This document shows positions 1-59,357 of a stretch of DNA of 59,357 bases, piece after piece. Numbering within the stretch: the stretch's first letter is position 1; every line of letters starts with the position of its first letter. The notes under the pieces were generated by a model that made no database searches, was not told where the DNA came from, and was given only the letters and a program-made list of their open reading frames with translations. Source of the stretch: a virus. The stretch lies in the IMG/VR virus record IMGVR_UViG_3300033148_005636, positions 1-59,357 of that record. One strand, 5' to 3'. The translations under genes were made by a program, and so were the position numbers.

Positions 1-114
1 CCTCGGCATCGCGAATATCGCCCACCACAAAGCAGGCGAAGCGGTTCGATTTCAGCATTGTAGCGCATTGCGCGACGATCTCGCGATAGGCGATCAAGAA
101 CGTCTCGAAGTCTT
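1..114. repeat. Terminal direct repeat, left copy
   Basis: The first 114 bases are identical to 59244-59357. The methyltransferase frame on the minus strand continues in phase across the join (574 + 251 nt = 275 codons). This fits a circular or circularly permuted genome with assembly overlap better than a functional packaged terminal repeat, though a short physical repeat cannot be excluded. Confidence 0.95.
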
Positions 115-574
115 CGGCCTGCGACAAGTCGCACGGGTCATCGGAGTAGACTTCCAAGTCGTAGTAGGGCGGGCAGGAGAAAATGAGGTCATATTCGCCG
201 GGGACAAGTTGCGCTATAGCGCGGCTATCGCCGACGACCCATTTAGGCCGTTGCCCGCCGGACGCATCGGCCTCCGTCCCGAGCATTTCGTCCGCCTGCT
301 CTTCATTTGCCTTGATCTGGTGCGCCGATAAGTCAACGCCGACATAGCGCAGCCCGACCTTCGCGGCAACTATCCCCCTCACGGAGCCGCCCGCAAACGG
401 GTCAAGCACGGCCCCTCCTTCCGGGCAAAACCAGCGGTATATGAGTTCGCATAGTACAGGGTCGAAGACGGACGTGCCCGTGGCGGGCACGGTGACGCCC
501 TCGGGCATCGGCCCGCCATCATAGGCCATCCCGGCCTCGCCAAACCGTTCGGGGCCTGCTATCTCAGGATTCAC
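1..574 (-). CDS. DNA (N6-adenine/N4-cytosine-type) methyltransferase, N-terminal part of a gene crossing the contig end
   Basis: GTG start at 574 follows GGGAGG at good spacing and overlaps a tiny upstream frame by GTGA. Motif I-like DPFAGG (about residues 58-63) precedes motif IV SCPPY (about 133-137), the order of an alpha- or gamma-like amino-methyltransferase using SAM. Joined to 58993-59243 across the repeat it gives 274 residues. In related phage enzymes, as I recall them, a ParB-like domain and this catalytic half are one polypeptide. Here the ParB-like half is a separate frame at 794-1432 with poly-G tracts between. It probably protects phage DNA from host restriction. The region upstream of motif I lies partly in the ParB-like frame, so whether this half works alone is unclear. 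Confidence 0.85.
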   Translation of the reverse strand, partial: MNPEIAGPERFGEAGMAYDGGPMPEGVTVPATGTSVFDPVLCELIYRWFCPEGGAVLDPFAGGSVRGIVAAKVGLRYVGVDLSAHQIKANEEQADEMLGTEADASGGQRPKWVVGDSRAIAQLVPGEYDLIFSCPPYYDLEVYSDDPCDLSQAEDFETFLIAYREIVAQCATMLKSNRFACFVVGDIRDAE

Positions 575-793
575 TTGCCCGCCTCCCGGTCGTGCAGAGC
601 GCCTCCTAAGTTTCTCATTCAATTCTCCCGCCCCCCCCCCGAAGCGTATGCCCTTGCGTCAACCTTTTTCATTGCCGCGCCCCCTCGCGACGATCAAGTG
701 GCATCGGGCCTCCTCCCGGTGCAATGTTCACTGGACGCCCCCCCCGCTTGCGATAGAAGTTCAGGCCCGGCTCCGTAACCTGTTCGGCCTGCA
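575..793 (-). other. Linker between ParB-like and methyltransferase frames, with poly-G tracts and micro-frames
   Basis: No gene over 60 residues is here. On the minus strand there are G runs of 8 (738-745), 5 (680-684) and 10 (631-640), with a G7 at 804-810 just before the ParB-like stop. The stretch holds two micro-frames beginning MKKVDAR and MRNLGG, each overlapping its neighbour by ATGA/GTGA. Adding one G to each of the G7, G5 and G10 runs would join ParB-like protein and methyltransferase into one long frame. The linker is therefore either a broken (frameshifted or misread) coding stretch or a real polycistronic junction. Confidence 0.6.
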
Positions 794-1432
794 TTAGCAG
801 GTGCCCCCCCTCCCCAATTCCGACCGTATACCTAGCGCGAGCCATGCGCGCTTGCGTTGTTGCCAGTAACCCTGCCGGGCGTCCAACACGGAGAAGGGGG
901 GAATCCCAAAGCGCTCTGCGAGTGCGCCCGTCGGTTTACTTAGCGCATCGCCATCAAGTAGGGCTCCTTGCTGCTCCGCCAACTCCGCCAACCGCGCCTC
1001 GTGTTCCGCTTCCGACCATCCTGTGCCCACAAGGTCGCCGAAGTCGGAGGCCAGCTCTTGCAGGAGGGTGTGCAGGCGCGCTTCGTCGTCCTCGGCGATG
1101 CGACTGACCTCGTTATCCGCTACCATCAGCAGCCGCTCTTCCGCCTCCCCGCCCTCGAACACGTACACGGCCAGCCGGTCCATCCCGAGTTCGCACGCCG
1201 CCTGCACGACTCCGTGCCCCGCGAGAATCGTGCCGTCGGGCCGGATGACGACGTTCTTGTACTGGCCGAGTTCCCGCAGGCTCGCCTTGATGTGGTCTAT
1301 CTGGTCCGCCGGGTGCTTGCGGTAGTTGTCGGGATGCGGCGTCAGTTCGTGCGGGTCCACATGCTGCAGCTTGAGCTTGTCTGCGAGGTGCGTCAGTGCC
1401 GCGGCGTCCGCGCTGTCATCCGCCATCGCCAT
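794..1432 (-). CDS. ParB-like nuclease-fold protein fused to the start of a methyltransferase domain, probably truncated
   Basis: Start ATG at 1432 (or 1426, which has better spacing) follows GGAGGG. The N-terminal part is a ParB/Srx-like domain (HPDNYRKHP near residue 30, then GTILAGHG). The C-terminal part carries the phrase ERFGIPPFSVLDARQGYW and then ALGIRSELGRGG, which in phage ParB-methyltransferase proteins opens the methylase half. The frame stops just after a G7 run (804-810). One extra G would keep it open for about 45 more codons. It lies directly upstream of the methyltransferase and likely belongs functionally with it. Confidence 0.75.
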   Translation of the reverse strand: MAMADDSADAAALTHLADKLKLQHVDPHELTPHPDNYRKHPADQIDHIKASLRELGQYKNVVIRPDGTILAGHGVVQAACELGMDRLAVYVFEGGEAEERLLMVADNEVSRIAEDDEARLHTLLQELASDFGDLVGTGWSEAEHEARLAELAEQQGALLDGDALSKPTGALAERFGIPPFSVLDARQGYWQQRKRAWLALGIRSELGRGGTC

Positions 1433-1451
1433 GTCCCTCCTTCGCCAGTTG

Positions 1452-1631
1452 CTAGTGCCCTCGCCTGCCGGGGTCACTCTGCAGGGCCTGCTTGCGGTCC
1501 TCCTCCAGTCGCACCGGCAAGTACCCGCGCCGGTCATGGCCGCATCGTGGGCACCAGGCGGTTCCTTTAGTGAACTCGGCGCAGCGCGTGCACCACGTGT
1601 ACATCGCCGTCCGCTTCTTCCTCTCGGCCAT
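1452..1631 (-). CDS. Small zinc-ribbon protein (59 aa)
   Basis: ATG at 1631 has GGAGGC at -5. A Cys-x2-Cys and a WCPRCG pair 14 residues later form one four-Cys zinc ribbon; the C-terminus is basic. It lies 20 bp upstream of the ParB-like gene and 23 bp downstream of the HELLH protein gene in the same operon. Function unknown; nucleic-acid or protein binding is the usual role of such ribbons. Confidence 0.7.
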   Translation of the reverse strand: MAERKKRTAMYTWCTRCAEFTKGTAWCPRCGHDRRGYLPVRLEEDRKQALQSDPGRRGH

Positions 1632-1654
1632 TGTAGCCTCCTCTCGCCGGGCAA

Positions 1655-2059
1655 TCAAGCCTCCGCGTCCTCGTCATCCTCCAGCGCCGCCGCGATTGCC
1701 TCGATAGCGCGTTCGATGGCGATGTCCCACAGCCCGCGCAGCATCTCCCGGCTCTCAGGGCCTACGGCGGTCAGCGCCTGCTCGAATACGGCTTCCGCGT
1801 CGGCGAGCCGCACGTGCAGCAGCTCGTGGCGGATGGTCTGCCGCACCACCCGCTCGTCGCCGTAGACGCCCACGTGCACCTCGGCGCTCTGGTCCTTCAG
1901 CGCGGTCTTCGCGACCCCGCCCAGGATCACGCGCCCATAATCGCCCAGATCCGGGTGGACATGATCGGCCCGGTGGGTGTGGACGCTGAGCGCCCAATCC
2001 TCCAGCCGCAGGCGTCGTTGCCATCGGCACAGGTAGCGATAGGCGTCTCGCGCTCTCAT
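1655..2059 (-). CDS. Small HELLH metallopeptidase-like protein (134 aa)
   Basis: ATG at 2059 follows GGGGAGG and overlaps the upstream stop (ATGA). The centre carries RHELLH (His78, Glu79, His82), the zinc-binding HExxH of gluzincin/SprT-like minipeptidases, followed by an acidic helix with several Glu and Asp that could supply the third ligand. The N-terminal 50 residues look like a beta-rich half-domain. Target unknown; phage minipeptidases of this type are seen near modification or anti-defence genes. Confidence 0.65.
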   Translation of the reverse strand: MRARDAYRYLCRWQRRLRLEDWALSVHTHRADHVHPDLGDYGRVILGGVAKTALKDQSAEVHVGVYGDERVVRQTIRHELLHVRLADAEAVFEQALTAVGPESREMLRGLWDIAIERAIEAIAAALEDDEDAEA

Positions 2060-2193
2060 GGTCCTCCCCGCCGCACGCGCAGGATGGCCGCAGTCAGAGA
2101 GCGCTGCCACGCCCACCGGCGTTTCCATGCCTCGCGCTTTGCTTTGTCGCGTCGCGCATTCCTTCGGCCTCGCTCACGTCCATCGACTTTCAT
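2056..2193 (-). CDS. Very basic small protein (45 aa)
   Basis: ATG at 2193 follows GAGGAGC; the stop overlaps the next gene's start by ATGA. About a third of the residues are Arg or Lys, with Trp pairs in the middle, suggesting a nucleic-acid binding peptide. It could be a coupling frame only, but its start and stop both fit the operon's overlap pattern. Confidence 0.5.
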   Translation of the reverse strand: MKVDGRERGRRNARRDKAKREAWKRRWAWQRSLTAAILRVRRGGP

Positions 2194-2357
2194 GCTCCTC
2201 GCCCCTTCTTGCGCTGCCTGTTCACGCGCGCCCAGCACGTCGGGCAGGCCCTGAGCACCGTCCCCGCGCTGACCAGATAGGGGCGCAGCGTGTCAGGGTG
2301 CACTTCGCGCCTGCACATCTCGCACGTCGCCGTCTCGGCCTTCCGCTGAAGGGTCAC
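2190..2357 (-). CDS. Small zinc-finger protein (55 aa)
   Basis: GTG at 2357 overlaps the upstream stop (GTGA), and its stop overlaps the following ATG. CEMC and CPTC motifs 27 residues apart give a four-Cys site with an HNH/zinc-ribbon look (the spacing includes REVHPDTLRP). The C-terminus is basic. Both overlaps match the operon's style. Confidence 0.6.
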   Translation of the reverse strand: MTLQRKAETATCEMCRREVHPDTLRPYLVSAGTVLRACPTCWARVNRQRKKGRGA

Positions 2358-2614
2358 TGGTCCTCACCCTCCCCGTCCGTCAGCGCGCGGGCCAAGCGTT
2401 CGGCGACCTCGGCGCGGTCGGGCGGCATGCGCCGCAGGATATTGAATGCGCGCTCCAGCGCCGCACGCAGTGCCTCGCACTCCCTCTCCAGCTCCGCTAC
2501 GCACGCGCGCAACGCCTCGCGCTCCTTCAGCAACTCTGCCAGCCCCTGCCGCAAGGCGTCGTGCTCCCGGTACACCCCCGCCTTCTTCTTCACCACGACC
2601 TCCCGGTCAGTCAT
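2354..2614 (-). CDS. Coiled-coil protein (86 aa)
   Basis: ATG at 2614 follows GGAGGGC. Residues 15-60 are rich in Leu, Glu, Ala and Arg with a heptad pattern, so a dimeric coiled coil is likely; the tail is acidic. It overlaps the upstream gene by 8 bp. No family recognised. Confidence 0.6.
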   Translation of the reverse strand: MTDREVVVKKKAGVYREHDALRQGLAELLKEREALRACVAELERECEALRAALERAFNILRRMPPDRAEVAERLARALTDGEGEDQ

Positions 2615-2921
2615 TTTGCCCTCCAAACCGCCCGAACTTCAACCAGGGCAGGTACTGCGGCATGTACCACGGCGACTCCAGAGTCTGCCGCATCGCATTC
2701 GCCCGCTCACCGGGCTCACCACGAATCTGGTAGGCCCGGTGCCGCCAGTTTCTAAGCGGGTATTCTACAACGTCTTGCCAGGCACCACAGCGTGTGCATC
2801 GCAACTGTCGCCTCGTGTAGCTCCGAGAACATCGAAACCGGAAGCTTTGCAAGTAATCAGGATAGGCAGGATAGACGCGCCACCTGTGCCCAAGCAACCG
2901 GCACAACAGTCTGCGAAGCAT
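2607..2921 (-). CDS. DUF1660-like small zinc-binding protein (104 aa)
   Basis: ATG at 2921 shares its A with the upstream TGA (TGATG). The N-terminus MLRRLLCRLLGHRW and the later RCTRCGAW resemble the prophage DUF1660 layout (C-x-L-x-GH-x-W ... CxxC). The C-terminal 40 residues have no recognised domain. Function unknown. Confidence 0.55.
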   Translation of the reverse strand: MLRRLLCRLLGHRWRVYPAYPDYLQSFRFRCSRSYTRRQLRCTRCGAWQDVVEYPLRNWRHRAYQIRGEPGERANAMRQTLESPWYMPQYLPWLKFGRFGGQND

Positions 2922-3235
2922 CACTCTCGCCCCCCCGCCCCGTCCGCCCTCTGCGCTTGCGATGATAACCACTCGCCAAGGCGCCGCGTCGTGAGTGCGT
3001 CGATGCACATCGTATCCGGCCACAAACTACCTGTGGTCAGCAACCGCCAGACCAGCCGCAGACGCTCGCCCGGACTGGGATGTCGCCGAGGGTGGCCGGA
3101 CACGTACAGCAGGCCCCCGAATTGTGGCTCATCGCTCACCTGAAAGCGCAAGTCGCAGCACTCGGACGCGCAATCGCAAGTCACGATGGCGCGCGGTGTG
3201 CCGACCCCATCATCGTCGCACAGGTAGAAGCTCAT
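2921..3235 (-). CDS. Hypothetical Cys-rich protein (104 aa)
   Basis: ATG at 3235 follows GGAGGG at spacing 6. An N-terminal cluster (CDCASECC) could bind metal. The remainder is mixed alpha/beta with no recognised family. It follows the RuvC-like gene by 32 bp in the same operon. Confidence 0.55.
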   Translation of the reverse strand: MSFYLCDDDGVGTPRAIVTCDCASECCDLRFQVSDEPQFGGLLYVSGHPRRHPSPGERLRLVWRLLTTGSLWPDTMCIDALTTRRLGEWLSSQAQRADGAGGRE

Positions 3236-3267
3236 AGCATACCCTCCGCTCGCTTATGTGCCCGCCC

Positions 3268-3957
3268 TTACGCCCATGCCTTCTCGCGGAACTCCCACAC
3301 AATTCCCAGCGCATCCTCGCCCGTCACGTCGATATGCTCTATGCGTCCGGCCTTCGCGTCGGAAAACAGATCCTTGCAGGCCGTCTCGACCTGGTAGGCG
3401 GTCCAGCCAGGATGCTCGTCCTCGCCGCGACCTATATCGCCCAGCAGGAATGCTCGCCGACAGCGCGCGAACTGCATCAGCGCGTACGCCTCCGCCTCGT
3501 CCTCCTGATCCGGCGCGTTCGGCCAGTGGCGCTCGATGAACCTGCCCATGCCCGCCTTCTCCGCATCTCCGCGCCCAGTTACGAACTTCTTAAGCTGTGC
3601 GGGCGTCGGGAGCATAATGTGTAGCCGAGGCTCGACGTACTCGCCACGACCCTCCCGCACCGTTTCGATGATGGCGTTGAACGCGCCCTCGACAACCGCC
3701 CACTGGAGGGCCACGTTCTTCTCAGCCGCCCCGCGCATCCCCGTCAGCCGTTCCGTCGCCACCACGCATAGCCCTTGGCACGGCTTCACCATCACACGGA
3801 CGTAATCACGCACATGTGCCAGCATCCCCACACAGTACAGGTCGCCCGCCCTCGGCCTCCTGATGGACTCAATGCGTTCGGTGCCATCCGCATCGAGCCT
3901 CGCGAACGCCGTCCGCGTCATCGACGTGTCTATACCCATAGCCTCAGTCGGCCCCAT
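3268..3957 (-). CDS. RuvC-like Holliday junction resolvase
   Basis: 229 residues; ATG at 3957 follows GGAGGTAGGAG. RNase H fold motifs are visible: GIDTSMT with catalytic Asp10, ATERLTG with Glu69, and DEAEAYAL with acidic residues near 153-154. The PTPAQLKKFVTGRG segment matches the RuvC helix that contacts DNA. Expected role: resolving branched replication or recombination intermediates before packaging, working with the Cas4-like nuclease and replication genes upstream. Length is near that of phage RuvC-type enzymes. Confidence 0.8.
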   Translation of the reverse strand: MGPTEAMGIDTSMTRTAFARLDADGTERIESIRRPRAGDLYCVGMLAHVRDYVRVMVKPCQGLCVVATERLTGMRGAAEKNVALQWAVVEGAFNAIIETVREGRGEYVEPRLHIMLPTPAQLKKFVTGRGDAEKAGMGRFIERHWPNAPDQEDEAEAYALMQFARCRRAFLLGDIGRGEDEHPGWTAYQVETACKDLFSDAKAGRIEHIDVTGEDALGIVWEFREKAWA

Positions 3958-3962
3958 TGCTC

Positions 3963-4193
3963 CTACCTCCCATGCCCGTCAGCTTCCTCCCATTCATCAA
4001 GCGCCGCGTGCGCGGCGTCCGACAGCCTCATCCCGAACTCCCGCGCCCGCGGACCGAAACCGTTGTCCGGCGGCACCACGAGGCCGACCCCTCGCGCGAC
4101 CGCCTCCGGCACGCGCACGACCACCTCAAGGCCGGGATACTTACAGCGCCCCGACTTCCCGTTGATGCTGATCCTCAACTCTCGCTCTCCCAT
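3963..4193 (-). CDS. Hypothetical protein (76 aa)
   Basis: ATG at 4193 overlaps the upstream stop (TGATG) and follows AAGGAGAGG. The product starts with a beta-like stretch (RISINGKSGRCKYPG) and ends in an acidic helix. No family recognised. It precedes the RuvC-like gene by 5 bp. Confidence 0.55.
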   Translation of the reverse strand: MGERELRISINGKSGRCKYPGLEVVVRVPEAVARGVGLVVPPDNGFGPRAREFGMRLSDAAHAALDEWEEADGHGR

Positions 4194-4609
4194 CACGTTC
4201 CTCTCCTTTGTTTGATGGACTGTGCCGCAGTCAACCCCTCCGCCATCACTTGCGCCGCGACCGCCATGCGCTCCTCCGCGCTCATCTTCGCCTCCGCCAG
4301 TGCCAGCCTCCGGCGCAGCCGATGGATGGTCAGACGCTGCCCGAGCAGGCGAGCGCGCAGTTCGTCTATCTGCCGCCACGTGCACTCGTCGGTGCTGTAC
4401 GCTTCGCCGCTCTCCGTCACCCCAACGGCGGCCCCACACCATCGGCAGTACGCGCGCCCGCCACGGCGCACGAACAGGCGGATGATGGAGCCTCCGTTCT
4501 TCGTCCGCCAGTCATCCGGCGCACCGAGGGCGTGGCTCGCCCCGTACCACGTCAGCCCACACGGGCAGCGGGCCGGAATGTCGAACTTGGCGGCGGCCTC
4601 GGGAATCAT
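4193..4609 (-). CDS. Zinc-finger plus coiled-coil protein (138 aa)
   Basis: ATG at 4609 follows GGGGAGGGG and overlaps the upstream stop by TGATG. Two Cys pairs (RCPCG and CRWCG) form a likely zinc site in the first 65 residues. Residues 75-130 are a charged helix likely to form a coiled coil. Function unknown. Confidence 0.6.
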   Translation of the reverse strand: MIPEAAAKFDIPARCPCGLTWYGASHALGAPDDWRTKNGGSIIRLFVRRGGRAYCRWCGAAVGVTESGEAYSTDECTWRQIDELRARLLGQRLTIHRLRRRLALAEAKMSAEERMAVAAQVMAEGLTAAQSIKQRRGT

Positions 4610-4818
4610 CAACACCCCTCCCCTTCTGCTATCGCCCGGTCCACCTTCGCCATGATCTCGCGCATCTCGTTCTCGGCGAAGAGCGCGATTGTGTGTGCGT
4701 CAAACTCCCGCCCGGTCTCAGCGCGCCGCGCGCTGAGCTTGAGCCGGGCGATTCGGTGGCAGGCAATGATCAGCCCGCTCACGGCACGCATCCGGTCCGT
4801 CTCCGTCACCACGATCAT
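4609..4818 (-). CDS. Small helical protein (69 aa)
   Basis: ATG at 4818 overlaps the ASCH gene's stop (ATGA). The product is almost entirely helical with a short hydrophobic segment (SGLIIACHRIA). A GTG at 4809 with AAAGGG upstream is an alternative start. No family recognised. Confidence 0.55.
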   Translation of the reverse strand: MIVVTETDRMRAVSGLIIACHRIARLKLSARRAETGREFDAHTIALFAENEMREIMAKVDRAIAEGEGC

Positions 4819-5273
4819 CCCTTTCGGCGCGTCTCGTGAGTGTCGTCCATCTCGTCGCGCACGACCTCGAAGTGCAGCAGGTAGAGCCGGGCACGGTATT
4901 CCAACATGCGAGGGCAGTGCAGCTCCGCGAATCTGCGCAGGCACTCGACGGGCGTAACGCTCGGCTGCCACGGTGTGAGCCCCCACGGTGGGGGGCGGAA
5001 CCCATCGGCGTAGGCGAACTCGTCCGTCATCATCCGTTCGTGGCTGATGACCTCGCTCTTCGTAAACCGCACCCACAGCGGGATGCGCTTGCCACCGACC
5101 GTGACCTGGGCGATGGTGCCGGGCCTGCGGCGCTGCCCGCGCACGGTGTGCGTCTTCTCGCCCGAGCGGATGAGCGGGATGGGGTCGTAACAGAAGGCCG
5201 GATCGGGCGTCATCGGGATCGTGCGTACTGCCCACCACAGGGCCTCGATGATGTCGGGCGGCCAGTCACACAT
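4815..5273 (-). CDS. ASCH-domain protein, copy 1 (152 aa)
   Basis: The ASCH signature is clear: IPLIRSGEKTHTVRG (G-x-K-T-x-x-R), then TVGGKRIPLWVRFT and a C-terminal LLHFEVVRDEMDD. ASCH domains are PUA-like RNA-binding folds, some with nucleoside amidohydrolase activity. ATG at 5273 overlaps the two-helix membrane gene (TGATG). A close paralogue lies at 7675-8139 with the same opening (WPPDxIEALWW) and the same upstream neighbour, so the pair arose by duplication of a module. Confidence 0.8.
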   Translation of the reverse strand: MCDWPPDIIEALWWAVRTIPMTPDPAFCYDPIPLIRSGEKTHTVRGQRRRPGTIAQVTVGGKRIPLWVRFTKSEVISHERMMTDEFAYADGFRPPPWGLTPWQPSVTPVECLRRFAELHCPRMLEYRARLYLLHFEVVRDEMDDTHETRRKG

Positions 5274-5443
5274 CAGCTTTCGCCCTGCCTCTGTACGACC
5301 GCGCATAGCCCGGCGCCGAGTACGAAGCCTGCGACCCATGCCACCTCCGCAGGCACGCCCGGTTGTGCAACCAGCCAAATGCAGCCCGCGATGATGAGCC
5401 CAAACAATAGGCCTATGCCCACCAGACAACCAGCGTCATGCAT
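5273..5443 (-). CDS. Two-helix small membrane protein, copy 1 (56 aa)
   Basis: ATG at 5443 within GATGCATGACG overlaps the upstream paralogue's end. Two hydrophobic segments (about residues 6-25 and 32-49) separated by QPGVPAEVAW give a hairpin membrane protein. It is clearly homologous to 5436-5642 and 8136-8303. It is shorter than 60 residues but its start, stop and paralogy support it. Could be a holin-like, superinfection or sensing peptide. Confidence 0.75.
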   Translation of the reverse strand: MHDAGCLVGIGLLFGLIIAGCIWLVAQPGVPAEVAWVAGFVLGAGLCAVVQRQGES

Positions 5444-5642
5444 CGTCGTCACCCCTCTCTGCCGCCGCGAGGGCAGCTATGTTCCTGCCTATCAACACGC
5501 CGATGCCCGTACCGACGACGAGACCTATGACCCATGCCACCTCCGCAGGCACGCCCAGGTGTGCAATCAACCAGGCGCACTCCGCGATAATGAGCCCAAA
5601 CAATACCGCTACGGCCACCAGACGGCCCGTGTCATGCATCAT
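5436..5642 (-). CDS. Two-helix small membrane protein, copy 2 (68 aa)
   Basis: ATG at 5642 overlaps the DUF5131 stop (TGATG) and has AGGAGG upstream. Same plan as the neighbours: short Met-His-Asp start, hydrophobic helix, HLGVPAEVAW turn, second helix, then an acidic DDDA end that encodes the hinge sequence GATGACGACGATGC. It is a tandem duplicate of the gene at 5273-5443. Confidence 0.75.
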   Translation of the reverse strand: MMHDTGRLVAVAVLFGLIIAECAWLIAHLGVPAEVAWVIGLVVGTGIGVLIGRNIAALAAAERGDDDA

Positions 5643-6439
5643 CAGTCGCCTCCTCCTGCCGCCCTCCCCGTCGTCTCCCGCACCATCGCCTCCGGCCAGC
5701 GCTGCATCAGCAGCCGCGTCGTCATTGCTTGCAAGTTGTCCTTCTCAAACAGCGGAACACCGTTTACAGCGGTGGATAGGCCAAGCCGCGTAACCCACCG
5801 GTCATCCGGCAGAACCGCCCCCGGCCCCGTCTGCGCGCCGATTATCACCCACCTGACCTCTCGCGGGATCGACTCGCCGATAGGCCCGAGCAGCGGCTCG
5901 GCGCTGATGATCGGCTCGAACGGATGTCTGTCCCCAACGCTCCCGCAGTCCCACCGCAGCAGCAGTTCATCCACGCGCCACCAGTCTGGCTGAGACGTCA
6001 CGCTGACCCCAAGCCAGAGGTTCAGATCGTCGGAGAAGCGCACAAGCTCCTCCGCGTCGATCAGGTCCGGGCGCTTGGTCAGCACCACGTAGTGATGCCA
6101 CGGCGCCGCGCGCATCGCGTCCCACACCCGCTCGCGCTCCACGGCGGTCAGCTCCGGGTCGAACATCTCGCCCATGCTGCCGCAGAACACGATGCGCGGG
6201 CTCTTCACCTTCGCGGGCTGGTCGAGCCGCTCGGGATGCAGGTGCGGGACGAACTCGTAGCAGAGTTGGCAGCCGTAGGTGGTGCCGTCGGCGCGCACGC
6301 CCGGCTTGAACCGATGCCGCATCCTGTACGCGTAGCACCAGCCCTCTGGCAGCTCCGGCGTCGCCCCACACCTCTCGCTGCATCCCGCCCCCAGCGGGTT
6401 CCACGTGTAGTCACACCACTCGATGCCCGTCCGGTTCAT
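5642..6439 (-). CDS. DUF5131 / phage Gp37-Gp68 family protein (265 aa)
   Basis: ATG at 6439 follows GGAGGAGGT. The start IEWCDYTWNP, clustered cysteines (Cys9, 20, 24, 35) and WCYAYRM match the Gp37/Gp68 family, which looks radical-SAM-like; later FCGSMGEMFDP and VVLTKRP are also family features. The enzymatic activity of this family is not established to my knowledge. In the duplicated module this gene takes the place held by the 8296-9060 gene in the other copy. Confidence 0.8.
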   Translation of the reverse strand: MNRTGIEWCDYTWNPLGAGCSERCGATPELPEGWCYAYRMRHRFKPGVRADGTTYGCQLCYEFVPHLHPERLDQPAKVKSPRIVFCGSMGEMFDPELTAVERERVWDAMRAAPWHHYVVLTKRPDLIDAEELVRFSDDLNLWLGVSVTSQPDWWRVDELLLRWDCGSVGDRHPFEPIISAEPLLGPIGESIPREVRWVIIGAQTGPGAVLPDDRWVTRLGLSTAVNGVPLFEKDNLQAMTTRLLMQRWPEAMVRETTGRAAGGGD

Positions 6440-6743
6440 GATGCACCTCCTCCGCCGTCGTCACGCCTTGCGCCCTCCGGCGCTCGCACAGACCAGCCAT
6501 CGCTCGTTCCTGCCAAAGCTCTTCCGCGCGTTGCCTGATGACCTCGCTTCGCACGTTCCTCTCGAACGCTGGCATCCCGGTGCGCAGCACATCGAGAGCC
6601 AGCTCCCACGCACCTTCGTCGAGGTGTCGCATCAGGAGTCCGATAGCGCCCCGGACCCGCTCGGCTACCAGATCGCGAAGTGCGCCCTCTTCGTACTCCA
6701 GCGTTGCCTGGTCAATGGCTATTTCGCGTTGTCTACTCTGCAT
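6411..6743 (-). CDS. Helical protein, module copy 1 (110 aa)
   Basis: ATG at 6743 follows GGAGGGG. Residues 1-90 match the 9050-9475 product almost throughout (LRDLVAERVRGA, VIRQRAEELWQERA). The C-terminus diverges where the DUF5131 gene start overlaps it by 29 bp. All-helical, charged; no family recognised. It marks the upstream edge of the duplicated module. Confidence 0.7.
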   Translation of the reverse strand: MQSRQREIAIDQATLEYEEGALRDLVAERVRGAIGLLMRHLDEGAWELALDVLRTGMPAFERNVRSEVIRQRAEELWQERAMAGLCERRRAQGVTTAEEVHHEPDGHRVV

Positions 6744-6846
6744 TCTCGCGCCCCTCCATGAAGTCAGTAGCGCTGGTCCGTACCGCCATACTCGCGCGTC
6801 CTGGCCGACACGCTCGCTCGGTTTCGTCCATCGGGGCATAAGCGGG

Positions 6847-7446
6847 TCACCCTGAGACGGAGTTGGCGATTACGCGCGCCTCGATCTCAACGTACTGGCG
6901 CAGCCGCGGACTCTCACCGCGCCAGCGGGACGGCTCGCCGGTCGCCTGTGCCTCCTCCAGCAGCGCCCGGAGCCCACCGTCGCATTCGAAGCCCCATAGC
7001 AGTTGCTGGCAGCGGACGGCGACCGTCGGCCACGGGCCAGCCACGATGTGCAGCACCTCGCCGCCCCCCTCCTGCACCTTCTCCAGCCGCACTACGACTC
7101 GTGGCGGGATGAGCTTTGTGGGCGGCCAGGTATAGCCCGCGCGCCGGCCCCGCTCCGCGATGATGTCCTGGATGTCGCGGCGGGGAATGAACTCTGTGCA
7201 GCGCAGGCCCCATGGCGGGGCCGTCACGTCCGCGAGGACGTGCGGGTCGGGCTTGCCCAGAGCAGCCATGCGGAAGATGATCGCGCAGCCGTGCCACTCG
7301 CCGGGCGAGAGCCCCGGCACCTCGCCGTCCATCACGGACGCCATGGCGGCATCGTAGGCGCAGAGGTCGCAATGCCAGTACTCGAAGTTATCGCAGAATT
7401 CCGAGCCGCACGCGAAGCGCGCAGGCTGGATCACGCGGTCACTCAC
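6847..7446 (-). CDS. Hypothetical Cys-rich protein (199 aa)
   Basis: GTG at 7446 follows AGGAGG and overlaps the upstream gene by 8 bp. The first 35 residues carry four cysteines (FACGSEFC, WHCDLC), a probable zinc site, then a mixed alpha/beta body. The 100 bp after it hold only a weak 32-codon frame (6733-6831) that I do not call. Function unknown. Confidence 0.6.
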   Translation of the reverse strand: MSDRVIQPARFACGSEFCDNFEYWHCDLCAYDAAMASVMDGEVPGLSPGEWHGCAIIFRMAALGKPDPHVLADVTAPPWGLRCTEFIPRRDIQDIIAERGRRAGYTWPPTKLIPPRVVVRLEKVQEGGGEVLHIVAGPWPTVAVRCQQLLWGFECDGGLRALLEEAQATGEPSRWRGESPRLRQYVEIEARVIANSVSG

Positions 7447-7678
7447 GCTCGCTCGCCTCCTGGCCCACTACGGGCTCCTCGTCGGCCACTCGATCAACGG
7501 CGAGCATCGCCAGCGCCGTAAGCGCGTGGCCGATGGCGCCGGTAGCCAGTTGGGCCGCGCGCTCCAGATATTCACATTCAGCGGCGTACTCCGCATGGCT
7601 CATGTACACGCACGCCTGTTCCGCGTGCTTCTCGGGCGTCCAGACGACGTTACCGACCTGCCTCTCCACGGCCCTCAC
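7439..7678 (-). CDS. Hypothetical helical protein (79 aa)
   Basis: GTG at 7678 overlaps the ASCH copy 2 stop (GTGA). The second half has a hydrophobic helix (GAIGHALTALAMLAV). No family recognised. It sits between ASCH copy 2 and the Cys-rich protein in one transcript. Confidence 0.55.
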   Translation of the reverse strand: MRAVERQVGNVVWTPEKHAEQACVYMSHAEYAAECEYLERAAQLATGAIGHALTALAMLAVDRVADEEPVVGQEASERE

Positions 7679-8139
7679 CTCTTTCGATATGTTCCATCAC
7701 TGTCGTCCATGCCATCCCGCACGACCTCGAAATGGAGCAGCCACTGCGGGCGCGGTCCACGTCGCAGACGCGTGTGTTGTACGAAGAACTCGCGCAGGCA
7801 CTCGCTCGGAGTCCGCACCGCGCCGCCGGGCTGCTCCGTGCCTTCGCGCCAGCCCGGCGGTCGGAACCCGTCCGCCCAGGCGAAGTCGTCGGTCATCATG
7901 CGCTCGCGCTCGATAACCTCGCGGCCCGTGAAGCGCACCCACAACGGGATGCGCTTGCCACCGACCGTGACCTGCGCGATGCTGCCGGGCCTGCGCGGCT
8001 GCCCGCGCACGGTGTGCGTCTTCTCGCCCGCGCGAATGAGCAGGATGGGATTGTAGGCGAGTTCCGGGGCGGGCGTCATCGGAATGGTGCGCACGCCCCA
8101 CCACAGGGCCTCGATGGTGTCGGGTGGCCAGTTACTCAT
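7675..8139 (-). CDS. ASCH-domain protein, copy 2 (154 aa)
   Basis: ATG at 8139 overlaps the membrane peptide gene (ATGA). It has the same ASCH motif (LLIRAGEKTHTVRG) and layout as copy 1 at 4815-5273. The two are about two-thirds identical by eye, diverging mainly in the loop before the last strand. See copy 1 for function. Confidence 0.8.
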   Translation of the reverse strand: MSNWPPDTIEALWWGVRTIPMTPAPELAYNPILLIRAGEKTHTVRGQPRRPGSIAQVTVGGKRIPLWVRFTGREVIERERMMTDDFAWADGFRPPGWREGTEQPGGAVRTPSECLREFFVQHTRLRRGPRPQWLLHFEVVRDGMDDSDGTYRKR

Positions 8140-8303
8140 GAGCCTTCGCCCCCTCTGCCTATCAATGTGCCGATGCCCGCACCGATGACGAGTCCCATGA
8201 CCCATGCCACCGCCGCGGGCGCGCCCGGTTGCGCGAATATCCACATCCCGCCCGCGATGACGAGCCCGAGCAGCGCGCCCAGCAGACAGCCAGCGTCATG
8301 CAT
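8136..8303 (-). CDS. Two-helix small membrane protein, copy 3 (55 aa)
   Basis: ATG at 8303 lies in the same GATGCATGACG junction as copy 1. Two hydrophobic segments flank QPGAPAAVAW. Closest in sequence to the copy at 5273-5443. The upstream gene again ends in DDDA over the start codon, showing that the junction itself was duplicated. Confidence 0.75.
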   Translation of the reverse strand: MHDAGCLLGALLGLVIAGGMWIFAQPGAPAAVAWVMGLVIGAGIGTLIGRGGEGS

Positions 8304-9060
8304 CGTCGTCACCCTCCCCCGCCGCCGCAAGGGCGGATAGCAGGGCGTGCCTGCTCTTCGGGAAGGACGTTACGGTTGGCAGCACACCACCCCGGAACTC
8401 CACGTCCGCGAACAGCCCGTCCCTACCGTTGATGCCACGCTCTTCCATGATTTCCCTAAGCCACACCAACAACTCACGTGCCAACTCCTCATTCTCCGCT
8501 GCCACACTCGCAGCGTACTCCACTGCCGCTGCTCGTGCGTGCGGATCCTCGTCGAGGCGGAGGACGAAGTAGCGGGCCTTGGAGTCGGTCGGCGAACCGT
8601 CGGCCTTGCGGATGTCAAACTTGCGGGTGAGACCACCGACCATGTAGCCCGGCTTCTTATCCTCTGGCAGGCTCCGCCCCTTACTCTCCACTGCCACGCG
8701 CGACAGCACCTCCTCCGCCGCCCCGAGAGCAGCCCGCGCGATACACGTCGCGCACTCTCCACCGGGGCCGCTATCAGGCCCTTCATAGGGACACGTCTCG
8801 GGACTCCACGGCGGCGGACAGTGGCGGTCCTGCAACAGCCAGTCAATGACGCGCTCCAGGGCCGCACGCGGCACCATGTCCTCCACAACCGCGTGACCGT
8901 CAACGACGGACAGGCGAGCACCGCAGGTCGGGCAACAGCACATGGCACCGGCAGGTATGCACCACGTCTCGGGCGCGTCGAGGCCCGGCACCCGCACCCG
9001 CCACCACGAATCGCCAATCGGCCCAACCTGGTCCAGCTTGTGACACCACTCATGCATCAT
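8296..9060 (-). CDS. Phage protein with zinc ribbon and conserved C-terminal domain (254 aa)
   Basis: ATG ATG at 9060/9057 overlaps the upstream stop (TGATG) with AGGAGG before it. The N-terminal half holds a zinc ribbon (MCCCPTCG) and a second Cys set (CPYEG ... CATC). The C-terminal half (FDIRKADGSPTDSKARYFVL ... DEDPHARAAAVEYA) resembles a small domain common in phage proteins of unknown function. It replaces DUF5131 in this copy of the module. Confidence 0.65.
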   Translation of the reverse strand: MMHEWCHKLDQVGPIGDSWWRVRVPGLDAPETWCIPAGAMCCCPTCGARLSVVDGHAVVEDMVPRAALERVIDWLLQDRHCPPPWSPETCPYEGPDSGPGGECATCIARAALGAAEEVLSRVAVESKGRSLPEDKKPGYMVGGLTRKFDIRKADGSPTDSKARYFVLRLDEDPHARAAAVEYAASVAAENEELARELLVWLREIMEERGINGRDGLFADVEFRGGVLPTVTSFPKSRHALLSALAAAGEGDDDA

Positions 9061-9475
9061 CAGTCGCCTCCTGATCTGCCTCATGCAAGGTCCAATAGCC
9101 AGCAGGGTCATCGACAGACCAATGACTGCCGCCGGGTCGCAACTGAGGCGTGTCCGGCACTGCCGACAGCACCGCCACCTCCTCAGCCGCCGTCACGCCT
9201 TGCGTCCTCCGCCGCTCGCACAGATCAGCAATCGCTCGTTCCTGCCAAAGCTCTTTCGCGCGTTGCCTGATTACATCGCGTCGCACGTTCCGCTCGAACA
9301 CCGGCATTCCCACGCGCAACATATCAACCGCGACCGACCACGTACCTTCGTCGAGTTGCCACACTAAGAGCCGCATAGCGCCCCGGACCCGCTCGGCTAC
9401 CAGATCGCGAAGTTCACCCTCTTCGTACTCGCGCGCCGCCTGCTCAATGGCTGTTTCGCGTTGTTCACTCTGCAT
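9050..9475 (-). CDS. Helical protein, module copy 2 (141 aa)
   Basis: ATG at 9475 follows GGAGGAGC, the same leader as the paralogue at 6743. Residues 1-95 align with that protein; the last 45 are unique and end in TDDA over the next start. Function unknown. Confidence 0.7.
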   Translation of the reverse strand: MQSEQRETAIEQAAREYEEGELRDLVAERVRGAMRLLVWQLDEGTWSVAVDMLRVGMPVFERNVRRDVIRQRAKELWQERAIADLCERRRTQGVTAAEEVAVLSAVPDTPQLRPGGSHWSVDDPAGYWTLHEADQEATDDA

Positions 9476-9490
9476 TCTCGCGCTCCTCCA

Positions 9491-9844
9491 TCACGCGCCA
9501 TCATCTACCGCCTCTTGGTGGGCCTTCCACACATCCCAGCACTCGGCGCAGGTGTACTCCAGCTTGTCGGGCCGGTAGGGGCAGCGGACGCAGTAATCGC
9601 CTTCGAATATTCTGATACCCAGCAACGCCTCCATCGGGCAGGAAGGCAGGTGGTGCGAAGGCACCTGCATGAGCGCGCGCACATAGCGCTCCAGGTGCTC
9701 TTGCATGCGGTCGTACTGACGAACGATTCTGCGTACCGTGTCTGCAAGTGTCTCCTGCGCACAGAACATGCACAGTCCGCTGTCAGCGTTAGAATGCATT
9801 TGCCCACAACGCACACAGGCTTCGCGCGACATCTGCTCATCCAT
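9491..9844 (-). CDS. Double zinc-ribbon protein (117 aa)
   Basis: ATG at 9844, with GGAGG nine bases upstream. Four CxxC pairs (CVRCG, CMFC, CVRC, CAEC) form two zinc ribbons flanking a helical middle. It follows dnaB by 49 bp in which I see nothing. Possibly a replication accessory by position, but this is only context. Confidence 0.6.
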   Translation of the reverse strand: MDEQMSREACVRCGQMHSNADSGLCMFCAQETLADTVRRIVRQYDRMQEHLERYVRALMQVPSHHLPSCPMEALLGIRIFEGDYCVRCPYRPDKLEYTCAECWDVWKAHQEAVDDGA

Positions 9845-9893
9845 ATTGTCATGCCTCCTCGTAAGTTGCACGACGTCAGTTCAGCCGCCCCTC

Positions 9894-11270
9894 TCACCAA
9901 CGCTGATCTACCCCGTCAGATTCGCGCGCCCTGCCCTCCGGCGCATCGGTGATGTGCCCCGTCGCAAGGTCGAACCGCACCGCGTGCACCCCGAACGGCG
10001 GCCTCCGCCGACACGCGTGCAGCCGCAACCGCCCCGACTCCTCCGCCTGCCAATCCTCTCGCCGCCGCTGTGCCCGACGACCCTCAGGCCCCCGCTCAAC
10101 ATCGAACACCAGCGTAGCCGCCTCGTCCCACGCCCGCGCCCACTTCGCGTGCCGCCCCGCCTGACCGTCCGTCAACTGCGATGGCACGATGATAGGGCAC
10201 CGCAGTTCCGCGGCCAGCGCCGCAATCCGATTCGCCTTGTCCTCCGCCGCCTGCACCAGCGTGTCACCCTTGCCCCCCTGGATTAGCTGGGCGTAATCTA
10301 TCAGCACCAGCCCAATCCGCTCGCTGATGCTGATGCGGCGCAGGTCGGTGAGCAGGCGGTCGAGGTCGAAGATGCTACCGCTCACGTAGAGCGGCAACCC
10401 CCGCCACTTCTGCGCCGCCTGCCGGAATCGCTCGCGCTCCTTAGCCGTCACGGGGCTCGCGGGCGAGAACACCGACGCCGAGAACTCGCCCAGCCACGCC
10501 ATCGCCCGCTCCTCCCACACGTCCTGCCCCTCAAGGACGTACGCCACCGCGCACCGGCCATTCTCCCCCTCCTCCGCGAACTCAAGCGCCGAGGACAGGA
10601 TCGCATTCAGCCCCACCATCGACTTGCCCGCCTTCTCGACGCCGCGCACTACCACCAGCCCATGCCCGGCCAGCCCGCCCATCTGCCGGTCGAGGTCCGG
10701 GATGCCCAGCCGCGCCGCGCTCACATGCGGCGGCGCCTCAAGCGCCGTCTCCAGCCGCGCCACCATCTTCTCCGCGTATTCTGCCGCCCGCACCGCCCCC
10801 TGCCCAGCCGTACGGACGCTGCACAACTCCGCGACCGCCCGCGCCGCCTCCGCCAAGACCTCCGCAGGGTCGTCCGGCTTGTCGTACGCCGCCGACTGTA
10901 GCTCAGCGCCCAGTCGCACCAGCGCCCTCAGCACCGCACAGTCGGCCACGATGCTCCCGTAGCGAATCGTGTGCGCGCTCGTCGGCACCTGCGCTATGAG
11001 CGCCGTGAGATACTCGCCGCCTCCACACCGCTCCAACACCTCGCGCCGCCGCAACTCCGCCGCCACCGTCACCGGGTCCACAGCCCCACCGCTGTCCGCC
11101 ACGTGCTCGATGGCGCTGAATATCTCCCGGTGCGCCTCCCGGTAGAAGTCCTCGGCCCGGACGAGCGCCCGCGCCCGCGCCACCGCCTCGGGATCAATCA
11201 GCATCGCCCCGAGTGTCGCCTGTTCGGCCTCAAGGTCCTGCGGGGGCAGGCGGTCGGTGGCGTCAGTCAC
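9894..11270 (-). CDS. dnaB: Replicative DNA helicase, DnaB family (458 aa)
   Basis: GTG at 11270 follows GGGAGGGG and overlaps the upstream stop (GTGA). The N-terminal DnaB domain (LPPQDLEAEQATLGAML) is followed by a RecA-like core with Walker A GVEKAGKS (210-217) and Walker B VLIDYAQL. It is a hexameric 5'-3' helicase that needs loading, probably by the initiator two genes upstream. No primase or polymerase gene is visible, so host enzymes likely join it. Confidence 0.9.
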   Translation of the reverse strand: MTDATDRLPPQDLEAEQATLGAMLIDPEAVARARALVRAEDFYREAHREIFSAIEHVADSGGAVDPVTVAAELRRREVLERCGGGEYLTALIAQVPTSAHTIRYGSIVADCAVLRALVRLGAELQSAAYDKPDDPAEVLAEAARAVAELCSVRTAGQGAVRAAEYAEKMVARLETALEAPPHVSAARLGIPDLDRQMGGLAGHGLVVVRGVEKAGKSMVGLNAILSSALEFAEEGENGRCAVAYVLEGQDVWEERAMAWLGEFSASVFSPASPVTAKERERFRQAAQKWRGLPLYVSGSIFDLDRLLTDLRRISISERIGLVLIDYAQLIQGGKGDTLVQAAEDKANRIAALAAELRCPIIVPSQLTDGQAGRHAKWARAWDEAATLVFDVERGPEGRRAQRRREDWQAEESGRLRLHACRRRPPFGVHAVRFDLATGHITDAPEGRARESDGVDQRW

Positions 11271-11500
11271 GATTGCCCCTCCCGGCTCTCCGCAACGCCC
11301 GCCTGCTGCTCATACCAGAACGGCCTGTCGCGCTTCACTACGTCCACCTGACCATCGGGAGACACGTTCATCTCATACTGCTCCGTATCTGACCCCATAT
11401 AGACCATGACACCACGGCGAGGGTCGCACGCCACACGCTCGATGCGAAATGGCCCCCAACGGAAGCCGTACGTCGTCTCAGCGAGGTCGAAGCCACTCAT
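11267..11500 (-). CDS. Hypothetical protein (77 aa)
   Basis: ATG at 11500 follows GGAGG and overlaps the initiator stop (ATGA); its own stop overlaps dnaB's GTG. Beta-rich, with no recognised family. Lying translationally coupled between initiator and helicase, it might assist helicase loading, but nothing in the sequence proves this. Confidence 0.6.
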   Translation of the reverse strand: MSGFDLAETTYGFRWGPFRIERVACDPRRGVMVYMGSDTEQYEMNVSPDGQVDVVKRDRPFWYEQQAGVAESREGQS

Positions 11501-12612
11501 CCCTGAGCCTCCGGTCTCTCTTCTGGGTGCTCAGCGTAGTACGCCTCCCACCGCGCCTCCCGCTCTGCATCCAGCTTCCGCTGCAATTCCCATGCCCGGT
11601 CAAGGTCCGGGTCCCTGTCATCCTCCGCTTCCTCGCGCTCGCGCTCGATACGTTCGAGCCACTTTGCGGGCAGATGCTTCTCCGTGGCCTTCGGCGGGTA
11701 GCGCTCCAGCAGCGCTACGGCGTCGTCCTCGTCGGTGATGTACCAGTCCGCCTCGCCCTCTATAGCGATGATCAGTTCCACGAGCCAGCGGTCGCAGATA
11801 TGCTGTGACCACGGGAGATCGAAACACGCATTGCGCAGGTTGGGGTAGTTGAGCTTCTTCATGCCCACATCGTCGGGCAGGTCGTCGTAGGGCCGTGCGC
11901 CGTTGCCGTTGCCGTTGGAAGTACTCTCTTGAGACTCTTCGTCGTGTACGTCTGTGTCTGGTCTAGTCTGGTCTAGTCTAGTCTGGTCTAGTCTGTTGCC
12001 GTCGTGTTCGGCACCTGCCGGAACACCTGTAGGAACACCTGTCCCAGCAGGTGTCGAAACAGGTGTTGGAACAGGTGAGGGGAGAGCTGTGGGCTCAGGT
12101 GCAGCGCCGTCCGAGTCACCTGTGCGAGACATGAGGTGCACTACCCGGTCACATGCGGCACTTAGCCCGACACGAAGCCCATACCTGTCGGGCGTGACGT
12201 TCTTCAGGTGGCCGTACTGCTCGGCGAATGCAACCAGATCAGCGGGCGGTTCCCAGTCTGGCGGTGGCGGGTACTCAGGGCCGCTCACGCGCAGCCAGTT
12301 CGGCCTGTCGTGCCGGTGGTAGTCGACGATTTCGAGGAGTTCGTCGCCGTCTACCTCATAGCGCCGGATCAGCCCGCAAGCCTCCATCGCGTCGAGCGCC
12401 CGCGCCGCCTGTGTAGGCGTTATGCGCGCCAGTCCCCCGATGACGTGGGCGAACCTGGCGGGGTCGGCGGTGAACCTGCCGAAGTCGTCGGCGTGGGCCT
12501 TGAGCGGCCAGTATAGGGCGAGGGCCGTTTTCGACTTCCGCCACAGGCAGCACAGGCGCTCAGACAGCATCGCGTCACGGTGCACCTTCGCCCACTGCTT
12601 CGCCATGGCCAC
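11497..12612 (-). CDS. Replisome-organiser-like replication initiator (371 aa)
   Basis: GTG at 12612 (ATG at 12606 is an alternative) follows GAGGAGG. The first 110 residues form a winged helix typical of phage replisome organisers (LYWPLKAHADDFGRF, ARALDAMEACGLIRRY). A low-complexity linker of Pro/Thr/Gly and RLDQT repeats is next, then a charged C-terminal region that could load helicase. The linker DNA holds two sets of short repeats (11956-12122), as in phages whose origin lies inside the initiator gene. It has its own promoter and structured leader and is followed by dnaB. Confidence 0.75.
   Translation of the reverse strand: MAMAKQWAKVHRDAMLSERLCCLWRKSKTALALYWPLKAHADDFGRFTADPARFAHVIGGLARITPTQAARALDAMEACGLIRRYEVDGDELLEIVDYHRHDRPNWLRVSGPEYPPPPDWEPPADLVAFAEQYGHLKNVTPDRYGLRVGLSAACDRVVHLMSRTGDSDGAAPEPTALPSPVPTPVSTPAGTGVPTGVPAGAEHDGNRLDQTRLDQTRPDTDVHDEESQESTSNGNGNGARPYDDLPDDVGMKKLNYPNLRNACFDLPWSQHICDRWLVELIIAIEGEADWYITDEDDAVALLERYPPKATEKHLPAKWLERIEREREEAEDDRDPDLDRAWELQRKLDAEREARWEAYYAEHPEERPEAQG
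11956..12122. other. Candidate replication origin: repeats inside the initiator gene
   Basis: Positions 11956-11995 are eight tandem copies of GTCT(G/A). At 12012-12122 the hexamer CACCTG or its complement CAGGTG occurs eight times: three CACCTG, then four CAGGTG, then one CACCTG. These could be iterons for the initiator encoded by the same DNA. The alternative is that they only reflect a repetitive protein linker. Confidence 0.4.
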
Positions 12613-12614
12613 CG

Positions 12615-12756
12615 GACCTCCTCAGAACAGACAAGCCCCCGCAGGGACCGCGATCCTGTCCAGCCAAGACGAGGAGGCCGCGTTAGTGATCCCTGCGGGG
12701 GCAATCCGGTTGATGTACATGAAACGAACCTCCTTGAAGCGCCCTGGCTGGACAGG
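12615..12756 (-). promoter_or_regulatory. Structured leader with interleaved stems before the initiator gene
   Basis: Two perfect inverted repeats interlock: a 13-bp pair (12635-12647 with 12690-12702) and an 11-bp pair (12655-12665 with 12746-12756). In the transcript they are arranged B'-A'-B-A, which is a pseudoknot topology. A stretch at 12671-12679 can pair over 9 bases with the initiator's GAGGAGGTC ribosome site (12615-12623), so sequestering of that site is plausible. A 32-codon leader frame lies inside. Confidence 0.6.
12622..12720 (-). CDS. Leader peptide of the replication operon (32 aa)
   Basis: ATG at 12720 has a strong AAGGAGG ribosome site. The stop overlaps the initiator's ribosome site (TGAGGAGG), so ribosomes finishing this frame would open it. 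The peptide contains two similar phrases, RIAPAG and RIAVPAG, which come from the inverted-repeat arms. Its translation would cover both A' and B arms, so it may act in cis as an attenuator-like sensor. Confidence 0.55.
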   Translation of the reverse strand: MYINRIAPAGITNAASSSWLDRIAVPAGACLF

Positions 12757-12759
12757 TTC

Positions 12760-12788
12760 ACCATACAACGTCTCGCGCCCTATGTCAA
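12760..12788 (-). promoter_or_regulatory. Promoter of the replication operon
   Basis: On the minus strand TTGACA (12788-12783), 17-bp spacer, TATGGT (12765-12760). The predicted transcript starts near 12753, within the B' arm of the leader. It lies between pentamer array 1 and the leader. Confidence 0.65.
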
Positions 12789-12807
12789 TCGCGCTGTCGC
12801 GGCCGTT

Positions 12808-12892
12808 GCCGCACCTCGCCTTACCTTGCCATGCCTCACCCTGCCTAGCCATGCCATACCCGGCCTCGCCTAGCCTCGCCGCACCGCGCCTT
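12808..12892. repeat. Degenerate pentamer array 1 (NNGGY, about 17 units)
   Basis: On the minus strand about 17 consecutive 5-bp units follow NNGG(C/T), for example GAGGC TAGGC GAGGC. It starts at the 3' end of the Cas7/RAMP-like gene and ends before the replication promoter. It has no good coding explanation. Confidence 0.85.
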
Positions 12893-13421
12893 ACAAAGCA
12901 CTCCACGCCGTGACGACGAACCGACCCATCGGCCCCTTGCAGTCTGGCCGCCAGTCCAGTACGCCGACGCGCGACCCAGCGTCGTCAATGATCTGGCGCA
13001 ACTGCTTCTCCGTCACGAGCGCCGGGTCGTACTGGATCGTCGCCTCGATGCGCCACTCGTCGAACCGTGGGCGGTGCCGCACCACACGGCCCTTCGTGCT
13101 GGGCACGACGACCGAGCGGCTGTCGATGGTGTACTCCTGCGGGTCGAGGATGAGGTACTCGGGCTCGATGGCGATACAGGCCGCGACGGGCTTCTGGAGG
13201 CTCGCGCGCCCCTTGCCCTTGGAGTAGACGGCAGCGCGAATGAGGGCCTGCCGCAGGGCCTCCGCCGGGATGTACAGCTCGCCGTCCGGGGTGCGATAGG
13301 CGGCGATCTCCGCCTGGTCCTCGGGCGTCCGCTTCTCCAGCGGAGGGTCGATGTCCTCCAACGGAAATCTGTGCATGAGCAGCGGACTGATACCCGTCAG
13401 TTCGATCTTCACGGCGTCCAT
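12891..13421 (-). CDS. Cas7/RAMP-like phage protein, candidate single-strand annealing protein (176 aa)
   Basis: ATG at 13421 follows AAGGAGC at long spacing (GTG at 13430 is possible). The start VKIELTGISPLLMHRF, the mid segment IPAEALRQALIRAA and the end RPDCKGPMGRFVV fit a common phage family that I associate, from fold-level resemblance only, with the Cas7/RAMP ferredoxin-like fold. It sits downstream of a Cas4-like nuclease in the position where other phages pair an exonuclease with an annealing protein, and is bracketed by NNGGY arrays. A role in ssDNA annealing is inference. Confidence 0.5.
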   Translation of the reverse strand: MDAVKIELTGISPLLMHRFPLEDIDPPLEKRTPEDQAEIAAYRTPDGELYIPAEALRQALIRAAVYSKGKGRASLQKPVAACIAIEPEYLILDPQEYTIDSRSVVVPSTKGRVVRHRPRFDEWRIEATIQYDPALVTEKQLRQIIDDAGSRVGVLDWRPDCKGPMGRFVVTAWSAL

Positions 13422-13471
13422 CGTCGTCACGCTCCTTCTGTGGTCTGTCTCCTTGACATGCCTCGCTAACG

Positions 13472-13735
13472 TCACCCTGCCTCGTCTTGCCACACCTTAC
13501 CCAGCCCTACCGTGCCCGGCCTTGCCGGACCCCGCCCTGCCCTGCCTCGCCAGGCCGCGCCCCGCCAGGCCAGGCCTTACCGGGCCGCGCCTCACCCCGA
13601 GAAGACTCGTAAGCGTCCCCTGCCTCGCCCCGCCGCGCCGGGCATTGCCACACCTCGCCCAGCCGTGCCAAGCCTCGCCAGGCCACGCCTCGCCACGCCT
13701 CGCCATGCCATGCCTAACCTCGCCACGCCAAGCCG
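13472..13735. repeat. Degenerate pentamer array 2 (NNGGY, about 46 units in two blocks)
   Basis: On the minus strand about 23 units of NNGG(C/T), a roughly 20-bp interruption around 13596-13618 (ACGCTTACGAGTCTTC), then about 23 more. It directly precedes the Cas7/RAMP-like gene. Long Arg/Gly-rich frames cross it but only read the repeat. Confidence 0.85.
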
Positions 13736-13774
13736 TACATGCACAGCCCCGCGCATACCAGAGCCGCTGTGTGG

Positions 13775-13868
13775 GGGGAGACAGCAATCGGTACGCGCGG
13801 GGCAATCCGCGTGTCGGGTTCGGGCCAGTTGTCCGCGGCTCATGACTCTTCATCGATGCTGTCTCCCC
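13775..13868 (-). promoter_or_regulatory. Leader with 12-bp inverted repeat upstream of array 2
   Basis: GGGGAGACAGCA at 13775-13786 and its exact complement at 13857-13868 are 70 bp apart. The second arm lies just after the predicted transcript start (about 13872). A long-range hairpin at the 5' end of the transcript resembles the layout of the replication-operon leader. The stretch from 13422 to 13903 holds only this leader, array 2 and a promoter. Confidence 0.5.
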
Positions 13869-13878
13869 AGACATCTTC

Positions 13879-13907
13879 ATCCTACCACATCCGCGCGGCC
13901 CCGTCAA
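13879..13907 (-). promoter_or_regulatory. Promoter for the Cas7/RAMP-like gene
   Basis: Minus strand TTGACG (13907-13902), 17-bp spacer, TAGGAT (13884-13879). The -35 overlaps the stop codon of the upstream secreted-protein gene. The transcript would run through the inverted-repeat leader and array 2 into the Cas7/RAMP-like gene. Confidence 0.6.
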
Positions 13908-14452
13908 GCCCCGATGACCCAGACCTGCCGCACACCCGCGTTGTCGTCGCCCCACAAGGTGCCGCGCCGGGGTTCCCAGAAGTCCAGCCACAGGTCGGCG
14001 CCCTTGCGACGGGCGACGCGGTCGTTGCGGCGCGCGCCGGTATCAAGCACCTGCCGGATGCCGGTTCGCGGGTGCCAGACCCACGTGTATGCGGGCAGCA
14101 GGTTGGCCGCCACGCACCGCTCGTCCACACCGTGGCCGTAGCGCGTCCCCTGCCCGCGCGGGAAGCCCTCCTCCGGGAAGTAGGTGGTGAGCCACGCGCG
14201 AAGCCGTCGCACGTCGCCCTCCAGCGCCCGTTCGTATCCCTCGCGTTGCCAGTCCTCAAGTTCTCCGAAGCAGCCCGATAATGCCTTGGTCGCGCAGCGT
14301 TGCAGCGGTTCGTCGGGCAGGTCCGCCACAGCCTCGACGGCGCTGTCCGGTTCAGCACTCTCCACCACTCGCGGCCCCCACGCCACGGCGCACGAGACAC
14401 CCAGCAGCGTCGCCATCAGCCCGCACGTCACCGCTGTGCGTGGTGTCCTCAC
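13904..14452 (-). CDS. Secreted protein with 3D/double-psi barrel-like domain (182 aa)
   Basis: GTG at 14452 follows GGAGGAGG and overlaps the Cas4-like stop (GTGA). The N-terminus is a signal peptide (MRTPRTAVTCGLMATLLGV, then CAVAWG; the Cys could make it a lipoprotein). The C-terminal half (VDERCVAANLLPAYTWVWHP ... RQVLDTGARR ... ADLWLDFW) resembles the 3D domain of MltA-like lytic transglycosylases with its Asp residues. It could trim or bind peptidoglycan. Its place among recombination genes is odd. Confidence 0.55.
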   Translation of the reverse strand: MRTPRTAVTCGLMATLLGVSCAVAWGPRVVESAEPDSAVEAVADLPDEPLQRCATKALSGCFGELEDWQREGYERALEGDVRRLRAWLTTYFPEEGFPRGQGTRYGHGVDERCVAANLLPAYTWVWHPRTGIRQVLDTGARRNDRVARRKGADLWLDFWEPRRGTLWGDDNAGVRQVWVIGA

Positions 14453-15651
14453 TGCACATCCTCCTCCTCGCAGCCATCGATGCGGAACCGCTCCGCCCCG
14501 TTCCACTTCCGCGGCTCCATCAGCCCCCGCAGGGCCTCAGCGGCGGTGTCGGCCTCGCCATGCCCGAATGGGTCTTCGTCGCGCTCGACAAGGGCCAGCA
14601 GGCGACCGAGGGCCTTCGGGTCCGGGTCGGGGAACAGGACCTCCGTCACCTCGTCCTCGTCAAGGCCCGCGTCCGTCAACACCTCCGCCGCCCGCTGCCG
14701 CTCCACGCTGCGCTTGAGCACGTACTCGCCGTCATAGACGGCTGCCCCGTCACGCTCGACGACGTGGGCCGGCCGCCCGCGATAGGCCACCTTGCCCGCG
14801 GCGCTCACCGGGCCGTGCTCGCGGACCCATGCACTCACCGCATTGCGCAGGCGCTTGAGGTCGGCTTCGTGGGCGACGATGCGGCGCAGGGCGTCCTCAG
14901 CGTCCGCGGTGCAGGTGATCGCCACGCCGGTGCCAGCCGCGTACGGGCACACGTGCGTGTAGTCGCACCATGCACACGCGTGAGGTGAGGGCGTCGCCTC
15001 GAACCGCTTGTTGGCGGCGATGCGTCGCGCAATAGCCACCGCCCAGTCCGGCCGCAGTTCGTCGGGGGCCATCCACCACTCGTGCGTGACCCCGTTGCCG
15101 ATGTAGTGCGCGCGCAGCATCACCTCGGATGCGCCGCTGAACTGCGGCATTCGCAGGAGCGCCCAGCCGTACATCATCAGTTGGGCAGGCGGCTCGTCGG
15201 GGCGGTCCTGCGCCCAACTGGACTTGTAGTCCGTCACGAACAGCCGCCCGTCCGCGGTCGCGTACTCCACCAGGTCCACGCGCCCCTTGAACTTGCCGAG
15301 GCCCTCGGGCAGGTCGGCGGCGACTTCGCGTTCCACGCCCTCGCCGTCCGCCACCACCAGCTCGCGATTGAACTCAACCTGCCGGGCGAATGCGCGGCAG
15401 AGTCTCTCAACTCCGAGCCCGTCGGGGCGGTAGCCGACGGCCTGCTCGTCCGCCCACTCCCAATCGCGCGGCAGGCCCGCCTCAATGCAGTGGCGGCCGT
15501 ACATCTCGGCGAACTCGTGCACGAGCCGCCCGCGGATGCAGGCTTCGCTCTCCTGCCTCTGCTCGCGGTCCACGTAGGCGAAGCGCCATGCCAGCGGGCA
15601 GCGCGCGTAGAGCGACAGGCTGCTGTAGCTCACGTGCGTCGGTTCGGTCAT
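14449..15651 (-). CDS. Cas4/RecB-like PD-(D/E)XK nuclease with Fe-S cysteines (400 aa)
   Basis: ATG at 15651 follows AAGGAGAG. Motifs in order: YSSLSLYARCPLAWRF with Cys18, GRLVHEFAE (His45), GRVDLV (Asp126), VTDYKSS (Asp141, Lys143), QLMMYGW (Gln157), and CAWCDYTHVC (Cys226, 229, 235). One upstream and three downstream Cys are the Cas4/AddB Fe-S arrangement. Likely a 5'-exonuclease that makes ssDNA for recombination. The C-terminal 160 residues are extra compared with Cas4. Confidence 0.85.
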   Translation of the reverse strand: MTEPTHVSYSSLSLYARCPLAWRFAYVDREQRQESEACIRGRLVHEFAEMYGRHCIEAGLPRDWEWADEQAVGYRPDGLGVERLCRAFARQVEFNRELVVADGEGVEREVAADLPEGLGKFKGRVDLVEYATADGRLFVTDYKSSWAQDRPDEPPAQLMMYGWALLRMPQFSGASEVMLRAHYIGNGVTHEWWMAPDELRPDWAVAIARRIAANKRFEATPSPHACAWCDYTHVCPYAAGTGVAITCTADAEDALRRIVAHEADLKRLRNAVSAWVREHGPVSAAGKVAYRGRPAHVVERDGAAVYDGEYVLKRSVERQRAAEVLTDAGLDEDEVTEVLFPDPDPKALGRLLALVERDEDPFGHGEADTAAEALRGLMEPRKWNGAERFRIDGCEEEDVQ

Positions 15652-15670
15652 CGCGGTCTCTCCTTCCCGG

Positions 15671-15811
15671 TTAGCGCCACAGTCTCTGCACTCCCCGCCC
15701 GATGTAGCGGTTGGCTATTCGGGCGGCTGTCCGGCCCGGCCCGCGCGATAGGGCATTCAGCCAACCCAGCAGGCGGGCGAACGCGTAGAGCAGTCTGCGC
15801 AGTCTGTTCAT
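15671..15811 (-). CDS. Small basic amphipathic protein (46 aa)
   Basis: ATG at 15811 overlaps the methyltransferase stop (ATGA) and follows GAGGAGGAG. Arg-rich with a hydrophobic stretch (LLYAFARLLGWLNAL), so a membrane-associated or nucleic-acid binding peptide. No family recognised. Confidence 0.6.
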   Translation of the reverse strand: MNRLRRLLYAFARLLGWLNALSRGPGRTAARIANRYIGRGVQRLWR

Positions 15812-16614
15812 CCTTTCTCCTCCTCGCGTGCGAGCCGATGCGCCTCGGTATCCTGTGCGTTCGGCGGCGCCTCGTCCGCCTGAAACATGGGCTGCTGCTT
15901 CGGCGCTACAATCTCGGCGGGCTCCCATAGCCGCCCCTGCGCTATCTCCTGCTCCAACCGCCGCGCCGCGAGTTCGCAGTACTCCTCGCTGATCTCGATG
16001 CCGACGCCCCGCCGCCCGAGGCGATAAGCGGCCACGAGCGTGGTGCCGGAACCGAGGAAGGGGTCGAACACTTGACCATCGGGTTGACAAGACAGCTCAC
16101 ACAGTTCTGACATGAGACCGATTGGCTTCTGTGTCGGATGATAACGCTCATTCGATGGCACAACGGGCCATTCGCTGAAGTTATGGCGGCAGTGTCCGCC
16201 ATAGTACGCCCCTGCCCGCTTACCCCATACTGCGAGCTCTACTGACGGTAATGGTAACAATTCCCCATTCATTACCGTGGGATTGGGCTTATGCCATATC
16301 CAGTACCGCGTCGAATAGCCCTGATCTTCGAGACCGTTCACGAGGGGAGAAAGCTGTGTCTCGTGACAGAAACTTACGACGGTTCCCGCAACGCACCGTG
16401 CGCACTCCAGTAGGACTGTAGTTGGGTCCCCACAAGTGTCCCACTCGCCATAGTGCAACCGCCGAAGTCCGTTATCCCGTTGGCTGAGGAGATAGGGAAT
16501 GTCCGTCAGGCACAGGTCGAACTCCTCGCCCAGCGCGGGCATTACCTCCAAGCAGTCCCCGTGGTAGATGCGCAGGCCGTGCGTTTCCGACACCCAGTAG
16601 GGCCTAATCGCCAT
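15808..16614 (-). CDS. DNA methyltransferase, beta-class amino type (268 aa)
   Basis: ATG at 16614 follows GAAGGAGG and overlaps the RDF-like gene by 11 bp. Motif IV DIPY (38-41) comes before motif I FDPFLGSGTT (183-192), with HPTQKP between, the beta-class order. DIPY in place of DPPY is an accepted variant. It methylates adenine N6 or cytosine N4 in a short DNA site, probably to avoid restriction. Second methyltransferase of the genome. Confidence 0.85.
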   Translation of the reverse strand: MAIRPYWVSETHGLRIYHGDCLEVMPALGEEFDLCLTDIPYLLSQRDNGLRRLHYGEWDTCGDPTTVLLECARCVAGTVVSFCHETQLSPLVNGLEDQGYSTRYWIWHKPNPTVMNGELLPLPSVELAVWGKRAGAYYGGHCRHNFSEWPVVPSNERYHPTQKPIGLMSELCELSCQPDGQVFDPFLGSGTTLVAAYRLGRRGVGIEISEEYCELAARRLEQEIAQGRLWEPAEIVAPKQQPMFQADEAPPNAQDTEAHRLAREEEKG

Positions 16615-17941
16615 CCCCCACGCCCTCCTTCGGGATGAGCCGCCGCGCCTTCGTCTCGGGCGCGTTCGGGAATGGGTCGTCCTCCTCGTCCCACTCCACG
16701 GGCGGCTCGGCATCCGGCGGCGTCTCGTCCTGCGGCCCGTCGTCCGCCTCCGGCTCCTCGCTGAACTCCGCGTCGGTGGCCTCCCCGTCGCCCTCCAGCG
16801 AGGCAATCTGTCGCACCAGGTCCTCCGGGTCGGCCTCCGCGACGAAGCTGTCAATCGCGGCGTCAGTCCAGCCCGCTTCCGTCGCGACCGCCCGGAACCG
16901 CTCCTCCATGAAGTCGCCAATGCTGGGCTCGCCGCCCGCGGCCAGATCGTGTTCGCCGACGAATGCGTCCGTGTACTCCGCCTCGGTCTCCTCGATTACG
17001 CCATCCAGCATCTTGAGGTGCGACGCCAGTTCGCGTTGCGCCTCCACGCTCTCCCTCAACGCCCGCGCCTTCGCCTCGCCGAGCGCCGGGAGTTCACGCC
17101 ACGGCACCGCAGGCTCAAAGTGCACGACGCCGAGATGCTGCATCCCCATCGGCGTCCTCAGCCTCGGGAACTCCAGCACGAGCTTGAGGGGCAGCCCCGC
17201 GATGACGCCCCCGGCCATGTCGCGGATTTCCTCCCACGACCGCATCAGCCCTGCTGAACTGTACCAGCTCGGCGTGCTGAAGAATGCCCGCGGCGACTCG
17301 TCCTCCACGAACGGGAGCAGCAGCGGCACGACACAGTGGATGCCGCACAGCTTCCGCCCCTCCTCCACGACCTTCTCGCTGGGCCACGCGCCGTAGGCGT
17401 CGCGGTACTCCACGCGCCCCGCGTGGTCCCAGCGCCCTTGAGCGAACGCGCAGGTATGGGGGTCGCACGGGACCTGAACCTTCTCCAGCGGCACGGGATA
17501 GTGGTGCGGTGGCGGCCCCTGTCGCCACCGCGTCCGCGTCGCGGTGCCGACGAAGTATGCTGGGCCAGCGTTCTCCCAGCCGCCCGCCGGCGGGTAGGGA
17601 AGCCCCTGCTGCTCGCAGGTCTCGGGGCTCTTCTGCATCCACCTCCCACAGCGGCACACGTTGCGGTTGTTCGAGCCCCACGCCGCCAGTTCCGTGAAGA
17701 CCGCTCGCTCCAGTTCCTGATACGGGCTGATGACCGGGCACCACTGCGGCTTGTCCGTCCCCGTGATTTCGCACAGCCGGGCCTGGAGGTCCGGGTGCAC
17801 GACCCAGACTTCCTTGGCCCGGTCGTAATAGCGAATCGTGATGTAATCCATAGCCCGCGGCGGGCCGGTCTTCGACTTCCGCTCTCCGATGCTGACCTTC
17901 CACGTCGGCAGCACCGGCCCTCTGCGTCCAGGCAGGGCCAT
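16604..17941 (-). CDS. Recombination-directionality-factor-like (Gp3-like) phage protein (445 aa)
   Basis: ATG at 17941 follows GAGGG. The N-terminus (TWKVSIGERKSKTGPPRAMD, then DKPQWCPVISPYQELE), a Cys-rich middle (CRCGRWMQKSPETCEQQ, CDPHTCAF) and FSTPSWYSS ... GVIAGLPLKLVL match the Gp3-like family. The C-terminal 150 residues are acidic and low-complexity. Family members near serine integrases can act as directionality factors, but no integrase is present here, so a replication/recombination role is more likely. Confidence 0.6.
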   Translation of the reverse strand: MALPGRRGPVLPTWKVSIGERKSKTGPPRAMDYITIRYYDRAKEVWVVHPDLQARLCEITGTDKPQWCPVISPYQELERAVFTELAAWGSNNRNVCRCGRWMQKSPETCEQQGLPYPPAGGWENAGPAYFVGTATRTRWRQGPPPHHYPVPLEKVQVPCDPHTCAFAQGRWDHAGRVEYRDAYGAWPSEKVVEEGRKLCGIHCVVPLLLPFVEDESPRAFFSTPSWYSSAGLMRSWEEIRDMAGGVIAGLPLKLVLEFPRLRTPMGMQHLGVVHFEPAVPWRELPALGEAKARALRESVEAQRELASHLKMLDGVIEETEAEYTDAFVGEHDLAAGGEPSIGDFMEERFRAVATEAGWTDAAIDSFVAEADPEDLVRQIASLEGDGEATDAEFSEEPEADDGPQDETPPDAEPPVEWDEEDDPFPNAPETKARRLIPKEGVGDGD

Positions 17942-17942
17942 A

Positions 17943-18296
17943 TCAGATCACCCTCTCGATGCAGCCGGGCCAATCGCCGTTCGCCCAGCGCTTCGCGATG
18001 GCGACTGCCTCGTCGTCGGGCTTGAGATTCTCGGCCTTACACAGCTCCTCCCGCCAATTCGGCCCGAAGCGGACGCGGCAGAGGGCCTCACCCCACGTCA
18101 GCAGTTCTCCGGCATCGGGCTGGCCCGCCGCTACTCGCGCGTCATGCCGTCCGCGCTCGTGTGGGTACTTATGCTCCATGTAGTCTATCCACCCGCACAC
18201 CAGCCGAGCATTGCTGTGCCGTATGTAGCCATAGTGCCTCGCGAGCAACAGAACGCCCTCCCACCCCTCGGGCACGGTGCTTGCCTTGTTCGGCAT
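17943..18296 (-). CDS. Hypothetical protein (117 aa)
   Basis: ATG at 18296 follows GGGAGAGG. Mostly helical with conserved-looking aromatic residues (GWEGVLLLARHYGYIRHS, WIDYMEHKYPHERG). No family recognised. It precedes the RDF-like gene by 1 bp. Confidence 0.55.
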   Translation of the reverse strand: MPNKASTVPEGWEGVLLLARHYGYIRHSNARLVCGWIDYMEHKYPHERGRHDARVAAGQPDAGELLTWGEALCRVRFGPNWREELCKAENLKPDDEAVAIAKRWANGDWPGCIERVI

Positions 18297-18297
18297 G

Positions 18298-18585
18298 TCA
18301 GTCCTCTCCCTTCTCACTGTCGGGCGCAGACCCCTTCGCGGGCGGCGTCGCGCCCCCCATCTCTGCCGCTATGCGCGCGGCCAACTTGGCCGCGTGCACG
18401 ATCAAGAGCTCCCCCGCCGCGCTCAGGTCGGCGGGTGAGAAGCCGTAGAGCGTTACGACATCGCTATTCGCGCCGTGGATGGTCACCCGACTGTACGGGT
18501 TGTGCAGGTCATCGAGTCCTACCATGATGTCGGCCTCAACCCGCAACCTGTCCTCGCTCCCGTGTGCGTGCATCGACACGTTCAT
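18298..18585 (-). CDS. Hypothetical protein (95 aa)
   Basis: ATG at 18585 has GGAGAG eight bases upstream; ATG at 18591 overlaps the upstream stop but sits too close to that site. Beta-rich first half, then a helix (SAAGELLIVHAAKLAARIAA). Function unknown. Confidence 0.5.
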   Translation of the reverse strand: MNVSMHAHGSEDRLRVEADIMVGLDDLHNPYSRVTIHGANSDVVTLYGFSPADLSAAGELLIVHAAKLAARIAAEMGGATPPAKGSAPDSEKGED

Positions 18586-18587
18586 GT

Positions 18588-18968
18588 TCATCTCTCCTCT
18601 CGCTCCATTATCTCCTTCAGTCTCGCGTCGGCCTCCCGACAAACTGCCTCCGCCGCACGCAGCACATCCTCCGCGAACTCGTCGGCGAAGTCCATCGCCA
18701 CTTCGCGGAGGGCACTATGCAGCCACTCTCGCGCCACGCTCGCATGGTACAACGGGCCCCCGCGCGGCCCCAGCAGCCGATCAAGGCCGCTTTCGAGGTT
18801 GTCGAGCTGCTCGTCGGTAGCACCATCCCCGACCCGCTCCACCACCTCCGCCAGCAGCACCTCCGTGAGCAGCGTCCTCGCCGAGGTGAGCCGGTCAAGC
18901 ATCTCACCCGCATCGCGCAACAGCCGACGCCGGTACTCCTCAACATCCGGGCGCTCATTCATTGCCAC
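18588..18968 (-). CDS. Helical protein (126 aa)
   Basis: GTG at 18968 has AAGGG upstream; ATG at 18962 is an alternative. Nearly all helix with acidic and Arg-rich faces, a possible coiled coil. No family recognised. Confidence 0.55.
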   Translation of the reverse strand: MAMNERPDVEEYRRRLLRDAGEMLDRLTSARTLLTEVLLAEVVERVGDGATDEQLDNLESGLDRLLGPRGGPLYHASVAREWLHSALREVAMDFADEFAEDVLRAAEAVCREADARLKEIMEREER

Positions 18969-19263
18969 ACACCGTCCCTTCCAGCGCTTCCTCTATCAGC
19001 CGCTCGCGCAGGGCCTGTCCGTGGGGCGTCTCCAGCATCAGGTCACGCAGCAGGCCGTCGGCCTTCCGAGACCCGTACCGCTTGCCCCAGAATCGCAGGA
19101 GCGCGGCCACCAACTCCTCAACCCCGACAGAGCCCGCCTGCCGCAGAGCATCCTCCAGGTCGGCGTCGTAGTCCCCGTCGGCGATGGCCGCGTCCACCTT
19201 CTCGATCACCGGCGAGTAATCCGCCGGTTCGCCCGTCTTCCACGCATCGTACTTGCTGGTCAT
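18955..19263 (-). CDS. Hypothetical helical protein (102 aa)
   Basis: ATG at 19263 overlaps the upstream stop (ATGA). Acidic middle, then RFWGKRYGSRKADGLLRDL. No family recognised. Confidence 0.55.
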   Translation of the reverse strand: MTSKYDAWKTGEPADYSPVIEKVDAAIADGDYDADLEDALRQAGSVGVEELVAALLRFWGKRYGSRKADGLLRDLMLETPHGQALRERLIEEALEGTVCGNE

Positions 19264-19580
19264 CGCTCGACCGCCTCTTCGATGAGTCGCGGCTGCGCCA
19301 GTTGGGGGTGCGCCGCATCAAGCGCGTCGATGGTCTCAAGGATGCCGCGCAGCCGAGCCACGAGTTGCGCCCGCGTCTGCCGCGCCTGAGCCTCTGTGCG
19401 GATGATGTAATACCCGCCCTCAGAAGCAGCGCCGATCAGGTATCCGTGGCGGCGCAGTTCGCGCACGGCATCGATGACCTGCCGCCACGGGATGTCCGTC
19501 TTGCGGGCAATGACTTTCGAGCGGACGGGGCCGCGCTCGATACGGAGGACAGCGAGCACGGCGTGTGCATGTCGGGTCAT
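19260..19580 (-). CDS. Winged-helix DNA-binding protein (106 aa)
   Basis: ATG at 19580 follows GGAGG and overlaps the upstream stop (ATGA). HAVLAVLRIERGPVRSKVIA, then WRQVIDAVRELRRHGYLIGA and a beta wing (GGYYIIRT) form a MarR/phage-type winged helix; the C-terminal helix may dimerise. It may regulate early transcription, for example at the twin promoters near 22.1 and 22.6 kb, but no target is shown. Confidence 0.6.
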   Translation of the reverse strand: MTRHAHAVLAVLRIERGPVRSKVIARKTDIPWRQVIDAVRELRRHGYLIGAASEGGYYIIRTEAQARQTRAQLVARLRGILETIDALDAAHPQLAQPRLIEEAVER

Positions 19581-19828
19581 CGCGGCCACCTCCGCTCGCT
19601 GTCCGCGAACCGCGCGTCGGCCCACTCGATGGCGTCGCGCGCAAACGCCCGCGCCAGTTCACTGCATCCGTGCGCGACTTCCCGCGCGCACCACACGATG
19701 CCTCGTCCCACCGCCGCGCAGCAGGCGTAGAAGCGCTCGCAGGCCTCCGGCCACTGCAACTCGATGAACAGCCAGATGACCGCGATCAGGAACCCAACGG
19801 CTCCACAGAGGCTCACTGTCTCAATCAT
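19577..19828 (-). CDS. Small membrane protein (83 aa)
   Basis: ATG at 19828. An N-terminal membrane helix (VSLCGAVGFLIAVIWLFIEL) is followed by an amphipathic cytoplasmic helix rich in Cys and Arg. Host-takeover or superinfection roles are possible but unproven. Confidence 0.6.
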   Translation of the reverse strand: MIETVSLCGAVGFLIAVIWLFIELQWPEACERFYACCAAVGRGIVWCAREVAHGCSELARAFARDAIEWADARFADSERRWPR

Positions 19829-20027
19829 CCCCGCCGCCCCCTCCGCCTGCCTGCGCCCGCGCGCGGTGGAGCAGCTCGTGCTCCTCGATTATCATCCGCA
19901 ACGCCGCCGACTGATTCGGCGGGTTGAACTGCTGTGCCACGCGCCGGATGTACTCCATGTGTCGCGGCTGCAACGAGTATCCCCTCCCGGCGAATCCCCC
20001 ATTGCCCGTCTCCTGCCTGCGCTCCAT
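19821..20027 (-). CDS. Ribbon-helix-helix-like protein (68 aa)
   Basis: ATG at 20027 with GGGAGGAG is preferred to ATG at 20051. GYSLQPRHMEYIRRVAQQF followed by QSAALRMIIEEHELL resembles a CopG/Arc ribbon-helix-helix. A Gly/Asp tail ends the protein. Possible transcriptional regulator. Confidence 0.5.
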   Translation of the reverse strand: MERRQETGNGGFAGRGYSLQPRHMEYIRRVAQQFNPPNQSAALRMIIEEHELLHRARAQAGGGGGGDD

Positions 20028-20051
20028 CTTCACTCCTCCCTTCGTCGCCAT

Positions 20052-20369
20052 TTACGACTGCCGCCACATCGCTTCGTCTGCGTCCGCCTCCCGCCATGCC
20101 GCTACCGCCTTCTCCGCCGCCGCCCTCTTCTCCGTGCGGTTCAGCCCCCTCCAGACCCGCGCCGCCTCGATACTGAAACCATCCCGGAACGCGCTGAGCA
20201 CATTTCGAGGGCTGTAGTCCGCCGCGTCTGCGAGCACGGTCTGCGCCATCTCGTCGAGGTCCTCGACCATCTCTGCCACCGCGCGCTCGGGGTCGCGCGG
20301 GATGAAGAACCCGATGACCTCGTGCGCGAGCACATCCAGCAGCGTCTCAGCCGCCTTTTCATCTGTCAC
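20052..20369 (-). CDS. Hypothetical helical protein (105 aa)
   Basis: GTG at 20369 is eight bases after AAAGGAGG; GTG at 20378 lies within that site. Acidic helical protein, no recognised family. Confidence 0.55.
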   Translation of the reverse strand: MTDEKAAETLLDVLAHEVIGFFIPRDPERAVAEMVEDLDEMAQTVLADAADYSPRNVLSAFRDGFSIEAARVWRGLNRTEKRAAAEKAVAAWREADADEAMWRQS

Positions 20370-20394
20370 GCCGGTCACCTCCTTTCGTTGCGAC

Positions 20395-20640
20395 CTACTC
20401 CGGCCAGCACTCCGGCCACGATTCCATCACGTCCACCCCGTCCTCGGTCACCAGCACGCTCCAGTACTCCTGAGCGTACGGGATGCCCGTCGGCTCATGC
20501 ACGGGCCGGACGATCTCGATCAGGCCCGCCTCCTCCAGTTCGTGGAGGCTCTCCCACGGCCAGACCTCCAGGAAGTGCCTCCCGGCCTCGTCACGCGTCA
20601 CGATCCGCGCCAGGATGTACGCCCGCTCCTCGTCAGTCAT
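20395..20640 (-). CDS. Hypothetical protein, possibly winged helix (81 aa)
   Basis: ATG at 20640 has GGGAGG at spacing 8. LHELEEAGLIEIVRPVH followed by a beta strand (YWSVLVTEDGVDVM) hints at a winged helix. It overlaps the upstream gene by 8 bp. Confidence 0.5.
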   Translation of the reverse strand: MTDEERAYILARIVTRDEAGRHFLEVWPWESLHELEEAGLIEIVRPVHEPTGIPYAQEYWSVLVTEDGVDVMESWPECWPE

Positions 20641-20995
20641 CTCCATCGCCTCCCGTGCCTTCGCTTCGCTCCAGCACAACACTCTCCACGTAGCGCCTGC
20701 CCTGATGCAGGCCGCGCGAATGGAACGTCACCACCGCCTCAATCCCGCAGCCGCGATATGCCCGCATCTCGCGCGGCGCGCCATGATTGTCCCATGGGCG
20801 ATACCCCCCCACCGGCGCAAGCTCCCTAAGCGCGGCCAGCACAAGCTTGTTGCCGCGCGGCGATATAGGGCGGAAGCTACGCCGTGTCGCGTCGGCCACC
20901 CACCGCGTGCCGTCGTACTTTAGCTCCGTCTCGGCGTACCGCCACAGCTTTTCGAGCGCGCCGCCGGGCTTGGGCTTGTCGGCCATATCACTCAT
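20633..20995 (-). CDS. Hypothetical protein (120 aa)
   Basis: ATG at 20995 follows AGGAGG. Basic middle and strand-rich C-terminus (GIEAVVTFHSRG). No family recognised. Confidence 0.5.
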   Translation of the reverse strand: MSDMADKPKPGGALEKLWRYAETELKYDGTRWVADATRRSFRPISPRGNKLVLAALRELAPVGGYRPWDNHGAPREMRAYRGCGIEAVVTFHSRGLHQGRRYVESVVLERSEGTGGDGDD

Positions 20996-21066
20996 CGCAA
21001 TCGCCTCCTGATCCTGCCGTCTGACCGCACGCCACCGGGCACTCGTGAGCGCCCGGTAGCCTGCGG

Positions 21067-21411
21067 TCACAGTCCGTAGCTCAAGGCCTGCTTATATACC
21101 AGACTGCCAACCGCCACGATCTGCGCGCTGTCTATCATCACCACTTCGCCCCAACCCGGCTCCGATGTGTCCAGACCGGTCTGCCGCACGACGATGCTGT
21201 TCGCGTCGATGATGCGCTGAACGCGGCCTGCATGTTCGCGCTCGCCATCGTTGTACCTCTGCCGCCAGACTATCAGGCTTCCTGTCTGGTACTTGTCGGC
21301 GCCGGTCTTTGCCATTGCCGTCGCCTCCCACTCATCGAGATATTGCAGCGCGTCGTGGTCTCCCTCTGCGACTGCTGCCCGGCGATACTCCTCGCGCTCT
21401 GTCTGGGTCAT
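21067..21411 (-). CDS. Hypothetical protein (114 aa)
   Basis: ATG at 21411; its 21-base leader with GGAGGG (21409-21429) is identical to that of the next gene upstream (21716-21736), which suggests copied translation signals. The middle (GSLIVWRQRYNDGERE) and end are strand-rich. No family recognised. Confidence 0.55.
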   Translation of the reverse strand: MTQTEREEYRRAAVAEGDHDALQYLDEWEATAMAKTGADKYQTGSLIVWRQRYNDGEREHAGRVQRIIDANSIVVRQTGLDTSEPGWGEVVMIDSAQIVAVGSLVYKQALSYGL

Positions 21412-21454
21412 CTTCCTCGCCCTCCTGTCAGCCGATCTTCCACTTCAGCCCGCT

Positions 21455-21718
21455 TCACCACCACTCGCAGCCCGCGTTGCATACCTCGATGCCCGCAGCC
21501 ATCCGTTCGTACAGGTCCGCCCACGCCTCTGCTTTGCCGCCCGGCGTATACAGCGCCACCAGTTCGTGCACGCCCTCTACCCAATGATGGCCGGGCGGTG
21601 CCTCGACGAGAATCTCGCCCTGGACCCCGCCAGCGTTCTCCCTCACCGTGGCCCCGAGGTCCTCCGCCATCGCCAGCACGTCCTGCCGTGTCACTCGTCG
21701 CCTCTTCGTCTCGGCCAT
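21455..21718 (-). CDS. Hypothetical protein (87 aa)
   Basis: ATG at 21718 with GGAGGG. Compact alpha/beta protein: a basic helix, then VQGEILVEAPPGHHWVEGV and an aromatic-rich end (AGCEWW). No family recognised. Confidence 0.55.
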   Translation of the reverse strand: MAETKRRRVTRQDVLAMAEDLGATVRENAGGVQGEILVEAPPGHHWVEGVHELVALYTPGGKAEAWADLYERMAAGIEVCNAGCEWW

Positions 21719-21769
21719 CTTCCTCGCCCTCCTGTCTCTGTCGTCGTCCGTGTCCGTCTCCAGCGTAGC

Positions 21770-22090
21770 TTAGCGCGGGCGCACCTTGAGATTCGCGGGA
21801 TGGAAGTACTCCGCGAGGCCCTGCTCCACCAAGGCGTCGAGCATCGCCTGAGCGGCCTCGGGCGTGGGGATGCCGTCGAACTCCTGCTCCCACCACTTGT
21901 GCTCGGGGTTCCAGGTGAAGCCTGCGGCCTTGAGCGCCTCCCGATGCGGGTAGGTGTCGCCCTCGATGCTCATGCGATAGGGCCACTCCGACCTTGTGCC
22001 ATCGAGTTCCAGGCGCTGCCCGGCGTGGCGGCCTATTCGTGCGCGAAGCGTGGGCTGAGCCTGCTCGGTTGTCGGGGTCGTCTCGGTCAT
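21770..22090 (-). CDS. DUF5710-like small protein (106 aa)
   Basis: ATG at 22090 follows GGAGGCGAGAG. YPHREALKAAGFTWNPEHKW followed by WEQEF resembles the DUF5710-type motif (helix, Gly, Trp-rich turn) found in some primase and phage proteins. It is transcribed from the promoter at 22133-22161. Confidence 0.5.
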   Translation of the reverse strand: MTETTPTTEQAQPTLRARIGRHAGQRLELDGTRSEWPYRMSIEGDTYPHREALKAAGFTWNPEHKWWEQEFDGIPTPEAAQAMLDALVEQGLAEYFHPANLKVRPR

Positions 22091-22132
22091 TTCTCTCGCC
22101 TCCTGCGTCTCTCTGTCCCTCGCGCCGAGGAT

Positions 22133-22161
22133 ATTCTACCACAGTGCGCAAGCCCTGTCAA
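22133..22161 (-). promoter_or_regulatory. Early promoter A
   Basis: Minus strand TTGACA (22161-22156), 17-bp spacer, TAGAAT (22138-22133). The sequence through and beyond the -35 (22156-22179) matches promoter B with one mismatch in 24 bases, so both likely share a regulator or UP element. Confidence 0.8.
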
Positions 22162-22196
22162 GCGTTGCGAGCGATTGCCAGGGATTTCCCCGGCGG

Positions 22197-22607
22197 TTAC
22201 CCGACCTTCCACTCTATCTCACTCGCGCGCAGCACCCGGTCCAGCGAGCCGTCGCGCCGGATGTAGATCGTGCCGTCGCTCCAAGCCGCGACCTCCCAGC
22301 CGCGACCGAGGCTGATCTGCGTCGCGCTGCCCGGCAACTGCCGCCCGATCCGGGCCAGCACCAGGCTCCACTCGTCGGGACTCAGGTAGAGCCGCTCGCC
22401 GCTGCCGGTGGTGATGATCGCCCAGACCGGCGTGATGTGCGTGTAGAACTCGTCGAGGCTGGCGGTGGTGCTGAACGTCCAGCCCAACCGCGCCGCTGCG
22501 ACCCGCGCCTCGCGCAGGCTCCACGGCGTCTCCTGGAGGTTGATGCTGCCGAGGTTCTGCATGACCGCGTATCGCCGGGTCGCCTGGATTTGCTCGGTCG
22601 TCAGCAT
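22197..22607 (-). CDS. Hypothetical protein (136 aa)
   Basis: ATG at 22607 follows GGAGGCGAGAG. Alpha/beta protein with two regular strand blocks (PVWAIITTGSGERLYLS, SDGTIYIRRDGS). First gene after promoter B. No family recognised. Confidence 0.55.
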   Translation of the reverse strand: MLTTEQIQATRRYAVMQNLGSINLQETPWSLREARVAAARLGWTFSTTASLDEFYTHITPVWAIITTGSGERLYLSPDEWSLVLARIGRQLPGSATQISLGRGWEVAAWSDGTIYIRRDGSLDRVLRASEIEWKVG

Positions 22608-22643
22608 CTCTCTCGCCTCCTGCGCGTGCCTCGTGTCGAGGGT

Positions 22644-22672
22644 ATTCTATCACGGCGCGCAATCGATGTCAA
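22644..22672 (-). promoter_or_regulatory. Early promoter B
   Basis: Minus strand TTGACA (22672-22667), 17-bp spacer, TAGAAT (22649-22644), with the same upstream box (22667-22690) as promoter A. Confidence 0.8.
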
Positions 22673-22749
22673 GCGTTGAGAGCGATTGCCGGCAGATTTT
22701 TTTTCGAGGGCGGGCAGGGGCGCGCGGGGGGGGGCGGGAGGAAACAGCG

Positions 22750-22881
22750 GAGGCGCCCGCCGTGCTGAGCGGACGCCTCGAATGCTGCTTGCCCTTAGCC
22801 ATCGCAGTCGATGGGGCTCAGCCTGCATCCTTGCCTTTCGGCTCTGCGCCGCGATGACATAGGCGGGAGGGCACAGCGCCC
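22750..22881 (-). ncRNA. Candidate structured non-coding RNA after promoter C
   Basis: A consensus promoter precedes about 130 nt without a convincing gene. Predicted folds on the minus strand include GCC-GAAA-GGC, CCATCG-ACTG-CGATGG inside a GCCC/GGGC stem, and an 11-bp stem (22779-22769 with 22760-22750, one G-U pair). No run of U follows the last stem. I do not recognise a known riboswitch class. A 75-codon frame crosses it (22601-22828) but runs through promoter B and reads Arg/Pro-rich, so I reject it. The 22608-22967 stretch holds only this and promoters. Confidence 0.35.
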
Positions 22882-22887
22882 GCCGGC

Positions 22888-22915
22888 ATTATAGCAGGGC
22901 AGGCCGTCCTGTCAA
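22888..22915 (-). promoter_or_regulatory. Early promoter C
   Basis: Minus strand TTGACA (22915-22910), 16-bp spacer, TATAAT (22893-22888): both boxes are perfect consensus. Expected start near 22881. Confidence 0.85.
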
Positions 22916-22967
22916 CAGCCAGCCTGCGCCACTCCACGCGCGCGGCACGTGCAGCGGTCGCGGAACG

Positions 22968-23408
22968 TTATCCGCCAGTCATCATTGGATCGTCGCGCGC
23001 GACCACCTCGGGCACGGGCTCCTGCACCGGATGGATACGCACGGTCTCATAGGCGACCACGGCGCGCAGGATCGCCAGCCAGGTCTCCTCGCAGAACGGG
23101 CCGTCCGGCAGGTCGTTGCCGCGCGTCCACCACTCACCAGCACGTGGCTTGCGCGACGAGGCCACACAGCCGAGGTAGTCCGGCGTCGCGACGACCGCGT
23201 ACTTGTTCGTCTCGGTGTAGAAGTAGAGCCGCCAGCGGTCGGTGCCCAGCGAGTCCGACTGGTTGTGCTGGCTCGGGCCACGCACCAGGTCGTAAGTGAA
23301 CCGATGACCCAGTTGTGCACACCACGTCCTCAACTGCTGCTCCACTGCGGCCAGGTCCGTCTCGGTGTACTTCGGCACTTCGCTGATCGTCTGGTCCTCG
23401 GGCGTCAT
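22968..23408 (-). CDS. Hypothetical protein (146 aa)
   Basis: ATG at 23408 follows GGGAGG. Alpha/beta protein with YTETDLAAVEQQLRTWCAQL, a strand pair (WRLYFYTETNKYAVVATPDY) and a helical end. No family recognised. It lies just downstream of the tRNA-like gene, with no clear promoter between. Confidence 0.55.
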   Translation of the reverse strand: MTPEDQTISEVPKYTETDLAAVEQQLRTWCAQLGHRFTYDLVRGPSQHNQSDSLGTDRWRLYFYTETNKYAVVATPDYLGCVASSRKPRAGEWWTRGNDLPDGPFCEETWLAILRAVVAYETVRIHPVQEPVPEVVARDDPMMTGG

Positions 23409-23479
23409 AACGACACCTCCCGTCGATGATGACCGCGGCGCATAACGCGCCAGCGGATGCGAACCGTCTTCAAAAGCTG

Positions 23480-23568
23480 TGGTGCCCAGGGTGGGACTCG
23501 AACCCACATCCCCGAAGGGCATTACGGGCCAAATGGCTCCAAGCGTCTACCAATTCCGCCACCTAGGC
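23480..23568 (-). tRNA. Class II (Leu/Ser-type) tRNA-like gene with abnormal anticodon arm
   Basis: 89 nt including an encoded CCA. The acceptor stem GCCTAGG/CCTGGGC, the D arm (TGGCGGAATTGGTAGACGC), a long variable arm (CCC-TTCG-GGG) and the T arm (GTGGG-TTCGAGT-CCCAC) are all canonical for tRNA-Leu. The 17-nt anticodon arm is not: stem positions 30-40 and 31-39 mismatch, position 33 is C rather than U, and the stretch folds better as a stem with a 4-nt ATTT loop. It may be a non-decoding tRNA-like RNA. Confidence 0.8.
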
Positions 23569-23620
23569 ACCTGGTCTTTCTGCACTTCTGCGCAATCCGG
23601 CCATGTAGCCGGCTCGCCCA

Positions 23621-23890
23621 CTATTGCGCTCGCGTAACTTCCCGCGCCACGTGGTACGCGCCGAACGCACTCAGCGCCGCCGCAAGCGCCGCAGGCCAGT
23701 TGCCGGTCGTGGCGTACGCCGACAGCCCGGCACCCACGGCAATCAGCACGCGCTTGACGTTGTTGGGCACAATCGCCAACCCCGGCGCAATGCGCTGCAC
23801 AAGCGCCACGATCGCGCTCGTGGCCAGGCCGATCAGCGCCGCCTGTCCCGCCGCATCCAGCGCGAGCCACCATTCAGTAAACTGTTCCAT
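23621..23890 (-). CDS. Holin-like membrane protein (89 aa)
   Basis: ATG at 23890, nine bases after AGGAGG (ATG at 23896 is alternative). Two or three hydrophobic segments (AALIGLATSAIVALV, VLIAVGAGLSAY, AALAAALSAFGAY) and a charged tail are typical of small holins. It follows an XhlA-like gene, as in many lysis cassettes. The endolysin is at the other end of the late operon. Confidence 0.65.
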   Translation of the reverse strand: MEQFTEWWLALDAAGQAALIGLATSAIVALVQRIAPGLAIVPNNVKRVLIAVGAGLSAYATTGNWPAALAAALSAFGAYHVAREVTRAQ

Positions 23891-23903
23891 CTGCATCGCC
23901 CTC

Positions 23904-24146
23904 CTAACTGAAAATGAGCCGCATCACGACCTGCACGATACCCGCCCCCAGGACGGCACCGAGTGCCGCCCACGCGCCTATGCGCGCGCGCATCGTCGCC
24001 ACCTCCATCTCGACTTTCGGTAGAGCGATTTCCAGGCGCGCCAGTCTGCCGTCGATGTTGCCCAGGTCGTCTTTCAGGGCCGTCATGCGTTCATCGAGCC
24101 GTTGGCCCAGCAGACAGCGGCTGCCGTTGGTGTACTCGGCGGTCAT
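23904..24146 (-). CDS. XhlA/hemolysin-like holin partner (80 aa)
   Basis: ATG at 24146 follows GGGAGG. A coiled-coil body (LDERMTALKDDLGNIDGRLA) is followed by a single C-terminal membrane helix (WAALGAVLGAGIVQVVMRLI), the XhlA plan. Likely assists the holin next door. Confidence 0.7.
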   Translation of the reverse strand: MTAEYTNGSRCLLGQRLDERMTALKDDLGNIDGRLARLEIALPKVEMEVATMRARIGAWAALGAVLGAGIVQVVMRLIFS

Positions 24147-24168
24147 CGTGTCCTCCCTGGTGCGACAG

Positions 24169-26748
24169 TTAGAGCAGGTCGGCTATGTCTATCTGGTCGC
24201 TGGCGTTGGCCTTTGTGCCGTCTATCTCGACGCGGTAGGTGGCGACCTCGCTCGTGCCGTCGGCCATCGTGCGCGTGATTTCGATGGTAACCAACTCGAC
24301 TGTCTTCGGCACCTCGAACGTGATCTGGCCGCTGGCGTCGGAGGTGAATGCGTTCTCTTCGGTCAGCACGACGAGATCGTCCGCGCCCAGGGCGGCGGGA
24401 TATACGTCGAGCACTTTCAGGGACCAGGCCGCCGCACCGACCGCATCGCCCTGTTCGTCGGCGCAGTTCATGTAGAGCACATACTTGTCGGGGCTGGAGG
24501 GCGAGGGGATGGTCTGCGCCGTCAGCGTGATGGTGCCAGTGCTGTTGGCGCTGACGGTAATCTCCGTGTTGCTCGCCTTGTAGTTGACGGTGCTGGGCGT
24601 GAGGAGGTGGTAGGTGCCGCTGTCCAGGTTGAACGTGACGTTGCCGCTGCTGTCCGTAGTCTGCGTCGCGATGACGGCACTTTCGTCGGCGTTCTTGCAC
24701 GTGACCTTCAGGTCGCTCACAGCATTGCCGCTGCCGTCCTTGTAGGTGCGCGTGACGGTGTAACTCCCGCTGCCTGCGCCGCCGGTGACCCACGCGCTGT
24801 CACCACGGTCGCGGATGGCCTCCAGGCTGTCAGCCGACGGGTCGAACGTGCCGCCAATGTCGCTGGGCGCGGAGGCCGCCTTGCTCGCAAGCGCCTTGAT
24901 ACCGCCCAGCACGTTGTTGTCGCCGCTGCCCGCCCATGCGCCCAGACGCGAGAGGATGGTGTCCTGCTTGGCCTCAGTGGCGTCGCCGCCGGAGGTCAGC
25001 GTGCGCGTCGCATAGCTCCAGATGTCGGCTATCAGAGTGCCGAAGCCCGTGAGTGTGCGGCTTGCGGCGCCCCACACGGCAGTCGCAACGTCCGCCGCGC
25101 TGTGCGAGCTGCGCGTGCTGATGGCGGCGTCGATGTTCGCACCATCAAATGGCGTGCTGTCCGAGAGGATGGCATCCCGCACGTCGTTTGCGGCATGTGA
25201 TGACCGGGAACTGATGGCCGCGTCTATATTCGCCCCGTCAAACGGTGTGCTGTCAGACAGGATAGCGTCGCGAACGTCATTAGCCGAATGTGAGGAGCGC
25301 GAACTCACAGCAGCGTCGATGTTGGCTCCGTCGAACGGCGTCGCATCGGACAGTATATCATCCTGCGTCAGCGCCGGGTCCACAGCGTACCCGGACCACG
25401 CGTTGTTGCTACCATTGTCTACCTTGCCGCCGTCGGAGCCACCGGATGCGCAGAAGGCGAACGTATTCTGGTCCGCACCGCTAACCGTCTCAAACCCGGC
25501 TGTGGTGTTGCCTATGCTGGTGCAGTTCAGAAGCTGGTTGAGGTCTGCGCCCGTCCCGCTCAGGTAGAAGCCCCGCACGGCGGCTCCAGCGCCGACTGCT
25601 TTGCAGTGGTCGATGCGGTTGTACTTGCTGGCTACGTCAACCCCGCTCGTTGAGTGTTCGATGCTTCTGCAGTTCCTGAGCCACGTGGCGTCGCCGTTGA
25701 TGTCGAAGCCCACGGAACACTTGCAGGCGCAACAGCCTTCGACGGTAACGTAGTCCGCCCCGGCCTGCACATCCAGCCCGACGCTCGCGCTGCTCGGGTG
25801 GAATATCGCGCCGCTGATCTTGCAGGACGACGCGCTGATCGTCAGGCACGCCGAGGCCCCACCGCTGTCTATGATTACGCCGGGCTCGCAGAACACAACC
25901 ACGCTGGCCGTGGAGAGCGTGAGGTTCGATTCGCTGTAGGTTCCGGGAGCTATGACTATGTGGTCTCCGGCGCTTACGGACGAGAGCGCCTTGCCAATCG
26001 TGGCGAATGGCACATCGGGAGCGTCGCCGTCATTGCCGTCATTGCCGGTAGTGCCGTTGACGTAGTAGGTCGTGAAGAACGGAGCGGTGTCTATCTGCCG
26101 CAGCCTGCGCCCGGCGGAGGTGGGCACATTATGCGTCGCGCCGGTTAGCTGCTCGTCCCATACGCCGTCCGCTATCTCGTCAACGGCGTCATCGGCCAGC
26201 GCGTCGGCGTCGATGGCATCGGTATCTATGACTGCGGCGGTGATGGCTGCGTTGGCGAGGGAGTAGCCGGTCTTGTCATTGTTCGCGGTCAGGGCGTCGG
26301 CAGTCTTCACGCCCTCGACCTTGTTCGTAGCCGGGTCGTAGCCAGCGTCGGCGAAGTCTTTCAGGTCGGTAGCGGACTGGCTATCGCCGCCGATTTGCGT
26401 TACATCGACCTCCAGCACATCGCTACCGGCAACGAGCGAGTCGTACACATCGGCGGGCAGGACCATGAACTCGTGCCAGACGGGTAGCGCACCGCTCACG
26501 GCAATGGCGACGACGAGGCTTCCCAGCGTGCCGGTGTCGGTGGCGTCGAGCGGGCAGCCGTACCATCCGTCCTCATCGTGCGTGCAGCCGGTGGCGTCGT
26601 GCTTCTGGGCAAAGTCTCCGCCGTTCTTGCTCAACCGCACGTCCGCCTGACTGATGGTGAGCCCGGTCTCAGGGGTGACGCCATCGGTGCTATCGACGAA
26701 CGGCCCGATCTTGCGCGTCGCAGCCGTAGACTGTCGCAGGAATTGCAT
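24169..26748 (-). CDS. Tail fibre / beta-helix receptor-binding protein (859 aa)
   Basis: ATG at 26748 follows GGAGG. Residues about 225-440 form a right-handed parallel beta-helix (TTYYVNGTTGNDGNDGDAPD, IVIAPGTYSES) typical of fibres and depolymerases. Then three tandem 31-residue repeats (LSDSTPFDGANIDAA), then Ig-like/carboxypeptidase-regulatory-like modules (YTVTRTYKDGSGNAVSDL) at the C-terminus. Host recognition or surface-polymer binding is expected. The repeats differ strongly in codons although the protein repeats are close. Confidence 0.75.
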   Translation of the reverse strand: MQFLRQSTAATRKIGPFVDSTDGVTPETGLTISQADVRLSKNGGDFAQKHDATGCTHDEDGWYGCPLDATDTGTLGSLVVAIAVSGALPVWHEFMVLPADVYDSLVAGSDVLEVDVTQIGGDSQSATDLKDFADAGYDPATNKVEGVKTADALTANNDKTGYSLANAAITAAVIDTDAIDADALADDAVDEIADGVWDEQLTGATHNVPTSAGRRLRQIDTAPFFTTYYVNGTTGNDGNDGDAPDVPFATIGKALSSVSAGDHIVIAPGTYSESNLTLSTASVVVFCEPGVIIDSGGASACLTISASSCKISGAIFHPSSASVGLDVQAGADYVTVEGCCACKCSVGFDINGDATWLRNCRSIEHSTSGVDVASKYNRIDHCKAVGAGAAVRGFYLSGTGADLNQLLNCTSIGNTTAGFETVSGADQNTFAFCASGGSDGGKVDNGSNNAWSGYAVDPALTQDDILSDATPFDGANIDAAVSSRSSHSANDVRDAILSDSTPFDGANIDAAISSRSSHAANDVRDAILSDSTPFDGANIDAAISTRSSHSAADVATAVWGAASRTLTGFGTLIADIWSYATRTLTSGGDATEAKQDTILSRLGAWAGSGDNNVLGGIKALASKAASAPSDIGGTFDPSADSLEAIRDRGDSAWVTGGAGSGSYTVTRTYKDGSGNAVSDLKVTCKNADESAVIATQTTDSSGNVTFNLDSGTYHLLTPSTVNYKASNTEITVSANSTGTITLTAQTIPSPSSPDKYVLYMNCADEQGDAVGAAAWSLKVLDVYPAALGADDLVVLTEENAFTSDASGQITFEVPKTVELVTIEITRTMADGTSEVATYRVEIDGTKANASDQIDIADLL

Positions 26749-27551
26749 TATGCCGTCCTCCGCCTACGGTAGTAGTAGTCCATCACGGGCATGATGTTAG
26801 CCGCCGCCTCCCCGTATCGCCACAGGCCCAGCGTGCGCGGCTGGAGGGGCAGCAGCGGCTGCTCATAAAGCGCCCGCACCTCGGCGGCGGAGAGGGCGCG
26901 GGCGTAGACGTATGCAAGCTCCAAGCGCCCGTCTAACACTCTGATAGCCCCTCCGGCCCCATCACCACGGGCGCCGATATATACGTCTACCGATTCGCTA
27001 TCGCACGGGGTGATGTCGCCCGTCGCATCCTCTACGCCATCAATGTAGATGGTAGCGCTGCCCCCTGCCGTTAGCGTAGCAGCGACGTGGCGCAAACTAG
27101 TCCCCACGTTACTCGCACTGTACAGGTTCGATGTTGTCTGCCCGCCGATTAAGTTGGCCCGCCCAGCTCCTGACTCAATCCACAGTCCCCACGCGCAGGT
27201 TCCGCCGTCGCGCTTAGAGACTATGTAGCCGTCTGAGACCATCGTGCCGCATTTTACTATGCCGCCTATTGTCACCGCGCTGACATCGAGCGAAGGATCG
27301 TCCGCTACACGCGCATAATCGTCTGACCCGTCGAAATCCAGCGCTGGCCCGTGCTCTCCCACGACCCAATCCGTCGCCGGGTCCATGTTCGTGAGTGTAC
27401 CATGATTGCCGTAGCCCGTCAGGTCATGCACGACGCCGCCCGCGCCCTCGTGGAAGAGCCAGAAGCCCACAAGGCCTGTCGTGCTCCAGTGGCTTCCCAG
27501 CGGACGCAGGCGCGGCATGTTCGGCTTGCGGTGCCACACTCGCGACGCCAT
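26748..27551 (-). CDS. LamG/concanavalin-like tail protein (267 aa)
   Basis: GLVGFWLFHEG, GYGNHGTLT, ALDFDGSDDYARV and the end YVYARALSAAEVRALYEQP are the standard phrases of a concanavalin/LamG-like lectin domain. A Tyr/Arg-rich end follows. Probably a carbohydrate-binding part of the fibre complex; its stop touches the fibre gene's start. Confidence 0.75.
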   Translation of the reverse strand: MASRVWHRKPNMPRLRPLGSHWSTTGLVGFWLFHEGAGGVVHDLTGYGNHGTLTNMDPATDWVVGEHGPALDFDGSDDYARVADDPSLDVSAVTIGGIVKCGTMVSDGYIVSKRDGGTCAWGLWIESGAGRANLIGGQTTSNLYSASNVGTSLRHVAATLTAGGSATIYIDGVEDATGDITPCDSESVDVYIGARGDGAGGAIRVLDGRLELAYVYARALSAAEVRALYEQPLLPLQPRTLGLWRYGEAAANIMPVMDYYYRRRRTA

Positions 27552-27949
27552 TACGCAGTCACCTTCACGACCTCGATCCAGCCATCGACCGCCGAAGCGT
27601 CCGTGTTCTGGCCGGTGTCATTCTTGATAGCCACCTTGAAGTAGCGCGGGAGGCTATCGAGCTTCCACGCCCATTGGTACTTCTGGTCGGCGTCAGCGGT
27701 GGCGAGCAACTCGATGATGTTGTCGTCAAAGCCGTCGCCGGAGGTAGTGTGAATCGGGATGATGTAGATGTGGAAAAGCTCGTTGCCGCCGGGGTTCGCC
27801 GCGAAGCCGGTCACCTGCACGTAGAGCCATATCTGTTCGGCCAGCGTGTCCGCGCCGAGGTCCTGCTCTGGGCTTGTGTACGTGGCCCCGGCATTGATCG
27901 TCTGGCCCGAGACCGGATGTATGAGCGTCCGCGCGAATCCGAGCGCCAT
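27551..27949 (-). CDS. Tail-associated structural protein (132 aa)
   Basis: Beta-rich protein (INAGATYTSPEQDLG, ELFHIYIIPIHTTSG, WIEVVKVTA) resembling small phage tail/fibre beta-sandwich proteins. It abuts the LamG-like gene. Family not firmly recognised. Confidence 0.55.
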   Translation of the reverse strand: MALGFARTLIHPVSGQTINAGATYTSPEQDLGADTLAEQIWLYVQVTGFAANPGGNELFHIYIIPIHTTSGDGFDDNIIELLATADADQKYQWAWKLDSLPRYFKVAIKNDTGQNTDASAVDGWIEVVKVTA

Positions 27950-28347
27950 CAGTCGCGCACCTCCCTCACGGCCTCGCTCGCGAGACGCCGGGCGAGGTCC
28001 TCTCGAATCCCATCCTCAGACAGGCCGACATAGCCGCGCAACTGCGCCACGTTCTCGGGGTAGAGGCGACCGATGCCAAGCGCCTGTGCCCTGCTCGGCC
28101 CCATGACCGGGCGCTCCTCAGTGGCCGCCGCAACCCGGCGCTGCAAGTCTCGGAGGTCCTCCGCGTTGCGGATGGCCTCCGCGAGTCGCCCGGCGTCGGG
28201 CTCGACCGCCACAACTTCGACCTCCCCCGTGGGCTGAGGCGCGTTCATGTGCTCGACGAACTCCTCATCGCTCATGCCCGCCTCCTTCGCCTCCGCAAGC
28301 GCCTCCAGCAGCGGGGGCACATACTTGTACTTCACGATGTCAGGCAT
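27949..28347 (-). CDS. Hypothetical tail-region protein (132 aa)
   Basis: ATG at 28347 follows GAGGAG. Helical and acidic, with PVMGPSRAQALGIGRLYPEN. Possibly an assembly factor for the neighbouring fibre proteins; no family recognised. Confidence 0.5.
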   Translation of the reverse strand: MPDIVKYKYVPPLLEALAEAKEAGMSDEEFVEHMNAPQPTGEVEVVAVEPDAGRLAEAIRNAEDLRDLQRRVAAATEERPVMGPSRAQALGIGRLYPENVAQLRGYVGLSEDGIREDLARRLASEAVREVRD

Positions 28348-28369
28348 CCGCAATCACTCCTCCGCTACG

Positions 28370-28483
28370 CTAGCGCCGCCGTCCCTTGCCGACCCTCCGC
28401 GTGGGCTTGCATCCGCCCCGTCCCCTGTTCGCCCTCTGTCCGCGACCGGAACCGTCTCGCTTCGGCACTCCGCGCTTCGCCAT
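28370..28483 (-). CDS. Small basic Gly/Arg-rich protein (37 aa)
   Basis: ATG at 28483 follows AAGGTGAGA. The sequence is MAKRGVPKRDGSGRGQRANR followed by GRGGC and a basic tail, a style I associate with very small phage proteins near tail genes. Function unknown. Confidence 0.5.
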   Translation of the reverse strand: MAKRGVPKRDGSGRGQRANRGRGGCKPTRRVGKGRRR

Positions 28484-28512
28484 CTGGTCTCACCTTCTCG
28501 GGTTGCTTCACG

Positions 28513-29565
28513 TCAGAATACACTACCGAACTCGCGCGTCATCTGCTCACCATAGTGCAGCGCGGTCATCCAGTCAATGTTGCGCGCCTCGGGCGCGTCG
28601 AGGTCGGCCCCTCTGTTGATCGCGCGCACAATATCCGCCACCATCGTCTGGACGCCACGCGTAGGTTCCCAACCCAGCGCCTCGCGCATGGCCTCGCAGC
28701 ACATGCCGTAGGACCGGCCCTCACCGCGCGACCAGTCGCCCACGACGCGCACCGAGTAGTGCTTGTTGTGCTCAAGCAGGTGCGCGATGTAGAGCGCCAG
28801 ACACGCAATCGTGTACCCCTCGCCTAGCGGCTGGGCGTTCCAAACGGTATGACGGCGTCTCGCGACGTTGAAAATGCCACCATGCACGTCCTCTGCTTCG
28901 AGAAACCGGACGTGAGCCTCCGCGCAATCCTGTACGTCTATGAGTGGCCGGTACGCTTCGCCGCCGGCATACACGCTGATCTCGCCGCGCGTCACCGCTG
29001 ACCTCACCATCGCGTTGACCACCAGGTCCCACCGCATTCGCGGAGACCATCCGCCGACCGTACCCTGCCGCAGGATGATTGGCTTGAACCCGTCATCTGC
29101 CAGCGAGAGGAGCGCCTGTTCCGCCGCCACTTTGCTCTCGCCATACGCGCTCTGTGGGTTAGTTGGGGCATCTTCCGTCAGGTTCGCCTCATGGCTGGCG
29201 CCGTAGACGCTGGCTGAGGACGCGAACGTCAGCCTGCGCACTCCGGCGGCCTTCGCGGCCTCGGCGATCTGACGCGTCGCCTCATAGTTCAGCGCCCAGT
29301 TGGCGTCTGGATCGAACGCCGCCGTCGGATCATTGCTCAGCCCCGCGAGATGGCATACGGCCTCGATGCCATCGAACACGCCATCAGGCAGGTCGCGAAT
29401 GTCCGCCCGTATCAACTGAGCGTCAGGTGCCCATTCCTCCAGCGCCGCGGCGCCCGACGGGAACAGGCACTTGTCCACGACGCGCACCGCGTGCCCCGCA
29501 TCGCGCAGCTTGCGCACGAGCCACACGCCAATGTAGCCACAGCCGCCGGTCACGATTACGTTCAT
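28513..29565 (-). CDS. NAD-dependent sugar epimerase/dehydratase (extended SDR, 350 aa)
   Basis: Opens with the nucleotide-binding TGGCGYIG, then RADIRDLPDG, FASSASVYG and the catalytic YGESK. This is the extended short-chain dehydrogenase family acting on nucleotide sugars. It overlaps the RmlC-like gene (ATGA) and belongs to a six-gene sugar cassette. Substrate unknown. Confidence 0.85.
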   Translation of the reverse strand: MNVIVTGGCGYIGVWLVRKLRDAGHAVRVVDKCLFPSGAAALEEWAPDAQLIRADIRDLPDGVFDGIEAVCHLAGLSNDPTAAFDPDANWALNYEATRQIAEAAKAAGVRRLTFASSASVYGASHEANLTEDAPTNPQSAYGESKVAAEQALLSLADDGFKPIILRQGTVGGWSPRMRWDLVVNAMVRSAVTRGEISVYAGGEAYRPLIDVQDCAEAHVRFLEAEDVHGGIFNVARRRHTVWNAQPLGEGYTIACLALYIAHLLEHNKHYSVRVVGDWSRGEGRSYGMCCEAMREALGWEPTRGVQTMVADIVRAINRGADLDAPEARNIDWMTALHYGEQMTREFGSVF

Positions 29566-30035
29566 CGCGCCTCAACCTTCCAGCAGGCGTCGAACGCGGA
29601 TGCAGGCAGGCGCTCCTCGTCGGGCCGCTCGTAGATGCGCCCGTCGCCACAGTAGGGTTCCGAGGCGACGCTCAGTAGCAGCGTATTCGGCTCCAGCGCC
29701 ATCCAGCCATGCCAGACGCCGGGCGGCACGTGCAGGACGGCGGCCTTGCGGTCGGACAGGGTCATGCGGTAGGGACGCGCATTCTGAGCCGGTTCGCCGG
29801 GGTCCGCATCGACGAACTGGAACAGCGCCGCGCCGTGCACGATGCAGAAGTGGTCCCACATCTCCGCGTGCCTGTGCCATGCCCGGACAACGCCGGGCCA
29901 GCGAGTGCGCACCACGTAAACCTGCCCGAACCGCACGAACTCTTGGTCGTCGCGACGCAGCATCTCAAACAATTCGCCGCGGTCATCCACGTGCGTCGTG
30001 GGCACGGTCATCGTCACCCGTCTCTCATGTGACAT
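29562..30035 (-). CDS. RmlC-like cupin, dTDP-4-dehydrorhamnose 3,5-epimerase family (157 aa)
   Basis: ATG at 30035 with AGGAG at spacing 7. AWHRHAEMWDHFCIVHGAA, PPGVWHGWMAL and SEPYCGDGRIYERPDEERLP match the RmlC-like fold and its usual C-terminal phrase. A deoxysugar epimerase/isomerase role fits its neighbours (SDR epimerase and RmlD-like reductase). Confidence 0.75.
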   Translation of the reverse strand: MSHERRVTMTVPTTHVDDRGELFEMLRRDDQEFVRFGQVYVVRTRWPGVVRAWHRHAEMWDHFCIVHGAALFQFVDADPGEPAQNARPYRMTLSDRKAAVLHVPPGVWHGWMALEPNTLLLSVASEPYCGDGRIYERPDEERLPASAFDACWKVEAR

Positions 30036-30870
30036 AGCCATTCTCCTCACAGTAATCTCTGACCGCTTCGGTCCAGTATGGCACATACGGCAGGCGCGTG
30101 TTGATGAGCGCGCTCTGTCCGGGGCGCAGCGGGTCCACGTTGCCAACACGCGCGGTGAACTTCGGCTGGATTCCCACCACCTCCCCAATCAGCATAGCGA
30201 ATTCATAGTGTGAGCAATGCCCGCGGTTCGCGCAATGGAACACGCCGCGTTCCTCGCCGCGCGTGATCAGCCGCGCCACGCATAGCACCTTCTGTGCCGC
30301 GTCCCGCGCGTAGGTAGGCGAGAAACAGGTGTCATCGTCGAGGGCGAGCTGCTTGCCCTCGCGCAGCGCGCCGACGATGAAATCGACGAAGTTGCCGCCG
30401 CCCTTGGCACGACAGCCGCTCCTCCCGAACAGGTGCGAAATGCGACAGACCCCGACGCGTTCCAGCATCGCCAGCGCCGCCAGTTCGCCTGCTCGTTTCG
30501 CGCGGGCGTAGACGGACAGCGGACGACATGCCGCGTATTCATCGTATGCCGCCTTCTGGCCGTCGAACACGTAGTCGGTGCTGATGTAGATGTACGCGGC
30601 CTCGACCCTGCGCGCGGCGAGGATCAGGGGCAGCGCAACGTTCACCTTCCACGCCTGCATCGGCGTCTCCTCGCAGGCCTGCAGGTCGTGCATCGCCGCC
30701 GTGTTGATGATACAGTCGGGCCGGTCGCGCTCGATTGCAGCGACGCCCGCGTCGGTTGCGACCTCCACGTCCGCGTGCGTGTACCCGATAACCTCATGCC
30801 CTGCGGTCTTGCAGGCCACCATCAGTTCCGAGCCGAGTTGCCCGTTTGCGCCGATGACCGCTATGCGCAT
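30025..30870 (-). CDS. RmlD-like dTDP-4-dehydrorhamnose reductase family (281 aa)
   Basis: GANGQLGSEL nucleotide-binding motif, then IINTAAMHDLQACEE, YISTDYVFDG and YARAKRAGE (the YxxxK catalytic pair), and PTYARDAAQ. Typical RmlD length. It would reduce a 4-keto sugar nucleotide. No RmlA/RmlB is present, so the substrate must come from the host. Confidence 0.85.
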   Translation of the reverse strand: MRIAVIGANGQLGSELMVACKTAGHEVIGYTHADVEVATDAGVAAIERDRPDCIINTAAMHDLQACEETPMQAWKVNVALPLILAARRVEAAYIYISTDYVFDGQKAAYDEYAACRPLSVYARAKRAGELAALAMLERVGVCRISHLFGRSGCRAKGGGNFVDFIVGALREGKQLALDDDTCFSPTYARDAAQKVLCVARLITRGEERGVFHCANRGHCSHYEFAMLIGEVVGIQPKFTARVGNVDPLRPGQSALINTRLPYVPYWTEAVRDYCEENGYVT

Positions 30871-30889
30871 TATCCGTCAGTCCTTTCTC

Positions 30890-31474
30890 TCACGGTATCT
30901 CCTCTTCCTCTGTGTACGTCTGCGCGTACCGCCGTGGTCGCTCGATCTCCACCAGCTCCGCAATCGCCTCCTCCGGCGCGAGCGGTTGCACTCGCGGCAC
31001 CGCCCTGACCCGCATCAGCCTGACCAGGTTCCAGAACAGCGCCCGCGCCACAGCCAGCGGCAGGTCGGGCATCGCGCGTCGCACCTCTCGCAGGAGCGCC
31101 CTGTCGTACTGGTACTCGCACCTCACGTCCGTGAAGTGCCTTCGCCACGTCAGGTCCTGTCGCAGCCACCAGTCGCCGACGTAGAACTGGTGCTGGGTCG
31201 GGACGTACATGGTCTGCGACTGCACCCACGGAACGAGAAACTGCACACGCCCGCCGGGCTTCTTCAGCACGCGGTAAATCTCGGACACGACGGCGTTCAC
31301 GTTGTGCAGGTGCTCCATGAAATGACTGCTGCGCACTACATCGACTGAGTTATCCGCGAGCGGAATACCATCGCGGTCGATGTCGGCGATGATGTCGGCA
31401 CCGGTGCGCTCATCACGGTCGATGCCGACCGCGCCTTTGAGCTTGTAGTGCCCGCAACCGAGGTCAACTATCAT
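30890..31474 (-). CDS. SAM-dependent methyltransferase (194 aa)
   Basis: ATG at 31474 follows GGAGG. DLGCGHYK (motif I), DIDRDGIPLADNSVD and HFMEHLHN are class I methyltransferase motifs close to those in glycan-modification clusters. It may methylate a sugar. It overlaps the glycosyltransferase gene by 11 bp. Confidence 0.8.
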   Translation of the reverse strand: MIVDLGCGHYKLKGAVGIDRDERTGADIIADIDRDGIPLADNSVDVVRSSHFMEHLHNVNAVVSEIYRVLKKPGGRVQFLVPWVQSQTMYVPTQHQFYVGDWWLRQDLTWRRHFTDVRCEYQYDRALLREVRRAMPDLPLAVARALFWNLVRLMRVRAVPRVQPLAPEEAIAELVEIERPRRYAQTYTEEEEIP

Positions 31475-32432
31475 CGCCGAGCACCTCCAGCAGGCGGGTG
31501 GCGATGACCCCGGCGGAACGCAATCGCAATGCCTCGGCCCTGCCATTCTCGCCCAAGCCACGCCGCAGGTCAGGCATGGCAATCAGGCGCGTGATGTTGC
31601 GCCCCCACTCCTCGGCATAGTAGCACAGCAGGCCGGTTTCGTCACGGCGCACAAGCTCATGATAGCACTGCGCGTCCTCGACGGCGACGGGTAGCCCCAA
31701 CGCCATCAAGCTGGCCGCCTTGTTGTCGCTCTTGCACCAGCACCAGTCGGTCTGCTCCAGCGGTATGACGCTCAGGTCGCAGGACGCCATGTGCTTGGCG
31801 ACGGTGCCGTACTCCCAAGCATGGAACTCAACCTCGCTCGGCAGCAGGGCGCGCGCGAGAGTCTCGTTTCTCTGCCCGACGCATGTTCGCGGCGGCATGG
31901 CGATGACCCACGTCAGGCGAAAGTGCTTCGCAATCTCCGGCAACGCCCACCTGATAGGCGACAGCGCAAACCAGCCGAGGTTGTCGGTGCCGCCCATCCA
32001 CGCGATCCGCACGTCGTTGCGCCTGTCGGTGTACTCGCACCGCCGCGTCAGGTAGATCGGGTCGATTGCCTCCGGCCACAGCCGCACGTTGTCGTGCAGG
32101 CGCGACAGCTTGTCGCGCAGGCGGTTCGAGCACACGAGCAGGCCGTCGTACTCCGCCAGCGTCGCGTCCGGGAAGCCCATGTACTCGCGCCCGGCCCCGA
32201 TGTAGTCATCGTTTACGTCGAGCCACAGTTCGCCCGCCCGCTGCCGCAAGCGCGTCGCCACTGCCACCGGCGCCATCCGCTGCACGATGATGGCGTCGGC
32301 GGTCTCGCCATCGGCGTACGGCCCCGCGTCAACATCGCGCCGCCGCAACTCGTCGATGATGTTCCAGCCGCGGTGCCGGGTCGTCGCACAGTTCCGGTCG
32401 CCGTTATTCCACAGCCACCATCGTATTCGCAT
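31464..32432 (-). CDS. Glycosyltransferase, GT4/GT-B type (322 aa)
   Basis: CKSDNKAASLMALGLPVAVE is the sugar-nucleotide binding end of a GT-B fold. LWLDVNDDYIG and RIAWMGGT are earlier strand motifs. It lies 29 bp inside the end of the large three-domain glycosyltransferase gene. Confidence 0.75.
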   Translation of the reverse strand: MRIRWWLWNNGDRNCATTRHRGWNIIDELRRRDVDAGPYADGETADAIIVQRMAPVAVATRLRQRAGELWLDVNDDYIGAGREYMGFPDATLAEYDGLLVCSNRLRDKLSRLHDNVRLWPEAIDPIYLTRRCEYTDRRNDVRIAWMGGTDNLGWFALSPIRWALPEIAKHFRLTWVIAMPPRTCVGQRNETLARALLPSEVEFHAWEYGTVAKHMASCDLSVIPLEQTDWCWCKSDNKAASLMALGLPVAVEDAQCYHELVRRDETGLLCYYAEEWGRNITRLIAMPDLRRGLGENGRAEALRLRSAGVIATRLLEVLGDDS

Positions 32433-35031
32433 CTATCTCCGCCCACTCGCGCTCCAGAATGGCGTCAAACTCGGCGAGGTAGCGCTCCCACGTCCTGCGC
32501 TGGATCAGCCGCAATGCGCTCAGCGCAATGCGTTCGCGCTCGCGCGGATTGTCGAGCAGGTAGCCCACGGCCTCCACGATGGCATTGCTATCGCGCGGCG
32601 GCACGAACATCACGTCCCTGCCGTGCGTCGCGTAATCCTCCACGCCCGTCGGCGTCGTCACCACCGGCGTTCCGCACGCCATCGCCTCGCGCACAGTGCG
32701 CGGCGAGCCCTCGATGATGCTGGGCAGCACGAACACGGTCGCCTGCGAGTACAGTTGCGCCACCTCGTGCTCATCATACGTCTGGTGATGGCGCACGGGG
32801 CACGGCAACGAAGGCGGCGGGTAGCCAAGCCAGTCCACGCTGAGCGTCGGATAGCGCCGGGCAAGCTCCTCCAGCGCCGGAAGCAGGTACTCGTGGCCGC
32901 CATACCATGTTGGGACGCTCTTCGTGATGACGAACAAGCGCGGGGCCTGTTCGCCGAGGCGGCCCGACGGCATGTCGGCCCTCGGCGAGAACGTAATCGT
33001 GTCGATGCCCGGCGTCAGCCTGCCGACGATGTTCATGCCGTACTTCTCGGCGAACTCCGACATGTGCTCGGCGATGATAATGTCGCGGAAGCCGTCGAGT
33101 TCAAAGGCCTGCCGCCACTCGTCGTAATACGCTTCGCCGCGCACCCACTCCGGCTCGTCGGATTGCACGAGGCCGAGTCTGAGCCCGCAACTGATCTCCC
33201 GCGCCTTCGGTCGCGTCGTCACGAACGTCGCCATCGCTATATCGTAATGCGGGCGCGTCCGGCCCCAGGGCACCACCGAGAACTCGTCCCACATATCGGC
33301 GTTTTCGCCGGTCATCAGCGCGATCTCCACGAACCATCCGCGCTGCTGCAGGTGTTGCGCAATGCACCGGATGGCCTTCTCGCCGCCACTGCGCCCGCCT
33401 CTACCGCAGACGATGCAGAACGTGCGCTGGCCGCGTTCCGGCTTGCGCTCCAACTCCATCGGCACGTGACGCGACGGCATACGTATCGGTTGCCGCTGCT
33501 GCCCGCAGTCCTGGAGCACGAGCCGGTACAGCTCCTCATAGCGCGCCGCCTGCGCCTGAAGTGTCCAGCGTTCCCACGGAAGTTCGCCTCCGCGTTGCCC
33601 GACCTGCCCAATCATCGCCGCCGCGACGAGTTCGGCGTCGCGTTCCGACAGAAGTATCGCGTCGTGCGGCACTACCTGCGAGGTGCCGCCCACGTCCGTC
33701 GCCACAATCGGCGTCCGGCACCGCGCGGCTTCGCGCAATGCCAGCGGCGTCGCCTCGTTTGTGCTCGTGCTTGCCACCACGTCCGCCGCGCACATCAGGC
33801 GTATCACGCGCTCCAGCGGCACGTTGTTCTCAGTGCGCACGTCGATTCCCGCGGCCTGCAACTCGGCAACGCGCTCCTGATAGTCATCCCACTCGCGGTG
33901 CCACTCGGCGGGGCCGATGGCGTAGAACGCCGCGCCGGGCACCCGTTGCGCCACGCGCTCGACCGCATCGAGGTAGAGCCGCCAGCCCTTCACCTCCTCG
34001 GCCTTCGTGACGCTCAGGAACACCGGCTCCACGGCTGACAGGCCCTCCGCGACACGCGCCTCGTGCCTCGGCATCCGCGCGGCGTCGATGATGTTCCAGT
34101 CGAGGCCCGATGCAATCTCGATCTGTTCCGGCGCGTAGAAGTCGGCCTCGTGCGGCGCGATGTGATACGGCACCACGCTCCATGCGTCGGTGCGGTAGTA
34201 GCGGATACCGTAGGTGTGCGATGTGACCACGAGCCGCCCCGACTTCTCCAGCGCCTCCAGCACGCCCCACTCGTGGCCCCAATAGTGCAGGTTGACAATG
34301 TCGGCCCGCGCCGCCGCCGCCGGAAAGACCTGCCGCAGTTGCGCTTCGCCGCCGACGACCGTGACGCGTACCCCGGCGGCCTCCAGTTCATCGGCCAGAG
34401 GCCCGCCGCGTATCGCCAGCACCTCTGTCGCGAACTCGTCGCGGTCCACGCTGAGACAGAGGTTGCGCACGGTCCGCTGCGCACCCTGCCGCGTCAGATC
34501 GCCCACGACGCGCAGGATGCGTGTCTGCTGCTCGCGCGCGGCGACGGCTTCCGGCTCGTCAGCACCCCACCGGAGCACGCGCGTCACCGCCGCGCAATCG
34601 GCCAGTATGTCGGCATTGCCGCGCTGGCCCCGGTTGCGGCCTGCGTACATCACCGCCTGTAGCAATGCCCGCCGCACCACAACGCCCGCAATGTAGAGGC
34701 CATAGCGCACCGCTTCGGCGAACCTCGCGGGCGCATACCCCCCCACCTCGCGCGCAATCCAGCACACGCCCACGTCCGGTCGATTGTCAAGGTGCGCAAC
34801 AACCGCCTCCGGGGCCACGCCGCAGTCGTCATCGACGAGCGCGACGTAATCGCTTGCCGTGCCGCTCAGGATGCGGTCGCGCCAGACCAGCGCGTCGCAG
34901 TCCCGCGCGGGCGGCACTATCGCGAGGCGCGGCGGCAGACCGTGCAGCAGCGGCAACTGCGGCGGCATATCCGGCGTCGCGCCCGCGCGTCCGCGCCGCC
35001 TGCGCGTCGCCACCAGCCTTGTGTCTGTCAT
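32404..35031 (-). CDS. Three-domain glycosyltransferase (GT2-like fragment + GT4 + GT4, 875 aa)
   Basis: ATG at 35031 follows GGGGAGAG. Residues 40-170 look GT-A like (DYVALVDDDCG with Asp67-69). Residues about 170-525 form one GT-B domain (STNEATPLALREAARCRTPI) and about 545-870 a second (SIIEGSPRTVREAMACGTPV). The two EX7E-type sites are intact; the GT-A part seems short. It could build a short glycan on a virion protein or host surface. It is the first gene of the sugar cassette after the baseplate genes. Confidence 0.8.
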   Translation of the reverse strand: MTDTRLVATRRRRGRAGATPDMPPQLPLLHGLPPRLAIVPPARDCDALVWRDRILSGTASDYVALVDDDCGVAPEAVVAHLDNRPDVGVCWIAREVGGYAPARFAEAVRYGLYIAGVVVRRALLQAVMYAGRNRGQRGNADILADCAAVTRVLRWGADEPEAVAAREQQTRILRVVGDLTRQGAQRTVRNLCLSVDRDEFATEVLAIRGGPLADELEAAGVRVTVVGGEAQLRQVFPAAAARADIVNLHYWGHEWGVLEALEKSGRLVVTSHTYGIRYYRTDAWSVVPYHIAPHEADFYAPEQIEIASGLDWNIIDAARMPRHEARVAEGLSAVEPVFLSVTKAEEVKGWRLYLDAVERVAQRVPGAAFYAIGPAEWHREWDDYQERVAELQAAGIDVRTENNVPLERVIRLMCAADVVASTSTNEATPLALREAARCRTPIVATDVGGTSQVVPHDAILLSERDAELVAAAMIGQVGQRGGELPWERWTLQAQAARYEELYRLVLQDCGQQRQPIRMPSRHVPMELERKPERGQRTFCIVCGRGGRSGGEKAIRCIAQHLQQRGWFVEIALMTGENADMWDEFSVVPWGRTRPHYDIAMATFVTTRPKAREISCGLRLGLVQSDEPEWVRGEAYYDEWRQAFELDGFRDIIIAEHMSEFAEKYGMNIVGRLTPGIDTITFSPRADMPSGRLGEQAPRLFVITKSVPTWYGGHEYLLPALEELARRYPTLSVDWLGYPPPSLPCPVRHHQTYDEHEVAQLYSQATVFVLPSIIEGSPRTVREAMACGTPVVTTPTGVEDYATHGRDVMFVPPRDSNAIVEAVGYLLDNPRERERIALSALRLIQRRTWERYLAEFDAILEREWAEIDANTMVAVE

Positions 35032-35046
35032 GCTCTCTCTCCCCGC

Positions 35047-35814
35047 CTACTCTACGTAACCGACGCGCTCCCACGACACCCGCACGTAATCAGGGTCGAG
35101 GTAGCCTGTCTCGCCATACGACGGATAGCCGTAGCCGTAACCCGCCGCCCAATTGTTCCAGATATGCAGCCGGAACTTGCCGCCGTCGAGCACCTGCGCC
35201 CACGCGTAGACGTGCGGGTCGGCGTAGGTAATGCGCACGGTGCTGGGCCGCTGAGTGGAGAACGTTATCGTGGAGGAGTGGTCAACCTCATAGATGTTCT
35301 CGGTGGCGACGGCCACCGTAGTGTTGACGGCGCCGCTGACCGTGCGCGTGCGCAGAGGAGCCAGTCGGTCGCGCGGGTAGCCGCTGGGGTTGTCATCGAC
35401 CGCCGTGATATTGCCGCCTGCGGACACCGTCACGCTTCCGATGCGCACCGTGCCAGACGGGTTGCTCGCGCTCAGGCTCGCCGTGAACTGCACGGTGCGG
35501 CTGTCGGTGTGCGAGGTTGAGTCAGTCTCGGCGTAGATGTAGTTCGTGGCGCCGCTCGTGAGCCCGGTCAGGTCCGTCGTGGTCGTGGTCTTGACCATGC
35601 AGCCGTTCACGAGGCCGATGCCGGAACTAACCGTAGCCGTGGAGGTGCCGACGCCGCCGAGGGTCCAGCCGCTCAGTACGCCGCCCACCGCAACCTCCTT
35701 CAGGAAGTTGCCCAGCGGCGACGACAGCAGATACGCTATCTGTTGCGCCCAAGTGCTGGTGGCGTAATCGTCCGCGCCAATTAGCGTTATGTCATAGTTG
35801 GTGGTCGAGGCCAT
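35047..35814 (-). CDS. Tail/baseplate structural protein (255 aa)
   Basis: Thr/Ser/Gly-rich beta protein: SSPLGNFLKEVAVGGVLSGW, then IGLVNGCMV and a strand-rich end. The pattern fits baseplate or upper-fibre proteins. The C-terminal third (NNWAAGYGYGYPSYGETG) is aromatic and Gly-rich. Confidence 0.6.
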   Translation of the reverse strand: MASTTNYDITLIGADDYATSTWAQQIAYLLSSPLGNFLKEVAVGGVLSGWTLGGVGTSTATVSSGIGLVNGCMVKTTTTTDLTGLTSGATNYIYAETDSTSHTDSRTVQFTASLSASNPSGTVRIGSVTVSAGGNITAVDDNPSGYPRDRLAPLRTRTVSGAVNTTVAVATENIYEVDHSSTITFSTQRPSTVRITYADPHVYAWAQVLDGGKFRLHIWNNWAAGYGYGYPSYGETGYLDPDYVRVSWERVGYVE

Positions 35815-35823
35815 AATTCACCC

Positions 35824-36024
35824 CTATCCCGGCAGAGGATACGGATGCTTGTCCATCGTGATGTTCGGGTTATCGAGTTGCCACCAGATTTTGCCGTCAC
35901 TTCCGGGGTTAGCGATTGCTACCGACGCGCCTCGCGTCCGCCATCCCGGCCCCTCATACAGCGTCGCCGCGCCGCGCCGGTCCGGACGACTGCGCTCGTC
36001 GGCCACGCGCTTCTCGTAATCCAT
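35824..36024 (-). CDS. Hypothetical small protein (66 aa)
   Basis: ATG at 36024 directly after the upstream TGA; the ribosome site is weak. Basic N-terminus, then SDGKIWWQLDNPNITMD. Expressed likely by coupling with the upstream gene. No family recognised. Confidence 0.45.
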   Translation of the reverse strand: MDYEKRVADERSRPDRRGAATLYEGPGWRTRGASVAIANPGSDGKIWWQLDNPNITMDKHPYPLPG

Positions 36025-38472
36025 TCACGCCACGGTCCCTATCACGCGGCACTTGATGCGCACGTACGTCACCCGGTCGCGCACGATAGGCAGGCTGATC
36101 TGCGCCACGCGCGCCTTCACGTTGTGCAGCCCCACGCGCTCGCCGCCCTTGACGCTGACCACGTAGCCGCGCAGCAGCGAGCCGTCGGCGATGACTGTCC
36201 CGGTGAACCACCTGGGCAGCAGCGTGAGCTTGTTCTTGAGTTCCATCCCGCGCCGCGCCACCTGCCCCGCCGTCTTGAGTTCCGGGCTGGTCTCGACGTG
36301 ATCGACTACCCAGCCGCCCGCGTAGTTGCTGGCCGCCGGGGTGTTGATGCTGTCGTAATCCCACGCCACGTAATGCAGCGGCTTGCCGTCCTCGTCCTCG
36401 CCCATCACGTCAACCCAGTTCGCGAACACCTCGTCGTCGAGCGTCTGATAGTAGGCGCGCACCTGCGTCATCTGGCCGAGGGCGGTCGGGTCCGTGGCGT
36501 CCTCAGGGTTGCAGAAGAGTTCGAGGTCGATGCCGCTGGCATTGCGGGCGAGGTCGGCGGCCAGACACGCGCTCGACAGCCAGCCGTTGTCCTGATGTTG
36601 CAGCCAATCCGAGGATGTGCGCGCCGTGCCACAGTACTTACAGCCGGTCACGATCTGCCCGCGCTCCGCCCAGATTGCGCCGCCGGGCGAACCATGCTCC
36701 ACGACCTGCCGCAGGTATTCGCCCAGGCGCCGCCCGCGTTCCGGTTGCCATGCCGGTTCTTCGGGCCTTCCGACGGCCAGCGACAGGCCCGTATCCTCAA
36801 GGTCCTGCCATGCGTCCCCGATGCGCGCGACGCCGAGGATGTGCCGGACGTAATCGCGCACATTCCAGCCATCGCCTACGGGTATCTGGCCCTTCACCCG
36901 CTGCAGGTTGAGTATCGCCATGAGGTCGAGGCCGGGCAACTCTGCGAAGTGGCCTTCGAGTTCGGGCTCCAGCGCCCACACGTATTCCAGCAGGCTCGTC
37001 ACCGTGCCCGCCTCGTCAGTCCATTGCGCCGGGTACAGCGCCTTCGGATACTCCGCGTAGTAGCCCCTCCAGCGGTGGTTCACAATGCGGAAGCCGCGCA
37101 GCAGGCCGATGTCCTTCGCCCAGTAGCTGTTCTCCGGGCGGTTGTGTACACGGATGCGCGCCTCGACGGCCTCAAAGTCCTCGCCGAAGTCTACGGCGAT
37201 GCTGTGCACCCTGTCCGTCACTGTCTCGCTGACCGCGGGCTCCCCGTTGTCCGTCAGCACCGCCATGCGGTCAAGCCGCACGGCCATGATCCCCGGCGAC
37301 GTGTAGCTCTTGACCGTGACCTCGCTCCCGCCATGCGTGAACGTGCTGGTGTGCTCATAGGGCGACAGGTGGAGTCGCCATCGGCAATGCAGGTCGGGCA
37401 GGCCGTTCGTGCCGTGGTCGGGCACCGAGACATACGCGGCACCGGCGTCATACTCGGCGGTCTCATATGCGCACCGCGTCGTGCTCCCGTAGCCGTCCGC
37501 CCCCACCGAATAGCCCCAGCCGTAGATGTTCAGCCGGTACTTGAGTTCGCCCTCGTCGTAGTAGCTTGCGTCGGCGTCGCCATAGTCTACGCCAACCCAG
37601 AAGTCCTCGCCGGTCACCCACGCGCTTGTCATGTAGAGGGGCTGAGCCAGCACCGACAGTTCGCCGGGGTAATGCCGAATGCGTATCGGCGCCGAGTCAA
37701 CCCAGACCCAATCGTCAACATGCTCGCCCGCGCGATACCACGCATAGTTGTCGCCCGCGCCATCGCCCATGATGGAAACCCCGAGTGCGCCGCGCACGAC
37801 GGAGATCATCAGGATGATCTCCTGCTCCTCGCCTTCCGCGCCTTCCGGGATGTGGTGGCTCCCGTGTGTCCAGTCGCGCTGGACCCATTGCCCGCCGACG
37901 AGTTCGTACCATGTGGCCGCGTCGCCATACGGCAACTGCAGCGCCCAGCCCTTGCCGTCCGCCTCGCCGATGTGCACCTCGGTGAACGGCTCGACGCTGC
38001 ACTCTTCCGGGCGGCCCGGACGGCGAATGCCCACGAGGATGAACGGGTTCGGCGCAAGCGTGTACTTGCTGACCCATTCGCTCGCTACGTAATCCGCCGC
38101 GTCCGCACGCTTCATGTTCCGCTGGCGAGTCCACGTCAGGCCCCACCGCTTGCCGGTCTCCTCGACGAGATCAACATCGCCAGCGGGCGACACATTCCAG
38201 TAGTTGCCTGCAGTCGCGGTGCTCACGTAGGGCCGGCAAATGAACGTGTTGAGGTCGCTTGCGATGAACTGCGCCGTTGGCAGGTTCTCGTTGTCGCCGT
38301 AACCGATGACGGTCGGCCCCGCGGCTGCGGTCGAGATCGTGCAGCCGTCATGCACGTCGCGCATGGCGTCGTGGCGCGCGAACGGGTAGTTGTTCGGCGC
38401 GATGGAGTAGCGCCCCCGATGCTCCATCATCTGCACGTCCGCCGTCACGATCTGCCGCAGGTAGGTGCTCAT
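36025..38472 (-). CDS. Large tail-tip/baseplate protein (815 aa)
   Basis: Position after tape measure and another large protein, and the strand-rich character, suggest a tail-tip hub or baseplate component. The first 400 residues look like repeated beta-sandwiches rich in Trp and Tyr. A central Cys pair (GCKYCG) could hold metal. The C-terminal 100 residues (LLPRWFTGTVIADGSLLRGY) resemble hub proteins. Family not firmly recognised. Confidence 0.6.
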   Translation of the reverse strand: MSTYLRQIVTADVQMMEHRGRYSIAPNNYPFARHDAMRDVHDGCTISTAAAGPTVIGYGDNENLPTAQFIASDLNTFICRPYVSTATAGNYWNVSPAGDVDLVEETGKRWGLTWTRQRNMKRADAADYVASEWVSKYTLAPNPFILVGIRRPGRPEECSVEPFTEVHIGEADGKGWALQLPYGDAATWYELVGGQWVQRDWTHGSHHIPEGAEGEEQEIILMISVVRGALGVSIMGDGAGDNYAWYRAGEHVDDWVWVDSAPIRIRHYPGELSVLAQPLYMTSAWVTGEDFWVGVDYGDADASYYDEGELKYRLNIYGWGYSVGADGYGSTTRCAYETAEYDAGAAYVSVPDHGTNGLPDLHCRWRLHLSPYEHTSTFTHGGSEVTVKSYTSPGIMAVRLDRMAVLTDNGEPAVSETVTDRVHSIAVDFGEDFEAVEARIRVHNRPENSYWAKDIGLLRGFRIVNHRWRGYYAEYPKALYPAQWTDEAGTVTSLLEYVWALEPELEGHFAELPGLDLMAILNLQRVKGQIPVGDGWNVRDYVRHILGVARIGDAWQDLEDTGLSLAVGRPEEPAWQPERGRRLGEYLRQVVEHGSPGGAIWAERGQIVTGCKYCGTARTSSDWLQHQDNGWLSSACLAADLARNASGIDLELFCNPEDATDPTALGQMTQVRAYYQTLDDEVFANWVDVMGEDEDGKPLHYVAWDYDSINTPAASNYAGGWVVDHVETSPELKTAGQVARRGMELKNKLTLLPRWFTGTVIADGSLLRGYVVSVKGGERVGLHNVKARVAQISLPIVRDRVTYVRIKCRVIGTVA

Positions 38473-38476
38473 GCCA

Positions 38477-41400
38477 TCACGTCACCGCCATCGTCTCTGC
38501 CAGCGTCCATTCGCGCCCGTCGCGCCAGCTTTCGTATAGCTTGATCTGGCCGCCTTGCGGCACGGCCATGACCACGGCCCGCGCCGACCCCATCTTCACC
38601 ACCGGCGGGCGTTGCGCGTCGCACGAGGCCACGGTCACGCGGCCCTCCGCGTAGCTCTCGAAATCGTCCGCGTGCCGGATGCGCACAATCGCGTTGCCCG
38701 TGCGTGGCTCATAGCCGCTGATGTACAGCCGCAGGCCGTCATCCCACACGGTCGGGTAGAGCCAGTCGGTCTCGCTGAACGCCTGTTGCCAACTGCCTGC
38801 CTGTCCGTCCTCCCACGAGACCCAGAACGTGGTATCCTCGCCGCTCGACGTGCTCGCGAGCAGATAGCCGTAATCGCGCGACTTGATCAGCGTAGCGGGC
38901 TTCTCGTCGGAGGGCGCAATGTTCACCGTCTCGACGATGCCCTCCTTGTAGATGGTCAGCACCTGATAGCCGCCCGAGTAGCCGATGACGTAGAGCCTGT
39001 CGCCGACGACGCGCGACAACGGATACTTCAGGGCGCCCAGCGAGGCGCTGCTATCCTCCCACTCATTGTTGTCACTTCGCGCCTGCGTCGCAAGCGCCTC
39101 CTCCTGACCGTGCAAGAGGTAGATGCGCCAGAGGCGGCGGTCGTAGCCTATCGTCGGCGCGTCAGCTTCGTACCCTGTCTTCTGTTCGCTCGCCCAGTTC
39201 TTATCCCCGAACATCTTGTAGCGCCACCGCGCCTTGCCGTCCGACCCCGCATAGGTCAGATACAGCCGCGAATGCACGCCCTCCACCAGGTGCGGCCATA
39301 GCGCGCGCAGCACCGACGCGGTGACGTAGCTATACTCGCGCGCCCGCACGTAGAGCCCGCTCGTCGAGCCCACGCGGTATTGCCAGAAGGCCTGCGATGG
39401 CGTGTAGGTGCGCGTGACTTCCAGATTGCCGCTCTTCCAGTAGCCTGCGGCGTTGCTCGTGATCTGCTCGACCGTCTCCCACGCGCTGCCGGTATAGCGG
39501 TCGACGTTCGGCCCGTCCGTAGTTCGCCGCAGGGTTGCACCGCTGACAAGTTGCCCGTGCAGCGCGCCGCCGATGATCTTGTCCGGCCAGAGCTTGTACT
39601 TGATGCCGCGCACTATCTGCCAACTGCCACAGCGGAGGGCCACGTTCAGGGAGCCGCTGTCGGCAGATTGCAGCAGCGGCGTCCCCGCGTCGAGCGGCGC
39701 GCAGATGTCAAATGCGTACCCGTTCGTCAGGCGCGCGCTCTCTTCGTCGAGCGTCTTGGTGTCGAGCAGCGCCGAGTTCAGGCTTGCGTCCCACGCGTCG
39801 CATACGCTGTTGATGCGACTTGCCTGCTGCCCCAGTGAGTAGGCGACGGTGAAGTCGAGGCCGCTCGTCGCGCCGACGCGATAGTCAAACGTGCGCACCG
39901 TGCTGGTCTCGTGCACGTTGTCGTGACCGCCGTTATCCTCCGTGGTATCCATGAGCGCCGTGTGGCACACAGAGTCAACCGCCGCTGAGAGGCCGCCGTC
40001 GCGGTAGTCCGGCCCCTCGAATGCCTTGACCACGGTGTGCGTCGTGATGTCCTCGCTCGGGTCCAGCGCCCACCCCGGCTCCTCCAGCCGCCACGTGCCG
40101 TTGACAAAGCCACTTATCGCAATCTGCGTCACCTGTTCGAGGTCGGGTTCACCGCCCTCCTCGGGCGCGGCCAGATAGACGTACACTTCGCCGTCGGCGC
40201 TCCTGTAATCGACGCTGTAGGTCGCGGTGTGCTGTTGCGAGGTATGCACGCATTCGGTCTGTCGCGTGCTGTCGGTGTGGTGATTGTCCGTGTAGCTGTG
40301 TGTGAGGTAGGTCAGCGTGACGGTCAGCGTGCTGTCCGCGCCTTCGGGGAACGGCAATCGCAGACACGGCCAGCCGCGCCCGCAATACCGCGCCTCGGCA
40401 GGCTCTGACCACGTGCCGCCCGATTGGTCAGCCTCTCCATCGTACTCGCGCCACTTGTCCGCGCGATGGTAGAATGCAATGTCGGGGATGCCCGGCATAC
40501 CGTCGGGGAAGTTCTCGTCAGGCACCGCGTCGAGCCTTGAGCCGTAGTTGCTCGGGAAGGTCAGCGTCAGCGAGCCATTGCCCGTGACCGTGAAGTCGCC
40601 GCCCGCGTTCGGGCTGCTCACGCCGCCGCTCCCGCTCCAGTCGGTGTGGTCCAGCGCAGGTTCGGGGCCGTACACGCCGCGCGCCGTCGGGTGGCTGATG
40701 TTGATACCGCCGTCCCAATCCGGGTTGGCGTCGCAGGTCGTTGCGTCGAGGCCGGGCACCCGCAACTCGATGGTCAGGTCATCGGTTTCGTGCCCGTAGG
40801 TCGCGACGTAGTGTTCCACGCTCTCCTCGGTCAGGCCGAAGCTGAGGACGTTGGATGTCAGCAGGCGATAGCTGTCGTCCGGGTCGCGATAGTCGAGCCC
40901 GGTGACTGTCGGCGGGTCGATGTAGCTCCCGAGGTCGCGCAGTTGCTTGACGGTCGGGTACACCTTGTCGCCCGGCGAGGCGCTGCCCGTAGTCTGTCCG
41001 TCGGGCGTGGTGCTCCAACCCAGGCTCGCCGCGCAGTGATTGCTCGCCTGAAGCGGCCCGTCTATGCACAGGTTCTCGGCAAGGGCCCCGTCTCGGTCCC
41101 AGACGCCGAAGTCCTCAAAGTCGAGAATGTAGGGCGGCTGCACAGTTGCCGTGTGGCTGTCGTTGAGCGCGCCGACCGTCTCGTCCATCAGTACTTCGAC
41201 GCCGTCCGCAACACCCTCCCAGCGCCACGCGCCCAGATCACGGAAGAAGCGCGAGAGGTCGGTGCACACACCGTCCCACTCAAGCTCCAGTGCCGCGTAC
41301 TTTATCCCCGCGTTCCCCTTGTGCTGCTCGACGGCGAACTCCACCGCACTGATCGCCGTGACCTGCGGGTCCCACTCCTCGTACGTCGCGTCCCACGTCT

Positions 41401-42106
41401 GTGTACCTGAATAGTGCATCGACCCGAACGTCACATCGTAGCTTAGCGGATTGGGCAGCGCTGCCCAGGTGTCGGCGTACTTCACCTCGCTGGCGTAGCA
41501 CGGTGCGTCCTGCCGCCCTGCGCCCGGCGTGGTCGTTTCCTCCCGCGTCAACCGGCGACCGCTCGTGCTGATGCTGTACGGCACCTCGATGTTCCACGGC
41601 CCGCCCCCCTGGAAGTAGACAAAGTAGTGGTCCTCAATGCCATCGGTTATGCCGCCATAGCCAATCTCCAGCCCGACAACGAACGTAGCCTCGGTGCCTG
41701 CCGGTGGATCAGGTTGCGGATCGGGGCCGGTGTAGCCGGTGCTCACATCCTCGATCCACAGCCGCACGGAACCGGCCTGCAGTTCCACCAGCGCGGTCGG
41801 GGCGCTGATGTAGAACTGCTCGTCCTGGTTCAACATTGATAGCGTGCCGCTCACCTCAGCCACGCCATCGTAAACCTGCGTCTTCGCCAACCTGCCGACC
41901 TCCCATGTCTCTCCGTCGAACTCGGCAACCAGTCTGTCGCCATTGCGACGAATCACCAGCGTCTCTGTCGCGCCCGCATCCTCCTCCGGCCCGTAGATCA
42001 GCCACCGCCGCAGATGATCCGCACCGTCCGTCCGTTGCCATGTCCCGGCGCCGATGACCAGCAGCACTATCAGCGCCACCGGCCACAGCCAGCGCACCTC
42101 TCTCAT
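38477..42106 (-). CDS. Very large tail protein with N-terminal membrane segment (1209 aa)
   Basis: ATG at 42106. The N-terminus is a signal-anchor (VRWLWPVALIVLLVIGAGTW) followed by a long beta-rich body, many Asp/Gly/Thr turns, Cys pairs, and in the C-terminal 350 residues propeller-like repeats (WRIYLLHGQEEA, RLYISGYEPRTG). By position it is a tail-tip protein, yet a membrane segment is unusual there. It may be processed, inserted during injection, or anchored at the host membrane. Confidence 0.6.
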   Translation of the reverse strand: MREVRWLWPVALIVLLVIGAGTWQRTDGADHLRRWLIYGPEEDAGATETLVIRRNGDRLVAEFDGETWEVGRLAKTQVYDGVAEVSGTLSMLNQDEQFYISAPTALVELQAGSVRLWIEDVSTGYTGPDPQPDPPAGTEATFVVGLEIGYGGITDGIEDHYFVYFQGGGPWNIEVPYSISTSGRRLTREETTTPGAGRQDAPCYASEVKYADTWAALPNPLSYDVTFGSMHYSGTQTWDATYEEWDPQVTAISAVEFAVEQHKGNAGIKYAALELEWDGVCTDLSRFFRDLGAWRWEGVADGVEVLMDETVGALNDSHTATVQPPYILDFEDFGVWDRDGALAENLCIDGPLQASNHCAASLGWSTTPDGQTTGSASPGDKVYPTVKQLRDLGSYIDPPTVTGLDYRDPDDSYRLLTSNVLSFGLTEESVEHYVATYGHETDDLTIELRVPGLDATTCDANPDWDGGINISHPTARGVYGPEPALDHTDWSGSGGVSSPNAGGDFTVTGNGSLTLTFPSNYGSRLDAVPDENFPDGMPGIPDIAFYHRADKWREYDGEADQSGGTWSEPAEARYCGRGWPCLRLPFPEGADSTLTVTLTYLTHSYTDNHHTDSTRQTECVHTSQQHTATYSVDYRSADGEVYVYLAAPEEGGEPDLEQVTQIAISGFVNGTWRLEEPGWALDPSEDITTHTVVKAFEGPDYRDGGLSAAVDSVCHTALMDTTEDNGGHDNVHETSTVRTFDYRVGATSGLDFTVAYSLGQQASRINSVCDAWDASLNSALLDTKTLDEESARLTNGYAFDICAPLDAGTPLLQSADSGSLNVALRCGSWQIVRGIKYKLWPDKIIGGALHGQLVSGATLRRTTDGPNVDRYTGSAWETVEQITSNAAGYWKSGNLEVTRTYTPSQAFWQYRVGSTSGLYVRAREYSYVTASVLRALWPHLVEGVHSRLYLTYAGSDGKARWRYKMFGDKNWASEQKTGYEADAPTIGYDRRLWRIYLLHGQEEALATQARSDNNEWEDSSASLGALKYPLSRVVGDRLYVIGYSGGYQVLTIYKEGIVETVNIAPSDEKPATLIKSRDYGYLLASTSSGEDTTFWVSWEDGQAGSWQQAFSETDWLYPTVWDDGLRLYISGYEPRTGNAIVRIRHADDFESYAEGRVTVASCDAQRPPVVKMGSARAVVMAVPQGGQIKLYESWRDGREWTLAETMAVT

Positions 42107-42134
42107 GTCCTTGCACCTCTCTCTATGCGCGTCT

Positions 42135-44267
42135 CTATCTCACCAACTGCGTCCGCTGCCGCCCCCGCGCCCGTTCGTACTCGCGCTGGGCAAGCTCGCC
42201 GATACGCCGCTCGTCATTCGTCTGGATGACAATCGTGGAGCCGTAGCCTCCCGCCGCCTGATATTGTCCCGCGCCCGTCACGTAGGGCGAGCCCCACCGA
42301 CGGTACGCGTAGCCCGCAATCGACGGATAGACGCCACTTGCGAACCGCAGACCCCAATCGACCATGTGACGATACGCGCCGAACGCCCGCTCGCCCAGGC
42401 CCGCTTCCGGCCCGCCCTGCTGCCAGCCGCGGTAGGCGGCGCTGCCGACATCATAGGCCGTTGTCGCCACCGCCACCGCGGGAATGGCACGGCCTGCAAC
42501 TCCGCCCACCCGTCCCAGCCATGGTGCTACACGCCCGAGCCATCCGCCCGCCGCCCCCCCTCCCGCCACCTCAGCCCCACCAGCGGCAGCGCCGCCACCG
42601 AGCAACCTCGTCATCGCCTGCCCACCAAGCGCCTGTAGCGCACCTCCCGCAAGCGGCTTCCCCACCGCAAACGCCCCCGCCAGGAACATCGCCGCATACG
42701 GATGCTTCTCGACGAAGTTGGCTATCCGTGTTATGACGCGCGCCAGAATCGGGGCAAGCTGCACAAGGGCCCGAGAAGTCGCGATGATGGCCTCCGCCAT
42801 CGCGACGAATGCGTTCTTCAGGCCCTCGACGAACTTCTGCCACTGCTCCTCGCCGCCGAATAGCTCAGCCCCGAGCTTGTTGATGAACGCTTTGACGCGC
42901 GTGATTACGTCCCCGAAGCCAGCCATCAGCGCGTCGCCAACCTGCTTGACGAAGCGCCCCAACGCCTCCTTCGCAGACCCCTCCGTCCCGAAGCTCGCCC
43001 ACAGTCCGCGCAGCGCGTTCAATACGCCTCGCACCACCGCCCCGACCCGCCGCCCGAGTTGCTCAGCCCATCCTGCCTGGCTGATCTGCTGGGCTATGTT
43101 GCGGAGTATGTCCACGAACCCGCGCGCGCTTGGGTTTATCCCGCGCGCGAACTCGACGGACAGCTTCTGCACATCCCCGACGAATGACCGCCACTGCCCC
43201 TGCAGCGTATTAAGCTGCTGCTGCTGCATGTCATACGCGCGGTTCGTGCCCGTGATCTGTTCGCGCAGCCGCGCGTACTCCTCGATGTTGCGGCGCAGGA
43301 TCATGACCGCGCCCGCCGCCCGGACGCCGAATATCTTCGCGAGCAGGTCCGGCGGCAGCTTCTGCAGCTTCTGCATTACGTCAACCAGACCGTGCGTCTT
43401 GATGTTGAGGTCGGCAACGGACAGCCCGTATCGAGCGAGCGCCTTCTGGTTCTCCTTGCTCACGTTCAGCAGGCTGTAGAGCGTCATGCGCAACTGCGTC
43501 CCGGCCATGCTCGCGTCGAGCCCGCGGTTGACAAGCAATGCCAGCGCCGCCAGCGTGTCCTCCAATTGCAGCCCGAACTCCGCCGCCGCCGCGCCGACGT
43601 ACGGCAATGACACGGCCAGTCGGGTCATGTTCATCCGGCTCTTGCCAATCGTAGCAGCGAGAGCGTTGACGATGCGATCCGTATCCTCGGCATTCAGCCG
43701 GAACATCTTCATCGTGCTCGTGACCAGTTCGGTCGTGAGCCCCATGTCGGCCAGCGTGCCTTCCGCCAGCGCCAGCACGCCGGGCATTGTTCGCATCACC
43801 TCGTCGATGCTCAACCCCGCGCTGGCAAGAGCGTAGAACCCGTCCGCAATCTCCGTCGCCATCTTGTTGGACTGCTGAGCGAGCGCAAGCCCGAAGTCCG
43901 ACAGCTTCGCGCGCGCTTCCGTAAACGCGTCGCCCACGAGGCCCGTGACCGTCAGCGCATTCACGACCGCCTGCTCGTAATCAGCGAAGGCATTCAGCGC
44001 CCGTCGGCCTATCTCCTCGGCAATCACTGCGCCCGCCACGACCGCCATGCGCGCCATGTTCCACAGGCGCCGGGCGACGTTAGCCACCGTCCGCCCGATG
44101 GCCGCAAGCGCCCGCGCCCCGACGCGCCCCATCACGCGGAAGCCGGTATTCACGCGCTGGGCATACCGCTCGATCCCCCGCAGGTCACGTTGCGTCTGGC
44201 GGTACGCCTGCTGGCCCTGGCGCTTTGCCCCCAAGACTACGCCATATTCTATCGTTCGTGACGGCAT
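42135..44267 (-). CDS. Tail tape measure protein (710 aa)
   Basis: ATG at 44267 follows GAGGTAG, 83 nt inside the frameshift product of the chaperone genes. A TP901-like core (QQSNKMATEIADGFYALASA, YVGAAAAEFGLQLEDTLAAL) precedes a long helical part with hydrophobic segments (AAMFLAGAFAVGKPLAGGAL). At about 1.5 Angstrom per residue it predicts a tail near 100 nm, a siphovirus. Confidence 0.9.
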   Translation of the reverse strand: MPSRTIEYGVVLGAKRQGQQAYRQTQRDLRGIERYAQRVNTGFRVMGRVGARALAAIGRTVANVARRLWNMARMAVVAGAVIAEEIGRRALNAFADYEQAVVNALTVTGLVGDAFTEARAKLSDFGLALAQQSNKMATEIADGFYALASAGLSIDEVMRTMPGVLALAEGTLADMGLTTELVTSTMKMFRLNAEDTDRIVNALAATIGKSRMNMTRLAVSLPYVGAAAAEFGLQLEDTLAALALLVNRGLDASMAGTQLRMTLYSLLNVSKENQKALARYGLSVADLNIKTHGLVDVMQKLQKLPPDLLAKIFGVRAAGAVMILRRNIEEYARLREQITGTNRAYDMQQQQLNTLQGQWRSFVGDVQKLSVEFARGINPSARGFVDILRNIAQQISQAGWAEQLGRRVGAVVRGVLNALRGLWASFGTEGSAKEALGRFVKQVGDALMAGFGDVITRVKAFINKLGAELFGGEEQWQKFVEGLKNAFVAMAEAIIATSRALVQLAPILARVITRIANFVEKHPYAAMFLAGAFAVGKPLAGGALQALGGQAMTRLLGGGAAAGGAEVAGGGAAGGWLGRVAPWLGRVGGVAGRAIPAVAVATTAYDVGSAAYRGWQQGGPEAGLGERAFGAYRHMVDWGLRFASGVYPSIAGYAYRRWGSPYVTGAGQYQAAGGYGSTIVIQTNDERRIGELAQREYERARGRQRTQLVR

Positions 44268-45161
44268 CGGCTACCTCGGCGAGCAGCGACAGGATGTGTT
44301 GCCATGCCTCGATGCGCCACCGTGCGTGGGCGTCTATCGGCTGGCCGCTCGGCGGCTGCCCCGTGCGCTCCAGCCACAGCGCCTCCTCCCACAGCGCCGC
44401 AATCCAGTGCAGCAGCGCCCGTTCGGATACATCGCAGAAACGCTCCTGCAACAACTGTCTCTCGCGCTCCCGCCGTGCGGCCTCGCGTTGCGCCGCTATC
44501 CGCCGCAACCGCCGACGCTCCTCCGGCGGCGACTGCAGCGTCACGACAGGCCCGTCCGTCGGCTCGGTCTCTATCTCCACCTCCGGCTGCGTCAGTTGCC
44601 AGAGCCCGCGCTCCTGCCCTGTCCGCTCGTCCTCGATTAGTCTCTCCGCAAGCCGGGCTGTTCGGACAAAAAAGCCTCGAACGCCTCTCGCGCGTCGCCC
44701 GTCCGCCCCGCAACGTAGTCCATCGCGCCCTCGATGTAATCGGCCAGCTTGGGCGACATGCTCTCATAGACGGCGAGGTTGTGCTCGTTGCGCCCCTCTT
44801 TCTCGCGCTTGTAGGTCACGCGCCCGCAGGCATTGCCGTCCGCGTCAACATGCGGCAGGCAGAAGTCCACAATCTGCGCGTAGCACTTCTCAAGGAAAAT
44901 CGCCCAGCCATCCACGGTCCCCGCGAACTGAGCGCGCTCGGGCTCGCCATCGCCCCCGAGTTCGACCCGGTCGGCGCGGAACGTGAGGCCCGCCGGTTCG
45001 ATCCGCCGCTCACCGCGATTGTCCGGCGCCCGCACCTCGATGAAGTACTCTTGCGGCAGCGTCGGGATGCCGAACCGCACCGGCTGCCGCTCCATGACAA
45101 TCCCGAACTGCGCCCAGTCGCCGCCTGCCCTCTGCTCTTCATCTTTGCGCTCGTCGCTCAT
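44185..45161 (-). CDS. Tail assembly chaperone G-GT fusion made by -1 frameshift (about 325 aa)
   Basis: Reading starts at 45161 with the first chaperone, slips back one base on TTTTTTG at 44673-44667 and continues to the stop at 44185, adding about 160 residues. The added part is a charged helix followed by WIAALWEEALWLERTGQPPS. The new frame is open over the whole interval and overlaps the tape measure start, exactly as in lambda-type G/GT pairs. Internal starts exist but none with a good ribosome site. Confidence 0.75.
44637..45161 (-). CDS. Tail assembly chaperone G-like protein (174 aa)
   Basis: ATG at 45161. PVRFGIPTLPQEYFIEVRAP, then AIFLEKCYAQIVDFCLP and SPKLADYIEGAMDYVAG fit the first tail chaperone that lies between tail tube and tape measure. 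It stops at 44637, 30 nt beyond the slippery site used to make the longer form. Confidence 0.75.
   Translation of the reverse strand: MSDERKDEEQRAGGDWAQFGIVMERQPVRFGIPTLPQEYFIEVRAPDNRGERRIEPAGLTFRADRVELGGDGEPERAQFAGTVDGWAIFLEKCYAQIVDFCLPHVDADGNACGRVTYKREKEGRNEHNLAVYESMSPKLADYIEGAMDYVAGRTGDAREAFEAFLSEQPGLRRD
44667..44673 (-). promoter_or_regulatory. Programmed -1 ribosomal frameshift site (TTTTTTG)
   Basis: In the G-like frame the codons are GCT TTT TTG; T TTT TTG is a canonical X XXY YYZ slippery heptamer. Shifting -1 gives GGC TTT TTT GTC and enters the downstream chaperone frame. It lies 30 nt before the 0-frame stop, where such sites usually are. Confidence 0.8.
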
Positions 45162-45164
45162 CGT

Positions 45165-45473
45165 CTACCTCCCGTTGTCTGTGTCCCGCAGTCTGCCAAT
45201 CCACTCCCGACACTTCCGCACGCCTCTGGCGTATCGCCCGATGTGTATCCACGCCCCGCGTGTTTCCGCCGCGCACAGGGCGTCCCGAAACTCCTGCGTC
45301 TCGGTATCGCCGCGCAGTTCGAAGGCTATGCTTCCCTCCCGCGCCTGCCGGTCCCCCTCTTCACGCAACGCCTCCGCATCAGCGGCATCAAGTACGCGCG
45401 CGCCGACAATCGGAAACCCACATGCGTGCAACACGGCGGCACGCGTTATGCTCGTGGTCACGTAACCACCCAT
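45165..45473 (-). CDS. Hypothetical small protein of the tail block (102 aa)
   Basis: ATG at 45473 follows GGGAGGGAG. GYVTTSITRAAVLHACGFPI, then a charged helical part. Lying between tail tube and chaperones, it may be a tail accessory; no family recognised. Confidence 0.5.
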   Translation of the reverse strand: MGGYVTTSITRAAVLHACGFPIVGARVLDAADAEALREEGDRQAREGSIAFELRGDTETQEFRDALCAAETRGAWIHIGRYARGVRKCREWIGRLRDTDNGR

Positions 45474-45493
45474 GCGCTCTCTCCCTCCCTGCA

Positions 45494-46405
45494 TCATGTC
45501 TCCGCGATGGTGATCGGCGCCGTCGTACCGTCCGCGCTCGACAGCGCCGTGAACGGCACGCCCTCCTCGATGATCGTCTGGCTCGCATCGCCACCGGCGT
45601 GCAGCGCCTGCCCGGTGTAGACAATGCGCGGCAACTCGATAGTCACCGTCCCGACGGCAGACCGCTCGCAGACTATCTTCAGCGCCGCTTCCTGACCGTT
45701 GAGGAAGTCGTTGTAGACTGCCGCGTCGATGAAGCGCCGGTCAAACGTGCCGGTCACGAGTTGAATGCCGTTTGCCAGATACTGCGGGTAGAGTTGCGTG
45801 TTGATGGCCGCGCCATCCCCGGCGCTCTCGACCTGATTGTCGATCTCGATGGTGACGTTGTGGACGGCGTTCGTGGTGGCGTACGCGCCGCCGCCGGTCT
45901 TCATCTCGATGTAGCTCTCGTGCTTCTCATACGGCGTCGTCGTCACCGCGTCCTCGCTCGTCAGGTCAACGCCCGTGTCGCCGAACTTGCCCGTCACGTC
46001 CATCCGCCACATCGGCGTCCCGGAACCCGTGAACTCCAGCCGCGCCGACGCGCACTTGCAATCCCGGAACTTCCGCCGCGTAGTGACGAACTCCACCGCA
46101 ATCGTCGCCCACTTGCCCTGCCCGTCGGAGTCGCGCGTGATGATCCAGTCGATCAGATCGGAGCTACCGCCCGGTATCGGCCACAGCGTCAGGCTGCCCG
46201 ATACCGACTGCACCTCCCGCAGGTAGTGGTTCTGGTACTGTACGCCGTCCGCCCAGTCCAGAAACGAGTAGGCGGGGTCTTCGCTGAGACTCTCGGCCTC
46301 GGGCAGGCGCCAGACCGTAAACGATCCCGCCGCCGTAATATCCTCGCCCTCGCTGTTCTGGAGCGCGAAGCCGAGCTTTGTCCGCTTGCGTTGTATCAGG
46401 CTCAT
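45494..46405 (-). CDS. Major tail tube protein (303 aa)
   Basis: Beta-rich protein with YQNHYLREVQSVSGSLTLWP, DVTGKFGDTGVDL and VHNVTIEIDNQVESAGDG, the layout of the phage tail tube family. It is placed between tail-completion genes and chaperones, where tube proteins lie. Confidence 0.8.
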   Translation of the reverse strand: MSLIQRKRTKLGFALQNSEGEDITAAGSFTVWRLPEAESLSEDPAYSFLDWADGVQYQNHYLREVQSVSGSLTLWPIPGGSSDLIDWIITRDSDGQGKWATIAVEFVTTRRKFRDCKCASARLEFTGSGTPMWRMDVTGKFGDTGVDLTSEDAVTTTPYEKHESYIEMKTGGGAYATTNAVHNVTIEIDNQVESAGDGAAINTQLYPQYLANGIQLVTGTFDRRFIDAAVYNDFLNGQEAALKIVCERSAVGTVTIELPRIVYTGQALHAGGDASQTIIEEGVPFTALSSADGTTAPITIAET

Positions 46406-46448
46406 CGCTACCTACCACCTCCGGCACCTCTCGCGCCGAGGTTAGTCA

Positions 46449-46952
46449 TTACGTGTACTCTCCGGCTTCTCGCCCTATCTTCACCCGCACGTCTATGCCC
46501 GCGGCCCGCACGCGCCGCGAGAACCCTTCGATGTTCAGCCCCGGCGTCGTGCTGCACCGCATCGCCAGCAGAATGTCCTCCGCCGCGCCGCCCAGCGTCA
46601 TGTTGTCGTAATCGTCGAGCACGGCTGCAATCGCGTCCGCATACGCGGCCAGCGCCTCGTCAGCCTCCTCCGGGTCGTCGTCATGGATGACCACAAGCAC
46701 CCGGAAATCGTACAGGCGCTCGATGTACGTGTCCGCCCCGCCGATGGATGGCCCGGCGCCGCCCTCGCCCTGCGCCCAGCCCATGAAGCGCACCACAACC
46801 GCCGGGCATTCGTGCGTGCTGCGCGGCTCGTCCCGCTTGCTGAACCACGTTTCGATGGGCGGCAGGTTCAGCGCGGTCAACTTCGCGGGCAGGTCGGCCT
46901 GCAGCGCCGACAGCAGCCCGGCCCTGATTGCGTTCGCGTAGGTGGTCGCCAT
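46449..46952 (-). CDS. Tail terminator / completion-like protein (167 aa)
   Basis: ATG at 46952 follows GAGGACTGAGGGG. ECPAVVVRFMGWAQGEG and LYDFRVLVVIHDDDPEEADE fit tail-terminator proteins of siphoviruses, as does the position just before the tail tube gene. Confidence 0.65.
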   Translation of the reverse strand: MATTYANAIRAGLLSALQADLPAKLTALNLPPIETWFSKRDEPRSTHECPAVVVRFMGWAQGEGGAGPSIGGADTYIERLYDFRVLVVIHDDDPEEADEALAAYADAIAAVLDDYDNMTLGGAAEDILLAMRCSTTPGLNIEGFSRRVRAAGIDVRVKIGREAGEYT

Positions 46953-46956
46953 CCCC

Positions 46957-47451
46957 TCAGTCCTCGACGAACAGGTGCTGCATGATGATGCCCGCCCACG
47001 CCTCGTCCTGCTCCCGCGTGGGGCGGATGGCCTCGCGCTTGGGCAGGTTGCCCGCGCCCACGGCGTGCAGCAGGCCGAGGTTGAACATGCGGCCCTTCTT
47101 GCCCACGACCGCAAGGCTTCCGATGACCAGACTGTCGCGCTCTATGAACCGGACCGCCGTCGGCCAGTTGCTATCCGTCAGCGATTGCGCGAGGTCCCCG
47201 CGCGCCACCAGTATCGGCATGTCGCCGAAGAGCCACTGCTTCCGCTTGCGATAGCGGTCGCTGAGCGCCCTCCAGCGGGGACGCCCTCCGTACGCGCCGC
47301 TGGCCTCGAATACCTCCTCCTGCTCGCCCTCGAACTGCGCCACGATACCGCGCCACGCGGGCGTCAGGTCGGCCTGTGCGCGCAATGCCTTATCGATGAC
47401 GGCCATCGTCTCCTCGAAGCCGTACGTGACGACCGAGAGTTCAACGCCCAT
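46957..47451 (-). CDS. Phage virion morphogenesis protein, gpG/HK97 gp10-like (164 aa)
   Basis: ATG at 47451 shares its A with the upstream TAA (TAATG). RWRALSDRYRKRKQW matches the W-x-x-L-S-x-x-T-x-x-R-K phrase of Mu gpG-like proteins. A head-tail joining or tail completion role is expected. Confidence 0.7.
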   Translation of the reverse strand: MGVELSVVTYGFEETMAVIDKALRAQADLTPAWRGIVAQFEGEQEEVFEASGAYGGRPRWRALSDRYRKRKQWLFGDMPILVARGDLAQSLTDSNWPTAVRFIERDSLVIGSLAVVGKKGRMFNLGLLHAVGAGNLPKREAIRPTREQDEAWAGIIMQHLFVED

Positions 47452-47903
47452 TACCACTCATCGCTCCGCGCAAACCACGCGTCGAGATAGTCCTGTTCCG
47501 TGCTCGTGAGTGAGTCGTACCCGTCCTCCAGGTCGAGCCCAGGGCCATCCGTCGCGACGCTGGCATCGCTCAGTTCGTCCTCGCCGCTGAGGATGCGCGC
47601 AAGCTCGTCCATGACCTGCTTTTCGAGCCCGTCGGCGTGCGCGTTGCGCTCCTCGGGGTCGTCGTTGGCGTGGAACCATTGCAGCGCCCGCGCCGCCGTC
47701 AGCCGCGCACACAGAGACACTATCCGCCGGTAGGCAATCGGATTCGCCGCGCTCGTCACAGGCAGCGAGTAGACTGTGCCCAACATCCCGGTCACCAGGT
47801 CCTCGCACGCCTGCTGGACCGTCGTCCCGTAGTTCCGCAGGTCCACGTTGCCCTGGAACCCCGACGGAATGTGCTCCTCGATGTCCGCCCAGTCAGCGTA
47901 CAC
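47451..47903 (-). CDS. Head-tail connector, gp36/DUF1320-like (150 aa)
   Basis: GTG at 47903 opens MYADWADIEEHIP, then RRIVSLCARLTAARALQWF and ADGLEKQVMDELARILSG, the usual helical bundle of Mu gp36-like connectors. Placed after capsid and before gpG-like gene, as in Mu-type heads. Confidence 0.7.
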   Translation of the reverse strand: MYADWADIEEHIPSGFQGNVDLRNYGTTVQQACEDLVTGMLGTVYSLPVTSAANPIAYRRIVSLCARLTAARALQWFHANDDPEERNAHADGLEKQVMDELARILSGEDELSDASVATDGPGLDLEDGYDSLTSTEQDYLDAWFARSDEW

Positions 47904-47908
47904 TCGCC

Positions 47909-48265
47909 CTACCCCTCAAGCGGCATTTCATCGTGCGCGAGGTCCCGCCATGTCTTAAATGCAGGCTGCTTCGTCCGCTGCACGCTCGCGAGCTCCTTGC
48001 GCAGCATGTCGCGCCGCTGGTTCGCGCCCCACATATCCACATTGTCCGGGGCGCGCCCCTTTGCCTCGGCGCGCGCGATCTCGACCTCCAGCCAGCGGAT
48101 GTACGCGCTACGGTCGAGGTAGTGGCCCGCCGCCGTCTGGAACACCGCGCCCTCCGGCAACTGCGGTTCGCTCACGCGTTCAAGGTCGTCCGCGCTCAGC
48201 ACCTGCGGCCCGTCATCGACCTTCTCCTCGGTCGTCCTCTCCTGGGTCTTCTCTGCGTCCTGCAT
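47909..48265 (-). CDS. Hypothetical head-region protein (118 aa)
   Basis: Acidic, with AGHYLDRSAYIRWLEVEIAR. In many phages a small protein of unknown function occupies this place between capsid and connector genes. No family recognised. Confidence 0.5.
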   Translation of the reverse strand: MQDAEKTQERTTEEKVDDGPQVLSADDLERVSEPQLPEGAVFQTAAGHYLDRSAYIRWLEVEIARAEAKGRAPDNVDMWGANQRRDMLRKELASVQRTKQPAFKTWRDLAHDEMPLEG

Positions 48266-48286
48266 TTTGCTCTCTCCTTTGTGCCC

Positions 48287-48646
48287 TCATATGCTCCCGA
48301 ACGCAATCAGCGTGACGGTCGCGCCATTGTCGCCGCCGTTCACGGCACGCACGCGGAACTGATAGGCGTTTATGTCCAGCCGCAAGACGCCACTACCGTC
48401 CGCGGTCAGCGTCTTGCTGCTGACGTAGTTGCCGCTGGCGGTGGTCAGGTCGCGCACCGGCACCCCCTGCCGCCACGTGCTCCCGTCCTCGCTGATGTCC
48501 ACGTACAGCACGACGGACTCGCTGCCCGCCCCGACATCGATGCTGTAGTAGATGTCAACGTGCCGGTACGCCGGAAACGTCACGGCCCCGCCCGTCAGCG
48601 TCTTGCCCGCCGCCACCGCCTGTGCATCCGCGATTATCTGCTCCAT
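48287..48646 (-). CDS. Small beta-sandwich virion protein (119 aa)
   Basis: HVDIYYSIDVGAGSESVVLY and ISEDGSTWRQG give a short beta-sandwich typical of decoration or structural proteins. It follows the capsid gene after a strong hairpin. Confidence 0.55.
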   Translation of the reverse strand: MEQIIADAQAVAAGKTLTGGAVTFPAYRHVDIYYSIDVGAGSESVVLYVDISEDGSTWRQGVPVRDLTTASGNYVSSKTLTADGSGVLRLDINAYQFRVRAVNGGDNGATVTLIAFGSI

Positions 48647-48670
48647 GTAGCACCTCCGCCCGCCTGGGCT

Positions 48671-48700
48671 GAGGGGCGGCGAGCGTCCCTGCCGCCCCTC
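48671..48700 (-). terminator. Strong hairpin after the capsid gene
   Basis: Perfect 10-bp arms GAGGGGCGGC/GCCGCCCCTC (48671-48680 and 48691-48700) with a 10-nt loop, 25 bp past the capsid stop. No U run follows, so it is either a weak terminator lowering downstream expression or an mRNA-stabilising 3' end. Confidence 0.45.
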
Positions 48701-48724
48701 CCTTTAGCGCGCTACGGCTATCCG

Positions 48725-49696
48725 TCAGTAGTCAAACGTCGGGTCCGTCCAACTCGCCCCGCCCAGGTAGATACAGGCACCGGCGCCGCGCTGCGTCACC
48801 TTCACGCTCCCATAGCGCCGGTACATCGTGACGACCTTCGTGAAGTCGTCTTCGGTCTCGGTGATGAGGTCCTTCCCCGGCCCCTCCACGTCGCGCCAGT
48901 AACACGGCTTGACGTTGGTGTCCACGATCAGGATGTAGTTCTCCGGCACCCAATCGTTCACCACGAGCGGCACGCCCGCAATGGTGATCGGCTTCTCGGG
49001 GAAAATCCCGGCCTCCTGCAACCGGGCAATCGTCGGCGTCGTGACGTAGTTACTGGTCGTGTTGAGTTCGGCCTTGCCCTCCAGCTTCTCCGCTTGCGCG
49101 GAGTTCATCCAGCCCATGAGGCCGCCGTTCTGGGCGTACCCATGCTCCAGGATGTCCTGCTTGGCCGCCGCAATGTGAGCCAGCGTCAGCGAGCCAGAGA
49201 CATTGTAGGCCAGGTAATGGTCGTGCGACGTGGTGAAGCTGTTCATCTTGTAGGCAGGCGGGGCTACGGACATACTCGCATCCCAGAAGCCCCCGTCCTT
49301 GAGCATCGCCGCGATGACAAGCTCCTGGATGAGCCGCTCGTCCGCCTTCATCGCGTCCTGCGCCAGGTCGCGAACCTCCTGCGAACTCAGCCCTCGCTCC
49401 CACGCCTCCTTCGTGTGCCCGACGGCCAGGTGATACTTCACCGGCTCGCTCAGGCTGATGTCGCGGTACAGGTAGCGGTCCCAGCCGGGTTCGCCATGAT
49501 CGTCGCCACCCGTCCGAAACCGCGCGGCACTCTGCGCCACGCGTACCGTCTTCTTCTCCGTCCGCACGCAGAACAGGTCACGGAACAACTCGCGCTCTGC
49601 GGCGGTCAGCTCGATGGACCGAGTAATCTCGGTGTAGAGTATCGAGCTGGGCACGTTGTCCGTGGTGATCAGTCCCTGCGGTGCTCCCACAGCCAT
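48725..49696 (-). CDS. Major capsid protein (323 aa)
   Basis: Placed after the protease/scaffold and small head protein genes. SIELTAAERELFRDLFCVRT, AMKADERLIQELVIAAMLKD and the last strands (GSVKVTQRGAGACIYLGG) fit an HK97-fold capsid. The hairpin after it and good ribosome site suggest high expression. Length is typical. Confidence 0.75.
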   Translation of the reverse strand: MAVGAPQGLITTDNVPSSILYTEITRSIELTAAERELFRDLFCVRTEKKTVRVAQSAARFRTGGDDHGEPGWDRYLYRDISLSEPVKYHLAVGHTKEAWERGLSSQEVRDLAQDAMKADERLIQELVIAAMLKDGGFWDASMSVAPPAYKMNSFTTSHDHYLAYNVSGSLTLAHIAAAKQDILEHGYAQNGGLMGWMNSAQAEKLEGKAELNTTSNYVTTPTIARLQEAGIFPEKPITIAGVPLVVNDWVPENYILIVDTNVKPCYWRDVEGPGKDLITETEDDFTKVVTMYRRYGSVKVTQRGAGACIYLGGASWTDPTFDY

Positions 49697-49711
49697 CAGT
49701 CTACACCTCCA

Positions 49712-50089
49712 TTACGCGGTCGGAATGTTGTACGAGAGTTGCGGCTGGAAGTACCAGATCTTATCTGAAATCGCTACACCAATGGCCTGCTTGCCCGACC
49801 CGCCGGTCTGCGTTTCCGCGCCAGCGGTCGTGCTCAGGTAGACAAGCGCGCCCTTGGTGAGCGAGCTTCCGTCGTTACGCACGCCCTGCGTGATGATAGT
49901 CACCGGGTCGCCGCTGCTGGCGTCCGTGTCCACGGCGCCGATGCACGGGCGCAGGTCCGAGTCATCCGCATCGGCCTTGTACACCTTGCCGTCCGCCGAC
50001 TTGATGCACACGTTGTCGCCCGCCGACAGCGCCTGACCAGCCTCCAGCGAATCGGCCCAGCTACTATCAACCCTCACAAAGACAGCCAC
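49712..50089 (-). CDS. DUF2190-like head decoration protein (125 aa)
   Basis: GTG at 50089 is eight bases after GGAGG; GTG at 50098 lies within that site. GQALSAGDNVCIKSADGKVY and AIGVAISD fit small capsid decoration proteins that sit next to the capsid gene. Confidence 0.6.
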   Translation of the reverse strand: MAVFVRVDSSWADSLEAGQALSAGDNVCIKSADGKVYKADADDSDLRPCIGAVDTDASSGDPVTIITQGVRNDGSSLTKGALVYLSTTAGAETQTGGSGKQAIGVAISDKIWYFQPQLSYNIPTA

Positions 50090-50136
50090 GCAGGTCACCT
50101 CCTATCGTGGCGGCGCGCAACGTCCGCGCCGCGTGT

Positions 50137-50865
50137 TCAGATGTTTGCGCCGTACTGCGCCTTGATCGCCATGTCTATCGCCTTCTGCGCGTCGCGCGGG
50201 TCCGTCAGCTTCTCGCGCTCCGCGAACTGCACCGCCCGCCGCTTGGTGTCCTCGGCGACGTCGAACTTCTCGATGGCCTTCTCGATGCTCCCGGCCTCGG
50301 CCATCCCAATCGCCGACGTGCCCCACTCGCCCAGCGGCATCGTATCCAACCCGCCATCGCAGAACTCCACGAACTTCTCGCGCATCTCGTCCGGCAGCGC
50401 GAGGTAGATGTCGCGGGCAAGCTCGACGGCGTGCGGCGCGAGCCTTGCGGTGTAGCGCACGACGCCGCGCGCCTTCTCCACCTGCCCGTACTCGCCGAAC
50501 TCCATCCCGGCGAACAGGTCCTCGGCGGCGCGCATGGCCTTCTCGCGCTCAAGCTCCGTCAACCGCTCCTGCATGGCGATGAACTCCGCCATGCTCACGC
50601 TATCGCTCTCCTCTGTCTCTACCGCCTCCACGGGTTCCTCGGCAGCCTCCACAGCATCGTCATCCGGCTCCTGCTGTGCCTCGTCCGTCTCAGGCTCCGC
50701 GTCGGCCTCCGCGGTCACTTCCGCCCCGGCGTCCGGCTCGGCGGCCTCGACCGCTTCCTCCTGCTCTTCCGCCGCCTGCACTGCAGGTTCGGCCCTCTCT
50801 CCGGCGGCGGGCTCCGTGTCGGCGATGGTCTCCTCAGCTTCCACGACGTTCACGTCCTCCGGCAT
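50137..50865 (-). CDS. Nested scaffold protein from internal in-frame start (242 aa)
   Basis: ATG at 50865 has AAGGAGG at spacing 7, a strong ribosome site inside the protease gene. It begins where the acidic scaffold tail begins. This matches the known lambda C/Nu3 and Mu I/Z arrangement in which scaffold is translated from within the protease gene. Confidence 0.7.
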   Translation of the reverse strand: MPEDVNVVEAEETIADTEPAAGERAEPAVQAAEEQEEAVEAAEPDAGAEVTAEADAEPETDEAQQEPDDDAVEAAEEPVEAVETEESDSVSMAEFIAMQERLTELEREKAMRAAEDLFAGMEFGEYGQVEKARGVVRYTARLAPHAVELARDIYLALPDEMREKFVEFCDGGLDTMPLGEWGTSAIGMAEAGSIEKAIEKFDVAEDTKRRAVQFAEREKLTDPRDAQKAIDMAIKAQYGANI

Positions 50866-51924
50866 GTCGTCACCTCCTTCGTCGATTGCTGTGTACTCGG
50901 ACATAGCTACCTGCAACTCCGGCTGGCCCTTGAAGACCGGCCGGTTGGTCAGCCCCACGCTGCGCACCACGTACGGCACCTCGTTGCCCTCGCTGTCCAC
51001 ATAGGGCTTATCCCGCGTGTGCAGGACGGGGCTGATGTACTTGTACCGGCGCTCGCGGATGGCCTGCGCGCCCGGCGGGGTCCACTCGAACAGGCCCCAC
51101 ACTCCATCATCGCGCAGGTCAACGTCCTTCAGCCAGCCGTAGGCACCGTCCGTCGAAATGCGGTGGCCCTCAAGTTCATCGACGGGAATGTCCTGCCCGC
51201 GCACCCCCGCCTTAACGTTGTTCGCGAACTGCGCCGCGTCCTCCGGCGTGATCTCGACCATGCCGTAGCGCGGATGATGCCAGCGCCCCACGGGGACGAG
51301 CGGATGCCACGATTGCGGCAGCGCCTCGGCATCCTCGGCCTCGTCGCAGGCCAGCGCCTCCGGCTGCACCTCGGCCAGCGCCCGCACCTCGTCGTCGTCG
51401 AAGTACACGACGGGTTCGCTCGTCTCTATCCCCCGCCGCTTGAGTTCCTCCGCCAGGATGCGCCGCGCCTTCGCCTGCAGCCGCTTCTTCAGGTCCGCCG
51501 ACAGGTTGCTCTGCGGGATGCGCGCGATGGCGTTGCGCAGGTGCGGCAGGTCGATCTCTCCCTGCGCATTCCGGTACGGGAAGTGCCGCAGGGTGCGCGG
51601 CACCGTCCTGTCTGTCTCGTCCTTCTCCCCGCCCGGCTCGACGTACAGGAAGTCCTCGTCTTTGAGGTCGTTTATGTACGCCCTGCTCCACTCGGCCATA
51701 GCGACTTCACCGCCCTCCGTTGCGCGGCGCACCCACCTGCCGCCGCGCACAACATACCGCTTCTCAAACTGTGCCCACGCCACCGCCCACGGCGAGTCGA
51801 CCTTCCCCTCAGCCTCAAGCGCGTCCGCTATCTCAGCCACCCAATTCGCCTGTTCCAGCGTCAGCGGCACGTCCTTGTGCTTGCGCACCTGTGCGGGTAC
51901 ATCCTCCAGCCGGCTCCACGGCAT
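50137..51924 (-). CDS. Mu gpI-like prohead protease with ChaB-like N-terminus and scaffold C-terminus (595 aa)
   Basis: ATG at 51924 shares bases with the upstream TAA (TAATG). Order: ChaB-like segment (SPWAVAWAQFEKRYVVRGG, about 45-65), a middle linker, the gpI protease core (MVEITPEDAAQFANNVKAG, YGWLKDVDL, RRYKYISPVLHT, GLTNRPVFKG) and an acidic Glu/Ala-rich coiled scaffold tail. As in Mu gpI, the protease would cleave itself and scaffold. An internal start at 50865 likely makes scaffold alone. Confidence 0.8.
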   Translation of the reverse strand: MPWSRLEDVPAQVRKHKDVPLTLEQANWVAEIADALEAEGKVDSPWAVAWAQFEKRYVVRGGRWVRRATEGGEVAMAEWSRAYINDLKDEDFLYVEPGGEKDETDRTVPRTLRHFPYRNAQGEIDLPHLRNAIARIPQSNLSADLKKRLQAKARRILAEELKRRGIETSEPVVYFDDDEVRALAEVQPEALACDEAEDAEALPQSWHPLVPVGRWHHPRYGMVEITPEDAAQFANNVKAGVRGQDIPVDELEGHRISTDGAYGWLKDVDLRDDGVWGLFEWTPPGAQAIRERRYKYISPVLHTRDKPYVDSEGNEVPYVVRSVGLTNRPVFKGQPELQVAMSEYTAIDEGGDDMPEDVNVVEAEETIADTEPAAGERAEPAVQAAEEQEEAVEAAEPDAGAEVTAEADAEPETDEAQQEPDDDAVEAAEEPVEAVETEESDSVSMAEFIAMQERLTELEREKAMRAAEDLFAGMEFGEYGQVEKARGVVRYTARLAPHAVELARDIYLALPDEMREKFVEFCDGGLDTMPLGEWGTSAIGMAEAGSIEKAIEKFDVAEDTKRRAVQFAEREKLTDPRDAQKAIDMAIKAQYGANI

Positions 51925-52937
51925 TACTCGCCGACCTCCGCGCTTCGGAAATGCAATGCCGCTATCCGTCCCCGTCGCGTCAGGCGCAACTGCCGCGCGT
52001 CGCGCTCCCGGTACACCGCCTGCCATTGCGGTACTATGCGCGCGCCGATGCGTGTCGCGCCGATGTTGTCGATAGCCTCGACGAGTGCAGTCGGATGCTC
52101 GCGTAGCAATGCCGTCCGCGCCGCCGCCTCGCTGCTGGCCGCCACCACCGTTGTGCGCGGCTCGCCCAGCACCTGCACGACGCGCATCCAGCCGTGGTCC
52201 ACAAGCGGGGCCAGATCGTTGGCCGCGACGAATGCCTCCACATCGGGCGCTGGCAATGTGACCGCACGGTCGAGCAGCGACACCAGCGTCCGGCGCGCCT
52301 CCGCCGTCGGCAACGTCTCCGGCATCTTCACGAAGTCGATGCGCGTCACGATCTGCCCGCTACGCGGGTCCTTCACGCGCCTCACGATGAAATCGCGGCC
52401 CTCCGGCGTCGCGGGCACGCGCAGGTCCCGGTACTTCTGCGGCTTGCTCACGAAGTGCCCGTGCCTGTCTACGATCTCTTCCGGCGGCGGCTCGAACTCG
52501 CCGACTTCCTGCGCCTGCGGCTCGTCGGCGGCGTAGTAGACATACACATGCCTGCAATTAATATGTACCGGCGGCATGAACTTGTGGTATTCATTGCTCC
52601 CCACCCGGAACCGCGCGCCCAATAGCATCCGGCACAGCGGGCACGTCTTCTCGTCATCCGGCCCCCAAAACTCGGCGACGGCCGCATTCTCCGGCGGCGT
52701 CATGCCATACCCGCCCCACATGCCCGCGCCCGCCGCTTTGCCAGCCTCGAACGCCCGCTGCGTCGCCACCGCACTCGTCGCCGCAAGCTGCTTGCCCGCC
52801 TCCTCCGCCGCGACCGGCCCCAGCGCCACGCCGTACACGCCGCCGATGACCTCCTCAGGATGCTCAAGCGCATAGCGCGCCAGTTCCGGGTCGCGCATCT
52901 GCTGGGTTATCCGCGCTACCGTAGGCCGCAGGGCCAT
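51924..52937 (-). CDS. Mu gpF / SPP1 gp7-like head morphogenesis protein (337 aa)
   Basis: ATG at 52937 overlaps the portal stop (TGATG). DDEKTCPLCRMLLGARFRVG and PPVHINCRH form the Cys/His signature of the gpF family. The N-terminal helical part and the C-terminal extension are less conserved. It acts in early head assembly with the portal. Confidence 0.8.
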   Translation of the reverse strand: MALRPTVARITQQMRDPELARYALEHPEEVIGGVYGVALGPVAAEEAGKQLAATSAVATQRAFEAGKAAGAGMWGGYGMTPPENAAVAEFWGPDDEKTCPLCRMLLGARFRVGSNEYHKFMPPVHINCRHVYVYYAADEPQAQEVGEFEPPPEEIVDRHGHFVSKPQKYRDLRVPATPEGRDFIVRRVKDPRSGQIVTRIDFVKMPETLPTAEARRTLVSLLDRAVTLPAPDVEAFVAANDLAPLVDHGWMRVVQVLGEPRTTVVAASSEAAARTALLREHPTALVEAIDNIGATRIGARIVPQWQAVYRERDARQLRLTRRGRIAALHFRSAEVGE

Positions 52938-54862
52938 CACGCCTCACCCGCCTGCAGCTTCTCGGTGGCTACCTCGGAGGCGGCGAGCAGGTCCTCCGTA
53001 ACCTGCCCGCTCATGGTGGCGTTGGTGAGCGCCAGCGCGTTGCGGAGGGCGGTCTCGATGTCCATGCCGCCCTGCAGGTCATTCATCAAGCCCTGCCGCA
53101 CGACGAAGCTTACGATGCCGGTGTGATACTCGGCCAGCGACCGCGCCTGCGCCCTTATCCATTGCCGCAGTTCATTGGGGATCGGGCGCGGCTTCTCCTC
53201 GGTCGCCGCAATCGCGTCGCGCCCAAGCTCCACCACGCTCAGCAGATACTTGCGCAGCCAGTTCTCATACTTCCCGGCCAGCGGGACGCGCACCTCCGCC
53301 ATGTCCGCCCAGCGCCGTTCCTCCACTACGGGGCGCAGGCGCTGCAGGAACTGCCGCACCATGTCGCCGATGATAGCCTCGCCCTCGGCCCGGAACTCGT
53401 CCTCAGCCTTCTGCAACTGCCGCGACGCCTTGCCCTCGGCGAACAGCACCGGCTCGATGCGGTCACCGGCCACATGCGCGGTCTCGACCTCTTCCGGTTC
53501 CGGCTCGGGCGCGCCCTGCTGCTCCTCGACCGGCGTCTCCTCCTCCGGCATCTCCGGCAGATCGAACGCCTCGCGCACGTACTCGCCGATTTCGTCATCG
53601 CGGTCGAGCAGGCTGCCGTCGGACAGCGCCTTCAGCATCTGCGCCAGGGCCGTGCTGTCGCGCACCCCAATGTCCTCGCAGACGAGCCGGGGGTACTGGT
53701 CGCGCTCGCCCCAGTTGTAGGCTACCCGCTGAGGGATGGCGTAGCGGTTGATGTAGTCGCAGATCCATTGCGTCGTGCCGTTCAGGCTGGAGAGGAACAG
53801 CGAGGATGCGTCGCGCGACAGCGCATACGCGCCGGTGTTCTCGCCCTGACCTAGGCCGATGAACTGGGCGAGGCCGGTGCGAAGCAGCATCTGGTGGCAA
53901 TGCTCGATGAACTCGAGGAACGGCACCTCGCTGCCCGCAATCTCGAACTTATCCAGCGTGACGTTCTTGGGCAGGACGATGCCGCCGCTTTCGTACGTGC
54001 GAATGCGCCCCAGGGCCGTCTGCAGCTTCTCCTCCGCGTCCTCCTGCAGCGTCGGGCCTTGCTGGTCTATGTAGCTGGCGACCGGCGTCGGGCACGCCGT
54101 GCGCTCCACGCGGATGCAGGCCAGCGTGTAGAGCTTATCCAGCATCCAGAAGTACCTGTAGGCGTCCCGGAACAGCCCCCGCCCCTCAAAGTTCCCGTAC
54201 TCCTGCTGCCAACTCATGAGCAGCAGCTTCTCCACCGGGATGAAGCGACTGCTCACGTAGCTCCAGTTGCCGTCCTCGTCGTAATCGTATCCGCGTTGCT
54301 CCACGCCCGCCAGACCGCCACCCTCGCCGACGCGCCAGCGGTACACCGTCTTCGGCGCCCGCGGCGCGAACTTGCGCCACCGCGCCTCGCCGTCGCGTAT
54401 CTCCCAGACCTTCTCGAAAAGCGAGAAGCCGTAGAAGACGCCCATGAGCGCATGGCGCACGAAGTCGTCCCACGTGTGGCTCATGCCCTCGAACAGGTTC
54501 TGCTCGATGCTCTCGGCGATCTCTACCTCTTCGCGCTTGCCCTGCTCGGCGGGCTCGACGTACCAGCGCGCCCCGCGTATCGGCAGCGTGATGGCCGTCA
54601 CGAGCGGCGCGGCCACCGCACGCATACGGTCGTACTCACTGATGCGGTCGTCGAGGTCTTCAAGTGCGTCGAGGTACTCCTCACCGATGACCCCCGCGAC
54701 GATCTCAAGCCCCGTGAAGCCGATCTCTTCCGTGCTGACGCGCCGATTGCGGAACTCGACCTGCTCCTGCGCCATGCGCAGCACGCGGTCCCGCTCGCGC
54801 GCGAACGCCCCGCTGATCCGACCGGCTGTCGCACTCACGCGTTCGAGAATGCTCATGCTCAC
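52937..54862 (-). CDS. Portal protein, DUF935/Mu gp29-like (641 aa)
   Basis: GTG at 54862 overlaps the terL stop (GTGA); ATG at 54856 is an alternative. DDRISEYDRMR, ITLPIRGARWYVEP, HALMGVFYGFSLFEKVWE and AYRYFWMLDKLY are portal motifs of the DUF935 family. The C-terminal 180 residues form a helical extension. Confidence 0.85.
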   Translation of the reverse strand: MSMSILERVSATAGRISGAFARERDRVLRMAQEQVEFRNRRVSTEEIGFTGLEIVAGVIGEEYLDALEDLDDRISEYDRMRAVAAPLVTAITLPIRGARWYVEPAEQGKREEVEIAESIEQNLFEGMSHTWDDFVRHALMGVFYGFSLFEKVWEIRDGEARWRKFAPRAPKTVYRWRVGEGGGLAGVEQRGYDYDEDGNWSYVSSRFIPVEKLLLMSWQQEYGNFEGRGLFRDAYRYFWMLDKLYTLACIRVERTACPTPVASYIDQQGPTLQEDAEEKLQTALGRIRTYESGGIVLPKNVTLDKFEIAGSEVPFLEFIEHCHQMLLRTGLAQFIGLGQGENTGAYALSRDASSLFLSSLNGTTQWICDYINRYAIPQRVAYNWGERDQYPRLVCEDIGVRDSTALAQMLKALSDGSLLDRDDEIGEYVREAFDLPEMPEEETPVEEQQGAPEPEPEEVETAHVAGDRIEPVLFAEGKASRQLQKAEDEFRAEGEAIIGDMVRQFLQRLRPVVEERRWADMAEVRVPLAGKYENWLRKYLLSVVELGRDAIAATEEKPRPIPNELRQWIRAQARSLAEYHTGIVSFVVRQGLMNDLQGGMDIETALRNALALTNATMSGQVTEDLLAASEVATEKLQAGEA

Positions 54863-57363
54863 CAGATACGCTGCGACGTGTCGGCCTTGGGAACGTCATA
54901 TCGTGTCCGCCCGCCCGCTTCGCCGTAGCGCTCTATCTGTTCGCGTTCGGCCCGCGTCATCCGGTCGGCCCGCGTCTCGCCGAAACCGAGCACCGGGGCG
55001 CGCTCGACGAGGTGCGGCACCGCGTTCATGTGCGCGGTCTCCGACAACAACCTGAACGCCCCGCTCAGCGCGTCAACCTGGTCGTCATGCACCCCCTCCG
55101 CCGGGAACGCGCACACCTCGTCCAGGAAGTCCGCGATCCAGGCCCCCTCCACGAGCGCGACGTGTCCCAGCGCCACCTGCCCGGCCACGCCGCGCGCCCG
55201 CACCTCCTTGCTCCCCGTGGCGGGAACCGCGTGCACCTCGAACTCGGGCAGGACGTGCCGCGACAGATAGCTGATATAGCCCTTGCCTGCCGACCCCGGC
55301 TCGCGCTCGACGTAGATGCCGACCTCGCGGCCATCCTCCTCGGCGGTCCGCCGCAGCAGCGCCTCCACGCCCGCCGGAGCCTCCCGACAGCCCTTCACGT
55401 CCAGCACATAGTAGAGCCCGTCCGGCGTCCGGGCCAGCTTCAGCCCCCGCGTCCAGTCCGCCGCGCCCTCGGTGGCCGCGAGGTCCCAGTACCGCACGAC
55501 CTGCGCTCGCACCCTCTGCGGCAACGGGATGCCCGCGACAATCCGAAAGTCCTCGCGCCGGAACATCCCGCCTTCCGGCGTTACATCCCAGTCGCCCCAT
55601 CTTAGCTGCTGCCGCGTCACCGGGTCAAGCTGCTGAAGCGATTCTTCGTACTCTTCGGCGTCCAGCGACGGATTGTCTTCCAGTCGCGACGGCACAAAGA
55701 TGCGCACCGGCCTGCCTTCCGCGTCGTAGCTCGGCGCGCCCTCGATGAACCGCCGCCGCACCCACTCGTGCCCAGGACCGCCGGGGTTGCTCGCGGCCCG
55801 CATTCGCAGCGGCACCTCACTCCCCTCCAGCCTCCGCAAGCGCGAGAACAAGTACTTGTAGTCGCGCTCCTTAAAGTCTGTGAGTTCGTCGAATGCGATG
55901 AACTGGAACGCAGACGACTGGTAGCGGAAGCGGTCATTGGCGGCGTCCAGATAGCCAAAGCTTAGCCGTGCGCCCGACGGGAACCACCACGTCCTGGTGT
56001 CGTCATCCCACTTCGCATCGGTCGGCCCGAGCCACTCGTGCGCGCGGTCCATCAGCCCCTCGGCCATGCTCAGTTGTGCGTACGTCCGGCGCAGCAGCAG
56101 CGCGCTGTAGCCCGGCACATCCACGTACTGCAGCGCGGCCATCAGCAGTGCCTCGGAGTTATGCGTGGGCACCATGTTCTCGCTGCAGAGAAACTGCCCG
56201 GATGCCGCCTCCACCTGAATGCACTTGACCGGCTCGCTCTCGATCGGGCGCACGTCCACGATGTAACGGCGGTCATGCGTCCCTCGGAAGCCATCGCGCT
56301 TCTGCCGATCCGCCTTGCGAGGTAGCCGGAACACCGGCAGCGCCGTCATGAACTTGATCCGGTACTTCGGCCCGCAGTCCTTGCCGTTCAGCTTCGCGCG
56401 TCCCGTGCCGATAGCTGCTTTGATGCCGAGGCTGACAATCAACTCATGGGCGTCGTCGGCAAGCCTCCTATTGGTCGTGTAGAACTCACACTGGCCCCGT
56501 GTGTCTACCGTGCCGTCGGTGTCCATAAGACCCTGCAGCAGCGCCAGCCGCTGTTCTACACTGGCCCGCAGATAGGCGCTGGGGACATGCTTGTTGCCGT
56601 TGAGACCCAACGCGCGCAGTTGCGTGATCAGACCATGGACGCAATAACCGTAGTCATCACACTTATGCTTGGTCACTTCGTAACCCAGGCCGCGCAACTG
56701 CTCGACGATCTCCTCGTCGGCGGTGGTGATCTCACTGCTCGTTGCCGTGCCGTCGCCCAGCCACACGCCCAGTGCGTAGGGGTCGATGGGTAGATCGGCT
56801 TCGGGACATTGCAGCGCCCCACCGACGGTCACGGAATGGTTCACGCGCTCGCCGACAAGCAGCGAAGCTGCGATCTCCGCGGTCGTACGCACATCACCTG
56901 TCGGCGGAGGCAGACACTGATACTCGCGCTCGCGGTTGGCTTGGATGAGGTCGGGCCGCTTGCCGGTGCTTCGGCTTGCCCGCCGCGCGCGGCGATGCTC
57001 GCGCCACTCTGGCGTCCGATGAACCGCAGCGATCCGCTCCTTGGCGGTCATTGTGTGCCAGCCGTGCTCACCATCGGCGATGATGTTGCTGCCGTCGGAG
57101 AAGCAAACCTCACAGCATGGACGATTGTGCATGATTTCAGAGACCGCTACGACCCGCGTTGGCCTGCCAGCCTCGTCGAATATCACGTCGCCCGGCATGA
57201 TCGCGCCGATGGTCGTCCAGCCGTGCAGACTAGGCACCGGCGTACTGAGGCTCAGCGCCTTGCCTCCGCCTGCGCTGCCGCCGAACATGACCTCCAGCAC
57301 ATCGTCGAGCAGCAGGAATGCCTGCTGCTTCGGGTGCGGGCTGTGCGGGATGTAGCTAGTCAG
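54859..57363 (-). CDS. terL: Terminase large subunit, interrupted by an intein
   Basis: 834 residues from a CTG at 57363; the conserved N-terminus (YIPHSPHPKQQAFLLLDDVL) has no ATG/GTG/TTG, and the next standard start is GTG at 57300, just before the P-loop. Walker A GGSAGGGK is split from its Ser by a 367-residue intein. Walker B is FIAFDE, and nuclease motifs YWDLAATE and DDQVDALSG follow. After splicing the terminase is about 467 residues, normal size. It packages DNA as ATPase and headful or cos nuclease. Confidence 0.9.
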   Translation of the reverse strand: MTSYIPHSPHPKQQAFLLLDDVLEVMFGGSAGGGKALSLSTPVPSLHGWTTIGAIMPGDVIFDEAGRPTRVVAVSEIMHNRPCCEVCFSDGSNIIADGEHGWHTMTAKERIAAVHRTPEWREHRRARRASRSTGKRPDLIQANREREYQCLPPPTGDVRTTAEIAASLLVGERVNHSVTVGGALQCPEADLPIDPYALGVWLGDGTATSSEITTADEEIVEQLRGLGYEVTKHKCDDYGYCVHGLITQLRALGLNGNKHVPSAYLRASVEQRLALLQGLMDTDGTVDTRGQCEFYTTNRRLADDAHELIVSLGIKAAIGTGRAKLNGKDCGPKYRIKFMTALPVFRLPRKADRQKRDGFRGTHDRRYIVDVRPIESEPVKCIQVEAASGQFLCSENMVPTHNSEALLMAALQYVDVPGYSALLLRRTYAQLSMAEGLMDRAHEWLGPTDAKWDDDTRTWWFPSGARLSFGYLDAANDRFRYQSSAFQFIAFDELTDFKERDYKYLFSRLRRLEGSEVPLRMRAASNPGGPGHEWVRRRFIEGAPSYDAEGRPVRIFVPSRLEDNPSLDAEEYEESLQQLDPVTRQQLRWGDWDVTPEGGMFRREDFRIVAGIPLPQRVRAQVVRYWDLAATEGAADWTRGLKLARTPDGLYYVLDVKGCREAPAGVEALLRRTAEEDGREVGIYVEREPGSAGKGYISYLSRHVLPEFEVHAVPATGSKEVRARGVAGQVALGHVALVEGAWIADFLDEVCAFPAEGVHDDQVDALSGAFRLLSETAHMNAVPHLVERAPVLGFGETRADRMTRAEREQIERYGEAGGRTRYDVPKADTSQRIW
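56158..57258 (-). other. Class 3 (WCT-type) intein with LAGLIDADG endonuclease, in the terL P-loop
   Basis: 367 residues between Lys of GGGK and the Ser that completes Walker A. It starts with Ala instead of Cys/Ser, and ends VPTHN before Ser+1. It shows H-G-W in block B (DGEHGWHT), Cys in block F (VKCIQV) and Thr before HN in block G: the WCT set of class 3 inteins, which use the block F Cys as first nucleophile. LGVWLGDGT and LLQGLMDTDGT are the two LAGLIDADG motifs, both with acidic residues kept. Confidence 0.9.
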
Positions 57364-57883
57364 CCTCGGAACTATCAGCCGCCGCAGCTTCCGGTCCTTC
57401 CACCACTCCCGCCTGCCGGAGGATGTTGACGATCTCTTGCGTGCGATCTGCGCCGTTGAGGCCGTCGTGTTTCACCTCCACGGGGCCGCCGCCTGCGCCG
57501 CTGACCTCATGCCGCTGCTTACGCATCCCCCACGTGTCGGGCCTGCGCATCTTCAGGAACGCCTCCGCCGCCCGCCAGTCACCTTCGACCTCCGCCGTCG
57601 CCGCCCGCTGGATAATCGCGAGGTTGCGGGCGATAGCCTGCGCCGCTCGCGCGCGTACCGTGTGCGAGAATCGCGCGTAGACGCGCTTCTCTTCGGGCAC
57701 GTCGTCGAGGTTGCCGCCCGCCGCGTCTAACGCCTCTTCGCCCCACTTCAGCCAGTCATAGGCCGTACGCCGCCCAATGCCGCACAGGTCGCAGGCGTCC
57801 TCGAAATACAGCCCAGCGGCCATGTAGCCCGCGAACTGTTCCGTGAGTTCAGGCGTGCATTTTGTCGGGCGTCCGGCGGGCAT
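57356..57883 (-). CDS. terS: Terminase small subunit (175 aa)
   Basis: Starts GRPTKCTPELTEQFAGYM; helix-turn-helix ACDLCGIGRRTAYDWLKWG; then a helical oligomerisation region. It overlaps terL by 8 bp. It would recognise the packaging site, likely near here. Confidence 0.85.
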   Translation of the reverse strand: MPAGRPTKCTPELTEQFAGYMAAGLYFEDACDLCGIGRRTAYDWLKWGEEALDAAGGNLDDVPEEKRVYARFSHTVRARAAQAIARNLAIIQRAATAEVEGDWRAAEAFLKMRRPDTWGMRKQRHEVSGAGGGPVEVKHDGLNGADRTQEIVNILRQAGVVEGPEAAAADSSEAD

Positions 57884-57900
57884 GGCTCTTCACCTCCCCG

Positions 57901-58194
57901 TCAGAACTGGCGCGCGATGGCGCGGAACAGTTCCCGCAGGCGCTCCTTCCTCTCGTCTCTTTCGACGCCCTGCCAGCCCATGAGTTCCGCGATGGCCTCG
58001 TCCTCCGCGAGGCGACGCGACTTCATCTCCAACAGAGCGTACACCGCCGCCTCGCCCTCCGTCAACCCCTTGCGGCGCGCGTCGGCATAGCCCTCCACGG
58101 CATCGAGAAGCTCCTCCGCGTCGGTTTCAATCAGGCGCAGCGCGTCCGTGACCATGCGCCAGAAGACCCCGGCGTCGCTAGGCACCATCGTCAT
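57901..58194 (-). CDS. Hypothetical protein before terS (97 aa)
   Basis: ATG at 58194 follows GGGAGG (ATG at 58188 is alternative); it overlaps the endolysin gene by 17 bp. Nearly all helix: ALRLIETDAEELLDAVEGYA, then a basic helix near the end. No family recognised. Confidence 0.55.
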   Translation of the reverse strand: MTMVPSDAGVFWRMVTDALRLIETDAEELLDAVEGYADARRKGLTEGEAAVYALLEMKSRRLAEDEAIAELMGWQGVERDERKERLRELFRAIARQF

Positions 58195-58909
58195 TGCCCT
58201 CCCTGCGCAGGTACAGCTTCCCGTCCTTCGCACGGCGGTCTATCAGTTCCCAGCCCATGAGCCGGGCCGCATCGCGGACGCTGATGTAGTGCGTCCCGTC
58301 GATGAACAGGGGCTCGGCTGTATTTTCGTAGCCGGGTAGGGCGACGACGAGCCGGGCCGCCCCAAGCCTGTCGCCGGTCGGACCTCCATCGCGCAGGATT
58401 TGCAGCGTCAGTTCCGTGGCTTCGTAGTGCATCGGGTCGAGGTACGCCCGCGAGAAGTGCCCGCCCCAGGCAAAGCCCCAACGGTTGGCGTACCTCGCGA
58501 GGCGGCGGCAACTGCCCGGCACTTCGTACGGCTCGCAGTGAAAGTTCCATCGGGCGGCCCGGTACTCCTTGCCGGAGTTGTTGCAGAGGTGGTGAACGTT
58601 GAGGTCGATGGCTATCCCCCACGAGTGCGGACTCGGCGTCCGGCTGCCACGGGTCGTGCGGCAGTTGTAGGTGCCGCCGTAGTCGTCCAGATCGACGAGG
58701 TGCTCTTCGCCCGCTTTCTGCACGTCGTGGAGCCAGCCGATCATGGCGTCGGCGATCTCCCGATGGACCGTCGCCCGCCCCACAATCGGCAGGCGCGCTG
58801 TGACCAGACTGCCGCCGTCGCACCTCCGCCCGAACCAGTAGCGCACGTGCCCGGCGTCAATCGCGCCCGTCCGTCGCAAGGGCTTGATTACTCCGTCCCT
58901 GGTAGGCAT
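58178..58909 (-). CDS. Endolysin: M15 peptidase with C-terminal copper-amine-oxidase-like domain (243 aa)
   Basis: ATG at 58909 follows AGGGAGG; longer starts would lie over or upstream of the promoter. HSWGIAID (His95, Asp102) and DPMHYE (His161) are the zinc ligands of M15C L-alanoyl-D-glutamate or D-Ala-D-Ala peptidases. The C-terminal 45 residues (IDGTHYISVRDAARLMGWEL) resemble a copper amine oxidase N-domain/stalk repeat that can bind cell wall. First gene of the late operon. Confidence 0.85.
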   Translation of the reverse strand: MPTRDGVIKPLRRTGAIDAGHVRYWFGRRCDGGSLVTARLPIVGRATVHREIADAMIGWLHDVQKAGEEHLVDLDDYGGTYNCRTTRGSRTPSPHSWGIAIDLNVHHLCNNSGKEYRAARWNFHCEPYEVPGSCRRLARYANRWGFAWGGHFSRAYLDPMHYEATELTLQILRDGGPTGDRLGAARLVVALPGYENTAEPLFIDGTHYISVRDAARLMGWELIDRRAKDGKLYLRREGNDDGA

Positions 58910-58934
58910 AGGCCACGCCTCCCTGTCTGCTGCC

Positions 58935-58962
58935 ATTATACCCGCCGCGCGCGTCACGTCAA
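58935..58962 (-). promoter_or_regulatory. Late-region promoter before endolysin and terminase
   Basis: Minus strand TTGACG (58962-58957), 16-bp spacer, TATAAT (58940-58935). It lies in the gap between the methyltransferase stop (58993) and the endolysin start. It is the only convincing promoter I see for the structural genes. Confidence 0.7.
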
Positions 58963-58992
58963 CTCTTCGCAGGCGCGGTTTGTACCGCATGG

Positions 58993-59357
58993 TCACGCGT
59001 CGGACAAGTACTCACCGAAGGGCACCGCTGCACTGAAATCCCGCGGTATCCGTTTCGGGTCGCCCTTGAAGAAGACGAGCACGTTCTGATGTGTCTTGCC
59101 CAATTTGCGGTAGTTCGCAAATTGGCGGCCCACGCGTACGGGCAGCGAGCCCACCGCTGTGACCATTACCGCGTCGTTGTACAGTCGCATCCCGGCATCC
59201 TCAAATGCTCGAATGGTCTCCGTGGGCAGGCCACGGTAAAAGCCCTCGGCATCGCGAATATCGCCCACCACAAAGCAGGCGAAGCGGTTCGATTTCAGCA
59301 TTGTAGCGCATTGCGCGACGATCTCGCGATAGGCGATCAAGAACGTCTCGAAGTCTT
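58993..59357 (-). CDS. DNA methyltransferase, C-terminal part of the gene crossing the contig end
   Basis: Continuation in phase of the gene that starts at 574; the first 114 bases here duplicate positions 1-114. It carries the last strands of the methylase fold (RFACFVVGDIRD, then LVFFKGDPKRIPRDF). Stop at 58993, about 30 bp before the late promoter. Confidence 0.85.
   Translation of the reverse strand, partial: DFETFLIAYREIVAQCATMLKSNRFACFVVGDIRDAEGFYRGLPTETIRAFEDAGMRLYNDAVMVTAVGSLPVRVGRQFANYRKLGKTHQNVLVFFKGDPKRIPRDFSAAVPFGEYLSDA
59244..59357. repeat. Terminal direct repeat, right copy
   Basis: Identical to 1-114. See the left copy. Confidence 0.95.

Follow-up and report, generated by a model that had tools for sequence, protein, structure and literature searches.

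We identified a VIPR system in the virus record IMGVR_UViG_3300033148_005636, all 59,357 bases of which were analysed (hereafter the window), and we put the probability of this assignment at about 0.93. In VIPR (Viral Interference Programmable Repeat), a phage-encoded RAMP protein called Vipr is accompanied by vrRNAs in which GGY alternates with NN and which flank the vipr gene (PMC13142463; bioRxiv 2026.04.26.720920). The region at 12808-13907, which holds a Cas7-like gene and arrays of a five-base unit (Table 1), is a new and divergent member of this recently described kind, and its gene and arrays do not form an exonuclease-annealase recombination pair. The assignment is based on a match to the Vipr-family profile, on GGY/NN tracts that flank the gene, and on the association of such arrays with the gene across viral loci. 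All features of the locus that can be seen in sequence fit VIPR as described in PMC13142463.

Table 1. Features of the VIPR locus and its surroundings in the window
Feature	Coordinates	Strand	Evidence or detail
PDDEXK/AddB-Cas4-like exonuclease	14449-15651	minus	PDDEXK_1, phrog_69
Sigma70-like promoter TTGACG-17-TAGGAT, directed towards tracts 1 and 2 and vipr	13879-13907	minus	motif scan
Leader separating the promoter from tract 1; its two stems interleave (A-B-A'-B', pseudoknot-like)	13746-13873	minus	repeat search
GGY/NN tract 1, putative upstream vrRNA	13622-13734	minus	22/23 units
GGY/NN tract 2, putative upstream vrRNA	13474-13596	minus	24/25 units
vipr, Cas7/RAMP-fold putative guide-RNA-binding protein, phrog_4652	12891-13421	minus	176 aa; profile and predicted fold
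Protospacer within vipr (its start), identical to spacer 3 of the L001 mini-CRISPR array	13375-13406	minus	32/32 identical; 5' flank GTGAAG
GGY/NN tract 3, putative downstream vrRNA, beginning at the vipr stop codon	12808-12890	minus	17/17 units
Sigma70-like promoter TTGACA-17-TATGGT, belonging to the following operon (replication initiator)	12760-12788	minus	motif scan

The vipr gene carries an AAGGAG upstream of its ATG. Its product belongs to a PHROGs family of unknown function (E = 2.7e-22) and has no match in Pfam. Searching PDB sequences with a family profile built from this protein and 70 viral homologues gave one decisive match, 36pp_D, the ‘SUSP1 Vipr protein’ (E = 6.7e-39, 178 of 182 positions), which the window protein alone also matched in a single-sequence search (E = 1.2e-9). 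By tblastn, 99% of the protein was covered by an alignment to the SUSP1 phage (E = 7e-9), and relatives were found in 159 phage records, including Felixounaviruses, SUSP1, mycobacteriophages, Gordonia phages and Pseudomonas LESphi2.

The AlphaFold2 model of the protein (71 sequences; pLDDT 96.4, pTM 0.90) is closest among solved structures to Cas7 of type VII and Csm3 of type III systems. Type VII Cas7 was the best Foldseek match (E = 2e-7), VIA aligned 159 residues with Csm3 6ifk_E (Z = 12.8, rmsd 3.9), and the top 50 fold matches from Foldseek and VIA were all CRISPR RAMP subunits. The suggestion, made initially from the sequence, that this is a phage family with a Cas7/RAMP fold is thus confirmed by both the prediction and the fold search. 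Of the proposed comparison with Cas7, Rad52 and RecT, the first part returned the Cas7/RAMP fold, and profile searches gave no RecT, ERF or Rad52 match; the lack of a Rad52 or RecT fold among the structure matches proves nothing by itself. The protein resembles the RAMP subunits Csm3 and Cas7 of type III and type VII CRISPR-Cas effectors in fold (VIA Z as high as 12.8, with 157-161 residues aligned), at an identity of 9-18%. Unlike those systems, the window has no CRISPR array, and its putative RNA is built of pentamer units where they have a crRNA. The absence of a CRISPR array or other cas gene, already remarked on in the preliminary description, held up, as the window has no Cas7e profile match and does not contain the CRISPR repeat of the related phage described below.

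Exactly three tracts with GGY at a period of five occur in the 59 kb, all of them beside vipr and only on the vipr strand, in agreement with the original observation that repeat arrays bracket this single gene. GGY is intact in 63 of the 65 units. The longest observed run is 24 units, and 200 first-order Markov genomes matched to the window in composition gave no run longer than 7. The sequence of the tracts differs between close relatives while GGY is kept. For example, tract 3 and the downstream tract of a sister phage, L001 (contig IMGVR_UViG_3300010330_000010; 87-97% identity to the window in long alignable blocks), have an 8-unit NN block in common and differ elsewhere. From their sequence, and by analogy with described VIPR loci, the three tracts probably encode guide RNAs (putative vrRNAs). 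A similar short sequence (GACGYTWRCGAG) follows both tract 1 and tract 2 and is possibly a 3' tail.

Arrays of this kind might alternatively be DNA sites, either iterons or a partition site, bound by Vipr or by a repressor. Their intergenic position next to the replication initiator operon and the presence of a ParB-like gene in the window would be compatible with such a role. However, the NN positions are hypervariable, the array orientation is always that of vipr, and arrays sit between a promoter and vipr; moreover, the same arrays in SUSP1 are shown to be RNAs that copurify with Vipr (PMC13142463). Given the NN variability and the fixed orientation in particular, we regard the iteron or partition reading as very improbable.

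The association of arrays with vipr extends well beyond the window. Sense-strand GGY/NN arrays adjoin the vipr homologue in nine of nine divergent relatives examined, with GGT in place of GGC in an AT-rich coliphage. Scanning viral contigs with the pattern (GGYNN)x10 only, we recovered 120 loci, 86 of which encode a Vipr homologue recognized by a ten-sequence HMM; the remainder includes simple repeats and sequences that break off close to the array.

Among the collected loci, two have very long GGY/NN tracts beside a vipr homologue, far above the 9-16 repeats described per vrRNA: L105 (1188-1460, 52/55 units) and L129 (1244-1461, 34/44 units). In three others, from Gordonia and Mycobacterium phages (L004, L007 and L010), tRNA-like minihelices lie between GGY/NN tracts upstream or downstream of vipr. 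Each minihelix consists of a T-arm, whose loop is UUCGANUC, and an acceptor stem stacked on it, and lacks a D or anticodon arm. We speculate that these elements could direct RNase P/Z to processing sites in vrRNA arrays.

Compared with VIPR of SUSP1, an Escherichia phage (PDB 36pp), the window encodes a Vipr that is homologous over its full length, and in both phages a phage-encoded system of few genes has GGY/NN tracts on either side of vipr, on the strand of that gene. The two proteins nevertheless share only 25% identity, and the locus differs from that of SUSP1 in several other respects. In VIPR systems the vrRNA is about 100 nt long, has 9-16 repeats and copurifies with Vipr, according to PMC13142463. 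The window tracts, at 17-25 units on the DNA, exceed this range, which counts against the VIPR assignment. No vap1, which is phrog_5926 in SUSP1, was detected adjoining the window vipr, a second point against the assignment, and phrog_5926 had no match elsewhere in the window; control genomes were also without a match in the same search. An accessory vap gene beside vipr is typical of VIPR, not universal. Finally, the window lacks an obvious pseudoknot tail and instead has pseudoknot-like leaders after two promoters.

These differences would also fit a degenerate VIPR locus, in which the protein is still made and the long, tail-poor tracts no longer function as guides. Tract lengths outside 9-16 repeats, the lack of a clear structured tail, the missing vap1 match and the absence of a target in viral contigs all point in this direction. 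Decay is at odds with the retention of GGY in nearly all units and with an intact vipr whose product is 95% identical to that of L001. Long tracts are also present in L105 and L129, and staggered long arrays are reported for VIPR in PMC13142463. We therefore consider a decaying system unlikely and favour an intact VIPR locus.

The search for targets covered viral contigs under a rule of one skipped nucleotide per unit, with NN seeds of 7 to 11 units from the three window tracts, and gave none beyond chance-level extension, a result that also counts against the VIPR assignment. Candidates L131-L137 and the 7-unit seed hits were rejected, as their flanking units agree at chance level only, and neither the collected viral loci nor the window itself contained better tract matches. 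The skip rule sought within the collected loci gave no signal; these comprise too little sequence, and the column for a 3-nt skip reflects arrays matching themselves.

Two sigma70-like sites were found where 0.1 would be expected in shuffled sequence. The first reads into the upstream tracts and vipr, and the second delimits the VIPR locus on its 3' side. The leader that follows the first promoter resembles another at 12635-12759 (minus strand), which follows the second promoter, downstream of the third tract. Both leaders lie just past a sigma70-like promoter and have two long interleaved stems and a common CGGATTGCCCC; one leader stem pair changes from G-C to A-T in L001. The leader elements had no match in Rfam, and the Rfam scan of the window returned tRNA only.

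We propose that transcription from the promoter at 13907-13879 would pass through the structured leader, the two upstream guide tracts, vipr and the third tract in one read-through. If the locus works as its SUSP1 homologue does, copies of the small RAMP protein would assemble into a multimer on each vrRNA, with the thumb of each subunit covering a GGY triplet and leaving the variable NN dinucleotide exposed. The resulting ribonucleoprotein may then recognize (NNx)n in double-stranded DNA, bind there and keep a rival phage, prophage or satellite from being transcribed. In PMC13142463, the NN dinucleotides of vrRNA read double-stranded DNA with one base skipped per unit, a gapped pairing written (NNx)n, and the complex silences mobile DNA that competes with the phage, repressing rival phages and prophages. 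For the window locus, the binding of RNA, the gapped mode of pairing, the silencing and a role in conflict between phages are predicted by analogy with that work.

In the order of minus-strand transcription, the neighbourhood comprises a Gp3-like gene (16604-17941), a DNA methyltransferase (a methylase domain inside ORF 15808-16920), the PDDEXK exonuclease, a small ORF (13904-14506), two arrays, vipr, the third array, a replication initiator (11497-12612) and a DnaB helicase (9894-11270). The small ORF overlaps the end of the exonuclease gene and encodes a secreted-looking protein with a 3D-domain-like motif recognized by eye. Elsewhere in the window, a ParB-like gene lies at 794-1654.

The exonuclease was initially described as a Cas4-like nuclease. 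All of the residues cited for this (C18, H45, D126, D141-Y-K143, Q157 and C226/C229/C235) are present, so the full nuclease and cysteine set stands. The Pfam Cas_Cas4 score is below the cut-off (17.5 bits vs 22.7), and the protein is instead assigned to PDDEXK_1 (E = 3.4e-28, 99.7 bits) and to the phrog_69 exonucleases (E = 2.5e-29). On present evidence the gene lies outside the VIPR locus.

The preliminary description had further proposed a role for the Cas7-like protein in phage recombination, as a single-strand annealing partner of this exonuclease. Like RecE/RecT and lambda Exo/Beta pairs, the window has a PDDEXK exonuclease near the gene, two genes upstream. It was also correctly noted that no annealase is visible in the window: the RecT, ERF and Rad52 profiles (PF03837, PF04404 and PF04098) had no match in the record, and PHROGs scans of about 47 window ORFs found none. 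However, the absence of a known annealase does not imply that Vipr fills that role. Unlike the second member of those pairs, the protein falls in the Vipr family and matches none of the RecT, ERF and Rad52 profiles, and each of its 50 best fold matches is a RAMP subunit from a CRISPR system. The idea that the family stands in where a recognizable annealase is lacking fails in other phages, as the Gordonia phages Pipp and UmaThurman carry, besides a vipr homologue, RecE/RecT-type exonuclease-annealase pairs elsewhere in the genome, and viral locus L115 has both a vipr homologue and RecT. The expected co-occurrence with the nuclease was likewise not seen, with a homologue beside vipr in 0 of 86 loci, in a single-sequence search of limited flanks that is insensitive. 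An annealase would moreover leave the arrays unexplained, and it is not supported because the described partner of the family is GGY/NN RNA from the flanking arrays (PMC13142463). On Vipr membership and coexistence with RecT we reject this proposal, which we consider extremely improbable.

A further point against the annealase proposal comes from LittleE, in which the vipr homologue and a partner form a lone antisense two-gene cassette among tail genes. The Gp3-like protein in the exonuclease operon region of the window (minus strand, 445 aa, PF18897) resembles the recombination directionality factor of phiC31, and its gene is a better place than vipr to seek the partner of the exonuclease.

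In L001, the leader and tracts 1 and 2 of the window (about 13430-13859) are replaced by a TnpB-family gene and a mini-CRISPR array. The array (9761-9972) lies beside the TnpB gene and has four 29-nt repeats, which are type I-E-like, and three 32-nt spacers. The third spacer is identical to the start of the window vipr, where the protospacer is flanked by AAG, the classical type I-E motif. The L001 vipr itself has one mismatch to this spacer, at spacer position 1, which is a seed position. No match to the Cas7e profile was obtained in either the window or the L001 record, and host CRISPR machinery would therefore be needed; a host sought by CRISPR repeat and terminase in sequenced genomes gave no match. 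Related phages may thus fight over VIPR with CRISPR, L001 borrowing host machinery to cut rivals that carry the VIPR weapon. We hold the chances of this to be even, the case being drawn from a single metagenomic contig. We know of no earlier description of a spacer against vipr that is sited in the place of the vrRNAs. Virus-borne mini-CRISPR arrays are known from interviral conflict (PMC6858448), and the three-spacer array of L001, with one spacer matching a related virus, is of this type; it differs in that the spacer matches the vipr of the rival and the array occupies the site of the vrRNA tracts. Elsewhere, L001 encodes a HEARO RNA (6176-6386; Rfam RF02033, E = 1.1e-18), for which the window has no match above the gathering threshold.

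VIPR, a system described only recently, recognizes DNA with the help of guide RNA and has been proposed to be older than CRISPR; the window adds an independent, divergent VIPR locus with unusually long guide tracts. As the (GGYNN)x10 scan finds dozens more loci from DNA alone, the family can be mapped without a protein search. If our reading of L001 is true, its spacer would be a direct case of CRISPR aimed at vipr, and would connect two RNA-guided systems through conflict between viruses.

Follow-up and report, generated by a model that had tools for sequence, protein, structure and literature searches.

A class 3, LAGLIDADG-bearing intein in the Walker A motif of a phage terminase large subunit, with evidence of recent movement between related phages

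The terminase large subunit gene (terL) of this phage is almost certainly host to a mobile, cis-splicing intein of class 3 that bears LAGLIDADG motifs and interrupts Walker A of TerL between its Lys and its Ser. The window analysed here is the whole 59,357-nucleotide stretch of DNA of the IMG/VR virus record IMGVR_UViG_3300033148_005636. Computation established the anatomy, family and fold of the intein, the existence of an allele without it, and its recent horizontal movement. The close intein relatives found among viral contigs with the intein as query are L001 (98.9% identical) and L002 (91%), and the nearest intein-free allele, L013, comes from the same metagenome as L002; the window, L001, L002 and L013 alleles are all metagenome assemblies.

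The host gene was identified as terL from its profile matches (phrog_979, E 1.2e-103; Terminase_6C, 3.8e-15), with a small terminase gene before it and a Mu-type portal gene after it. The insert consists of 367 codons, in frame, between the Walker A Lys and Ser (GGSAGGGK|S). The gene and its junctions are laid out as follows:

54859..57372, minus strand: terL precursor frame, 837 codons from 57372, start codon putative (translation, profile matches)
57259..57351, minus strand: N-extein, IPHSPHPKQQAF ... GGSAGGGK, ending with the invariant Lys of Walker A (conserved in L001, L002 and L013)
57261..57259, minus strand: N-extein Lys of Walker A (translation)
56158..57258, minus strand: class 3 intein, 367 aa, Ala1 to Asn367 (sequence comparison, 61-member alignment, AlphaFold2 model, fold comparison)
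57258..57256, minus strand: Ala1 codon (translation)
56160..56158, minus strand: Asn367 codon (translation)
56155..56157, minus strand: +1 Ser, the Walker A Ser, predicted second nucleophile (junction reading)
54859..56157, minus strand: C-extein, remaining TerL ATPase domain and RNase H-like nuclease (profile matches)

On the minus strand (window 57300..57471) no in-frame ATG, GTG or TTG occurs in terL from the upstream stop to 57300, and conserved terminase residues (YIPH.PHPKQQAF) lie upstream of the GTG at 57300. Candidate starts are ATC at 57351, CTG at 57363, 57378 or 57387 and ATA at 57375, or else coupling to the overlapping small terminase gene. The terL of L001 is also without a usual start until a TTG three codons before the GTG equivalent to 57300; in L013 an ATG precedes the junction by 69 codons, and in L002 a GTG does so by 53. 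Identity to the nearest genomic terminases reaches about 58% at most, and these come from bins named Ardenticatenia, Dehalococcoidales (Chloroflexota), Bacillota, Planctomycetota and methanogenic archaea.

An earlier note on this DNA had placed an intein at 56158-57258 between the P-loop Lys and Ser; its coordinates are exact to the base and the GGSAGGGK|S junction bears out the insertion point. The note had also called the unspliced terminase inactive by design. Unspliced TerL should lack ATPase activity because the intein position breaks the P-loop, so that the dead P-loop follows from position and not from design; the same position makes splicing necessary, yet not thereby regulatory.

The residues which define the class are distributed over the two ends of the intein:

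57013..57258, minus strand: N-terminal half of the HINT domain, residues 1 to about 82 (boundary at 82 approximate), containing blocks A (ALSLSTPVPSLHGW) and B (H65, W67)
57066..57064, minus strand: His65, block B (translation, alignment)
57060..57058, minus strand: Trp67, block B, Trp B:12 (translation, alignment)
56221..56223, minus strand: block F Cys346, Cys F:4, predicted first nucleophile or branch point (alignment)
56158..56166, minus strand: block G Thr365-His366-Asn367, with Thr G:5 (alignment)

Residue 1 is Ala, leaving no Cys or Ser nucleophile at the intein start, and the Trp B:12, Cys F:4 and Thr G:5 signature is represented by W67, C346 and T365, accompanied by the block B His (H65), the block G His (H366), the terminal Asn (N367) and a Ser as the +1 nucleophile of the C-extein. 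An alignment of 61 class 3 relatives (A2) shows no variation at these W, C, T, H and N positions. The top phmmer matches among solved structures were 6rix (M. chimaera DnaB1, E 6e-22), 6riy (2.9e-21) and 6bs8 (M. smegmatis DnaB, 1.3e-20); residues 1 to 71 fall on residues 1 to 71 of class 3 DnaB inteins, and at the C-terminal end 'PVKCIQV...MVPTHN' falls on 'PVRCVEV...MVPTHN'. Chance resemblance to class 3 inteins is ruled out by the E value of 6e-22 with both splice ends in register. Every residue named in the earlier note (an Ala start, H-G-W, block F Cys and Thr-His-Asn) was recovered at Ala1, His65-Gly-Trp67, Cys346 and Thr365-His366-Asn367, and its class 3 assignment is supported: the W/C/T set aligns with 6rix and 6bs8, and the check it had proposed, alignment to characterised class 3 inteins, puts W, C and T in register together with both splice ends.

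The block F His, a helper of Asn cyclisation, is replaced by Gly in the window intein. Among the 78 relatives parsed from the best 80 of at least 591, only 22 keep this His and 13 have Gly, and its loss was discarded as a peculiarity of the window intein. A search of the window's record with PF14890 (Intein_splicing) gave no match, which was not counted against the intein because none of the 61 class 3 inteins of A2 matches PF14890 at E 0.01 either; mainly endonuclease models respond to them. The case thus shows the Pfam intein model overlooking a class 3 splicing domain, and Pfam-based surveys will therefore miss such domains.

An AlphaFold2 model was built from the 61-member intein alignment (mean pLDDT 95.0, pTM 0.91). 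Its splicing domain has the HINT fold, superposing on 6bs8 with Z 22.8 and 1.2 Å over 125 residues at 44% identity, and the whole model matches PI-SceI (1vde; Z 26.6, 335 residues aligned, 5.0 Å) as well as archaeal endonuclease-bearing inteins. The modelled intein would accordingly have a PI-SceI-like two-domain fold, with the endonuclease placed as follows:

56269..57012, minus strand: insert with the homing endonuclease, approximately residues 83 to 330 (Pfam and model)
56746..56781, minus strand: LAGLIDADG motif 1 (block C), PYALGVWLGDGT, with Asp169 (alignment, translation)
56509..56550, minus strand: LAGLIDADG motif 2 (block E), RLALLQGLMDTDGT, with Asp248 (alignment, translation, Pfam)

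Pfam models detected this part as LAGLIDADG_3 (1.4e-10) and Hom_end (2.6e-5). The two motifs carry the catalytic acidic residues D169 and D248, of which Asp248 is invariant and Asp169 nearly invariant across the 61-member family alignment; the earlier note had likewise read both motifs as intact. The intein frame is open in the window, L001 and L002, and the endonuclease region has a dN/dS of 0.27 between the window and L002, from which we conclude that its sequence has been kept under purifying selection. As indirect evidence, this selection points to an endonuclease in the window intein that can probably cut.

With the C-extein as query, 25 loci were found among viral contigs, of which 23 could be read at the insertion site; 21 of these 23, several being near-copies of one another, are intein-free, and the remaining two proved to be L001 and L002. 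Among genomes, each of the 27 extein-bearing loci that were read likewise has no intein. In L013 the site is GGSAGGGKSD and reads GGSAGGGKSDALLMAALQYV, i.e. GGSAGGGK-SDALLMAALQYV, which is the very sequence that splicing of an interrupted allele should produce. Relatives of the intein are encoded by at least 591 stretches in IMG/VR. A P-loop Lys before and Ser/Thr after the intein, H-x-W, the block F Cys and THN occur in 78 of the 78 relatives parsed from the best 80 of these, a uniformity that comes in part from selection because the relatives were picked by their likeness to known class 3 inteins. An insertion point special to the window intein was rejected, as all 78 relatives chosen in this way share it. 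One relative, L055 (2498..3493), starts with Cys (K|CLGLDTP), yet has Trp B:12, the block F Cys and THN, so that in principle it could splice by the chemistry of either class 1 or class 3.

Divergence within the intein is much lower than within the gene around it. Between the window and L002 the intein has a dS of 0.20, whereas the C-extein (64% identical) has 1.47 and the N-extein flank of 40 residues 0.87; between the window and L001 the corresponding values are 0.026, 0.17 and 0.44. Fourfold sites differ at 26/183 positions in the intein against 96/153 in the C-extein for L002 (Fisher p 8e-21), and at 5/198 against 34/238 for L001 (p 1e-5). The break in divergence sits at both splice junctions: third-position identity falls from about 9/10 to 5/10 inside ten codons at the C-junction and from 8/10 to 5/10 at the N-junction. 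In the extein tree the window and L001 are joined by the empty L013, with L002 outside (SH-aLRT 99 to 100%), so that the L013 terminase is nearer to that of the window than the L002 terminase is, yet intein-free. Only this four-row clade with the window was used, the deep forks being unreliable because of long branches. From the dS contrast and the extein tree it follows that the intein was not inherited along with the gene. It either passed between the lineages of the window and L002 or reached both out of a shared source, long after the split of their terminases, and the lower GC3 of the intein (0.77 against 0.86 in the C-extein) fits such a late acquisition. Horizontal movement at one site, read from dS and the tree, together with an intein-free allele such as L013, is what characterises a homing intein, and the earlier note's statement that the element may still home is supported by the concurrence of sequence, fold and synonymous divergence.

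Splicing chemistry, splicing efficiency and endonuclease cutting are predictions here. Following the scheme of PMC5222942 and PMC5050341, the block F nucleophile Cys346, made ready by His65 and Thr365, would attack the Lys-Ala1 bond, the N-extein would be transferred to the +1 Ser, Asn367 would cyclise, and joining of the exteins would restore GGSAGGGKS. By analogy with other TerL inteins, for which cutting has been shown (PMC5050341), the endonuclease domain, freed or still inserted, would cut intein-free terL at the P-loop codons, and repair of the cut terL would copy the intein in.

Four other readings were weighed against this mobile class 3 intein. That the intein still splices and its endonuclease is dead, so that it passes on vertically or by ordinary recombination only, we hold to be improbable. 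LAGLIDADG motifs by themselves are no proof of cutting, and the intein could have been carried along when flanking genes recombined in the ordinary way, but both catalytic Asp residues are there without stops, the endonuclease part is under purifying selection, and the divergence breaks at the exact splice junctions and not across the flanks. A class 2-like or mixed splicing route is extremely unlikely, even if the authors of PMC5222942 allow class 2 chemistry in principle for proteins that have the class 3 signature, and the signature residues do not by themselves tell the two routes apart. All three signature-bearing inteins tested in that study required Cys F:4; their counterparts in M. chimaera DnaB1 make up a Cys-His-Thr triad next to Trp67 (PMC7664689), and this set is in register in the window intein. 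A dead intein in a non-functional terminase, whether a pseudogene or an assembly artefact, is scarcely credible: the ambiguous terL start codon speaks for it, whereas frame and residues are alike in three separate contigs with low dN/dS, and the join in L013 is clean.

The earlier note had further proposed that splicing could act as a switch for packaging. An intein turned regulator, whose slow or conditional (e.g. redox-sensitive) splicing at Cys346 delays packaging until it is needed, is very unlikely, and we give the same slight credence to its more specific form, a conditional packaging gate in which loss of the block F His and a single reactive Cys make splicing slow or redox-dependent and so time the motor ATPase. 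The P-loop position does make ATPase activity depend on splicing, the block F His is lost, and for a DnaB intein of mycobacteria a role in sensing oxidative stress is reported (PMC6195587). Against this stand the 21/23 viral loci (several of them near-copies) and 27/27 genomic loci without intein, L013 included, the far lower divergence of the intein than of its host gene, and the published TerL inteins, which spliced readily (PMC5050341). Patchy presence and low intein divergence point to a selfish mobile element and not to a conserved regulator; nothing was found in favour of the packaging switch, and the recent movement likewise speaks against a conserved one.

As for the rest of the phage genome, the record probably represents an entire genome, 59,243 bases long and either closed into a circle or permuted, because its ends carry an exact 114-base direct repeat (window 1..114 and 59244..59357) and a DNA methylase reading frame spans their join; the database, which sorts records by their end repeats, places it with those called linear or fragment. 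The phage's DnaB-like helicase (window 9894..11270, minus strand) has an unbroken P-loop (KAGKS), a point which in the DnaB of other phages is occupied by related class 3 inteins.

Inteins of this kind are already well known, and the window intein is one more of a common kind. A survey counted 1701 class 3 inteins, 82.5% of them with LAGLIDADG motifs (PMC7891396), and phages RaK2 and K64-1 have also been noted for TerL inteins (PMC5259590). According to PMC5050341, mycobacteriophages have more inteins in TerL than in any other protein, P-loop inteins have been published for it, some with splicing and cutting shown, and the site called TerL1-a lies at the P-loop Lys|Thr; the GGSAGGGK|S junction is a site of this type, between the invariant Walker A Lys and Ser/Thr. 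The cluster E mycobacteriophage TerL inteins represented by Bruin gp8 (L010) share with the window intein Ala1, the W/C/THN residues, two LAGLIDADG motifs and the P-loop Lys|Ser/Thr point at about 37 to 41% identity over the whole intein, but differ in their distant terminase, +1 Thr and allele lineage; by position and phage cluster, the Bruin intein would belong to the published TerL1-a group. When the structures are aligned, the splicing domains of MchDnaB1 (6rix) and MsmDnaBi1 (6bs8) share 42 to 44% of their residues with that of the window intein at an rmsd of 1.2 to 1.9 Å, and His65 and Trp67 have the same numbers; unlike the window intein, these are DnaB mini-inteins without endonuclease which keep the block F His. 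Among the matches listed, the IMG/VR inteins L038 and L040 to L042 are 54 to 56% identical and use the same P-loop Lys|Ser/Thr, but are diverged inteins in other terminases, i.e. separate invasions of one point. The DnaB intein of Brevibacterium phage Rousseau (about 40% identical full length) occupies the same P-loop point in a DnaB-like helicase. The class 3 set recurs at Lys|Thr/Ser of the TerL P-loop in Krischvirus gp17 (ECD7, L012), TaPaz terL (L007) and a Thiohalocapsa phage terL (L008), with inteins only 31 to 34% identical to that of the window, in distant terminases, and with a Leu start in the Thiohalocapsa phage. The terL genes of GMA6 (L005) and Cantare (L006), suggested by two-piece matches, were rejected as sharing the site; their intein starts with Cys, ends GN|S and follows 'YKFQ/YKLQ' downstream of the P-loop, and is of another class and site. 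What the present case adds to these systems is clear evidence of recent intein movement between related phages, readable from synonymous divergence alone, and a natural set of alleles, with two near-identical alleles that bear the intein, a further intein in the clearly diverged terminase of L002, and the intein-free L013, which makes homing directly testable.
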